From Myxococcales bacterium (GTDB taxonomy: Bacteria; Myxococcota_A; Polyangia; Polyangiales; Houyiibacteriaceae): a stretch of DNA of 38,497 bases. The notes beneath the pieces were generated by a model that was not told where the DNA came from, ran no database searches, and saw nothing but the letters and a program-made list of their open reading frames with translations. The stretch lies in contig JAOTVB010000023.1 of assembly GCA_029863605.1 (NCBI GenBank), positions 1 through 38,497 of the forward strand, written 5' to 3'. A program made the position numbers and the translations under genes. Positions 1-38,497 of the stretch are shown one piece after another; within the stretch, counting starts at the first letter, position 1; each line of letters begins with the position of its first letter.

Positions 1-475
1 GCCAGGGGGCGCTCAACAATCCGAGCGCCGCGCAGGGGAGGCTCACTTCGTCGGGGATCTCCATCCACTCGAGGTCGACGAAGGTCACGATGAGCAAGCC
101 ACCCGCGAAGATGAAATAAAGGAGCGCCTCGATGGTCGCATCGAGCAGCAAGGTCTCGGGACCGGCTCGAAGGATCCAGATCTGCGCGATGGCGACGCAA
201 AGCACGGCTGACAGAAGCTCGACGGCTGGGTACCGCACGGAGATTCGCGCTCCACAACAATCGGCCTTTCCGCGAAGGGCAAGCCAGCCGAGGATCGGCA
301 CGTTCTGCCAAGCGCGAATCGCCGTACCGCAACCTGGGCAATGGCTGGGCGGGCTCACCACCGACATGCCGCGCGGCCACCGGTAAATGGCGACGTTGAA
401 AAAGCTCCCCCATGCGGCGCCCCAGGCGAACGCCGCCAGCCACACGAACCAGCGAGGTATCTCGGACGCGAGCAT
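1..475 (-). CDS. Prepilin peptidase (A24 family), 3' end missing
   Basis: Membrane aspartic protease that cleaves, and in many members N-methylates, type IV prepilins and type II secretion pseudopilins. The visible 158 residues start at ATG 475. They hold a first membrane helix with GSFFNVAIYRWPRG (residues 23-36), the cytoplasmic zinc-binding loop (SHCPGCG, C46 and C49), QNVPILGWL, RISVRYPAVELL, and the first catalytic Asp (D134) in FVDLEWMEIPDE. The second zinc pair is odd: instead of CxxC the sequence reads GKADCCG, so the third cysteine is Ala and a neighbouring residue is Cys (C73, C74). The second catalytic GxGD lies beyond the left edge, so full activity cannot be judged. It is divergent from proB, with 99 bp between the starts. 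No pilus genes are visible. Family assignment is firm; substrate class is unknown. Confidence 0.9.
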   Translation of the reverse strand, partial: MLASEIPRWFVWLAAFAWGAAWGSFFNVAIYRWPRGMSVVSPPSHCPGCGTAIRAWQNVPILGWLALRGKADCCGARISVRYPAVELLSAVLCVAIAQIWILRAGPETLLLDATIEALLYFIFAGGLLIVTFVDLEWMEIPDEVSLPCAALGLLSAPW

Positions 476-574
476 GACGGAATGCTAGCAGTGGCGGGTT
501 GCGGCGTCGGGTTCTTTGCAGGTGGACCCACCCCGGTTGCAGGATGGCGAAGAGGATGCGATCCAGAGGCTGAC

Positions 575-1702
575 ATGACCGGTGATAAGACCCGAGCGGC
601 CCTTCGCGACTGCAAGCGAATCGTGGTGAAGATCGGCAGCCGCGCGCTTTGTGCGGATGGGGGCCGGTACGGGCTCGTGGCCGAGCAGGTCGCGACTCAA
701 GTGAGGGCGGGGCGCAAAGTCGTGCTGGTGTCCTCAGGCGCCGTGGCGTTGGGGCGCGAGCGTCTGGGGTTTGCCGATCGGCCGAAAAAGGTTGCACGAC
801 TGCAGGCGGCTGCGGCTGCGGGTCAGTCGCTGTTGATGCGAGCCTACGAAGACGCTTTCGAGGCACTCGGGATTCACGTGGCGCAGGTGTTGTTGACCCA
901 CGATGCGGTCAGTGATCGCGACCGGTATTTGCACGCGCGGCGCGCGATCGACGAGCTTCTGAAGCTTGGCGTGGTCCCCATCATCAACGAGAACGACACC
1001 GTGTCGATCGAGGAGCTTCGCTTTGGCGACAACGATCAGCTGGCAGCGATGGTGTGCACGCTCATCGGCGCGGATCTACTGGTGATGTTGAGCGATGTGG
1101 AGGGCATCCTCGACGACGAGAATCGACGCATCTCGCTGGTCGCCAATGTGAGCGACATCGAGCACTTCATCAGACCGCCCGAAGACGACCTAGGCCTCGG
1201 GGGCATGCAGTCCAAGGTCGAAGCCGCACGTCGCGCCACGCTGCACGGGTTGCCCGTCGTCGTAGGGCCGGCGGCCTCTGCGGGCTTCCTCGCGTCTTTG
1301 ATGAACGGCGACGATGTCGGCACGCTGCTCCTTCCAGATGGCTCCCCATTGCCGAGCCGAAAGCATTGGATCGCCTACACGCTAAAACCGAGCGGCCGCG
1401 TCGTCGTCGACGAGGGTGCGCGCAAGGCCCTCGAAGAGCGTAACTCTAGCCTCCTTCCGGCGGGTATCGTGTCGGTCACCGGAACGTTTGGGGTTGGAGA
1501 CGCGGTTTCGATCGTCACCGAACGCGGTGACGAAGTTGCGCGCGGCCTCGTCAGGTATAGCGCTTCCGAGGTGACCCAACTCGCCGGAGGCCAAAGCCGC
1601 CAGATCGCCGAGCGAATCGGGAACCACGCAGGAGACGAAGTCGTGCACCGCGACGACATGGTTCTTTTGAGAAAAGGTGCTAGCTTCACGGGCTATGAGT
1701 GA
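575..1702 (+). CDS. proB: Glutamate 5-kinase
   Basis: First step of proline synthesis: ATP-dependent phosphorylation of glutamate in the cytoplasm. The 375 residues comprise an amino-acid kinase domain (about 13-260) and a C-terminal PUA domain (about 276-360), the usual long form. Visible motifs are IVVKIGS (16-22), VSSGAVALGR (52-61), NENDTVS (138-144), FGDNDQLAA and LSDVEGIL. The loop usually read as GTGGM is GLGGM here, Thr replaced by Leu208, next to the ATP site. The start at 575 was chosen because AGAGG (565-569) sits 5 nt upstream and the family N-terminus begins there; the reading frame is open further upstream but that stretch is not ProB-like. The stop overlaps the proA start by 8 nt, so translation is probably coupled. 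Confidence 0.96.
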   Translation: MTGDKTRAALRDCKRIVVKIGSRALCADGGRYGLVAEQVATQVRAGRKVVLVSSGAVALGRERLGFADRPKKVARLQAAAAAGQSLLMRAYEDAFEALGIHVAQVLLTHDAVSDRDRYLHARRAIDELLKLGVVPIINENDTVSIEELRFGDNDQLAAMVCTLIGADLLVMLSDVEGILDDENRRISLVANVSDIEHFIRPPEDDLGLGGMQSKVEAARRATLHGLPVVVGPAASAGFLASLMNGDDVGTLLLPDGSPLPSRKHWIAYTLKPSGRVVVDEGARKALEERNSSLLPAGIVSVTGTFGVGDAVSIVTERGDEVARGLVRYSASEVTQLAGGQSRQIAERIGNHAGDEVVHRDDMVLLRKGASFTGYE

Positions 1703-2960
1703 TGAGCTCACAACGCTCGTGACCGACTTGGCGGTGCGCGCCAAAAAGGCTTCTCGTGCGCTTGCGATCGCGAGCACGGACGAGAAGAACGCCGTCTTGC
1801 GTCGTGCGGCGGATGCGCTCCGTGGTGAGCCCGGTGAGCGCGTGCTCGAGGCCAACGCCAAGGACATGGTCGCAGCCGAAGAGATGGGGATCTCGAAGGC
1901 AATGCTCGACCGCCTGCGCTTGGATCGAAAGCGTCTCGATGGTGTCGCCGAAGGGGTCGACCAAGTGGCGTCTCTTCCAGACCCCGTGGGCACGCTCGTC
2001 GAAGAGCGCGTGCTCGACAACGGGCTGCGCATCGCAAAAATGAGAGCACCTCTCGGACTGATCGGGATCATCTATGAATCGCGGCCGAACGTGACCGCGG
2101 ACGCCGCGTCGCTGTGCCTCAAGAGTGGCAATACAGTACTGTTGCGCGGCGGAAAAGAGGCGTTCCATAGCAATCAGGCGATCGCGAAAATCTTCGTCGA
2201 CGCACTACGCCAGGAAGGGCTGCCTTCCGAAGCGGTGACGCTCCTGCCGACGACCGATCGAGAAGCGACTTTGGTGATGATCGGTCTTGATGGTATCCTA
2301 GATATGGTCATTCCCCGAGGTGGAGAAGGATTGATACGCTTCGTCGCTGAGCACGCAAGAGTTCCCGTCATTCAACACTACAAAGGTGTCTGTCACGTTT
2401 TCGTCGACTCGACCGCCGACCAGAAGATGGCCCTCGACATCGCGCTCAACGCGAAAGTTCAACGGCCAGGCGTGTGCAACGCAATGGAGACGCTCTTGGT
2501 TGATGAGGCTGTTGCTGCGACGTTTCTTCCAAAGCTCGGCCAAGCCATGAAAAGAAAGGGCGTCGAGATTCACGCTGACGAAAGAGCTGCCGGGTATCTC
2601 AATGGCGTCAAGCGTGCGAGCGCCGAAGACTGGGACACCGAATACCTCGATCTCGTTCTCAACGTCGGTGTGGTCGATGGAATCGATGCCGCGATCGAAC
2701 ACGTGGCCAAGCATGGTTCGAACCACACCGAGGCGATTATCACCGAAGACCACGAGCATGCAGACCGTTGGTTGCGCGAAGTCGACGCGAGCCTCGTGCT
2801 CGTCAATGCGTCGACCCGTTTCAACGATGGGTTCGCTTTGGGCTTGGGCGCCGAGATCGGCATTTCGACCACCAAACTCCACGCATACGGCCCAATGGGT
2901 CTCGCTGAGCTTTGTACTCTGAAATGGGTCGGCCAGGGAGAGGGCCAAGTCCGGGAGTAA
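1695..2960 (+). CDS. proA: Glutamate-5-semialdehyde dehydrogenase (gamma-glutamyl phosphate reductase)
   Basis: Second step of proline synthesis: NADPH-dependent reduction of glutamyl-5-phosphate, the ProB product, probably with channelling between the two enzymes. The 421 residues match the family length. The aldehyde dehydrogenase fold shows GIIYESRPNVT (124-134), KSGNTVLLRGGKEA (143-156), IPRGGEGLIRF (206-216) and the catalytic cysteine C261 in RPGVCNAMETL. Start ATG 1695 lies inside the last codons of proB. The next gene, rsfS, begins 17 bp after the stop, so proA is likely part of the same transcript. In many bacteria nadD sits between proA and rsfS; it is not present here. Confidence 0.97.
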   Translation: MSDELTTLVTDLAVRAKKASRALAIASTDEKNAVLRRAADALRGEPGERVLEANAKDMVAAEEMGISKAMLDRLRLDRKRLDGVAEGVDQVASLPDPVGTLVEERVLDNGLRIAKMRAPLGLIGIIYESRPNVTADAASLCLKSGNTVLLRGGKEAFHSNQAIAKIFVDALRQEGLPSEAVTLLPTTDREATLVMIGLDGILDMVIPRGGEGLIRFVAEHARVPVIQHYKGVCHVFVDSTADQKMALDIALNAKVQRPGVCNAMETLLVDEAVAATFLPKLGQAMKRKGVEIHADERAAGYLNGVKRASAEDWDTEYLDLVLNVGVVDGIDAAIEHVAKHGSNHTEAIITEDHEHADRWLREVDASLVLVNASTRFNDGFALGLGAEIGISTTKLHAYGPMGLAELCTLKWVGQGEGQVRE

Positions 2961-2962
2961 AA

Positions 2963-2970
2963 AAGGAGGA
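2963..2970 (+). promoter_or_regulatory. Shine-Dalgarno of rsfS fixing a TTG start
   Basis: The sequence AAGGAGGA is a full match to the anti-SD and lies 7 nt before TTG 2978. There is no ATG or GTG at a better position, and residues after this TTG lead directly into the RsfS fold. This supports the TTG start. Confidence 0.85.
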
Positions 2971-2977
2971 AGTCTAG

Positions 2978-3421
2978 TTGGCAAATCAAGCGGAAGGTGC
3001 ACGACTCAAAACAGAATCGAGCTCCCCTTCGAGCCAAACTCCAGTGGTTGGCCGTGAGCTAGCCCTGAAGATCGCCGAGGCAGCGCTCGAGAAGAAGGCG
3101 ACCCGAATCGAGATCATCGATGTGCGAGACAAAGTCGACTACACGGACTACGTCGTGGTGATGAGTGGTCGAAGCGATCGGCAGGTCGCTGCGATTGCAG
3201 GAGGCGTCGAGGAAGATCTCAAGCACAAGTACGGGGCGCGGTGCTCGGGGGTGGAAGGGCTGCCCCAGGGCAACTGGGTGCTGCTCGACTTTGGTGACGT
3301 GGTGGTGCACATCTTTCATCAAGACACCCGCGGATACTATGACCTCGAAGCGCTGTGGCTGGATGCGGACCGAGTCGAGTTCGAAGGTCAGCAGGCGAAC
3401 GAGGGATTTGTCTTTCCGTAA
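2978..3421 (+). CDS. rsfS: Ribosomal silencing factor RsfS (Iojap/DUF143)
   Basis: RsfS binds ribosomal protein L14 on the large subunit and blocks subunit joining when nutrients are scarce. The protein has 147 residues: a polar N-terminal extension of about 25 residues, then the nucleotidyltransferase-like fold typical of the family. Recognisable stretches are DYTDYVVVMSGRSDRQV, GVEGLPQGNWVLLDFGDVVVH, and the C-terminal FHQDTRGYYDLEALW. It starts with TTG behind a perfect Shine-Dalgarno. The downstream neighbour rlmH is the usual partner of rsfS across bacteria and starts 12 bp after the stop. Confidence 0.95.
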   Translation: MANQAEGARLKTESSSPSSQTPVVGRELALKIAEAALEKKATRIEIIDVRDKVDYTDYVVVMSGRSDRQVAAIAGGVEEDLKHKYGARCSGVEGLPQGNWVLLDFGDVVVHIFHQDTRGYYDLEALWLDADRVEFEGQQANEGFVFP

Positions 3422-3433
3422 AGTCTTCGTGTC

Positions 3434-3874
3434 GTGCGCGTACGCATCATTGCCGTTGGGAAAGCGAAGGATCGGAGCCTTCGAGTCATGCTCGATGACT
3501 ACTACGCACGCATCGGGCGCTACGCAAAGTTCGAAGAGATCGAAATCAAGGACGGAGATGCAGTCGAAGTAGCCGAGAAGCTTTCGCGGCACATTCCCGA
3601 TCGCTCTAGAGTCGTCGCCCTCGAAGTCGACGGACGCGTCCTCGGTAGCCATGACCTCGCCAAGTGGCTCGGTCGTGCCGAGAACGATTCCATCCAAACC
3701 GTCGTCTTTCTGATCGGAGGCGCTTACGGCTTGCCGCAAGACGTCTCGAGGAGCGCCGACCTTCGCTTGTCCCTTTCGGCCTTGACCTTGCCACACCGAC
3801 TGGCACGCCTGGTGCTCGCCGAACAAATCTACCGTGGATTCTCCATCCTCCGGAGCGAGCCCTACGACCACTAA
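3434..3874 (+). CDS. rlmH: 23S rRNA (pseudouridine1915-N3)-methyltransferase
   Basis: SPOUT-class methyltransferase that uses S-adenosylmethionine to methylate pseudouridine 1915 in helix 69 of 23S rRNA on assembled 70S ribosomes. The 146 residues are slightly shorter than the roughly 155 of the E. coli enzyme. The AdoMet-binding knot is clear: FLIGGAYGLPQDV, then LPHRLARLVLAEQIYRG and the C-terminal SILRSEPYDH. The start is GTG 3434, with no convincing Shine-Dalgarno upstream. It sits 12 bp after rsfS and 48 bp before comF. Confidence 0.95.
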   Translation: MRVRIIAVGKAKDRSLRVMLDDYYARIGRYAKFEEIEIKDGDAVEVAEKLSRHIPDRSRVVALEVDGRVLGSHDLAKWLGRAENDSIQTVVFLIGGAYGLPQDVSRSADLRLSLSALTLPHRLARLVLAEQIYRGFSILRSEPYDH

Positions 3875-3922
3875 AGATTCGCGAGCTCGCAACGCACTTC
3901 CCGTCTGGCCGATACCCAAAGA

Positions 3923-4549
3923 ATGCAGGCGATCGTCTCCGGGCTCTTGGACCTCATCGCACCACACCGTTGTGCGGCCTGCGACCGCGCCAGCGACATG
4001 GAAGGATGGGTCCTCTGTCGTCCTTGCGACGCACTGGTCGAGCGCCATGACAGCACCGGCGCTGTATTCGAGTACGGTGGGCCAGTCGCCGCCGCCATTC
4101 GGCGCTTCAAGTACGAGGGACGCAGCGAGCTTGGCCGCGCGCTCGGTGCACAGATGGCAGAGGAGGCGCTTGTTTGGGCGGGGCGCGTCGACGGGGTCGT
4201 TCCGGTTCCCCTCCATTGGCGAAGGCGACGCGCGCGCGGGTACGACCAGGCAGCCTTACTGGCAAAGCCGGTTGCGCGCGCATTGGAGGCGCCTGCCTGG
4301 TTTCGGTGTCTACACCGCATCCGCAATACACCCAGCCAGGTAAATCTTCCTCACGCCGCTCGTCTTCAAAACGTCCAAGGGGCATTCCAGTCACGTGCGC
4401 TGGCGGGGTCACCACGTCTTTTGCTCGTGGACGACGTCCGCACGACTGGGGCCACGCTGGCTGCGGCTGCAGATGCGCTTCGAGCGGCCGGTGCTGGCGA
4501 TGTTCAGGCGCTCGTGTTGGCGGTTCGCGTTCTCGGCCGGGCAACGTAA
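3923..4549 (+). CDS. comF: ComF family phosphoribosyltransferase-like protein
   Basis: ComF proteins couple an N-terminal zinc finger to a type I phosphoribosyltransferase fold and are needed for natural DNA uptake in several bacteria; the reaction is not established. The 208 residues show zinc ligands C17, C20, C32 and C35, then AIRRFKYEGR, VVPVPLHWRRRRARGYDQA, and the PRPP loop LLLVDDVRTTGATL near residue 168. The gene follows rlmH in the same orientation. Whether this organism is naturally competent cannot be told here; the partial prepilin peptidase at the left edge could be relevant, but that is inference. Confidence 0.9.
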   Translation: MQAIVSGLLDLIAPHRCAACDRASDMEGWVLCRPCDALVERHDSTGAVFEYGGPVAAAIRRFKYEGRSELGRALGAQMAEEALVWAGRVDGVVPVPLHWRRRRARGYDQAALLAKPVARALEAPAWFRCLHRIRNTPSQVNLPHAARLQNVQGAFQSRALAGSPRLLLVDDVRTTGATLAAAADALRAAGAGDVQALVLAVRVLGRAT

Positions 4550-4558
4550 AGTTCGAGT

Positions 4559-5365
4559 GTGCGATGGCTTTTCGTCGTGTGCCTCTGCTTGAGTGCCTGT
4601 GCCAAGCCGGAGGCGGTCCAAGATCCACTGGAGTACCTTCGTGTCGGGGTTGACCCGCGCATCGAAGGGCTTGCGGTCATGCGGGATCTCGAAAGTGACG
4701 GTTACCGAATCGACCGGCGCATCGACGAGCCGCGATACTTCGCCTTCGACGCAACTCGTCGGCCGAATTCGACGGTTCGGATCATCACCGCGCGAGGTCC
4801 GGCCCTCTCGCTGCAGACGCCCGATGTCCGGGCACCTCATCGGGCAGAGGTCGCGTTGGCGCCTGATCCGCGGCCTGATTTCGACCGTGACGGCCATCCC
4901 GACATCCTCATCGTCATGCGGGAGCCCGACCGAACGTGCTTGGCCTGGGTGGAAGTCGATGCTGAAGGATTCGTATCTTCGGTCTTTCGACCGCAGACCG
5001 AGTGGGGCGAGAGACCGTGTGTGATCGAGGTCGACCGAACCTGGCCGCGTTTGTTGGTGGAGGTGTCGGTGCCCGATCCCCCCACGGGGAACGCTCGCGT
5101 GAGTATTCTTGTCCGGGCTTCGGTGCGCGACTGGGAGATCGACGATTCGCCGAGCGCCCAAAGACGCTGGGAGCGCGAAATTCAACGCCGAGAGACCGCA
5201 CTCGTCGCAGCTGAATCGGCTGCCGATTCGGTCACAGTCGAACGCCTCCGTGCGGAGCTCGCCTGGATCGAACGCTTACGCAGGTCCGAAGAGTCGGTCG
5301 ATGCAGGTGTTCTCGAAATGGAGCCCGTGCTAGAGGCGGCTGGCGATGGCGAAGAAGCGCGTTGA
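4559..5365 (+). CDS. Putative lipoprotein of unknown function
   Basis: The 268-residue protein starts at GTG 4559, 9 bp after comF. It has a short signal peptide with lipobox LSAC (C14), so it should be lipid-anchored outside the inner membrane. The middle contains DFDRDGHPDILIV (about 109-121), a short Asp-rich motif like those of calcium-binding FG-GAP or VCBS repeats, but only one copy is seen. The last 70 residues (from about 199) are rich in Arg, Glu and Ala with heptad-like spacing (RRWEREIQRRET...) and may form a coiled coil. The 3' end overlaps smpB by 20 nt. I recognise no family beyond the lipoprotein signal; it could be lineage-specific. Confidence 0.75.
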   Translation: MRWLFVVCLCLSACAKPEAVQDPLEYLRVGVDPRIEGLAVMRDLESDGYRIDRRIDEPRYFAFDATRRPNSTVRIITARGPALSLQTPDVRAPHRAEVALAPDPRPDFDRDGHPDILIVMREPDRTCLAWVEVDAEGFVSSVFRPQTEWGERPCVIEVDRTWPRLLVEVSVPDPPTGNARVSILVRASVRDWEIDDSPSAQRRWEREIQRRETALVAAESAADSVTVERLRAELAWIERLRRSEESVDAGVLEMEPVLEAAGDGEEAR

Positions 5366-5834
5366 CAAGGGCGTGGCGGGGATGGAGCTCCTGGTATGTC
5401 GCAATCCCAAGGCCGCAAAGCGCTATGACATCGAGGAGCGATTTGAGGCTGGCTTGGTGCTCTATGGCTCGGAGGTCAAGAGCCTTCGCGCGCGCCGGGC
5501 CAACTTGGAAGGTTCCTATGCGCGACTCGACGCGGGGGAGCTCTTTTTGTACGGCATGCACGTGGCGCAGTACGACCAAGCAGGCCATGCAGGACACGTG
5601 CCGCTTCGACGCCGCAAGCTCCTAATGCACCGGCACGAGATCGAAAAGCTACGGGGGCGCCTGACCACCAAGGGCTACGCGCTGATCCCATTGCAGGTGT
5701 ACTTCAAGAACGGGGTGGCGAAGGTGCAGCTCGGACTCGGACGCGGCAAAAAGAAGGGCGACGAGCGCGAAGCGATTCGCCGCCAAGAAGACCTCAAAGA
5801 AGCGCGCGCGGCAATGCAACGTCACAAGGGATGA
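5346..5834 (+). CDS. smpB: SsrA-binding protein SmpB
   Basis: SmpB binds tmRNA and brings it to stalled ribosomes for trans-translation. The 162 residues show family signatures: KAAKRYDIEERFEAGLVL, GSEVKSLRARRANLEGSYA, RRRKLLMHRHEIEKL, and the basic C-terminal tail (LGRGKKKGDEREAIRRQ) that enters the mRNA channel. I kept ATG 5346 because many SmpB proteins begin MAKK; ATG 5382 is an alternative that would remove the overlap with the lipoprotein gene. The tmRNA gene ssrA is not in this window. The stop overlaps the next gene by 4 nt (ATGA). Confidence 0.96.
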   Translation: MAKKRVDKGVAGMELLVCRNPKAAKRYDIEERFEAGLVLYGSEVKSLRARRANLEGSYARLDAGELFLYGMHVAQYDQAGHAGHVPLRRRKLLMHRHEIEKLRGRLTTKGYALIPLQVYFKNGVAKVQLGLGRGKKKGDEREAIRRQEDLKEARAAMQRHKG

Positions 5835-6097
5835 TCGTGGAGATCGAGCTCGACGGAGGCCACAAGGCGGAGATTCACTCACTCGAACGCAATGTCTTGA
5901 CCTTTTGGAGCTCGCGCGCGTTTCCACCGGGTGCGCCAGTGCGATTTGGCGTCTTGATCGGCGAGCACCGGAGAGTGTTCGAAGGCCGGAGCATCGGCGC
6001 GAGGCGAGTAGAGGGCGACCGCTTCGAGGTACGGATGCGCTTCGTGAACCTCCGTCGCGGCGACCGAGAGGGCCTACTCGCCGCAATCGAGAGTTAG
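5831..6097 (+). CDS. Small PilZ-like domain protein
   Basis: An 88-residue protein, translationally coupled to smpB by an ATGA overlap. The spacing of NVLTFWSSRAFPPGAPVRF followed by FEGRSIGARRVEGD and the end RMRFVNLRRGDREGLLAAI resembles the PilZ beta-barrel. The N-terminal RxxxR motif and the (D/N)xSxxG motif that bind cyclic di-GMP are not present, so it probably does not bind this nucleotide. It is the last gene of the proB operon and ends 2 bp before the convergent thrC stop. The PilZ assignment is by pattern only and moderate. Confidence 0.6.
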   Translation: MIVEIELDGGHKAEIHSLERNVLTFWSSRAFPPGAPVRFGVLIGEHRRVFEGRSIGARRVEGDRFEVRMRFVNLRRGDREGLLAAIES

Positions 6098-6099
6098 CC

Positions 6100-7452
6100 C
6101 TAGGAAAAGGGGGACGGTCCCCTTTGTTGGTCTAAGGCTTTGAAGACGGACTTCTTGACGGCCTCGAAGTCGCTTGGGAGCTCGATGGGGCGGTTCGGGT
6201 GTTTGCTTTCGACTCCGGGGATCGCGTCTTCGTGGTAGCGGATCTTGAATTGGGTGAACTTGAGGCCGTTGGCGGTCGAGATCACCACCACGCGTTGGCC
6301 GGGCACGATTTCGCCACGAGCGCGCAACTTCTCGAGCGCCGCCAGCGCGACTCCGGTATGCGGGCAGGTGTAGCTCCCGGCGCGATCGGCCGCTGCCGAT
6401 GCCTCAGCCAGCTCCGACTCACTTGCCTGCTCCACGATGCCGTCGAACGCTTTGAGTGCTCGGATGGCGCGGTGGACGCTCACGGGGTTGCCGATCCGAA
6501 TGGCGCTCGCCTCGGTTTCGCCCGCAGTCATCGGCTCGAAGCTGTCCCATCCTTCTTTGTAGGCGCGATACAGGGGATTCGCTTTTTCCGCCTGCGCCAG
6601 GCAGATCCGGGGACGCTTCGAGACGACGCCGAGCTCGTACATCATGTCGAAGCCCGCACCGAGCGCTGCGACGTTCCCGAGGTTGCCTCCGGGGATGATG
6701 ATCCAGTCGGGCACCTGCCAATCGAACTGCTGCACGATCTCGATGCCGACCGTCTTTTGCCCTTCGAGCCGAAGCGAATTCTTCGAATTCGCGAGATAGA
6801 TCCCCGCTTCCTCGGAGAGCTTTTGCACGATGGTCATGCATCCGTCGAAGTCGGTGTCGAGCGCGCATACGAGGGCGCCGTTGGCGAGCGGCTGAACCAG
6901 TTGGGCGGTGGTGACCTTGCCCTTGGGCAGCAACACGACCGATGGAACCCCTGCGCTCGCACAATACGCGGCCAGCGCCGCAGATGTGTCTCCCGTCGAA
7001 GCGCATGCGATGGCGCGGATCGGCTTCCCGTCCTCGATCATCTGTTTGACGGTGCTCACCAGAACGGTCATCCCCAGGTCCTTGAAGGAACCGGTGTGAC
7101 TATTGCCGCAGTTCTTAATCCAGAGGTCGTCGAGCCCGAGAGTCTTGCCATACCTCTCGGCCCAGAACAGGTTCGTGCCTCCCTCGGCGGTCGACACTAC
7201 GTTTTCTTCGCGCAGCATCGGTTGGACCCATTCCTTCTTGCCCCAGACTCCGCTTCCGTGGGGCCAATCGCGGGTCATCCAGCGCTGATCGAACAGCTTG
7301 ATCCAGCTGGAACCGCTGCGATCTCGTAGCGCGTCGAGATCGTGATGCACTTCGAGCAGATGCCCGCAGGAAGGGCAGTTGTAGATCACCTGGTCCAGAG
7401 GGTACGTGCCGTGGCATCCGGCGATGCAACGGAATGACGCGCTGTAGCTCAT
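6100..7452 (-). CDS. thrC: Threonine synthase
   Basis: PLP enzyme that turns O-phosphohomoserine into threonine. The 450 residues start with a zinc-ribbon-like segment (C9, C13, C26, C29), followed by the PLP fold. The PLP lysine is K124 in [12 protein letters not shown], with [15 protein letters not shown] and [16 protein letters not shown] binding the phosphate and substrate. The C-terminal tail RGPSPFS is encoded by the palindrome at the 3' end and looks like an added extension. A TATACT hexamer lies 9 nt before ATG 7452 and there is no Shine-Dalgarno, which suggests a leaderless or very short leader. It stands alone; no homoserine kinase or hom gene is adjacent. Confidence 0.95.
6104..6126. 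repeat. GC-rich palindrome at the convergent pilZ-like/thrC 3' ends
   Basis: The core GGGGACGGTCCCC (6110-6122), flanked by an A-run on the left and TTT on the right, is a near-perfect inverted repeat. It lies inside the last codons of thrC and just after the PilZ-like stop. The A and T flanks on opposite sides mean a transcript from either strand would form a G/C stem followed by U residues, so it could act as a bidirectional terminator. The composition also resembles short REP-type palindromes. Only one copy is visible here. Confidence 0.6.
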
Positions 7453-7461
7453 GGGAGCCGC

Positions 7462-7467
7462 AGTATA
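7462..7467 (-). promoter_or_regulatory. Putative -10 element of thrC
   Basis: On the minus strand TATACT is followed by 9 nt (GCGGCTCCC) and then the thrC ATG. A start site 6-8 nt after the hexamer would leave almost no leader. No good -35 is visible at 17 nt. Confidence 0.5.
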
Positions 7468-7533
7468 GGCGGTTCATCCCCAGGCGCACATCGCCTGCTG
7501 CAGTCAGAGAGCCACGCAGACAGCGTGCTGCGC

Positions 7534-8925
7534 TCAAGCGCCCTTTTTGTGAGGCCCCGGTACCAAGGACAAGGTCGGCTCGCTCGGTCGCCGGGCGAGC
7601 TCCTCGAGGTGCGCAACCATTTTGGGGTTCTTCGACACCAGCTTATTGAAGCGGGCGGCAGACATTCGAAGAACCAAGACGTCGGACGAAGCCTCGACGG
7701 TGAGGGGCGAGACGCCCCGGGTCAGCACCGAATGCTGGCCGAGCGCCCGTCCGAGCTTGAGCTGACCGAGTTCTTTGCCATCTGCGCTCGTGGCAATGAG
7801 CTCCCCGAGCATCGGGATGTAAAGCCCGTCCGAGCGCTTCCCCGCTTGGAGAATTCGGGTCCCTTTAGTGGCTTTGCGGACTTCGAACATGCGCGCGACC
7901 CTCGAGCGTACCTGGTCGTTGAAACCGGTGAACAACGGAGAGGTACGCACCAGCGTAGCCACCAAGCGACGCCCCACGACCTCGATCAAGACATCGCCGA
8001 AAGGAGGGTGCTCGGAAACCAATCGGTCGAGCAGCAGCTTGCTGATCCTCAGGGCACAGACCCTGCCCCGCGCCGTCACGTCGGCTCCATAGCTGGCGTT
8101 TTCCAGCAGACACGAGATACCCACCACGTCACCCTCGGAAAGAAGGACCGGACCTTCCTCGGCCGTGCGCAGAAGCTCGACCGTCCCTTCGACCAGCGCA
8201 TAGAGCGCGTCCGCCGTGGTGCCCCTCTCGATGAGACGTTCGCCGTCTTCCAGATTGACCAATCGCGACTCTCGCACGAGGCGCTCCAACATGGGCTTGG
8301 GTATCTCCGCAAACAGCGGTGTCGACGGAAGCATTGCCAGGTGATGAGCTGTGGGCCGTTGGCTCGGCATGCCGCTCTTACGCAGAGGGCGGTCTTCGAC
8401 CTCCACGGCCGAGACATCGAGCTCCATTGCCCGTCGCGCCGACATCGGAGGCCTGGTAAACCGAAGCTCGCCGTCAGGGACTGACTCGTCCCGGACGAGC
8501 GGGAGCGCCGCTGTCCTGATGCGTTTGGTTTGGGTCACGGGCTCGCCCTCTTCGATCCCGTTTCCCACGGCGGTGACGACGTTCTGGCGTGCCAATCGGT
8601 GGAGCCTTCGCGCGGGATCGAGATTCACTCTGTCTAAGACGTCGGTACGTGTCGGGTCGACACCCATGACGACTTTGGCCATCGCCGCGGCTCGCGCGAC
8701 GAATCCGAGCGCCGCGTAGAGGTCCACCGCGGTTTCGTACGAGCTCACCGCCGCACTTGTTCGTCCCAGGCGGTTGAGCAAATCGCCCTTGCGGTGCGGC
8801 CAGCGGGGTTCGCTTGGCTCGACGAACTCCAATGCCTCGTAAATGCGCAGGGCTTCGCCGTGACGCTCTTTCTCGAGAGCCTTTTGAAGCTTGTCCCGAA
8901 GCTGTCGGCTGCGACTACCCGTCAC
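7534..8925 (-). CDS. TPR-like and double cyclic-nucleotide-binding-fold protein
   Basis: A 463-residue soluble protein. Residues 1-100 are helical with TPR-like pairs (HGEALRIYEALEFVEPSEP, RLGRTSAAVSSYETAVDLY). Residues about 110-195 form a charged linker. Then come two CAP_ED/cNMP-fold domains, about 198-320 (LFAEIPKPMLERLV...) and 335-450 (LFTGFNDQVRSRVA...). In both, the phosphate-binding cassette lacks the usual Glu and Arg: the positions read EGDVVGISCLLENASYGAD and LGRALGQHSVLTRG. Binding of cAMP or cGMP is therefore doubtful, and no DNA-binding or enzymatic domain is fused, so it may be a scaffold. The start is GTG 8925, divergent from the ABC1 kinase gene across 55 bp. Confidence 0.8.
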   Translation of the reverse strand: MTGSRSRQLRDKLQKALEKERHGEALRIYEALEFVEPSEPRWPHRKGDLLNRLGRTSAAVSSYETAVDLYAALGFVARAAAMAKVVMGVDPTRTDVLDRVNLDPARRLHRLARQNVVTAVGNGIEEGEPVTQTKRIRTAALPLVRDESVPDGELRFTRPPMSARRAMELDVSAVEVEDRPLRKSGMPSQRPTAHHLAMLPSTPLFAEIPKPMLERLVRESRLVNLEDGERLIERGTTADALYALVEGTVELLRTAEEGPVLLSEGDVVGISCLLENASYGADVTARGRVCALRISKLLLDRLVSEHPPFGDVLIEVVGRRLVATLVRTSPLFTGFNDQVRSRVARMFEVRKATKGTRILQAGKRSDGLYIPMLGELIATSADGKELGQLKLGRALGQHSVLTRGVSPLTVEASSDVLVLRMSAARFNKLVSKNPKMVAHLEELARRPSEPTLSLVPGPHKKGA

Positions 8926-8936
8926 GTCTCTTCAAC

Positions 8937-8944
8937 TCTATACT
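8937..8944. promoter_or_regulatory. Overlapping divergent -10 elements
   Basis: The 55-bp gap between the cNMP-fold gene (minus) and the ABC1 kinase gene (plus) contains TATACT on the plus strand at 8939-8944 and TATAGA on the minus strand at 8942-8937. The minus hexamer lies 11 nt before GTG 8925; the plus hexamer lies 36 nt before ATG 8981. The two polymerases could not bind at once, so transcription may be mutually exclusive. Confidence 0.45.
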
Positions 8945-8980
8945 CATTGTGGCACGGGCCAAAGGGGAGTGGGCTCTGCC

Positions 8981-10465
8981 ATGATCGCTGCTACCCTCCC
9001 AGCCACCCTTGGTCCCGACGTCTGCATGAGCCTTTATATTCGCCTCATTCGCGCCGTATTCACATTCAGCGTGATCTTTGCCAGCTACATGGTCCAACTG
9101 GTCCTGGTAAAGGTTTTCCGGCGGTGGCGTCACGATCCTGATGCAAAGCGCGAACAGTCCCTAATGCCACGGTGGCTCGTCAGCCGCCAGGCGCGGCTCG
9201 ATCAAAAGAACGCCGAGAGGCTGCTGGCCGGGATGCTCAAGCTCCGCGGGGTCTACATCAAGCTCGGCCAGGTCCTGTCGATCATGGGAGGGTTCTTGCC
9301 CGCGGCGTACACCAAGGAGCTCGAGTCGCTACAGGACGCGGTGCCCCCGCACCCCTTCGGCGAAATTGAGCGGGTCTTCATCGAGAGCCTCGAAGCGCGT
9401 CCTGAGGCGTTCTTCGAGAGTATCGACCCTGAGCCCGTGGCCGCTGCCTCCCTCGGCCAGGTCCACGTCGCGTACATGCCGGATGGCCGCAAGGTGGCCG
9501 TCAAGGTTTTGTATCCCGGGATTCGGGGCATCGTCCGCACCGATCTCAGGGTCGTGAAGCTGATGATCCGCGTCTACAAGTGGTTCTTCCCGGTGCATAA
9601 CATCGAGGTGATACACGAGTCGTTGGTCGACCTGCTTCGGCGCGAGACGGACTACATCCACGAAGCAGAGTGCATGCGTCGGATGTCGGCCAACTTTGCC
9701 GACGACGACCACATGCTGTTTCCTGAAGTGGTCGACGAGGTGACCACGCGCGACGTGCTGACGATGACCTTCATGGAGGGCATCAAGATCACGCGGCTCG
9801 CGGACATCGAGGCCAAGGGGGTCGACCTCCGTAAATTGGCCGAGCGGCTTGTGAAGAGCTTTTACAAACAGGTGTTCGTCGATCGGTTTTTTCACGCGGA
9901 CCCGCACCCCGGGAACTTCCTGGTCCAGCCCGTCGAGGGCTCCGATGACGCAAGGATCGTGGTTCTCGACTTCGGCGCGATCAGCGAGGTACGCAAGGAC
10001 ACCGTGTTCGGGATGGTCGATGTCCTTCGGGGCTTTTTCGAGCAGAACGACCAGTTGGTGATCGAGGGTATTGAAGCGATGGGGTTCGTCGCAGAGGGCG
10101 GCGACCGTCGACTTTTCGAGCAAACGGTGAAAACCTATCTCCAAAAGCTCCTGAAGCTCGAGGCCCGCACGCCTGCGGCGTTGATGGGCGCGAACGCCAA
10201 AGAGCTCGAGGCTTTGGCAGATCCCGAGGTAGAGCGGCGCGAGCTCCGCACCCTAATGCGGTCGGTGCACTATCCGGACGGCTGGTTCTACGTCGAGCGA
10301 GCCTCGGTCATGATGTTCTGGCTTGCAGGACAAATCGCGCCCGACCTCGACCAGTTGCAGGTGGGATTCCCCTACGTGCTTCCACTCTTGAGTGCGCGGC
10401 TCCAATCCTCGCGGCCGTCGCGTCCACCAGACCCGGGCGCGCGCCCTGCCGCAAGTGGAGGGTGA
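8981..10465 (+). CDS. ABC1/UbiB-family atypical kinase
   Basis: ABC1 (ADCK/UbiB) proteins are membrane-associated atypical kinases or ATPases linked to quinone and lipid metabolism. The 494 residues contain an N-terminal membrane helix (about 28-47), the family KxGQ motif as YIKLGQVLS (92-100), the Ala-rich loop AAASLGQVHVA, the VAVKVLYPG lysine, the catalytic loop FFHADPHPGNF and the metal-binding LDFGA. The usual paired C-terminal helices of E. coli UbiB are not evident. I chose ATG 8981 because AAAGGGGAG lies 11 nt upstream; ATG 9026 is an alternative with no ribosome site. The stop is 1 bp before ruvX. No ubiquinone or menaquinone gene is nearby, so I give no symbol. Confidence 0.85.
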   Translation: MIAATLPATLGPDVCMSLYIRLIRAVFTFSVIFASYMVQLVLVKVFRRWRHDPDAKREQSLMPRWLVSRQARLDQKNAERLLAGMLKLRGVYIKLGQVLSIMGGFLPAAYTKELESLQDAVPPHPFGEIERVFIESLEARPEAFFESIDPEPVAAASLGQVHVAYMPDGRKVAVKVLYPGIRGIVRTDLRVVKLMIRVYKWFFPVHNIEVIHESLVDLLRRETDYIHEAECMRRMSANFADDDHMLFPEVVDEVTTRDVLTMTFMEGIKITRLADIEAKGVDLRKLAERLVKSFYKQVFVDRFFHADPHPGNFLVQPVEGSDDARIVVLDFGAISEVRKDTVFGMVDVLRGFFEQNDQLVIEGIEAMGFVAEGGDRRLFEQTVKTYLQKLLKLEARTPAALMGANAKELEALADPEVERRELRTLMRSVHYPDGWFYVERASVMMFWLAGQIAPDLDQLQVGFPYVLPLLSARLQSSRPSRPPDPGARPAASGG

Positions 10466-10466
10466 G

Positions 10467-10910
10467 GTGTCGCGGATCGTAGGGATCGACCCGGGCGAGG
10501 CTCGCATCGGCTTGGCCATTTCCGATGAAGGGCACTCGATCGCGTTTCCACGGCAAACGGTGGCCGTCCGAGGAGGTGTCGAAGAGGCAGCGGAAAAGGT
10601 TCGAGAGGCGCTTACCGACGAGAACGTCGAAACTCTGGTCGTCGGACTTCCGCTTCGTCTCGACGGGACCGAGGGGGAAGCAGCTCGGCGTGCGAGGGCT
10701 TTCGGTGAAGTGTTGCGCCGGACACTCGACACCGAGGTCGTCTACTGGGACGAGCGAATGACGACGGTCGCCGCCGAACGGTCGCTGCGGGAGATGGGAC
10801 GGTGGGGGGCGCGACGGCGCGAGGTCGTCGACCAGTCCGCCGCGACGATCTTGCTCCAAGGCTATTTAGACGCCAAAAAGGGGGGAGAGTGGAACGACCC
10901 CAACGGATAA
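10467..10910 (+). CDS. ruvX: Holliday junction resolvase-like protein RuvX (YqgF)
   Basis: RNase H-fold nuclease of the YqgF family, implicated in 16S rRNA 5' processing and resolution of branched DNA. The 147 residues begin RIVGIDPGEARIGLAIS, containing the first catalytic Asp, followed by VVGLPLRLDGTEGE, YWDERMTT with the Glu, and the last Asp in VDQSAATILLQGYL. The start is GTG 10467 with GGAGG 5 nt upstream, 1 bp after the ABC1 kinase stop; longer in-frame extensions exist but are not family-like. The 3' end overlaps mltG. The pairing of ruvX with mltG is common in bacteria. Confidence 0.93.
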   Translation: MSRIVGIDPGEARIGLAISDEGHSIAFPRQTVAVRGGVEEAAEKVREALTDENVETLVVGLPLRLDGTEGEAARRARAFGEVLRRTLDTEVVYWDERMTTVAAERSLREMGRWGARRREVVDQSAATILLQGYLDAKKGGEWNDPNG

Positions 10911-11998
10911 GCCTCGACGGTGGCGTGCGGCGAAGTTTCGCACGTCTGCTGAGTGTCTTGACGTTGCTCGCGGTAATGGGCGTGCTCTTGGCGCTCGGCT
11001 GGCTCTTTGTGATTTATCCTGATAGCGACGGTCCTCGGACTGACCCCGACGAGATCGTGATCGAAGTGCCTGAGGGCATGACTCTTCGGGAGCTTGCGTC
11101 CGAGCTCGAGGCCGCCGATGTGATCGCGCGTCCCGCGGTATGGGTGGTGTACATGCGTCTACGCGGGCTCGATCGACATCTCCGACAGGGTAAGATTCGG
11201 CTTCGAACACCGATGACGCCCGAGGAGGTCGCGCGCCATGCCACGACGCGGCTCGGCCGAATCCAAGTGCGCATCACGATTCCTGAGGGCTTCAATCGAT
11301 TCGAGATCGCGGCGCGGCTCGCGGAGTTTGGGGTGTGCTCTGCCGACGAGTTTCTCGAGGCTACGGAAGACACGTCTCTTTTGGCGAGCTACGGAGTGGA
11401 GGCCAACGACGCCGAAGGGTATCTGTTTCCGGATACGTACGAGTTCGACGACCAGACGAAACCGAGGCGCGTCGTCGAGCGCATGCTCGCCAATTGGACA
11501 CGGCGTTACGAAGACGTTGAGCGAGATCACGCAGCAGCGCTTGCAAAGCTCGACGGTTGGAGCACTCACGACATCGTCACGCTGGCGTCGATCGTCGAAA
11601 AAGAGGCAGCCGTGGCCGCCGAGCGACCGAGAATTGCCGGAGTTTTCCGCAACCGCTTGAGGTCGAGGAAGTTTCTGCCGCGCCGAAGGCTCCAGGCCGA
11701 CCCGACTGTACAGTACGGATGCATCGCCGAGCCGGAGGCCGCGCCTTCGTGTGCGCAATACGATGGCGAGATCACCAGGGCAATGCTCGACGACCGCGAC
11801 AACCCGTACAACACGTACCGTCATTCGGGCTTGCCGCCGGGGCCGATCAGCAACCCCGGGAAAGCTGCGCTCGTAGCGGTCATCGACCCGGAGGACCACG
11901 ACTACTACTACTTCGTGGCGCGGGGGCAGGGAGAACATCATTTCAGCAAGACCCTGCGGCAGCACAACATCGCGGTGCGGCGCAACGGTCAGCAATGA
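10889..11998 (+). CDS. mltG: Endolytic murein transglycosylase MltG
   Basis: MltG (YceG-like) cleaves nascent glycan strands at the inner membrane and helps set their length. The 369 residues have one N-terminal membrane helix (about 20-43), a LysM-like segment (EIVIEVPEGMTLRELASELE), and the catalytic domain with EGYLFPDTYEF (176-186), ASIVEKEA (catalytic E237), LQADPTVQYG and the signature YRHSGLPPGPISNPG. GTG 10889 keeps residues before the helix, but its G-rich ribosome site is very close; GTG 10925 is possible. The gene overlaps ruvX by 22 nt and the next start by 4 nt (ATGA). Confidence 0.93.
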   Translation: MERPQRISLDGGVRRSFARLLSVLTLLAVMGVLLALGWLFVIYPDSDGPRTDPDEIVIEVPEGMTLRELASELEAADVIARPAVWVVYMRLRGLDRHLRQGKIRLRTPMTPEEVARHATTRLGRIQVRITIPEGFNRFEIAARLAEFGVCSADEFLEATEDTSLLASYGVEANDAEGYLFPDTYEFDDQTKPRRVVERMLANWTRRYEDVERDHAAALAKLDGWSTHDIVTLASIVEKEAAVAAERPRIAGVFRNRLRSRKFLPRRRLQADPTVQYGCIAEPEAAPSCAQYDGEITRAMLDDRDNPYNTYRHSGLPPGPISNPGKAALVAVIDPEDHDYYYFVARGQGEHHFSKTLRQHNIAVRRNGQQ

Positions 11999-13002
11999 AG
12001 CGTACCCCGCCGAATCCAATCATCGGTCGAGACGAACCTCAGCTCGGCCTCTTTGACGAACCTGACGATCGGGGCTCTACGCCAGCCGTCGAGATGCAGC
12101 GGAAGCTCGAGTCGATTCGAGCGCGACTCCCCGAAGGGGTGCGTTTCGGCACGTCGAGTTGGACCTTCCCCGGCTGGGCCGGTCTCGTCTACCACCGGCG
12201 CTATCCCAATCAGCGCGCGTTCTTGCGCGAATCACTCGAGGAGTACGCGAAACATCCCTTGATGCGTACGGTCGGGGTGGACCGTAGCTACTACACCCCA
12301 GTCCCCGAAGACGACCTCGCGCTCTATGCGAAACAATTGCCGGATGGCTTTCGGTGCGCGATGAAAGTTTGGCAGCGAATCACCATGCCAGTGTACCCGA
12401 GGCACCCGCGATACGGCGCCGATGCTGGGAAAACGAACCCGCACTTTCTCGATGCCGACCTGTTTGCGAGCGAAGTGAACGCATCGGTTCGAGACGCCTT
12501 TAGTCGATTCATGGGCCCTTGGATCCTGGAGGTTGCGCCATCGCCGTCTCCGATCGACCCGTCTTGGTTTCTGACGAAGCTCCGGGCGTTCTTTCGCGCG
12601 GCGCCGCGGGATTTTCCGTTTGCCGTCGAGCTTCGGGATCGCCGCTTGCTCACCACCGAGTACGCGCGAGCTCTGCGGGAGCACGATGCGGTACATGTCT
12701 TCAATTATTGGTCTCGGATGCCGAGCTTAGCCGATCAGATGCGCGTCGATGGCCTCGTCGGCGGGTCGCTCTTGGTCGTACGCCTGCTTCTGCCGCAGGG
12801 GGCCAAATACGCCGAGCTCAAGGACGCGTACGCACCCTTCGACAAGCTGGTCGAGGCACAGCCCGTAATGCGCCAAGACGTCAAACGCCTGGTGTCGGCC
12901 GCGGTCGAACGCGACATGGAGGCCTATGTTCTGGTCAACAACAAGGCGGAGGGATCGTCACCGCTGACCGTGCAGGCGCTGGCCGAGCTGCTCGTGCGGT
13001 AG
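11995..13002 (+). CDS. DUF72 (YecE-like) family protein
   Basis: A 335-residue cytosolic protein with the TIM-barrel-like DUF72 fold. Signatures are VRFGTSSWTFPGW (about 50-62), VDRSYYTPVPEDDLALYAKQLPDGFRCAMKVW, and PFAVELRDRRLL. The N-terminal sequence PIIGRDEPQLGLFDEP is an Asp/Glu-rich lead typical of several DUF72 members. No activity is established for the family. Start ATG 11995 overlaps the mltG stop (ATGA), so the two are probably co-translated. A different frame stays open through this gene and cysC into glpD; I judge that to be a GC-rich shadow. Confidence 0.88.
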   Translation: MKRTPPNPIIGRDEPQLGLFDEPDDRGSTPAVEMQRKLESIRARLPEGVRFGTSSWTFPGWAGLVYHRRYPNQRAFLRESLEEYAKHPLMRTVGVDRSYYTPVPEDDLALYAKQLPDGFRCAMKVWQRITMPVYPRHPRYGADAGKTNPHFLDADLFASEVNASVRDAFSRFMGPWILEVAPSPSPIDPSWFLTKLRAFFRAAPRDFPFAVELRDRRLLTTEYARALREHDAVHVFNYWSRMPSLADQMRVDGLVGGSLLVVRLLLPQGAKYAELKDAYAPFDKLVEAQPVMRQDVKRLVSAAVERDMEAYVLVNNKAEGSSPLTVQALAELLVR

Positions 13003-13026
13003 CTTGCTTGGGGAGAGAGCCCGGCT

Positions 13027-13653
13027 ATGGTGAACGCCATGACGGCGCCCAAGGCCGACAACATCACCTGGCACAAGGGAGAGGTCGACCTCGACGCACG
13101 CGCTTCGGCGTATGGACACCGCGGCGCCGTGCTTTGGTTTACAGGGCTGTCCGGCTCAGGGAAGAGCACGATCGCGCATCGGGTCGAGAGCATGTTGGTC
13201 GATCGCGGCGTCTTTGCGTACGTGCTCGATGGAGACAACATTCGTCATGGGCTCAACAGCGACCTCGGCTTTTCCCCGGAGGAGCGGGAAGAAAACATTC
13301 GCCGCATCGGCGAGGTGGCTCGGCTTTTCGCGGACTCGGGGGCGGTGGTCTTGTCCGCGTTCATCTCCCCTTACCGTCGGGATCGAGATCGAGTTCGCGC
13401 TTTGCTCAGGGAGGGCGAGTTCGTCGAGGTGTTCGTCGATACCCCGCTCGAGATTTGCGAAGCGCGCGATCCCAAGGGCCTATACAAAAAGGCGAGGGCC
13501 GGAGAGATTTCGAGCTTTACCGGCATCGACGCACCCTACGAGGCACCAGAGTCGCCCGAGGTGCACTTGGAAACAGCCGACCTCGGTGTCGACGAAGCGG
13601 CCGCGGAAGTGGTCCACTATCTGGCAACTCACGATATACTTGGAGACTCCTGA
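13027..13653 (+). CDS. cysC: Adenylylsulfate kinase
   Basis: APS kinase: ATP plus adenylylsulfate gives PAPS, used for sulfation or sulfate reduction. The 208 residues show the Walker [10 protein letters not shown] (40-48), [40 protein letters not shown] and [11 protein letters not shown]. It is a stand-alone kinase; no ATP sulfurylase (cysD/cysN or sat) is in the window. ATG 13027 is the longer start, but a -10-like TATGGT covers it (13026-13031), 7 nt before ATG 13039 (residue 5), so the true start may be 13039 on a leaderless transcript. The stop shares one base with the glpD start (TGATG). Confidence 0.93.
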
Positions 13654-15368
13654 TGCCCTCTCGCGAACAAATGTGGGACAAGATTCCCGAACAAGTTGAC
13701 ATCGTCGTGGTGGGTGGGGGGATCACTGGTGCGGGCATTGTCCGTGACGCAGCGCGGCGAGGCCTCAGCGTAGCCCTCTTCGACCAAAACGACATCGCAT
13801 TCGGCACGAGCTCTCGATCGAGCAAGCTCATTCATGGCGGTCTTCGATACCTCGAGAGCTACGAGTTCAGCTTGGTCTTCGAGTCAGTGAGCGAGCGCCG
13901 CGTCGTGATGGAGCTCGCGCCCCATCTGGTGAATCCACGCGCGTTCATTTTTCCCGTTTATCAAGGCTCACGAAGGAACTTGTGGATGATCAACGCCGGT
14001 ATGTGGCTATACGACGGGCTGTCGTTGTTTCGCTCGCCTAAGACGCACCGAACACTGAAACCGAAAGAGGTCGCCGACGAAGAGCCCATGCTCAAGCAGG
14101 AAGGTTTGCAGGGCGCGCCGTTGTACTACGACTGCTCGACCGACGACTCCCGTCTGACACTCGAGACTGTGCTCGACGCAGCGGAACAAGGTGCGATCGT
14201 GGTCAACTGGGCTCGTGTCGACGCGTTCATGAAAGACGACCGCGGTCGGGTTTCAGGTGTCGTCGTCAAGAACTGTCGGGATGGGAGCCTGAAAGAGGTT
14301 GCTGCCCATGCCGTCATCAACGCGACGGGACCGTGGACCGACGAGGTCTTGGGCATGAGTGGGCCTAGGACCGGGAAAGTGCTCCGGCCGACCAAGGGAA
14401 CCCACATCGTCGTGGAGATTGAAAAGCTTCCCGTCAAGCATGCAGTCGTCTTGTTCCACCCTACCGACGACAGAGTCTTGTTTGCTTTGCCGTGGGGTGA
14501 GCGCACCTACGTCGGAACCACGGACACCGACTATGATGGCGCTCCCGGCGAGGAGCATGCGACCCTCGCCGACGTCGACTACCTGATCGATGCTGCGAAT
14601 CATCACTTCCCGGGCCACCAGATCTCGCGCGCCGACGTCATTTCGACCTGGGCTGGCATTCGACCCCTGATCGCGCCCGAACCGGATGCCGGAGAGATGT
14701 CCGAGTCCAAGGTGAGCCGTGAGCATCAGATCTTCGTAGGCGAGGATGGGCTGATCACGATCGCTGGGGGCAAGCTGACGACTTACCGTAAGATGGCCAA
14801 AGAAACGGTAGACACCGCAGTTCAACTCCTGAAGCTCATGGACAAGCTTCCCCCCGACCTGCGTTCCGGGCAGACCTTCAAGTTCCCGCTTCCCGGTGCG
14901 GTCGGTTGGCCTGCAGACGATGATCACGACAAGGTTGCAGCCGAGGTCAGCAAGGCGGCCGAAGGTACTCTGTCCGACAATGCGTGCCGGCACCTAGTGG
15001 ACACCTACGGGATGCGTGCGTTCGAGATCGCCAAGCGGTGCGTCAAAGACCCCTCTCAGCGCGAGCCGATCATCGAGGGGCGCTGCGAGATCTTGGCGCA
15101 GGTCGACTGGGGCGTAGAAGAGGAGCTGGCTGCGAGCGTCGCCGACATCATGATCCGTCGAACGCAGATATTTTATCGGGACTACGATCAGGGCCTAGGG
15201 GCTATCGACAAGGTCGCGACACGCATGGCAACCCTCATCGGTTGGAGCGCGGAAGAAAAGCAGCGACACATTGAGCACTACCGGGCGCGGGTCGCTCTGT
15301 CGCGACGGTGGCGGGACGAGCTTGCCGGGGCCCGAGCTAAGGGGTCAACTGCGGAAGCTTCAATTTGA
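13653..15368 (+). CDS. glpD: Glycerol-3-phosphate dehydrogenase (FAD, aerobic type)
   Basis: Membrane-associated flavoprotein oxidising sn-glycerol-3-phosphate to dihydroxyacetone phosphate and passing electrons to quinone. The 571 residues begin with the FAD-binding VVVGGGITGAGIVRDAA (18-34), then FGTSSRSSKLIHGGLRYLE, NATGPWTDEV, WGERTYVGTTDTDYDG, WAGIRPLI and GGKLTTYRKMA. The C-terminal helical domain is present, so length is normal. Start ATG 13653 overlaps the cysC stop by one base, with TTGGAG about 9 nt upstream. The last 32 nt overlap the convergent 204-aa gene. There is no glpK or glpF in the window. Confidence 0.95.
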   Translation: MPSREQMWDKIPEQVDIVVVGGGITGAGIVRDAARRGLSVALFDQNDIAFGTSSRSSKLIHGGLRYLESYEFSLVFESVSERRVVMELAPHLVNPRAFIFPVYQGSRRNLWMINAGMWLYDGLSLFRSPKTHRTLKPKEVADEEPMLKQEGLQGAPLYYDCSTDDSRLTLETVLDAAEQGAIVVNWARVDAFMKDDRGRVSGVVVKNCRDGSLKEVAAHAVINATGPWTDEVLGMSGPRTGKVLRPTKGTHIVVEIEKLPVKHAVVLFHPTDDRVLFALPWGERTYVGTTDTDYDGAPGEEHATLADVDYLIDAANHHFPGHQISRADVISTWAGIRPLIAPEPDAGEMSESKVSREHQIFVGEDGLITIAGGKLTTYRKMAKETVDTAVQLLKLMDKLPPDLRSGQTFKFPLPGAVGWPADDDHDKVAAEVSKAAEGTLSDNACRHLVDTYGMRAFEIAKRCVKDPSQREPIIEGRCEILAQVDWGVEEELAASVADIMIRRTQIFYRDYDQGLGAIDKVATRMATLIGWSAEEKQRHIEHYRARVALSRRWRDELAGARAKGSTAEASI

Positions 15369-15951
15369 GCGCAAGCGCGCCCGGCTCCACACGGATCGAC
15401 TCGAGCTCCAGCACATCGAAGATCATTGCGGCAGTGCCGCGCGATGCGAAACGGCGCACGGCCGGAACGGTCCGCAGATCGACGCGAACGCGTTCGGCCG
15501 ACTCTCGCTCCACGATCGCGCTTCCCACCTCATGTGTGTCCAGCGAAAAGATCATCGGCCAAGTCGCCCTCGCAATGCAGGCGGCGAGGGCGCCCACGAT
15601 CGAGTGATCGGAAGCCCCTGGAGGCTCGACATCGAAGGAAATCTCCTTGGCGCCCCTTGGGGCGAACCGTACCGACAACGGCGCTAGGCTGAACTGGACT
15701 TCTCGTCCGCTGGTCAACGACGCGTCGACGAAGATACGGCCGCGCCTGCAAGCCACCATAGCCGAATCGACGCCTTCGGCGTGTGCCGCCGCTCTCGTCA
15801 GCGCGTCATCGCTCAAGCGCCAGAGTTGTTGTGTGAGACGTTCGAGAACTTGTTTCGTGGCGGTCGCCAGGCGGCTTTCGCTGGCTCTGCCGACGGCTCG
15901 GTCGGCGGCGGTCCGGATCCAGCTTCGAAGGAGGTCGAAACGATCGCTCAT
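15337..15951 (-). CDS. Protein of unknown function coupled to the radical SAM gene
   Basis: A 204-residue protein with no signal peptide and no clear membrane helix; I recognise no family. The N-terminus is helical and basic (FDLLRSWIRTAADRAVGRA), and the rest alternates short beta-like stretches (GRIFVDASLTSGREVQFSL, MIFDVLELESIRVEPGALAL) that could form a sheet. Its ATG 15951 overlaps the radical SAM stop (ATGA), so it is translated with that gene and may act with it. Its 3' end overlaps glpD by 32 nt tail to tail. In other genomes the gene after the TIGR03960 radical SAM gene is often an RNase E/G, and this is not one. Confidence 0.65.
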   Translation of the reverse strand: MSDRFDLLRSWIRTAADRAVGRASESRLATATKQVLERLTQQLWRLSDDALTRAAAHAEGVDSAMVACRRGRIFVDASLTSGREVQFSLAPLSVRFAPRGAKEISFDVEPPGASDHSIVGALAACIARATWPMIFSLDTHEVGSAIVERESAERVRVDLRTVPAVRRFASRGTAAMIFDVLELESIRVEPGALALKLKLPQLTP

Positions 15952-18737
15952 TCGGCTGCCTCCAGCTCGGGCTTGTGACGGAGAGCTTCGAGGTCTAAAG
16001 GCCTGACTCGTCTCGAGGCCCGACGCGCGAAAAAGCCGGTTCGCACGACCCGAGGCGCGACATCCGAAACCCCCGTCAACGCGCGAAGTACCTCAGCCGG
16101 CCGTGGGGTCGTCTTTCCCCCGAGGCGCAGGGTGATCCGAATCGGGAGAAGGTCGCCTGCAAAGCCGGCACGTGCGAGCTCGTGGCGACCGTCGCCCACC
16201 ACTGTGCTGATCAAGGCTGCTCCCACGTCGACCCGTTTGCCGATCCCGCCGATATCGCGCCGGATCGTGAGCTCATCGTGGGGCGCGCCGAGCCGTTGTC
16301 GAAGTGCGTCTTCGTCGACGATACCCAGATCCCCAAGGTCGCTCCGCGAGAGCGCGGCAACGTACTCCGCTTCCTCGATCACCCGGTTGAGCGCCGCATC
16401 GTTCGATCCGAGCCCGGCATGGCCGAAGAATTCGATCCCGTCTATCGCGACCTGGTTGAGCGCCGCGCACAGGTCGTCGATCGCAGGCATCTCTGCTGCT
16501 CGCAGCCGGACGTCGACATGCTCACACAGGCTCGAGGTCCCGACCGGTAATGCGGGGCCAAAGGTCAACCTCGGAAGGGGGTGAAAACCTTCGCTGTAGT
16601 AGAGCGGAAGCCCCACCCGCCGGAGCATGCGAGGGAAGGCTCGCACGAGATCGAGGTGTGAGGCGTACGCGGCGCGGCCGAGCTTTCGATAGCCGATCCG
16701 CAGTCGCATCACGGGCCCCTGGTCGACCCCATGAAATGGTCGCCGGTCGATTTCTTCATCGGTCTCTTCTCGATCGAGTGGCGGAGGTCTAGGATCGAGC
16801 GCGTCCATGCGCTTCAGAAAGACGAGTCGCTCTTCTCGCATTTGGGTGAGATCGCATGCGACGCCGCAGTCGTAGCAAACGAGACGGCGCCTGTCGGCGT
16901 CAGCCTCTTGGGCGTTGGTATGGTGCACGAAGCGCCCGATGGTCTTTCCGCACGGGGGGCTCAACCGATTGCGGACTGACTTGCGATACTCGCGTGCCAA
17001 AAACCCCGGTGCGAGGCCGACGTCGATGTGATCCCAGGGAAGCCGCGCATCGATGGGAACCGTCCCTAGGAACGGCGCTGGGTCTAAGCCGACCTCCGCG
17101 AGAGATGCCGACCAAGCGTCGAGATCGAGCCGCTCGTCCCACGAGTCGAAACGCGCGCCGCGCCTGTAGGCACCGTGGATGACCTCGCCCAAGCGTCGGT
17201 CGCCGCGAGCGAGCATCCCTTCGAGCCAGGAGCCGTCTGAGTCGTGCATCTTGAGCTTGACGCGGGTGGTCGCTGCTTCGTCGCGAAGCAACGATTGTTT
17301 TCGTACTATTTCCTCGTGGGAGTCCATGGCGCACCACTGAAAAGGCGTGTGCGGTTTGGGCACATGGGTCGAGACGCTGACCGTGACCCGAGCCCGCTTG
17401 TTGCCTTGCACCTCGCGCGCAACATCGAGCGCGCGAGCCCCGGTGCGCACGATGTCCCGAACGTCCTCGTCCTCCTCGGTCGGAAGACCGATCATGAAGT
17501 AGAGCTTCATCTTGCTCCAACCACGGGAGAATACGCGCTTTGCGGTCTCCATGAGTTGGGAGTCGGTCACGTTCTTGTTGACCACATCGCGCATCCGCTG
17601 GCTGCCCGCCTCGGGGGCGAACGTGAGGCCGCCGGCGCGCTGCGTCTTCATGTCATCGAGCACGTCTTCACTGAGCCCGTACGCGCGGAGAGACGACACG
17701 TTCAAAGAAACCTGGCGGGAGGCTAGCGCCGCGACCGACTTTTGCACCAGCGGGGCGATCGCGCTGTAGTCTGCGGTCGATAGCGACGTCAGGGAGGCTT
17801 CGTCGTATCCGGCCTCCGAGACCGAGCGCATCATGGCCTCCACGATAGCGTTGGGATCGCGCTCGCGCACCGGGCGGTAGATCATCCCGGCCTGGCAAAA
17901 CCTGCAGCCCTCGGTACAGCCCCGCGCGATTTCGATCGAGGCTCGATCGAACACGGTCTGGCAGTTGGCGATCGGGCCGTCGACGGGAAACGGGTACTCG
18001 TTGAGGTCCTTCACGATCTCGCGTCGTACGGGAAACGGAGCGCCGGAATCCTTCGGCTCGACCACGTGCACCTCGGTGTCCGGGCACAGGGTCGTTTGGT
18101 ATAGCGATGGCACGTAGAACGCCCCGAGCCCCGCAATGCGTCGAAGCCGCTCTGCGCGCGGAACCCCCTCTTCTTTCATCGCCGCCCACGCGTTCATGAG
18201 CTCAGGCACCTTTCGTTCTCCGTCTCCAATCAGGAACGCGTCAATGAACGGAGACATGGGCTCGGCGTGCGTGGCGGTCGGGCCGCCCGCAACGATCAGC
18301 GGGTCGTCGTCACCGCGCTGCTCCGCAGTAAGAGGAATGTGCCCGAGGTCGAGGATCTGGAGCACGTTGGTGTACGTGAGCTCGTACTGAAGAGAGAACC
18401 CCACGATGTCGAAGTCGTGCAAACCCCGAGCGCTTTCGAGCGAGCAAAGGGGCTGTTCATGTGCGCGTAGCTCTGCCTCCATGTCTGGCCAGGCTGCGTA
18501 CGCGCGTTCAGCGAGAAGGTCCGGGCTCTGATTGACGATGTCGTATAGGATCTTGTAACCGAGGTGGCTCATGCCGATCTCGTAGAGGTCGGGGAACGCG
18601 AGGCAGATCCGGCACCGGACCTCGTCCCATGGCTTGCGAACCTCCCCCTGCTCGCCGCCGAGGTACTGGGCGGGTTTGTGCACGCGGTCGATGAAACCTG
18701 CGTAAGGATGTTCTTGTATGGGGCGCGTCTCGGGCAC
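15948..18737 (-). CDS. B12-binding-type radical SAM protein fused to DUF2344 (TIGR03960-TIGR03936)
   Basis: A 929-residue fusion. The first 600 residues form a TIGR03960-type radical SAM protein: a B12-fold-like N-terminal region (IVGFSLQYELTYTNVLQIL, IVAGGPTATHAEP) and the cluster motif C274-x3-C278-x2-C281 in ARGCTEGCRFCQAG. A second Cys pair, VCYDCGVAC, lies near residue 625 (the CxxC linker). From about residue 675, LRIGYRKLGRAAYASHLDLVR and YSEGFHPLPRLTFGPALPVG mark the DUF2344 domain. In other genomes this protein often sits beside RNase E/G and rplU, which has led to guesses of a role in RNA or ribosome maturation. That is family knowledge, not seen here. The start is GTG 18737, and the stop overlaps the downstream gene. 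Confidence 0.9.
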   Translation of the reverse strand: MPETRPIQEHPYAGFIDRVHKPAQYLGGEQGEVRKPWDEVRCRICLAFPDLYEIGMSHLGYKILYDIVNQSPDLLAERAYAAWPDMEAELRAHEQPLCSLESARGLHDFDIVGFSLQYELTYTNVLQILDLGHIPLTAEQRGDDDPLIVAGGPTATHAEPMSPFIDAFLIGDGERKVPELMNAWAAMKEEGVPRAERLRRIAGLGAFYVPSLYQTTLCPDTEVHVVEPKDSGAPFPVRREIVKDLNEYPFPVDGPIANCQTVFDRASIEIARGCTEGCRFCQAGMIYRPVRERDPNAIVEAMMRSVSEAGYDEASLTSLSTADYSAIAPLVQKSVAALASRQVSLNVSSLRAYGLSEDVLDDMKTQRAGGLTFAPEAGSQRMRDVVNKNVTDSQLMETAKRVFSRGWSKMKLYFMIGLPTEEDEDVRDIVRTGARALDVAREVQGNKRARVTVSVSTHVPKPHTPFQWCAMDSHEEIVRKQSLLRDEAATTRVKLKMHDSDGSWLEGMLARGDRRLGEVIHGAYRRGARFDSWDERLDLDAWSASLAEVGLDPAPFLGTVPIDARLPWDHIDVGLAPGFLAREYRKSVRNRLSPPCGKTIGRFVHHTNAQEADADRRRLVCYDCGVACDLTQMREERLVFLKRMDALDPRPPPLDREETDEEIDRRPFHGVDQGPVMRLRIGYRKLGRAAYASHLDLVRAFPRMLRRVGLPLYYSEGFHPLPRLTFGPALPVGTSSLCEHVDVRLRAAEMPAIDDLCAALNQVAIDGIEFFGHAGLGSNDAALNRVIEEAEYVAALSRSDLGDLGIVDEDALRQRLGAPHDELTIRRDIGGIGKRVDVGAALISTVVGDGRHELARAGFAGDLLPIRITLRLGGKTTPRPAEVLRALTGVSDVAPRVVRTGFFARRASRRVRPLDLEALRHKPELEAAE

Positions 18738-18812
18738 GGACTAGTGTGACGCGTTCCGACGAGTTTGCACGCTCGGGCTCGCAACGCCAGACCCCGGTCG
18801 AGCGCTTGCGTT

Positions 18813-19937
18813 TTATGGGTGAACCGGAAAAAGCCCTTCTTCGGTCACAGAAAAGAGCGCGCCCGAAATCGGATGTGGAGCGCGCTCGGCGGCGTCGTTG
18901 GCATGTTTGGCGAGCAGGCGGGCACCATCCAGAGGCGCGACCAGCAATACGTCTCGGTGCGGCGCCGCCGCGATCCAGCCCTCGGTCGAGAGCTTCCTCA
19001 ACCGCACCGCGAGGTCGGGGAGAACCAGCCGCGCCGCGTCTAGCCCGTCTCCTTGGCGCACTCGCAAAAGACAGTCTTCGATCGGTTCGAGCCTCAGTTC
19101 GCGAGAATGGGAGGCGAGGTTGCGGATCGATTGGTGGAAGGCATCGCCGCTGTCGAGCCACTGCTCCACCTCGGCCCGACGGACATAGCGTGCGCGAGGC
19201 CCGTAGCGCAGTTGCAGCGTGAGGTGTACATCGTGCCCCACCTCTTCGCGATACAGCACGTCCTCGGCAGGCAGCGAGCCGAGGAACCTGTCGGAAACCA
19301 GTCGCGGGAAGACGCGGGCCATCGCTTCCGCCCACTGCGTGTCACGCGGACGATCATCGCCCGGCAACATGCTGACGATGCGAAGCGCCGCCTCTGCCGT
19401 AGCCGCCTGGTCCTGGTCGCGGGCGACTTTCTCGACGCGGGCGAGGTCTACGGCGGCACCGTTGTCCAGTTCGACAGTCAGCTCGAACTGAGACTCAATC
19501 TGAAGGTCCGGCCGTTGCTCAGCGAGCACCTCTGCGAAGATCGAGACGACGCGTGAGACCGGGCCTGCGTCGCTTGCCTCTAGTTCGGCGGCCGCGAGCG
19601 ATTCCGACAGGCAATGCCGAGGGTCTTCGGCGTCGAGTGCTTGCTCGATCGCGCTGAACGGGTCGAACCAACCAAAACGACCAAGCTGGACTCGATGTGT
19701 CCCTGCCTGCTCCCGCGCGCTGCCACCGAGGTGTTCGATCAGCAGGAGGCCAAGCAATGCGCCTGCTCCTTCGACGAAGCGGTCGTCTCCGATCGGGTCG
19801 CCTTCTTGCTCGAGGAAGCGCTCGATTTGGTCAGCGAGCCAGCGAACTCCGGTCCGACCGGCGGCGGGCAGCCCGGACCCGCGGGCTTCGGCGAAATTCA
19901 GCGCGGCAGGCACGAGACGGCCGCCGACCTCTTCCAT
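18813..19937 (-). CDS. DUF1444-like protein of unknown function
   Basis: A 374-residue soluble protein from ATG 19937; GTG 19955, GTG 19961 and TTG 19973 are in-frame alternatives and no ribosome site decides between them. The N-terminal half has Gly/Ala-rich helices (FVEGAGALLGLLLIEHLGG). The C-terminal third follows the DUF1444 (YtpQ-like) pattern: a two-strand segment (DVHLTLQLRYGPRARYV), a helix with SIRNLASHS, then DGLDAARLVLPDL and EGWIAAAPHRDVLLVAP. No activity is known for that family. It is divergent from the GTPase-like gene and lies 75 bp upstream of the radical SAM gene on the same strand. The DUF1444 link is by eye and moderate. Confidence 0.65.
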   Translation of the reverse strand: MEEVGGRLVPAALNFAEARGSGLPAAGRTGVRWLADQIERFLEQEGDPIGDDRFVEGAGALLGLLLIEHLGGSAREQAGTHRVQLGRFGWFDPFSAIEQALDAEDPRHCLSESLAAAELEASDAGPVSRVVSIFAEVLAEQRPDLQIESQFELTVELDNGAAVDLARVEKVARDQDQAATAEAALRIVSMLPGDDRPRDTQWAEAMARVFPRLVSDRFLGSLPAEDVLYREEVGHDVHLTLQLRYGPRARYVRRAEVEQWLDSGDAFHQSIRNLASHSRELRLEPIEDCLLRVRQGDGLDAARLVLPDLAVRLRKLSTEGWIAAAPHRDVLLVAPLDGARLLAKHANDAAERAPHPISGALFSVTEEGLFPVHP

Positions 19938-20031
19938 TGCCTGGACCCAACTCACCCCCACACGACACCCCAAACGAACGTTAACATGACTCGGGTTGCG
20001 CGCATAGAGCGTACGACGAATGAATTGAGCA

Positions 20032-21066
20032 ATGGCCCGTCCGGCGAAGAAGGTCGCGCTCGATCAGCTGGTCAAGGTGCTCGACCGGGTGCCCATCGTG
20101 TCGAGTGTCAAGAACGACCTGACTGAGCTTCGGGCGCTTCTTTACAATCGTCGACCGCCTCGTCTTGCCGCCCTCGGACTCCCTAGTAGCGGACGGTCCT
20201 CGCTTCTACGCGCGTTGATCGAGCGCAGCGCAGGCGAGCAAGCCTTCCATGCGGAGCATGGTCAGTGGGTCCACATCGAGCACGTGGGTGCGAAAGTGGA
20301 GTGGATCGAGCTCGACGTCGGGGACCCGAAAGCGCGGTCCCAGTGGGAAGCCGCGCTCGACGAAGGGAAGCCCGATTTGGTGCTGATCACCGTAGAGCCC
20401 AAAAGCATGGAGGATGCCGCTGCAATCATCGAGCGTTGCAAGAGCCTGCTGCGTAGCATCCCTGGCACCGAGTCGTCCGTGCGTGTGTTTCCGTTGCTCA
20501 CGCACGCCGATCTGATCGGCCGCGGTCCGCAGGACGTCGAGTCCGTGCGTCGCGAGCTCGCAGCAAACCTCCGGGCCGCTTCCCTTCGCGCGGATCCGGC
20601 TCGAGCGGTGTCCGCCATTTCGGGCCACGGCTTGGAGGGATTGTCCGAAGCGATCGTCTTGGCGCTGCCCGAGGAAGCGCGACTCGAGGCGGCACGCTCG
20701 TTGACCCGCGCACGCCAGGCGCGGATCCGCATTGGCAACGAAATCGTCCAGGCCTGCACCGCCGTGTCGGTGACCGTGGGAGTCACGCCGATTCCATTCT
20801 CCGACATGGTGGTTCTCGGCCCTCTGCAAGCGATGATGGTGAGCTCACTCGCGTACCTGAGCGGACGGACCTGGGGTCGCAAGACGGTTGCCGAGTGGTT
20901 GGCGAGCCTGGGCGTCGTTGGCGGCATCGGCATGGGGCTTCGCTTTTCCGCGCAGACGATTGCCAAGTTCGTTCCCGGTGCAGGGAACGCGGTATCTGCT
21001 GGCGTGGCGGGTGCGGGCACGACCGCGATGGGTCAAAGCGCGATCAAGTATTTCTTGCGTGACTGA
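20032..21066 (+). CDS. GTPase-like protein with DUF697 membrane domain and altered P-loop
   Basis: A 344-residue protein. Residues 43-225 resemble a small GTPase domain: a P-loop GLPSSGRSSL (49-58), a G3-like LDVGD (94-98) and a G4-like THAD (157-160). The P-loop lysine, needed for phosphate binding, is Arg55; G3 lacks the normal DxxG spacing and G4 is THAD rather than NKxD. Residues about 238-340 match DUF697, with TVGVTPIPFSDMVVLGPLQA and hydrophobic, Gly-rich segments likely to insert in the membrane. The result is a YcjF/Era-like protein that may be a pseudo-GTPase. It starts at ATG 20032 and ends directly against the lipB stop. Confidence 0.75.
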   Translation: MARPAKKVALDQLVKVLDRVPIVSSVKNDLTELRALLYNRRPPRLAALGLPSSGRSSLLRALIERSAGEQAFHAEHGQWVHIEHVGAKVEWIELDVGDPKARSQWEAALDEGKPDLVLITVEPKSMEDAAAIIERCKSLLRSIPGTESSVRVFPLLTHADLIGRGPQDVESVRRELAANLRAASLRADPARAVSAISGHGLEGLSEAIVLALPEEARLEAARSLTRARQARIRIGNEIVQACTAVSVTVGVTPIPFSDMVVLGPLQAMMVSSLAYLSGRTWGRKTVAEWLASLGVVGGIGMGLRFSAQTIAKFVPGAGNAVSAGVAGAGTTAMGQSAIKYFLRD

Positions 21067-21723
21067 CTACTGAGGCGGGCCGTCTTGCCAGACGATGTCG
21101 GCATCGTAGAGCTCCGCGAAGTGTCGGGCGAGCGGCTTCATGACCTCGGCGACCCCAATTTGTCGGCCCAGCTCCGTCGAAATCGAGGTCACCTCTTTGT
21201 CCTGAATCCCACATGGCACGATGAGGTCGAAGCGGGAGAGATCGGTGCTCACGTTGAGAGCGAGGCCGTGCATCGTGACCCAGCGGCTGATTCGGACACC
21301 GACTGCGCCGATCTTGCGGTCCTCGATCCAGGCTCCATTCAACCCTTCGATACGCGAAGCGTCGAGGCCAAAGTCGGCGCAAGCTCGGATCATCGTCTCT
21401 TCGAGCGACCACACGTATTTGCGGACATCACGACGATCCGGATTGAGATCGATGATCGGGTAGGCCACCAACTGGCCCGGGCCATGATAGGTCACGTCCC
21501 CGCCACGACCAACCTCGCGCACCGAGACCCCTTGGGCCTCGAGCGTGTCGGGTGACGCCAGAACATGTTGCTCTCTGGTCGAACGCCCCAAGGTGATCAC
21601 GGGGTCGTGCTCGAGCATCAGGACCGTGTCGGCGATCTCGCCGGCGATTCGTTTCGCCTGCAGGTTCTTTTGTAGCGCGTGCGCGTCGTCGTAGCCGATG
21701 GTCCCAAGCTTACAGAAAAGCAT
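21067..21723 (-). CDS. lipB: Octanoyl-[ACP]:protein N-octanoyltransferase
   Basis: LipB moves octanoate from acyl carrier protein to the lipoyl domains of pyruvate and related dehydrogenases. The 218 residues show GRSTREQHVL, the substrate loop RGGDVTYHGPGQ (73-84), the catalytic Lys137 in RKIGAVGVR and the acyl-accepting Cys171 in VPCGIQDKEVTS. It lies 15 bp downstream of lpdA on the same strand, a functional pairing: LpdA is the E3 subunit of the complexes LipB helps to lipoylate. No lipA or E1/E2 genes are visible. The stop abuts that of the convergent DUF697 gene with no gap. Confidence 0.96.
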   Translation of the reverse strand: MLFCKLGTIGYDDAHALQKNLQAKRIAGEIADTVLMLEHDPVITLGRSTREQHVLASPDTLEAQGVSVREVGRGGDVTYHGPGQLVAYPIIDLNPDRRDVRKYVWSLEETMIRACADFGLDASRIEGLNGAWIEDRKIGAVGVRISRWVTMHGLALNVSTDLSRFDLIVPCGIQDKEVTSISTELGRQIGVAEVMKPLARHFAELYDADIVWQDGPPQ

Positions 21724-21738
21724 GTGCGCTCGGCCGTC

Positions 21739-23148
21739 CTACCGATTCATGATGTGGATCGCCTCGCCAAGCGCGTGCTTGAACGCCTCCATGACGCCTT
21801 CGCCGAGGGTAGGGTGCGGATGAACCGTGAGGGCGACGTCTTCGGCGAATGCACACATCTCCATGGCGAGCGCCGACTCGCTGATGAGGTCGCTCGCTTC
21901 AGGACCGACGATGGCCACGCCGAGGAGCTGATGGTCGCTCTCGTCGATGATCACTTTGAGAAAGCCGTCGGTCTCGCTGACCGCCATCGCCCGGCCCGAC
22001 GCGGCAAAGGGGAACTTCCCGATCTTGACCTTCTTGCCTTGGGCTTTCGCTTCGGTTTCGGTGAGGCCGACGGTCGCGATTTCGGGGTCGGTGAAAATCG
22101 CGGCTGGCATGCCACGCCAATCGCGGGCAGTCTTGTGGCCGGCGATCACCTCAGCCGCAATTTCGCCTTCCTTCGACGCCTTGTGGGCGAGGTAGGGTGG
22201 GCCGGCGACGTCACCGATGGCGAAAATGGTCGGCACATTGGTTCGGAACTGGTCGTCGACGAGGACGTGACCGCGCTCGTCGAGCTTGACCCCAACCTTG
22301 TCGAGCCCGAGGCCTTCTGAGTTCGGCTTGAATCCCACCGCGACCAGGACCTTCTCGACTTCGACCACTTGCTGCTTGCCCTCGGTCTCGATGGTCACCT
22401 TCGCTTTCCCACCGGACTTGTCGAGGCTGACGGCTTTGCTCTTCAAGTGGATGTCGGCGGGCTCGCCCTTCTTCAGATGTTTTTGAACGACGCGGACCAA
22501 GTCGGAGTCGGTACCGGGCAGCAGCTGGTCCAAGAGCTCGACGACCGTGATCTTCGTCCCGAGCTTCTGGTACACCATCCCGAGCTCGAGGCCGATCACC
22601 CCGCCTCCGATCAAAAGCATGCTCGCGGGGGCTTTTTGAAGGCTGACCGCTTCACGTGCCGTGATTACGAGGTCACCGTCGGGCTCGAACCCCGGGAGTT
22701 GAATCATCTGCGTGCCCGTCGCGACGATGATCCCCTTGGTTGCCTTGTAGGTTTCTGTCTTTCCGTCCGCGCCGGTCACCTCGACGGTGTTCGGATCGGT
22801 GATCACGGCCGTTCCCATCGCGATATCGCCCCCGTTCCCCTTGACCAGGCTCGTTACCCCGCTGGTGAGCTTGTGGACGATGCCTTCCTTCCATTGCTGC
22901 ATCTTGGCGACGTCGACCTCGAGATCTTTGACCGTGATGCCCATATGCTGGGCGTTTCGAACCTTGTTCGCGAGGTTCGCGGCGGCGATGAGTGCCTTGG
23001 ACGGAATGCAACCCCAGTTGAGGCAGACCCCACCCATGGCTTCTTTCTCGACGCAGAGCGTTTTCACACCGAGTTGTCCCAGACGAATGGCAGCCACGTA
23101 GCCCCCAGGGCCGCCACCGATCACGATCGCTTCGTATTCGTTAGACAT
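21739..23148 (-). CDS. lpdA: Dihydrolipoyl dehydrogenase (E3)
   Basis: FAD enzyme that re-oxidises dihydrolipoamide on 2-oxo acid dehydrogenase complexes or the glycine cleavage system, producing NADH. The 469 residues contain FAD-binding [13 protein letters not shown] (9-21), the redox pair C42/C47 in [13 protein letters not shown], the NAD-binding [28 protein letters not shown], and the C-terminal catalytic HPHPTLGE. Length is normal. It leads the lpdA-lipB operon. The start ATG 23148 is 62 bp from the divergent glyoxalase-fold gene. No E1/E2 neighbours are present, so which complex it serves is open. Confidence 0.96.
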
Positions 23149-23195
23149 CGGAGCGGAGTCTGCATCAGCATCCCCGTAAGCGCCAGCGGCAGTGC

Positions 23196-23201
23196 TATAG
23201 T
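23196..23201 (+). promoter_or_regulatory. Extended -10 element of the glyoxalase-fold gene
   Basis: TGC followed by TATAGT forms an extended -10 ending 9 nt before ATG 23211. No Shine-Dalgarno is present, so a leaderless or near-leaderless transcript is likely. No good -35 is seen, as expected for an extended -10. Confidence 0.5.
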
Positions 23202-23210
23202 CGTTGCGCT

Positions 23211-23651
23211 ATGCGATACCTCCACACCATGATCCGTGTGAGCGACCTCGAGGCTTCGCTCGACTTCTTTTGCAACAAGCTCGGGCTCGTGGAGCACCGG
23301 CGGTCGGAAAACGAGAAGGGGCGGTACACGCTCGTCTTCCTCACCAGCCCTGAAGATCGCGCGCGTGCCGAAGGAGAAGCGTCGCCCCTGATCGAGCTCA
23401 CTTACAACTGGGATCCCGAGGAGTACACGGGCGGACGCAACTTCGGTCACCTGGCTTTCGAAACCGAAGACATCTACGCCCTCTGCCAACGGTTGATGGA
23501 GAACGGCGTCACGATCAACCGCCCACCCCGAGATGGCCGAATGGCATTCGTCCGCTCCCCCGACGGAATTTCGATCGAGCTGCTGCAAAAAGGGAAACCT
23601 CTCCTACCCGCCGAACCGTGGGCATTGATGCCAAACACCGGCGCTTGGTAG
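23211..23651 (+). CDS. gloA: Glyoxalase I-like VOC family protein
   Basis: VOC metalloenzyme close to lactoylglutathione lyase, which isomerises the methylglyoxal-glutathione adduct. The 146 residues keep all four metal ligands at GloA-like positions: H5 (YLHTMIRV), E62 (LIELTYNW), H80 (FGHLAFET) and E123 (SIELLQ). [14 protein letters not shown] is the usual C-terminal signature. It is monocistronic or leads a short run; the next gene is 83 bp away and has its own -10. Whether glutathione or another thiol is used cannot be told here. Confidence 0.88.
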
Positions 23652-23721
23652 TTCGATCGCGTCAAACGGGGCTTTTGAAGTGACTATCAGCTAGCTTCTT
23701 CGCCAAGTCGCGCGGGTGCGT

Positions 23722-23727
23722 TATTAT
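23722..23727 (+). promoter_or_regulatory. Putative -10 element of the Kazal lipoprotein gene
   Basis: TATTAT ends 7 nt before ATG 23735 (spacer CCAGATC). There is no Shine-Dalgarno between them, again suggesting a leaderless transcript. Confidence 0.45.
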
Positions 23728-23734
23728 CCAGATC

Positions 23735-24106
23735 ATGACGACTCGTTGGATTTCTCGTTTGTCAGTGCTGGCGCTCCTCAGCGCCTTGGGTTGCGGGGGA
23801 AGTACGCCTAATGGCACCGGTGGCGCCGGCGGCACGGGTGGTGCCGGCGGCGCGGGCGGAGTGGGTGGCGCCGGCGCGATCGGCGGGGGCGGTGGTTCTG
23901 GCGGTTGCTCTGACAATAGTGCTTGTGACGAGGCGGATTACTGCAACGCAGAGGACTGTAACTCGACCGGCACCTGCGTCACCCGACCCCTCGTGTGCTC
24001 TCGGGTCTTCGCTCCCGTCTGCGGGTGCGATGGCAGCACCTATGGCAACGCCTGCGAGGCAGCCGCCGACGGCGTGCGCGTCGCGTCCCAAGGTGCGTGT
24101 CCGTAG
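23735..24106 (+). CDS. Kazal-domain lipoprotein with Gly-rich linker
   Basis: A 123-residue secreted lipoprotein. The signal peptide ends at lipobox SALGC (C20). Residues 27-57 are an almost pure Gly tract in GGx steps (GGAGGTGGAGGAGG...), a flexible tether. Next comes a Cys-rich lead ([18 protein letters not shown]) and a C-terminal Kazal-type module, [20 protein letters not shown]. Kazal modules inhibit serine proteases; in predatory or soil bacteria such lipoproteins may protect the surface or bind partners, which is inference. Tethered Cys-rich lipoproteins of this layout are frequent in myxobacteria. The neighbours are also secreted proteins. Confidence 0.85.
23813..23905 (+). repeat. 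Gly-rich GGx codon repeat inside the Kazal lipoprotein gene
   Basis: About 90 bp of imperfect 9-nt units of the type GGC-GGC-rich encode GGx steps (residues 27-57). Such tracts change length easily by slippage. Confidence 0.7.
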
Positions 24107-24157
24107 GGTTCCAGTTCAGAACTTCGTCTGTGATGGCTATCTCCACAGAATTGATGT

Positions 24158-24163
24158 TAAAGT
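24158..24163 (+). promoter_or_regulatory. Extended -10 element of the esterase gene
   Basis: TGT followed by TAAAGT ends 7 nt before ATG 24171, with no Shine-Dalgarno between. This matches the spacing seen before three other genes in the window. Confidence 0.4.
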
Positions 24164-24170
24164 CCGCCTG

Positions 24171-25127
24171 ATGCGAGATAGAAACAAGTGGGTCCGTTGG
24201 CTGGCGTCGTGTGCTGTCCTTTTTGCCTGGGGTTGCGGGAGCAGCGGCTCGGAAGTCGCTAGTGCTGGCGCGAGCTTGGGGTGTACCGACGGAACGCTCG
24301 ACCAGAGCGTCGTTCACGTCGATCTGGAATTTGGTGGCGAAAGCCGGAGCTACGAGCTCCACGTGCCGCCGAGCTACGATGGCGACACGCCCATGCCGTT
24401 GCTGCTCAACTTCCACGGGTTCACGTCGAACGGGCCGCAGCAGCAGCTCTTTTCCGAGATGGACGCAACCGCCGATCGACGTGGCTTCGTCGTGGCCTAT
24501 CCCAACGGCATCAGGAGCTCGTGGAACGCCGGCTCATGCTGCGGTGAGGCCCAGGCAGAAGACATCGACGACGTCGGATTTGCACGTGCCGTCATCGGCG
24601 ACATCGGTGAACGCGGCTGCGTCGATCTCTCGCGCGTCTACGCAACGGGTATGTCCAATGGTGGATTCTTGTCGCATCGGCTGGCGTGCGAAGCGACCGA
24701 TGTGATCGCTGCGATCGGGCCGGTCGCTGGAGTCCTCGTAGTGGACCCTGCCGACTGCACACCCTCGCGGCCGATTTCGGTCATCCAGTTCTACGGCACA
24801 GAAGATGCCCTGGTCCCCTACGATGGAGGGGGCTTGGCGAGCGGCTTGAGCGCGCCAGAGACACAAGCCGGCTGGGCTGAACGAAACGGATGCATCGGCG
24901 AGTCGACGATCACGTACAGCAACGGCGACGTCACCTGCGAAACGATCGACCAGTGCGACGGTGACGTCACGGTAACGATGTGCACCGTGGAAGGCGGCGG
25001 TCATTGTTGGCCCGGGCAGACCCTTTGCGGTCAAATCCTCGAGAGCATCGAACTCGGACGAAGCACCACGGATATCAGCGCAAATGAAGCGATGTGGGAT
25101 CTGTTCGAGACGGTGAGGCTGCCCTAG
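24171..25127 (+). CDS. LpqC/PHB depolymerase-like secreted esterase (lipoprotein)
   Basis: A 318-residue lipoprotein with signal peptide ending at FAWGC (C22). The alpha/beta-hydrolase fold of the LpqC, feruloyl esterase and PHB depolymerase group is clear: PLLLNFHGFTSNG (oxyanion region), nucleophile S162 in GMSNGGF, acid D212 in YGTEDALVPYDG and H278 in EGGGHCWPG. Several extra cysteines (for example SCCG, residues 122-125) may form disulfides outside the cytoplasm. The substrate is unknown; polyesters and feruloylated sugars are options for the family. It lies between the Kazal lipoprotein and the amidohydrolase lipoprotein, all on the same strand. Confidence 0.88.
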   Translation: MRDRNKWVRWLASCAVLFAWGCGSSGSEVASAGASLGCTDGTLDQSVVHVDLEFGGESRSYELHVPPSYDGDTPMPLLLNFHGFTSNGPQQQLFSEMDATADRRGFVVAYPNGIRSSWNAGSCCGEAQAEDIDDVGFARAVIGDIGERGCVDLSRVYATGMSNGGFLSHRLACEATDVIAAIGPVAGVLVVDPADCTPSRPISVIQFYGTEDALVPYDGGGLASGLSAPETQAGWAERNGCIGESTITYSNGDVTCETIDQCDGDVTVTMCTVEGGGHCWPGQTLCGQILESIELGRSTTDISANEAMWDLFETVRLP

Positions 25128-25177
25128 CTCCTTCAGGTCGTGTGACAGATTCTGCGCAATTCAGACTTTCCGGTTCC

Positions 25178-26707
25178 ATGCGAATCGGCTTGGCGGGCTG
25201 CTGGATCACTTGCGTCCTCGTCGTTGCAGTTGGATGTAGCAACGCAGCCGAGCACCCTCTGCGGTCAGCCTCGAATGAAGCGGCAGCATTTCCGCCCGCG
25301 CCTGCTGGAACGGCGCGCAGCGTGAGAGCCCCGCGACTGCTGTTGAAGGGCGTCACCGTGGTCGATGGAACCGGCGCACCTGCCCGAGAAGGCCAGGATA
25401 TCCTGATCGTCGGGGCCAAGATCGCCGATATGCAGGCATCGATCGACGACCCGAGCGCGGTAGTTCTCGATGTGGGCGGCCAGACCGTGTTGCCAGGATT
25501 GATCGATTGCCACACGCACACGCAGTCGGTGCCCGGCGCAGCATTGCGCGGCGACAGCCCCGAGCTCATCGAACGGCAACGGCGCCTACAGCTGAGGGCT
25601 TATCTCGCCAGTGGGGTGACCACCGTGCTCGACACCGGAATCTCGAGGCCGATGTTGTTGCGCTTCCGGCGCTACCTCGCCGAGGGGGAACCAGGGCCGT
25701 CGCTATTCGCTTTGTCGCCATTTCTGACGCCGAAGGGCGGTTACTTCGGAACCGAGGGTCTGCGGACAGCCATTTACGCAGACATCTGGGAGCCCATCGA
25801 AGGCACCGAGAGCATCGGAAAGCAGCTCCGCGAGGCGGTCGCTCTTTCTCCGCTGGGCGTCAAAGTGACGGTCGAGCCAGGCATGGTGTTTCCCATCTGG
25901 CCCGTCTTCTCCACCGAGCAGCTCGCGACGATCAAGCAGGAAGCCGCGGCCGCGGGGCTCTTGATCTTCGTGCACAGCATGAACAACGAGGCACACCGCA
26001 CGGCGCTCACACTGGAGCCTCACGCGCTGGTGCATGTGGGTCTGGGCTACGAGACGATCGCGCCCGACGTGCTCGAGTCGATCAAGCGAAGCGGAGCGTA
26101 TGTCATCAGCACGCTGGCCGTCTTTGAAATGGAAAGCTGGTTCTGGGATCAGAGCGCGATGCGTCAGCCGTGGATCGAAGCACGTGTTCCCATCGCTCAA
26201 TGGCAAACCGCGAACGATCCGACCACTCGGAACCGTGGGCTCGACATGATGACTCCGCTCGTGACGCCGACCTGGATCCCGGGATGGCTCGCACGAGCCG
26301 GAGCTCGCTTCGTGCGCGGTGCCAAGAGTGGGCGGCGTGAGCTCGCTTCATCCCAGCGTGCCGTGCGCGCGATGCACGAAGCCGGCATCCCGATCGTCAT
26401 GGGTGCTGACGCCGGGAACTGGCCGGTGTTTACGACGTTCTTTCACGGCGTCGGCTCACTCGTCGAAATGGGATTACTCGAAGAGGCCGGCCTGCCACGC
26501 AACGAAGTCATCGTGACCGCCACCTCGCGGGCAGCCAAAATGCTCAAGCAAGACGACCGCATCGGAACGGTTCGAATCGGGCTGGACGCCGACCTCATCG
26601 TCGTGCCGAACAATCCCCTCGAGCACGGCATGCAGGCGCTTCGGGAGATCAGTTGGGTCATCAAGCGCGGCGTCGCCAAGACACCGCAAGCTTGGCTGTC
26701 GGAGTGA
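25178..26707 (+). CDS. Secreted amidohydrolase-family lipoprotein
   Basis: A 509-residue lipoprotein from ATG 25178 with signal peptide ending at VVAVGC (C20). The amidohydrolase superfamily fold shows LLKGVTVVDGTG and the metal ligands of a binuclear site: H112 and H114 in PGLIDCHTHTQ, a candidate carbamylated lysine K229 (GVKVTVEPG), H266 (FVHSMNN), H286 (LVHVGLG) and D411 (VMGADAGNWP). The C-terminal DRIGTVRIGLDADLIVVPNNPLE is typical. Related enzymes cleave imides, dipeptides or organophosphate-like amides; the substrate here is unknown. The gene is convergent with the small membrane protein 13 bp away. Confidence 0.88.
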   Translation: MRIGLAGCWITCVLVVAVGCSNAAEHPLRSASNEAAAFPPAPAGTARSVRAPRLLLKGVTVVDGTGAPAREGQDILIVGAKIADMQASIDDPSAVVLDVGGQTVLPGLIDCHTHTQSVPGAALRGDSPELIERQRRLQLRAYLASGVTTVLDTGISRPMLLRFRRYLAEGEPGPSLFALSPFLTPKGGYFGTEGLRTAIYADIWEPIEGTESIGKQLREAVALSPLGVKVTVEPGMVFPIWPVFSTEQLATIKQEAAAAGLLIFVHSMNNEAHRTALTLEPHALVHVGLGYETIAPDVLESIKRSGAYVISTLAVFEMESWFWDQSAMRQPWIEARVPIAQWQTANDPTTRNRGLDMMTPLVTPTWIPGWLARAGARFVRGAKSGRRELASSQRAVRAMHEAGIPIVMGADAGNWPVFTTFFHGVGSLVEMGLLEEAGLPRNEVIVTATSRAAKMLKQDDRIGTVRIGLDADLIVVPNNPLEHGMQALREISWVIKRGVAKTPQAWLSE

Positions 26708-26720
26708 CCGATCCCTGAAC

Positions 26721-27062
26721 CTACTGCCAGCCGTCCTGCCTGCGCTGCCTGCGCTGTTCGCGCCTCTGGGCAGCGTCGTAGATCTTCTTATTGAGGTTGC
26801 GCCCCGGGTTGTTCTCTCCACGGTTCGGCGCGTACGTGACACCCTCATCCGCATCCTCGAGTCGCAACGTCTCATCGGCGTGCGGAAACGCGCTCTGCCC
26901 GTCGTCGATTTGAACGCTTTCTTTGGCCGATGCGACGCCGTCGTTCACGAGCTCGGCTACGTGCTCGTATGGCGTCTGACCGTCAAACGGCACGAAGAAC
27001 ACGACATACGCGATACCCCCGAGCGTCGCGACACCCAATAGCTGCTTAAGGCTTCTGTCCAT
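26721..27062 (-). CDS. Small single-pass membrane protein of unknown function
   Basis: A 113-residue protein from ATG 27062, with AAGGGA 5 nt upstream as ribosome site; a longer frame exists but lacks this support. It has one N-terminal helix (about 7-25, LLGVATLGGIAYVVFFV), then an acidic middle, and a very basic, Gln-rich C-terminus (RREQRRQRRQ) encoded by a short tandem repeat. I recognise no family. It is convergent with the amidohydrolase gene. Confidence 0.6.
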   Translation of the reverse strand: MDRSLKQLLGVATLGGIAYVVFFVPFDGQTPYEHVAELVNDGVASAKESVQIDDGQSAFPHADETLRLEDADEGVTYAPNRGENNPGRNLNKKIYDAAQRREQRRQRRQDGWQ

Positions 27063-27284
27063 CGTTTCCCTTCTTGTGCCGGGCGTGTCGCCCTCGGCGG
27101 GGCGCCGCCCCCTCAATTAAAGGATAGCCGATCGGCCAGGTGCTCGCCTTTTTGCCGCAAGGCGGCCGCTCCCAAGCATCTCCGCCGAGGATGTCTGAGC
27201 AGTCCGCGCGCCGCAGTTCGATACACCGGGATAATTTGCTCAATAGCGTCGGGACGTGATGGGGTCTCGAACGAAGGTCGCGTG

Positions 27285-27307
27285 TCCCCGTGCGCGCAGC
27301 ACGGGGA
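27285..27307. terminator. Perfect 9-bp hairpin downstream of the fad genes
   Basis: TCCCCGTGC and GCACGGGGA form a perfect 9-bp stem with a 5-nt loop (GCGCA). There is no U-run on either side, so it is not a classical intrinsic terminator, but it is the second of two strong stems met after fadA. Confidence 0.5.
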
Positions 27308-27326
27308 ACCGCGTCGCCGGGCGAGG

Positions 27327-27381
27327 CTGGGTGTGGGCCCGTAATTTAGAACATGGCCACATGGTGGGAGCCCACGCCCAG
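27327..27381. ncRNA. 12-bp stem with 31-nt loop, possible structured RNA or terminator
   Basis: CTGGGTGTGGGC (27327-27338) pairs with GCCCACGCCCAG (27370-27381): eleven Watson-Crick pairs and one G-T pair. The 31-nt loop contains ACATGGCCACATGG. It begins 48 bp after the fadA stop when read on the minus strand. The strand and function are not determined. Confidence 0.4.
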
Positions 27382-27428
27382 ACCGACCGCCCGTAGTTCG
27401 AGGCGCCGTCGCGTCCCGACGCGGTTGA

Positions 27429-28604
27429 TCAATCTCTGTCGAGCGCCTCGAAGAGCCCCGCCGCGCCCATACCGCCGCCGATGCACATCGTCACGATCGC
27501 TCGCTTGCCTCCGCGTCGCTTCAACTCGTAGAGCGCGCTTGCCGTGAGCTTTGCGCCGGTGCAGCCGAGGGGGTGGCCGAGCGCGATTGCGCCGCCGTTG
27601 ACGTTGAGCTTGTCGTCGGGGATCCCGAGCTGTTGTTGGACATAGACGGCCTGGCTGCCGAAGGCTTCGTTGACCTCGAAAATGTCTATGTCGTCTATGG
27701 TGAGGTCGTTCTTGGCGAGAAGCTTTTGCACTGCCGGGATCGGGCCAATGCCCATGATTGACGGGTCGACCCCGACCGTAACGAACGACTTGAAGATCGC
27801 AAGTGGCTCGAGGCCGAGCTCTTCGGCCTTCTTCTTCTTCATGACGATCGCGGCTGCTGCACCGTCGGAAAGCGGCGACGAGTTGCCCGCGGTGACGCTG
27901 CCGTTGACCGCAAACGCCGGTCGCAGCTTGGCGAGCGCTTCGACCGTGGTTCCGGGCCGTGGCATTTCGTCGACCTTGAACTCGAACATCTTGCGCTCAC
28001 CATTTTCATCGAAGCGAACCCCGTGAACCGGTACGATCTCTTCTTCGAATGCGCCTTTCTCGATCGCCGCAAGGGCTCGTTCGTGGCTTCGTGCGGCGAA
28101 TTCATCTTGTTGTTGGCGGCTGATGTTGAAGCGGTTGGCGACGTTCTCCGCGGTGATGCCCATCGGCGTGTAGGTCTCGGGATACTTCTCCATGACCTCT
28201 GGCGATGCGCTCGGCTTGTTGCCGGTCATCGGGACCATGGTCATCGATTCCATGCCGCCGGCGATGACCACGTCGTTGTAACCCGCCTTGACCGAGCCGG
28301 CCCCCAACGCGATCGCCTGTAGACCGCTCGAACAAAAGCGATTGATGGTCAGCGCTGAGGTCTCCTCGGGAAGGCCCCCGAGCATGCCGACCATGCGCGC
28401 AACGTTCATGCCTTGCTCACCTTCCGGGAAGGCGCAGCCGAGCACCAGGTCCTCCACCATGTCGGGCTTCACTTGAGGGTTTCGGGCCATCAAGGCCCGG
28501 ACGACTTCGCCCGCGAGCTCATCGGGACGCCGATTGGCCAGGGATCCCTTCTTCGCGCGTCCAACCGCGCTTCGAACCGCATCTACGACGACGATCTTAC
28601 CCAT
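27429..28604 (-). CDS. fadA: Acetyl-CoA C-acyltransferase (3-ketoacyl-CoA thiolase)
   Basis: Thiolase that ends each beta-oxidation turn by releasing acetyl-CoA. The 391 residues carry the acyl-accepting Cys91 in [24 protein letters not shown]344 in [15 protein letters not shown] and the second catalytic Cys374 in [12 protein letters not shown]. Length is standard for the family. A strong ribosome site (AGGAG, 7 nt spacing) precedes ATG 28604. It lies 45 bp after the fadN-type gene and is almost certainly co-transcribed with it. Confidence 0.95.
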
Positions 28605-28649
28605 GTCTCTACTCCTGATTCCTTGTTGGCTCGTGCGTTCCGAACTGGC

Positions 28650-31016
28650 CTAGTTTCTCAAAGGTTTGTTGGTGGTGAGCATGTGTTGCATGCGCTCTTG
28701 GCTCTTGGGCTCGCCGCACAGGCTGATGAAGGCCTCGCGCTCGAGCTGAAGCATCTGTTCCTCGGTGACCTCGTGCGCGTTGCCCGACGGGCCGCCGCAC
28801 AGGACCATCGCGACCTTGCGGGCGATCAGCGCGTCGTGCTCAGTTGCGTAACCGCCGGCGACCAGCGTGTCGATCATCATGTCGAGTGTCGCCATGCCGC
28901 TCTCGCCCGGCAGCCGGTATGCCCGCCGGGGCGGTGGGTGGTAGCCAGCATCGGCCATGCCGATCACCCGGGCCTTGGCTTCGGTCAGCAGTCTTGCCTT
29001 GTCGAACGAGATTCCATCGGTCTTGCGGAAGTAGCCAAACTCTTTGGCCTCGCCGGCGCCGGTGGCGACGCGCGCCATTGCAATGTTCTGGAACGTGCGC
29101 GAAACGAAGGGAAGCGTGTCGACGTCGGTGCCGTCGGGGATCCCCTCGAGGGCGCGCCACAGCATGTTCATGTTGCCGGCGCCCCCCGGGAGAAGTCCGA
29201 CGCCGACCTCGACCAGACCGATGAAGGTTTCGGAAGCCGCCTGCACCGCGTCTGCGCCGAGACAGACCTCGCAACCGCCGCCGACGGTCATGCCAAACGG
29301 CGCCGCCACGACCGGAATGGTCGAATACTTCATGCGCTGCAGGCCGTTCTGCAGCCCGCTAATGGTGCCCCGCAGTTGGTCCCAGGCCTTTTGCTGCGCA
29401 GCCATGACGACCGCGAAGAGATTGGCGCCGACGCAGAAATGGTCGCCCTCGTTGTAGATCAGTAGCCCGCGGAAATCGCGCTCCGCAATCTCGACCGCGC
29501 GGCCGATTCCCTCGACGACCGTGTCGTCGATGCTGTTCGCCTTGGTGGTGAAGGTCAGGCCCAATACGCCGTCGCCGAGGTCCCAAGCCTCCGTGCCGCG
29601 GTTGCTGAACACCGCCGCGTCGCCCCGCCGCATCACCGTCAGGCTGGTATTGCGCGGGTCGATATCACGGGCTTCGTACTCGCCTTTCACCAGACTGAAC
29701 ACGCGGCCGTCGTTCGTGTAGAAGCTCTCAGCCCCCGACTCGGCCATCTTGTTTACCGAAGCCGGAAGCGACAGCCCATCGGCCTTCATCCGCTCGTACG
29801 CAGCCTTGAACCCGATGGCGTCCCAGGTCTCGAAGGGGCCTAGATCCCAGTTGTAGCCCCACTTCATCGCATTATCGACGGCTTCGACGTCGTCGGTGAT
29901 CTCGCCGATCTTCTTGGCCGAGTAGGCCAGGGTTTTCGAGAGAACCGCCCAGGCGAACTTCCCCGCAGGGCCGTCGTTTTCGACCAAGGCTTTCACACGG
30001 TCCGCCGGAGAGCCCTTGAGGCTCTTGCAGAACTTCTTGATCTCGGCGTCACCGGCCTTGGGCCGGTACTCGAGCTTCACGGGATCGAACGTCTGGATGC
30101 CTTCCTTGGTCTTCTTGTAGAAGCCACCGCGGGTCTTGTTGCCGAGGAGCTTCTGCTCGACCATTACGTCCACGAATTCCGGAAGCTTGAAGACATCACG
30201 CTCGGGGTCGTCGGTCAGCACCGCGTAGCAGTTGTCCGACACGTGCTTGAAGGTGTCGAGGCCCACCATGTCGGCGGTGCGATAGCTCGCACTTTTCGGG
30301 TGCCCCATGGGCGGCCCGCTGATGGCGTCGACGTCTTCCGGCGTCAAGCCAGCCTCGAGCATCTGGTTCATGATGAGCGACATCGAGTAGCAACCGATGC
30401 GGTTGCCCACGAAGTTCGGTGTGTCCTTGCCGATGACGATACCCTTGCCGAGCTGGTCCGTCCCGAAGAGGCTCATGCGATTCATCACGGCAGGGTCGGT
30501 GTCCTCGCCGGCGACCAGCTCGAGTAGCTTCATGTAACGGACCGGGTTGAAGAAGTGCATTACCAAAAAGTTCTTGCGGAATGAATCGCCACGCCCTTGG
30601 AGCATGTCCGCGATGCGGAGCCCCGAGGTGTTCGAAGCGAGGACCGTCCCTTCATCGAGGGTGTTCTCGAGCTTCTCGAAGAGGCTTCGCTTGATGTCGA
30701 GGTTTTCGATGATCGCCTCGATCACGAGGTCGCACCCCTTGAGGAGGTCGATGTCGTCCTCGAGGTTGCCGATCGTTACCCGCCTTGCGTAGACCGGATG
30801 AAAGAAGGCCGCGGGCCTCGCCTTGAGCGCGGCCTTGAGGCCGCCAGCCGCAAACTGATTCCTATTGGCCGGATTTTTCTTCTCTTTTTCGCTCAATCCC
30901 GGGGGAACGATGTCGAGCATCACTACGTCGATCCCAGCGTTGGCAAAGTGCGCCATGATGCCGCTACCCATGACACCCGCTCCGATCACACCTGCTCGCC
31001 GAACTGGTTTGGTCAT
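28650..31016 (-). CDS. fadN: 3-hydroxyacyl-CoA dehydrogenase/enoyl-CoA hydratase, FadN-type
   Basis: A 788-residue bifunctional beta-oxidation enzyme with the order seen in Bacillus FadN: the NAD-dependent 3-hydroxyacyl-CoA dehydrogenase comes first (RRAGVIGAGVMGSGIMAHF, about 6-24; MHFFNPVRYMKLLELV; NFVGNRIG) and the enoyl-CoA hydratase domain second (from about 480; NEGDHFCVGANL, GMTVGGGCEVCLGAD, GVGLLPGGAGN). This is the reverse of E. coli FadB. The size also matches FadN (about 789). The gene has a strong ribosome site (AGGAGAGAGG) before ATG 31016 and leads a fadN-fadA pair. An acyl-CoA dehydrogenase, which Bacillus has alongside, is not present. Confidence 0.92.
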   Translation of the reverse strand: MTKPVRRAGVIGAGVMGSGIMAHFANAGIDVVMLDIVPPGLSEKEKKNPANRNQFAAGGLKAALKARPAAFFHPVYARRVTIGNLEDDIDLLKGCDLVIEAIIENLDIKRSLFEKLENTLDEGTVLASNTSGLRIADMLQGRGDSFRKNFLVMHFFNPVRYMKLLELVAGEDTDPAVMNRMSLFGTDQLGKGIVIGKDTPNFVGNRIGCYSMSLIMNQMLEAGLTPEDVDAISGPPMGHPKSASYRTADMVGLDTFKHVSDNCYAVLTDDPERDVFKLPEFVDVMVEQKLLGNKTRGGFYKKTKEGIQTFDPVKLEYRPKAGDAEIKKFCKSLKGSPADRVKALVENDGPAGKFAWAVLSKTLAYSAKKIGEITDDVEAVDNAMKWGYNWDLGPFETWDAIGFKAAYERMKADGLSLPASVNKMAESGAESFYTNDGRVFSLVKGEYEARDIDPRNTSLTVMRRGDAAVFSNRGTEAWDLGDGVLGLTFTTKANSIDDTVVEGIGRAVEIAERDFRGLLIYNEGDHFCVGANLFAVVMAAQQKAWDQLRGTISGLQNGLQRMKYSTIPVVAAPFGMTVGGGCEVCLGADAVQAASETFIGLVEVGVGLLPGGAGNMNMLWRALEGIPDGTDVDTLPFVSRTFQNIAMARVATGAGEAKEFGYFRKTDGISFDKARLLTEAKARVIGMADAGYHPPPRRAYRLPGESGMATLDMMIDTLVAGGYATEHDALIARKVAMVLCGGPSGNAHEVTEEQMLQLEREAFISLCGEPKSQERMQHMLTTNKPLRN

Positions 31017-31092
31017 ACCTCTCTCCTGCTAGTAGAGCGTGAGAACCTTCCGCAAGACGGGCTCGGAGGCAAGTCATTAGTTCGAAAGGCTG

Positions 31093-31896
31093 TTAACCCT
31101 TAGATGTGGCTCCCAGTGCCGCGACGAGATCGTCGTGAATCGCGCCATTGCTCGCGACCGCGCTGCCTCCGTAAATCGTCTCCTCGCCCGTCATCGAAGT
31201 GAGCCTTCCACCTGCTTCACGAATCAGGACGGCTGCGGCGCAGATGTCCCAAGGCTTGACCCCGGGGTCGACCATTGCGTCTGCCCTACCGAGCAGGACC
31301 TGCCTGTACCCGTCGAAGTCGGGATACCCCCGCGCCGAGTCGCACGCGCCGGCGAGCCCGACCAGCGTATCGCCGACGCCCGCTTCGGTGAACTGCTGAA
31401 GACTCCCGTGCATCACGGTGGCATCGCTCAGCGAGGTCACTTTCGACACATGTGCCTGCTCCCCATTGTGGGTCGTGCCTTGGCCGAGAGCCCCGACGAA
31501 GAGGTCACCGGCCGAGGGCATGTACGCGATCCCTACGACCGGGGATCCCTCGACCTCGATCCCGAGGAGCACCGACCACGTCGGCAGACCTCGGATGAAT
31601 GCGCGGGTTCCGTCGATGGGATCAACGATGAAACGGAGCTCGGCATTGTCGCCATGTCGGCCGGTCTCCTCGCCGTAGAACTCCGCATGTGGATAGCGCT
31701 CCATGACGTAGTCGCGGATCACCTGCTCCACCTCGCGATCGGCGGCGGTCACCGGGCTCCGATCTGGCTTCCTTTCAGGAATGACCCCCCGATCGAAATG
31801 TTTCAGGGCGATCTCCCCAGCCCGGACGATCACATCGGTGAGGGCGTGTAACGCGCCCGAGCCACCGATGCGATCTGCGTCAAACCCGTTGCCCAT
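31093..31896 (-). CDS. Inositol monophosphatase-family phosphatase, HisN-like
   Basis: Mg-dependent phosphatase of 267 residues. The metal ligands are E76/E77 in YGEETGR, D92 and D95 in VDPIDGTRAFIRG, and the Asp of KPWDICAAAVLIREAGG. The string DPIDGTRAFIRGLPTWSVLLG is nearest to the histidinol-phosphatase (HisN) branch rather than SuhB, so its role may be the last but one step of histidine synthesis; inositol phosphate or PAP cannot be excluded. ATG 31896 was chosen; TTG 32010 would add 38 non-conserved residues and overlap the neighbouring gene. It is divergent from the acyltransferase gene. Confidence 0.85.
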   Translation of the reverse strand: MGNGFDADRIGGSGALHALTDVIVRAGEIALKHFDRGVIPERKPDRSPVTAADREVEQVIRDYVMERYPHAEFYGEETGRHGDNAELRFIVDPIDGTRAFIRGLPTWSVLLGIEVEGSPVVGIAYMPSAGDLFVGALGQGTTHNGEQAHVSKVTSLSDATVMHGSLQQFTEAGVGDTLVGLAGACDSARGYPDFDGYRQVLLGRADAMVDPGVKPWDICAAAVLIREAGGRLTSMTGEETIYGGSAVASNGAIHDDLVAALGATSKG

Positions 31897-32001
31897 TCGC
31901 GGAGCATGACCTGTCAGCCCTCTCGCGTGAAGCGGAGCCGTCGCTGCGTTGTTTCGCCGTTTCTCATTGACGGATCCAGCCTTCTTCTCCACGATGGCGG
32001 T

Positions 32002-32931
32002 ATGTATCAAAGGGGGTCAATCGTGCCGTTCGCCGGCTGGCGGCGGCCACGATTGTTGGGGGATTCTCCCTGGCGGGCGGCTCTTCGCTCGGTGGGGGAT
32101 CGCGTCGTACGGATCGCCGAAGAGGTGGTCGGCCAGGACATCGACGCCCGCATCGCCGGCATTAGGACCCACCCCAACGAGGTCGGCCACGATCCCTTTG
32201 GCTTCGACCCGGAGACCAGCCGCTACGCCCTCGCCATGGCGGGCCTCCTGCACCGCCGCTACTTTCGCACCCAGGTATTCGGCATCGACCGCATCCCCGA
32301 GGGCAGGGTGCTGATCGTCGCCAATCATTCGGGCCAACTCCCAATCGACGCCGTGCTGATCGCCAGCGCGCTCATGCTGGATGCGAACCCGCCGCGGTTC
32401 CCACGGAGCATGGTCGAAACCTGGACCGCCGAGCTGCCCTTCATTTCGAAGCTCTACCCACGGCTCGGCCAGGTCGTCGGCTCGCCGGAAAACGCTCGCC
32501 GCCTGTTGAGGCAAGACGAGTCGCTGATCGTCTTCCCCGAGGGGGCCAAGGGGATCAGCAAGACCTTTGATCAGCGCTATCAGCTCACCGACTTTGGCTT
32601 GGGCTTCGTGCGGCTCGCGCTCGAGACCAACACCCCGATCGTCCCGGTCGCAGTCATCGGTGGCGAGGAGCAGTATCCCTCGATCGCGGACTTCAAGCCG
32701 CTCGCCAAGCTCCTCCGGATGCCGGCGTTTCCGATCATGCCGCAGATGTTCTTCGGAATGGTTGCGCCCCTGCCGACGAAATACCGTCTCTACTTCGGCG
32801 AGCCGTTCCGGTTCGCGGGCGACCCCGACGATGAAGACTCGGCCGTCGAAGAAAAAGTTTGGCTCGTCAAGAGCACGATTCAAAGCATGGTGAACCGCGG
32901 CTTACGCGAACGAAAAGGAGTGTTCATCTGA
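32002..32931 (+). CDS. Lysophospholipid/glycerol acyltransferase-like protein (MGAT-like LPLAT)
   Basis: A 309-residue PlsC-superfamily acyltransferase. The catalytic block reads ANHSGQLPIDA: H109 and D116 are seven apart, not the usual H-x4-D, a form seen in the MGAT-like branch. The second block is FPEGAKGISKTF, then PIVPVAVIGGEEQYP. There is no clear membrane helix. ATG 32002 is the longer start; GTG 32023, with AAAGGGGG 6 nt upstream, is a good alternative. It is followed after 20 bp by an SDR/epimerase-like gene. A similar acyltransferase/epimerase pair exists in mycobacteria (Rv0502 and Rv0501), as I recall, so the two may act on one lipid. Confidence 0.85.
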   Translation: MYQRGSIVPFAGWRRPRLLGDSPWRAALRSVGDRVVRIAEEVVGQDIDARIAGIRTHPNEVGHDPFGFDPETSRYALAMAGLLHRRYFRTQVFGIDRIPEGRVLIVANHSGQLPIDAVLIASALMLDANPPRFPRSMVETWTAELPFISKLYPRLGQVVGSPENARRLLRQDESLIVFPEGAKGISKTFDQRYQLTDFGLGFVRLALETNTPIVPVAVIGGEEQYPSIADFKPLAKLLRMPAFPIMPQMFFGMVAPLPTKYRLYFGEPFRFAGDPDDEDSAVEEKVWLVKSTIQSMVNRGLRERKGVFI

Positions 32932-32951
32932 AGGAGGACCCACCCGTTTTC

Positions 32952-34055
32952 ATGCCTGACCCACAACCCACCCGTCCCACCAAACCAAGCGCCCGTCCCG
33001 GAGGAGAGCCGGTCGAAGGTCGCCCTTCCGCCCGTGCGTCCGTGGCTCTGGGCGTCTTTGGTGATTCGAGCCCGCCGATCGCGAAGCCGTCGCACACGAG
33101 TGGTGTTCGCCCCAGGCCCGCCACCGAGGGCGCGGTGCTCGTAACGGGGATATGTGGGCGCCTCGGCAAGCTCCTCGCCCGCGAGCTCCACCGTTCGGAC
33201 ACGGTGGTGGGGGTCGATCGGCGGCCCTTCGTTGGGCGCCCCAAAGACATCACCCACCACGAAGTCGACATGCGCCGAAAGAAGATGAAAGACATCTTTC
33301 GCGGCCGGAACATTCGAGCGGTCGTTCACGTGGGAGTCCTTCACGACCCTCGCCGGAGCGACCGCGAACGGCACTCCTGGAACATCGTCGCGTTTCAGAA
33401 GCTGCTCGAGTACATGGCGCAGTACGAGGTTCCAAAGCTCGTGGTTTTGTCGGGGGCCAACGTCTACGGCCCCCAGTCCAACAACCCCCAGTTCCTGACC
33501 GAGGATGCGCCCCTGCTCGGCGCTCAGCACTTCGGGGGGATGCGTGATTTGGTCGAGCTCGACATGATCGCCCAGAGCTTCTTCTGGAAGCATCCAAGCA
33601 CCGATACGGTCATTCTTCGTCCCTGCCACATCGTCGGGCGCGTTCGAAACGCGGCGAGCAACTACCTCAGGCTCGACCGCCCCGTGATGATCATGGGCTT
33701 CGACCCGATGATGCAGGTCGTGCACGAAAAGGACGTCGTGCGGGCGATCCAGCTTGCCCTGCGCCCGGGGGTCCGCGGCATTTTCAACATCCGCGGCCCT
33801 GGGGAAATGCCGCTTTCCCATTTAGTGCGCCAGGCAGGGGGGCGTCCGAGAGTGCTTCCGTCACCGCTTGCGCGTTTGGCGCTCGACCAGCTGTGGCGGC
33901 TGCGTCTGAGCAGCTTCCCGTCCCAGGAGCTCGACCATTTGCGCTATGTCTGCATGGTCGACGACGCCCGGGCGCGCGAAGAGCTCGGGTATGAGCCGAC
34001 TCATTCGATCGACCGAGCCCTTCGCGACCTCCGGCGCGTTCGGTATTTGGTCTAG
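32952..34055 (+). CDS. NAD-dependent epimerase/SDR-like protein lacking the YxxxK pair
   Basis: A 367-residue protein with a disordered, Pro-rich first 58 residues, then an extended-SDR Rossmann domain: VLVTGICGRLGK (62-73), VVGVDRRP, VVLSGANVYG (164-173). Where other members have Tyr-x3-Lys, this protein reads F194-x3-R198 (QHFGGMRDLVELD), so ordinary SDR catalysis is unlikely. The substrate-binding half contains ILRPCHIVG and FNIRGPGEMPLSHLV. The strong AAGGAGGA at 32931-32938 lies 13 nt before ATG 32952, somewhat far, so the true start is uncertain. It is paired with the acyltransferase gene. Confidence 0.8.
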   Translation: MPDPQPTRPTKPSARPGGEPVEGRPSARASVALGVFGDSSPPIAKPSHTSGVRPRPATEGAVLVTGICGRLGKLLARELHRSDTVVGVDRRPFVGRPKDITHHEVDMRRKKMKDIFRGRNIRAVVHVGVLHDPRRSDRERHSWNIVAFQKLLEYMAQYEVPKLVVLSGANVYGPQSNNPQFLTEDAPLLGAQHFGGMRDLVELDMIAQSFFWKHPSTDTVILRPCHIVGRVRNAASNYLRLDRPVMIMGFDPMMQVVHEKDVVRAIQLALRPGVRGIFNIRGPGEMPLSHLVRQAGGRPRVLPSPLARLALDQLWRLRLSSFPSQELDHLRYVCMVDDARAREELGYEPTHSIDRALRDLRRVRYLV

Positions 34056-34062
34056 CGCGCGG

Positions 34063-35004
34063 TCAACGGCACTTACCGTCTAGGCAGTCTTGGCCTTCGG
34101 GGCACTCGCTTTGGATGCGGCAGTCGCTCCGCATCTCGCTTGGCGCGTAGCAGAGGTTGTCGAGACCACAGAGTGGTACCTGGCCATCGAACGACTCGCA
34201 GATCGCATCGGGATCGGGTGCGGTCGCATCACATTCGGTCCGGCACACGCCCTCGACGCAGACCGTGCCGTCGCAATCGACGTCCGTTCGGCAGAACGGG
34301 TTCGGGGCGTTCGGGTCGGGGGTGGTACGCGGACGGCAGAAGCCCTCGGCATCGCATGTCTCGGTGGCCTCGTCGCAGCCGGAGTCACAGCGCCGTAGGC
34401 ACGCCCCCTCGACGCAGTTCGTGGTGAGGTCAGGGCAATCGCTGCTGTCGATGCATTGTCCGGCCACTGGGACACAAAGACTATCCTGGCAGGCCGTGCC
34501 GCTCGGGCATCGCGTGCTCCCGCCGCAAAGCAATCGGCAACGGTTGTTCGCGCAGGTGAAGCCGGCGGCGCATTGGAAGTCGAACTGGCAGGTTTCGATC
34601 ACCGGCACGCAGAGGTTCTCGACACAGAGCTCCTCGGAGTCGCAGTCGGTGTCGAGGAGACAGTTGCTCTCCACCTCCGGGCGACAGCTGTCTCTGAAAT
34701 CACACTCGAATCCGACGGCGCAGTCCGGATCCTCTCGGCACTCGGAAAGTGCGGGGATCAAACACGCGCCCTCCGACCGTTCGCAATAGCTTCCAACCGG
34801 GCAATCGCCGTCGGTGAGACAGATGCCAAAATCCACGGCGACACACCCATTGGTCGATGGGTCGCAGAACGCTTCCGAAGGACAGTCGAGATCGTCGAAA
34901 CAGGAGATCGGCACATCGCGCTGGACGGGGTCCGGTCCGTAAATGGGACAGCCGACGAGGAGGAGCATTGCGGGTAGCAATGAGAGAATACGTGCTTTGG
35001 CCAT
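34063..35004 (-). CDS. Lipoprotein with eleven 4-Cys (EB/Dickkopf-like) repeats
   Basis: A 313-residue lipoprotein with signal peptide ending at LLVGC (C19). From residue 34 on it is a chain of eleven units, each with four cysteines in the spacing C-x5-C-x5-C-x4-6-C (for example CLTDGDCPVGSYC, CFDDLDCPSEAFC), 45 cysteines with the lipidated one. Unit 10 has longer loops. The disulfide-rich rod should sit outside the cell. Such repeat lipoproteins are typical of myxobacteria and their function is unknown; adhesion or matrix contact is a guess. It is convergent with the SDR gene 7 bp away. Confidence 0.85.
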   Translation of the reverse strand: MAKARILSLLPAMLLLVGCPIYGPDPVQRDVPISCFDDLDCPSEAFCDPSTNGCVAVDFGICLTDGDCPVGSYCERSEGACLIPALSECREDPDCAVGFECDFRDSCRPEVESNCLLDTDCDSEELCVENLCVPVIETCQFDFQCAAGFTCANNRCRLLCGGSTRCPSGTACQDSLCVPVAGQCIDSSDCPDLTTNCVEGACLRRCDSGCDEATETCDAEGFCRPRTTPDPNAPNPFCRTDVDCDGTVCVEGVCRTECDATAPDPDAICESFDGQVPLCGLDNLCYAPSEMRSDCRIQSECPEGQDCLDGKCR

Positions 35005-35049
35005 ACTCCTCGGACGCCTGGGCTCCAGGGGTATTCAGGCCGTTGGGAA

Positions 35050-35559
35050 CTAGTCCAGAAATGTATCGTTTAGGGCTTGGTTTTGACGCAGTGCCTCATA
35101 GAGGACGATCCCGACGGCGTTGCTGAGATTTAGGCTTCGAACCGGTGCCAGGGTCGGGATCGCCCAGACGCGATCGCGGCCAGCGAGGAGGGCCTCGGGG
35201 AGACCGACCGATTCTCGCCCGAAGACCAAGGCATCCCCGGGCTTGAAGTCCGCCTCCAGGTAAGACCTGGGAGCTCCCCCGGAAAAGAAATGAATTCGGC
35301 CAGATCGATTCGATTCCTCGAAGGCGCTGAACGATTCGTGGCGGTGGATCTCGACCAGGTTCCAGTAGTCGAGGCCTGCGCGGCGGACGGCGTGCTCGTC
35401 GATCGAGAAGCCGAGGCGCCCTACCAGATGCAGCGGCGAACCGGTCGCGGCGCAGGTCCGCGCGATCGCGCCGGTGTTGGGCGGGATTTCCGGTTCGACC
35501 AGAACCACGAGGAACGGAGTCTCGAGCGGCCGCACACGGAGCTTCGGGCCTTGGGGCAT
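35050..35559 (-). CDS. trmL: tRNA (cytidine/uridine-34-2'-O)-methyltransferase
   Basis: SPOUT-class methyltransferase that methylates the wobble ribose in tRNA-Leu. The 169 residues contain LVEPEIPPNTGAIARTCAATG, RRAGLDYWNLV, LVFGRESVGLPE and the AdoMet-knot end VRSLNLSNAVGIVLYEALRQ. Relative to E. coli TrmL the N-terminus is about 14 residues longer; GTG 35535 would remove eight of these. ATG 35559 shares CATG with the start of the divergent gene, so the two start codons overlap. Confidence 0.93.
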   Translation of the reverse strand: MPQGPKLRVRPLETPFLVVLVEPEIPPNTGAIARTCAATGSPLHLVGRLGFSIDEHAVRRAGLDYWNLVEIHRHESFSAFEESNRSGRIHFFSGGAPRSYLEADFKPGDALVFGRESVGLPEALLAGRDRVWAIPTLAPVRSLNLSNAVGIVLYEALRQNQALNDTFLD

Positions 35560-36673
35560 GACCGTTCTTACGATAGAGCCTATCCACGTGGCAAAGCGGA
35601 CTTGGTTCTGGGTGGTCGTGGTGGGAGCGGTGGCGATCGCGATTTGGAAATTCGAGCGCCGGCCCGAGCCGCCGCCGGCGCTTACCCCTTGGGCCGATGT
35701 GGTGACGTTGGTGCCGCCTCCCCGTGGCCTCGATTGGGCTGACGTGAAGGACTATCCCGCCGTGAACGAAGCCGTCCGAGGATTGGATCCCGACGCGCTC
35801 CGTGACGCGCTCGACGGGGCCCGGCTCGATGCGCTTTGGGTCGGCGTGACCCCAGATGCGCCGTGGGGGCCGGAGCTCCCGCTGGCAGACCGTTTTGCGG
35901 CCGGGGGAGTCATCCGAGGGTTTCGCGGAGTGTACCTCGCACCGGAGGGGTTGCTTTACGCAGTCGACAGGACCGAGTGGCCCGAGACGCTGACCGATCG
36001 CGTACTTGGGCCGGTCGCGCGTGAGATCTTGGAAGGGCGCGAGCCCCCGCCGCTCGACGTCTTTCCCGAGGCCCTCACGCGCCGGCAATCGGTCGAGGTG
36101 CTGGTCCTTCTCCGCGGGGCCGATGGGGTTCGGCTTTGGCGGTCGGCACGCGCCGAATCGATCGCGCAGGCGTTGAACACCGCAGCGCTCGCGGCGCGCA
36201 AACGTTGGGATGAGCGAAGCGAGACGATGGGCGGACCACTCGACCAGCGACTCGATCGACTCGACGTGGAGGTCGCGTTGCTATTCGATGACGGCACACT
36301 CGATAAGCGCGCGGTGTCCTTGATCGACTCGTTGGTGAAGCCGTTGCATGGCGTGGCCTACGAGCAGCCCGCGCGATGGCGCTATCTCTTGCCGACTGCC
36401 ACCCATGACGAGAAGAGCCCGACTGAGGCCTACCGCCAGCTCTTTCGCGATAACGGGCTCCCGGAGGAGAGCTTCGATCGAGCGGACCTACGGCTCTATC
36501 GGTTGCGTATGAAGACCGTCTCATTGGATCACGGCTCGGCAGTCTCTAGGCGCGGGGAGGTTCCCTCGGGTTCCGACGAGCGTTCGGCTCCTCGTTCGGA
36601 GTCGAGCGTCTCGAAGGAGGCGTCGGGCTCCTCTGCGGGCAGCAGGACGACAAACGTCGTGCCAAAGCCCTGA
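35558..36673 (+). CDS. N-terminally anchored protein of unknown function
   Basis: A 371-residue protein with one membrane helix (about 16-32, WFWVVVVGAVAIAIW) and the rest likely outside. It contains Pro/Asp-rich segments and helices with regular Arg/Glu spacing (LWRSARAESIAQALNTAALAARK). I recognise no family. The last ~48 residues (SRRGEVPSGSDERSAPRS...) are Ser-rich and are read antisense to the end of the histidine kinase gene, so they may be a read-through tail rather than conserved sequence. GTG 35588 is an alternative start that would free a 28-bp promoter gap to trmL. Confidence 0.65.
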   Translation: MTVLTIEPIHVAKRTWFWVVVVGAVAIAIWKFERRPEPPPALTPWADVVTLVPPPRGLDWADVKDYPAVNEAVRGLDPDALRDALDGARLDALWVGVTPDAPWGPELPLADRFAAGGVIRGFRGVYLAPEGLLYAVDRTEWPETLTDRVLGPVAREILEGREPPPLDVFPEALTRRQSVEVLVLLRGADGVRLWRSARAESIAQALNTAALAARKRWDERSETMGGPLDQRLDRLDVEVALLFDDGTLDKRAVSLIDSLVKPLHGVAYEQPARWRYLLPTATHDEKSPTEAYRQLFRDNGLPEESFDRADLRLYRLRMKTVSLDHGSAVSRRGEVPSGSDERSAPRSESSVSKEASGSSAGSRTTNVVPKP

Positions 36674-38497
36674 CGGCTCCGGACGTCGATCCGGCCGCCC
36701 GATTCTGACACGATGCGTTGCGAGATCGCCAACCCGAGCCCCGTACCCTGCTGCTTCGTCGTCACGAACGGAACGAACAGGTTCGCGAGTAGCCCCGGGG
36801 CGATGCCGGGCCCGGTGTCCCGCACGCTGATCTGGACCCATCGGTGCGCACCCCCGCCGATGCGGAAGCGCTCTTGAGTGCGGGTCTCGACGAAGATGTC
36901 GCCGCCGCTCCCCATGGCTTGAAGCGCATTCTGCACGAGGTTGATCAACACTTGGCGCAGATGCTCGATGTCGATACGAACCTGGGGGAGGTCCTGATCG
37001 ATCGTGACGTGAAGAGTCACGTCCGCCGCGTCGCATTCCGGCCGCAGCAGCTGAAGGGTTCGGAGGACCGCCGCGTTCACGTGAATCGGTTGGGGGTCCG
37101 TGTGCGGCGGGCGTGCGTAATCGAGGAATGAGCTGACCACGCGATTGAGACGATCGACCTCATCGACGATGATGCCGAGGAACTCGCGGCCGTCCTCCGG
37201 ACTGCGTTCGGCCTCTGAGAGATACTGGGCGCTCGCTTTGATCGAGCCGAGTGGATTTCGGATTTCGTGAGCAAGGCCCGCTGCCATTTCACCGAGTGCC
37301 GCGAGGCGGTCCTTTTCTTTCATCTGTTGATAGAGCTCGGAGTTCTCGAATGTGATCGCGACTTGGGTTGCCAGGCCGGCGAGGAGCTGGACCTCTTCCC
37401 TCGAAAACGCGTCTCGCAAGCGATCGTCTCGCACGGTCAATAGACCGTAGAGGTGGCCGCCCTCACCGCGCACCCCGAGGCACACCGATGCTTGAACGGC
37501 GCGTAGAATGACAGCGACGTCGTGGAGCGTTTCCGCCTCACGGTCGTCGCCCCGCTGGCGGCGCTCTTCGAGCTCGCGTTCGGTGTTCTCGAGGACGGCC
37601 GTACCGGTCGCCGCGAGTCGGTCCAGGAGGGGTCGGGCCGGCGCCATATCGATTCGCTCCGGAGGAGGAGGACCGAAGTAATGTCTGGCGACGAACGTCA
37701 GCGCGTCGGGGTCCAACAAGTAGAAGGCGCCCTGGGTGAAGCGTGGCGAGGCATCAAGGCCCTTCATCAGGGCGGCGCCGAGCTCGTCGACGTCGAGGAT
37801 GTGGGTGAGGGACCTACGAAGGTCGAGCACGGTTTGCTCGAGCTCGAAGCGTTCGTGGAAGAAGACCCGGGAAATCCATTGTTGGACCCGGGCCCGGACC
37901 GGGTCGAAGAGAATCAGCACGAGGAACGCCGACACGACGACGTGCAGGAACAGCTGCTCGCCCGAAACGAGCCGCATCAGCCATAGAATGAGCGCCAACA
38001 TGAAGGCGAGGGCGGTCAACACGCCCAAGCGGCCGGCCAGCTCGTAGAGGTCGATCAGGCGGTAGTGGGTGATCGACTGGGAGAGAGCGTAGAGGAAGAC
38101 GAGGATCAAAATCGTCCCCACGGGCGGCGGGATATCGAGGCCGAAGTACGGCAGATACTCGATCAATGTGAACAAGCCGCCGAGGCCGCCGACCAGGGCG
38201 ATATATCGGAGCCGCGCCCCCTCCAATCGTGAGGTCGTTTCGGAGCCGAGCTTGTAGAGGTACCGCAGCGCCAAGGTCAGAAAGACGATGACGTAGAGGA
38301 GGAGCCCGGTTACGACGATCACGTGATCGTAGAAAGGGGTGAGCATCGCACCGAGAAGAATCACCGCGGCCACGACCGATGCCCGCCCGACGAATCGCGT
38401 CCTCCCAGTTTCCCACGGCACCATCACCCCGAAAAAGCGCACCGCCGAAAGGGGAAGAAGGACGGCGCAGATGAGATTGAAGCGTTCCCAGAAAGGC
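36529..38497 (-). CDS. Membrane sensor histidine kinase (NtrB-like), 5' end missing
   Basis: A two-component sensor kinase that runs off the right edge; a GTG at 38442 exists but the frame stays open beyond it with membrane-like sequence (FNLICAVLLPLSA), so the true start is outside. Counting from 38442: several membrane helices (about 18-180), a GAF-like domain (about 210-370, with VCLGVRGEGGHLYGLLTVRDD), a HisKA domain with phospho-acceptor H392 in GLAHEIRNPLGSI, and an HATPase domain with N501 (NLVQNALQAM), DTGPGIAP (542-549) and TGLGLAIS (567-574). No partner response regulator is visible. The last 145 nt overlap the convergent gene. Confidence 0.92.
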   Translation of the reverse strand, partial: PFWERFNLICAVLLPLSAVRFFGVMVPWETGRTRFVGRASVVAAVILLGAMLTPFYDHVIVVTGLLLYVIVFLTLALRYLYKLGSETTSRLEGARLRYIALVGGLGGLFTLIEYLPYFGLDIPPPVGTILILVFLYALSQSITHYRLIDLYELAGRLGVLTALAFMLALILWLMRLVSGEQLFLHVVVSAFLVLILFDPVRARVQQWISRVFFHERFELEQTVLDLRRSLTHILDVDELGAALMKGLDASPRFTQGAFYLLDPDALTFVARHYFGPPPPERIDMAPARPLLDRLAATGTAVLENTERELEERRQRGDDREAETLHDVAVILRAVQASVCLGVRGEGGHLYGLLTVRDDRLRDAFSREEVQLLAGLATQVAITFENSELYQQMKEKDRLAALGEMAAGLAHEIRNPLGSIKASAQYLSEAERSPEDGREFLGIIVDEVDRLNRVVSSFLDYARPPHTDPQPIHVNAAVLRTLQLLRPECDAADVTLHVTIDQDLPQVRIDIEHLRQVLINLVQNALQAMGSGGDIFVETRTQERFRIGGGAHRWVQISVRDTGPGIAPGLLANLFVPFVTTKQQGTGLGLAISQRIVSESGGRIDVRSRQGFGTTFVVLLPAEEPDASFETLDSERGAERSSEPEGTSPRLETAEP

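Follow-up and report, generated by a model that had tools for sequence, protein, structure and literature searches.

An acyltransferase gene linked to an SDR-fold gene with an altered active site: a gene pair conserved between the phylum of a Myxococcales bacterium and Actinomycetota

The gene pair

The window, the 38,497-nucleotide stretch of DNA analysed here, contains two adjoining genes on the forward (+) strand. The first (32002..32931, +) encodes a PlsC-fold acyltransferase (AT) of 309 amino acids, recognised by PF01553, its AlphaFold2 model and its motifs. The second starts with the ATG at 32952 and ends with the stop codon at 34055 (+). It encodes a 367-residue extended-SDR (GalE-fold) protein, assigned by PF01370 and its AlphaFold2 model. 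The two genes are separated by a 20 nt gap (32932..32951, +), in which AGGAGGA can be read directly, just after the AT stop codon and upstream of the SDR start codon.

Orthologues of the two proteins are encoded side by side in all four further genomes of the genus included in the search, with identities of 89-97% for the AT and 80-93% for the SDR. The genome itself has three AT-SDR pairs in total; the two outside the window group with each other for both proteins (AT cluster 2, SDR cluster 5). The pairing is therefore not due to chance.

The acyltransferase

A Pfam search of the AT found PF01553 alone (E-value 4.8e-15; 56 bits, above the gathering score of 23). Its AlphaFold2 model has a pLDDT of 91.3 and the fold of PlsC, the 1-acyl-sn-glycerol-3-phosphate acyltransferase, superimposing onto TmPlsC (5KYM) with a Z score of 18.7 and an rmsd of 3.2 over 200 residues. 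A sequence search for related solved structures gave none at E <= 0.01. The Foldseek/VIA matches listed for the AT include no DGAT2-type structure, though the AT may nevertheless be a relative of such enzymes.

The NH...D and PEG motifs occur in the same order as in PlsC. The first reads N108-H109-S-G-Q-L-P-I-D116, that is, H-x6-D at H109/D116 instead of the H-x4-D catalytic motif of AGPAT, in agreement with the wider spacing noticed in the preliminary description of this DNA. The second, FPEG, occupies residues 178-181. H109 and D116 are invariant across 55 aligned AT sequences, and N108, H109, D116, P179, E180 and G181 across a set of 52. N-H-x6-D is present in 161 of the 162 paired ATs, the sole exception, locus L163, having no clear motif. 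H-x4-D is visible in four of the ten other PF01553 proteins of the same genome, the remaining six having no clear motif. The AT also differs from PlsC proper in its TIGR00530 (AGPAT) score, 30.2 bits against a curated cut-off of 102.95, and in that an SDR gene adjoins the AT gene in most genomes where the matches allowed this to be checked.

PatA of M. smegmatis acylates PIM; it is a membrane-associated acyltransferase and shares the fold class of the AT. The AT model superimposes onto the PatA structure (5F2Z) with a Z score of 11.3 and an rmsd of 5.1 over 171 residues, but the two proteins are only 14% identical. We know of no SDR partner of PatA.

The SDR and its active site

The SDR matches PF01370 (Epimerase domain) with an E-value of 9.3e-18 and 64.9 bits, the threshold being 20.9. 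The model of residues 54-367, from which the first 53 residues were left out, has a pLDDT of 92.5, and its nearest solved fold is GalE (4zrm; Z 31.9, rmsd 2.6 over 282 residues). The GalE-like extended SDR group nearest to the protein is presumably cd05240 of CDD (UDP_G4E_3_SDR_e). The SDR resembles GalE-like proteins in its extended-SDR fold, TGxxGxxG region, beta-2 Asp, VYG and Asn. It differs in lacking Tyr-x3-Lys, in having an Asp after the Lys position and in lacking the sugar-nucleotide Arg of GalE, which we take to be Arg231 in the E. coli enzyme.

The Tyr-x3-Lys site is occupied by Phe194-x3-Arg198, as had been described. The degenerate motif F194-G-G-M-R198 is encoded by TTC GGG GGG ATG CGT (33531..33545, +; direct read and alignment) and is followed directly by D199, which is invariant in ten aligned sequences. 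By our count, the helix that follows the motif has two more residues than that of canonical SDRs, and Phe194/Arg198 may be offset by two; a second alignment put the canonical Lys two columns away. Because of this possible offset, Y-x3-K was counted irrespective of register, at positions no more than 16 residues from the Lys column. The census left out SDRs below 200 bits or 250 aa, duplicates and L186. None of the 88 home-phylum SDRs and none of the 82 actinobacterial SDRs has Y-x3-K (0/170).

The altered site is thus conserved as a loss, while the residues themselves, whose conservation the preliminary description had proposed to check, are not. In the home phylum F-x3-R is found in 41 of 88 SDRs, Y-x3-R in 18 and F-x3-A in 17. 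The actinobacterial proteins have S, G or H at the Tyr position (79/82) and mostly K at the Lys position (76/82). The F/R pair is dominant only in the window's own clades, in 34 of the 39 loci of AT clusters 6 and 7. The feature common to all is that Tyr and Lys never occur together. Y-x3-K is kept in the three unpaired SDR relatives of the same genome (L004-L006) and in eight of ten unlinked actinobacterial relatives; since it is missing in the other two, its loss is not exclusive to AT-linked SDRs.

The Rossmann features are partly retained. The first Gly and the beta-2 Asp are each present in 169 of 170 SDRs, and TGxxGxxG is largely kept, with the Asp, in the home phylum. The second Gly of GxxGxxG is replaced by Arg in 71 of the 82 actinobacterial proteins, which weakens the idea of a cofactor there. 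The position of the GalE Arg, four residues before a conserved His, is never Arg in the 170 SDRs, all 82 actinobacterial ones having an Arg one residue earlier. This absence was rejected as a sign of inactivity because the ten unlinked relatives, eight of them with Y-x3-K, also lack the Arg.

An unusual active site is conceivable, because at one register most actinobacterial SDRs (79/82) have a Lys or Arg that is preceded, two positions earlier, by Tyr (48) or Phe (31). The SDR might then be an enzyme that makes or modifies an acceptor, such as a polyol or lipid head group in reduced or epimerised form, which the AT would acylate in a subsequent step with no complex being formed. The intact predicted fold and the home-phylum Rossmann motifs fit such an enzyme, as do the tetrad Asn, retained in 166 of 170 SDRs, and the Asp, typical of the family, that directly follows the Lys position (165/170). 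A possible parallel is the elb operon of M. xanthus, with MXAN_1676-1674, in ether-lipid synthesis. There, elbE, an epimerase-family SDR gene needed for normal ether-lipid levels, is the neighbour of elbD, which codes for an acyltransferase domain (PMC9131029). However, that domain is part of a multidomain protein (PMC9131029). That Tyr and Lys occur together in none of the 170 proteins argues against an active enzyme, as does Arg or Gly at the Ser position in 26 of 88 home-phylum members. The site residues also vary widely between clades, which would be unusual for an enzyme. We regard a rearranged, active SDR as a serious minority possibility.

Linkage and co-inheritance

The proposal that the pair is conserved in distant phyla was borne out by a genome search. 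Among 187 home-phylum genomes, 146 have both genes, 18 the AT only, 2 the SDR only and 21 neither; the corresponding numbers for 198 genomes of Actinomycetota are 58, 2, 15 and 123. With kinship between genomes ignored, the odds ratios for co-occurrence are 85 and 238, respectively. Among the matches listed, a genome's best AT has an SDR partner in 91 of 113 cases in the home phylum and in 55 of 60 in actinobacteria. This pairing census used the first 81 SDR matches, with two AT matches from the window's own genome added, and its unpaired counts are upper bounds, as several SDRs scored unpaired in it were found paired in a separate count. The best AT and best SDR of genomes G134 and G154 lie on different contigs.

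Gene order, again among the matches listed, is AT>SDR in 87, SDR>AT in 18 and divergent in 2 home-phylum loci, whereas in actinobacteria SDR>AT prevails (53 of 57, the other 4 being AT>SDR). The trees of the two proteins agree closely. The patristic correlation is 0.945 over 157 pairs with gaps of at most 2 kb and AT stretches of at least 230 aa, and amounts to 0.82 inside actinobacteria and 0.73 inside the home phylum. In all 75 home-phylum loci compared, the nearest AT has the same gene order. The two genes are never fused: none of 177 SDR matches shares an open reading frame with an AT. A conserved third gene between them was ruled out in the two loci read among those with gaps above 600 bp, where the gap holds a lipoprotein-like ORF in L212 and, on the opposite strand, a canonical SDR in L177.

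The pair could also be an ordinary neighbourhood, in which a PlsC paralogue and an unrelated SDR share an operon and are inherited together without acting jointly. Tree agreement is in part expected from species history, and some home-phylum ATs among the matches listed have no SDR within 2 kb, suggesting that these ATs may work alone. Nevertheless, adjacency has persisted across two phyla, through inversion of the gene order and when the pair was duplicated as a whole. The high co-occurrence and the reported presence of both members in the reduced genome of M. leprae (PMC10593935; PMC4809885) also speak against mere neighbourhood, which we consider improbable.

The mycobacterial counterpart

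The order of genes in Tsukamurella is proC, HTH, AURKAIP1, SDR, AT, HAD hydrolase, glutaredoxin, glutamyl-tRNA reductase and hemC. This neighbourhood presumably fits the Rv0501/Rv0502 region of M. tuberculosis. By context, the actinobacterial pair thus corresponds to Rv0501 ("galE2") and Rv0502, a resemblance noted in the preliminary description. Rv0501/Rv0502 are represented here by Tsukamurella and Nocardia loci. Their type of adjacency is seen in the window and in all of the best 80 actinobacterial AT loci, where the SDR is encoded on the same strand at a distance of at most 530 bp. Identities to the window proteins are 33-40% for actinobacterial ATs and 25-31% for SDRs. Besides the mostly reversed order, the actinobacterial SDRs differ in the Lys, the S/G/H and the Rossmann Arg described above.

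It is very improbable that the SDR is a UDP-glucose 4-epimerase, as the name galE2 implies, providing the UDP-galactose of a glycolipid that the AT acylates: GalE is the nearest solved fold and the iNJ661 metabolic model lists Rv0501 as a UDPG4E isozyme beside Rv3634c (PMC1925256), but Tyr-x3-Lys and the GalE Arg are both absent, the TIGR01179 (galE) score of 30.7 bits lies below the cut-off of 262.3, and the reported need of Rv3634c for growth fits Rv0501 not replacing it (PMC1925256). The iNJ661 paper documents this as an error of the model, which predicts Rv3634c to be dispensable by virtue of the isozymes Rv0536 and Rv0501, contrary to the growth data in its table (PMC1925256). The pair studied here bears on that error.

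Possible function of the pair

The explanation that we favour, with slightly less than even confidence, is that a phospholipid or glycolipid acyltransferase and an SDR-fold pseudoenzyme form one functional unit, in which the SDR would probably be a regulatory or scaffolding subunit. We infer the joint role in lipid metabolism from the protein families and their linkage. The AT, probably membrane-associated, would use acyl-CoA or acyl-ACP to acylate a lysophospholipid or glycolipid, its putative catalytic site consisting of His109/Asp116 and the PEG motif. The GalE-fold partner most likely no longer performs SDR redox chemistry, since the active-site Tyr and Lys are not found together in any member examined. 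It would probably bind to the AT, tuning or positioning it, perhaps by way of a retained NAD(P)-type pocket.

It is possible, though short of probable, that the SDR is a dedicated and perhaps NAD(P)-sensing regulatory subunit of an ancient complex, one that spans two phyla, was duplicated as a unit and was kept through the genome reduction of M. leprae. 'GalE2' would in that case be a misnomer for the partner of a lipid enzyme.

Usual annotation treats the halves separately, naming one a PlsC-like acyltransferase and the other a sugar epimerase. Our comparison indicates that the epimerase label is probably wrong and that AT and SDR should be studied as one unit. The accessible parts of the open-licence PMC literature gave no biochemical function for the pair, in line with the earlier remark that its role is not described, and no match for an SDR pseudoenzyme with an acyltransferase or for the name cd05240. 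The mycobacterial pair now becomes directly testable, with harmless laboratory relatives as hosts for such work.

Neighbouring genes

At least twelve families recur near the home-phylum pairs. An ElbD-type multidomain protein is not among the twelve listed. The recurrent neighbours include ETF-domain, thioesterase, metallo-beta-lactamase (with HAGH_C), DUF1232, alpha/beta hydrolase and Rieske proteins, with at most 13 of the scanned home-phylum loci listed for any of them. A neighbour conserved across the home phylum was rejected: the loci listed for these families all belong to the SDR>AT set, and the neighbours therefore look clade-bound.

The acyltransferase-SDR pair of the window

The PlsC-fold acyltransferase (AT) gene is situated at 32002-32931 (+ strand) and encodes 309 residues matching Pfam PF01553 (E 4.8e-15). 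It is followed, after a gap of 20 nt, by the gene of an extended short-chain dehydrogenase/reductase (SDR) protein at 32952-34055 (+ strand; 367 residues; Pfam PF01370, E 9.3e-18). The AT carries the motif N-H-S-G-Q-L-P-I-D (H-x6-D) and the SDR has F194-G-G-M-R198 at the site of the expected Tyr-x3-Lys, in agreement with the preliminary description of both motifs. No NCBIfam model comes close to its own curated cut-off for either gene: the AT scores 30.2 against AGP_acyltrn (cut-off 102.95) and the SDR 30.7 against galE (cut-off 262.3), both far under.

Genes of fatty-acid beta-oxidation, FadB-like (788 residues) and thiolase, are found close to the pair (27429-31016, - strand). An inositol-monophosphatase-family gene (31093-31872), whose best NCBIfam match is the HisN-type TIGR02067, under cut-off, is divergent to it. 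Also adjoining the pair (34063-35004, - strand) is the gene of a secreted-looking, cysteine-rich protein that matches DUF7107 weakly.

The active site of the SDR

A total of 170 SDRs, 88 from the home phylum of the window's genome (taken here as Myxococcota) and 82 actinobacterial, were aligned with the relatives from the window's own genome, leaving out short, weak and duplicate sequences. The site reads F-x3-R in 41, Y-x3-R in 18 and F-x3-A in 17 of the home-phylum proteins (others, 12), and S-x3-K in 30, G-x3-K in 25 and H-x3-K in 19 of the actinobacterial ones (others, 8). The Lys is missing in all 88 of the former and the Tyr, at its position, in all 82 of the latter. Because the alignment register at the site can shift by two, Y-x3-K was also searched for independently of register, up to 16 residues away from the Lys column, and none of the 170 SDRs has it there. 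The preliminary description, which had proposed a conserved, catalytically altered SDR, is thus sound in substance, and orthologues keeping the Tyr and Lys were not seen in this census. Its emphasis on Phe194 and Arg198 has to be given up, as F-x3-R is held by fewer than half of the home-phylum SDRs and is absent among the main actinobacterial motifs; the conserved feature is the loss of Tyr-x3-Lys.

At the Ser position, 26 of the 88 home-phylum SDRs carry Arg or Gly, and the second Rossmann Gly is Arg in 71 of the 82 actinobacterial ones. The first Rossmann Gly and the beta-2 Asp are each kept in 169 of the 170 proteins and the Asn in 166; an Asp directly follows the Lys position in 165. The controls, from six actinobacterial genomes, were ten SDR relatives of greater distance with no AT match within about 2.5 kb. 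Eight keep Y-x3-K and two lack it, so that absence of the motif characterises the AT-linked SDR family without being exclusive to it. The unlinked actinobacterial relatives L233 and L235, both without Y-x3-K, resemble each other.

The alignment position corresponding to Arg231 of E. coli GalE holds Arg in none of the 170 SDRs and in none of the ten controls. Its absence counts against GalE activity and, the residue being missing in the controls too, is uninformative on catalytic death of the SDR. An Arg is situated one residue before this position in all 82 actinobacterial SDRs.

Predicted structures

The AlphaFold2 models of the AT and the SDR are confident (pLDDT 91.3 and 92.5, respectively). 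The best solved match of the AT model is Thermotoga maritima PlsC (5kym; Z 18.7, rmsd 3.2, 200 residues), followed by GPAT1 and a plant GPAT, with PatA lower; by sequence, no PDB match to the AT was found. The AT model is also near chain T of the complex I assembly intermediate 7zkq (Z 14.4, rmsd 3.5, 204 residues). The SDR model is closest to GalE 4zrm (Z 31.9, rmsd 2.6, 282 residues), human GalE 1hzj giving a Z of 31.5, and its best PDB match by sequence is 4id9 (E 3.3e-9).

Most probably the AT works as an acyltransferase with the PlsC fold and an altered active site, H-x6-D. It is possible that the SDR is active too, with an unusual site. Most likely, however, it is a pseudoenzyme, since its catalytic residues vary greatly from clade to clade whereas the fold is retained along with parts of the cofactor site.

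Pairing in two phyla

Among 187 home-phylum genomes, the SDR occurs in 148 (E <= 1e-20) and the AT in 164; both are present in 146, the AT only in 18, the SDR only in 2 and neither in 21, counts that ignore kinship. Among the matches listed, a partner lies within 2 kb of 107 of 152 ATs and 107 of 150 SDRs, a partner accompanies the best AT in 91 of 113 genomes and the best SDR in 92 of 110, and the AT is upstream in 87 pairs, the SDR in 18, with two pairs divergent. The unpaired counts are upper bounds, since some of these genes have partners beyond the matches listed; several SDRs counted as unpaired proved to be paired on reading their regions. The top-scoring AT and SDR are on different contigs in two genomes, G134 and G154. 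A second group of related home-phylum ATs has no SDR match nearby among those listed (for example G026:C7:7049-7861 and G079:C73:42220-43023). In one genome the AT and SDR are separated by a canonical-looking sugar-nucleotide SDR (YAATK; L177:4024-4815, + strand) that is read from the opposite strand.

A sample of 198 actinobacterial genomes has the AT in 60 and the SDR in 73 (both 58, AT only 2, SDR only 15); the pair is conserved in distant phyla, as had been proposed. Among the matches listed, 55 of 60 genomes have a partner for their best AT, and the order in all paired matches is SDR upstream in 53 and AT upstream in 4. The best 80 AT loci listed from genome contigs, which stand closest to a Nonomuraea query and do not form a random sample, all have an SDR upstream on the same strand within 530 bp; 79 are actinobacterial by title. 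The other, L164, titled a Spirochaetaceae MAG, has an actinobacterial-type pair with an AT 66% identical to that of Nonomuraea, and its contig is perhaps mislabelled or contaminated. Of the 77 loci in this set whose upstream sequence is long enough, 71 have a small AURKAIP1-like ORF ahead of the SDR. This ORF (loci L093-L172) is of AURKAIP1/COX24 type, and its 33-residue Tsukamurella copy matches PF08213.

A plasmid collection of 72,556 records contains AT matches in 6 records and SDR matches in 18, the two being adjacent in three (Nocardia farcinica, Nonomuraea gerenzanensis and Tsukamurella tyrosinosolvens). The Tsukamurella genes run proC, HTH, AURKAIP1, SDR, AT, HAD hydrolase, glutaredoxin, glutamyl-tRNA reductase, hemC, an order that fits the Rv0500-Rv0512 region; a similar mycobacterial pair, Rv0502/Rv0501, had been named in the preliminary description. 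Three plasmid ATs have no SDR match in their record, and both of those read (Mycolicibacterium and Acaryochloris) have H-x7-D. The His-Asp spacing of the AT family thus varies further in these distant plasmid sequences (L090, L092). A wax ester/triacylglycerol synthase gene adjoins the Mycolicibacterium AT. A Rubrobacter SDR without an AT keeps Y-x3-K.

Additional pairs and co-inheritance

A search of the own genome with the window proteins found five more SDRs and three more ATs. Two of each form side-by-side pairs on contigs C7 and C20, giving three pairs with that of the window. In the C7 pair the AT is upstream and the SDR start overlaps the AT stop (TAATG). Both additional pairs combine an F-x3-A SDR with an H-x6-D AT. 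The remaining three SDRs (L004-L006) keep Y-x3-K, and by the own-genome search none has an AT of this family in its vicinity. PF01553 has 13 matches in this genome; a simple pattern identified H-x4-D in four of the ten other proteins and gave no call in six.

The AT and SDR trees agree over 157 pairs (patristic r 0.945 overall, 0.82 in actinobacteria and 0.73 in the home phylum), an agreement that owes part to species history. In 75 home-phylum cases the nearest AT relative has the same gene order in all 75 and the same SDR motif in 51. AT clusters largely match the SDR motif classes: one cluster of 16 ATs contains 13 of the F-x3-A loci, and another, of 15, is entirely Y-x3-R with the SDR upstream. 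Both extra own-genome pairs belong to AT cluster 2 and SDR cluster 5, and the window pair to clusters 6 and 4, respectively; such shared clustering of the extra pairs would be expected if the pair had been duplicated whole.

The togetherness of the two genes survives inverted gene order, duplication and the separation of two phyla, showing that the pair behaves as one unit. The simplest function for the SDR is that of a putative partner subunit of the AT.

Previous observations

The pair is real, conserved and built from known families, and is functionally undescribed in the literature searched: no biochemical function for it was found in the passages searched of open-licence PMC papers. Rv0502 figures among seven PlsC homologues in a paper that studies PlsM and PlsB2 instead; it is conserved in both M. 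smegmatis and M. leprae and lacks a prediction of essentiality (PMC10593935). It is annotated as a conserved protein, and MSMEG_0946, from the same region in M. smegmatis, as an NAD-dependent epimerase/dehydratase (PMC7005898). The M. leprae orthologue of Rv0501 is ML2428 (PMC4809885). In the iNJ661 false-negative table, Rv0536 and Rv0501 are entered as isozymes of Rv3634c for UDPG4E, and Rv3634c is required for growth despite these alternatives (PMC1925256). Rv0502 is listed in expression clusters (PMC1884158) and Rv0501 appears in association tables (PMC8674244, PMC8846590). When about 4,000 mutants were screened visually for delayed secondary-macrophage apoptosis, a transposon mutant of the M. 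avium Rv0502 homologue was one of the ten clones obtained; it was outside the four retested (PMC6177253).

In the elb operon of M. xanthus, inactivation of elbE, an epimerase-family SDR gene beside elbD, lowers ether lipids, and insertions in elbA, another gene of that family, are without effect (PMC9131029). The own genome has a second kind of AT-reductase neighbourhood (G000:C28:4067-5899, - strand; L010, L303), reminiscent of ether-lipid genes, in which a PF01553 protein with H-x4-D and a co-oriented PF07993 match (fatty-acyl-reductase-type) adjoin each other.
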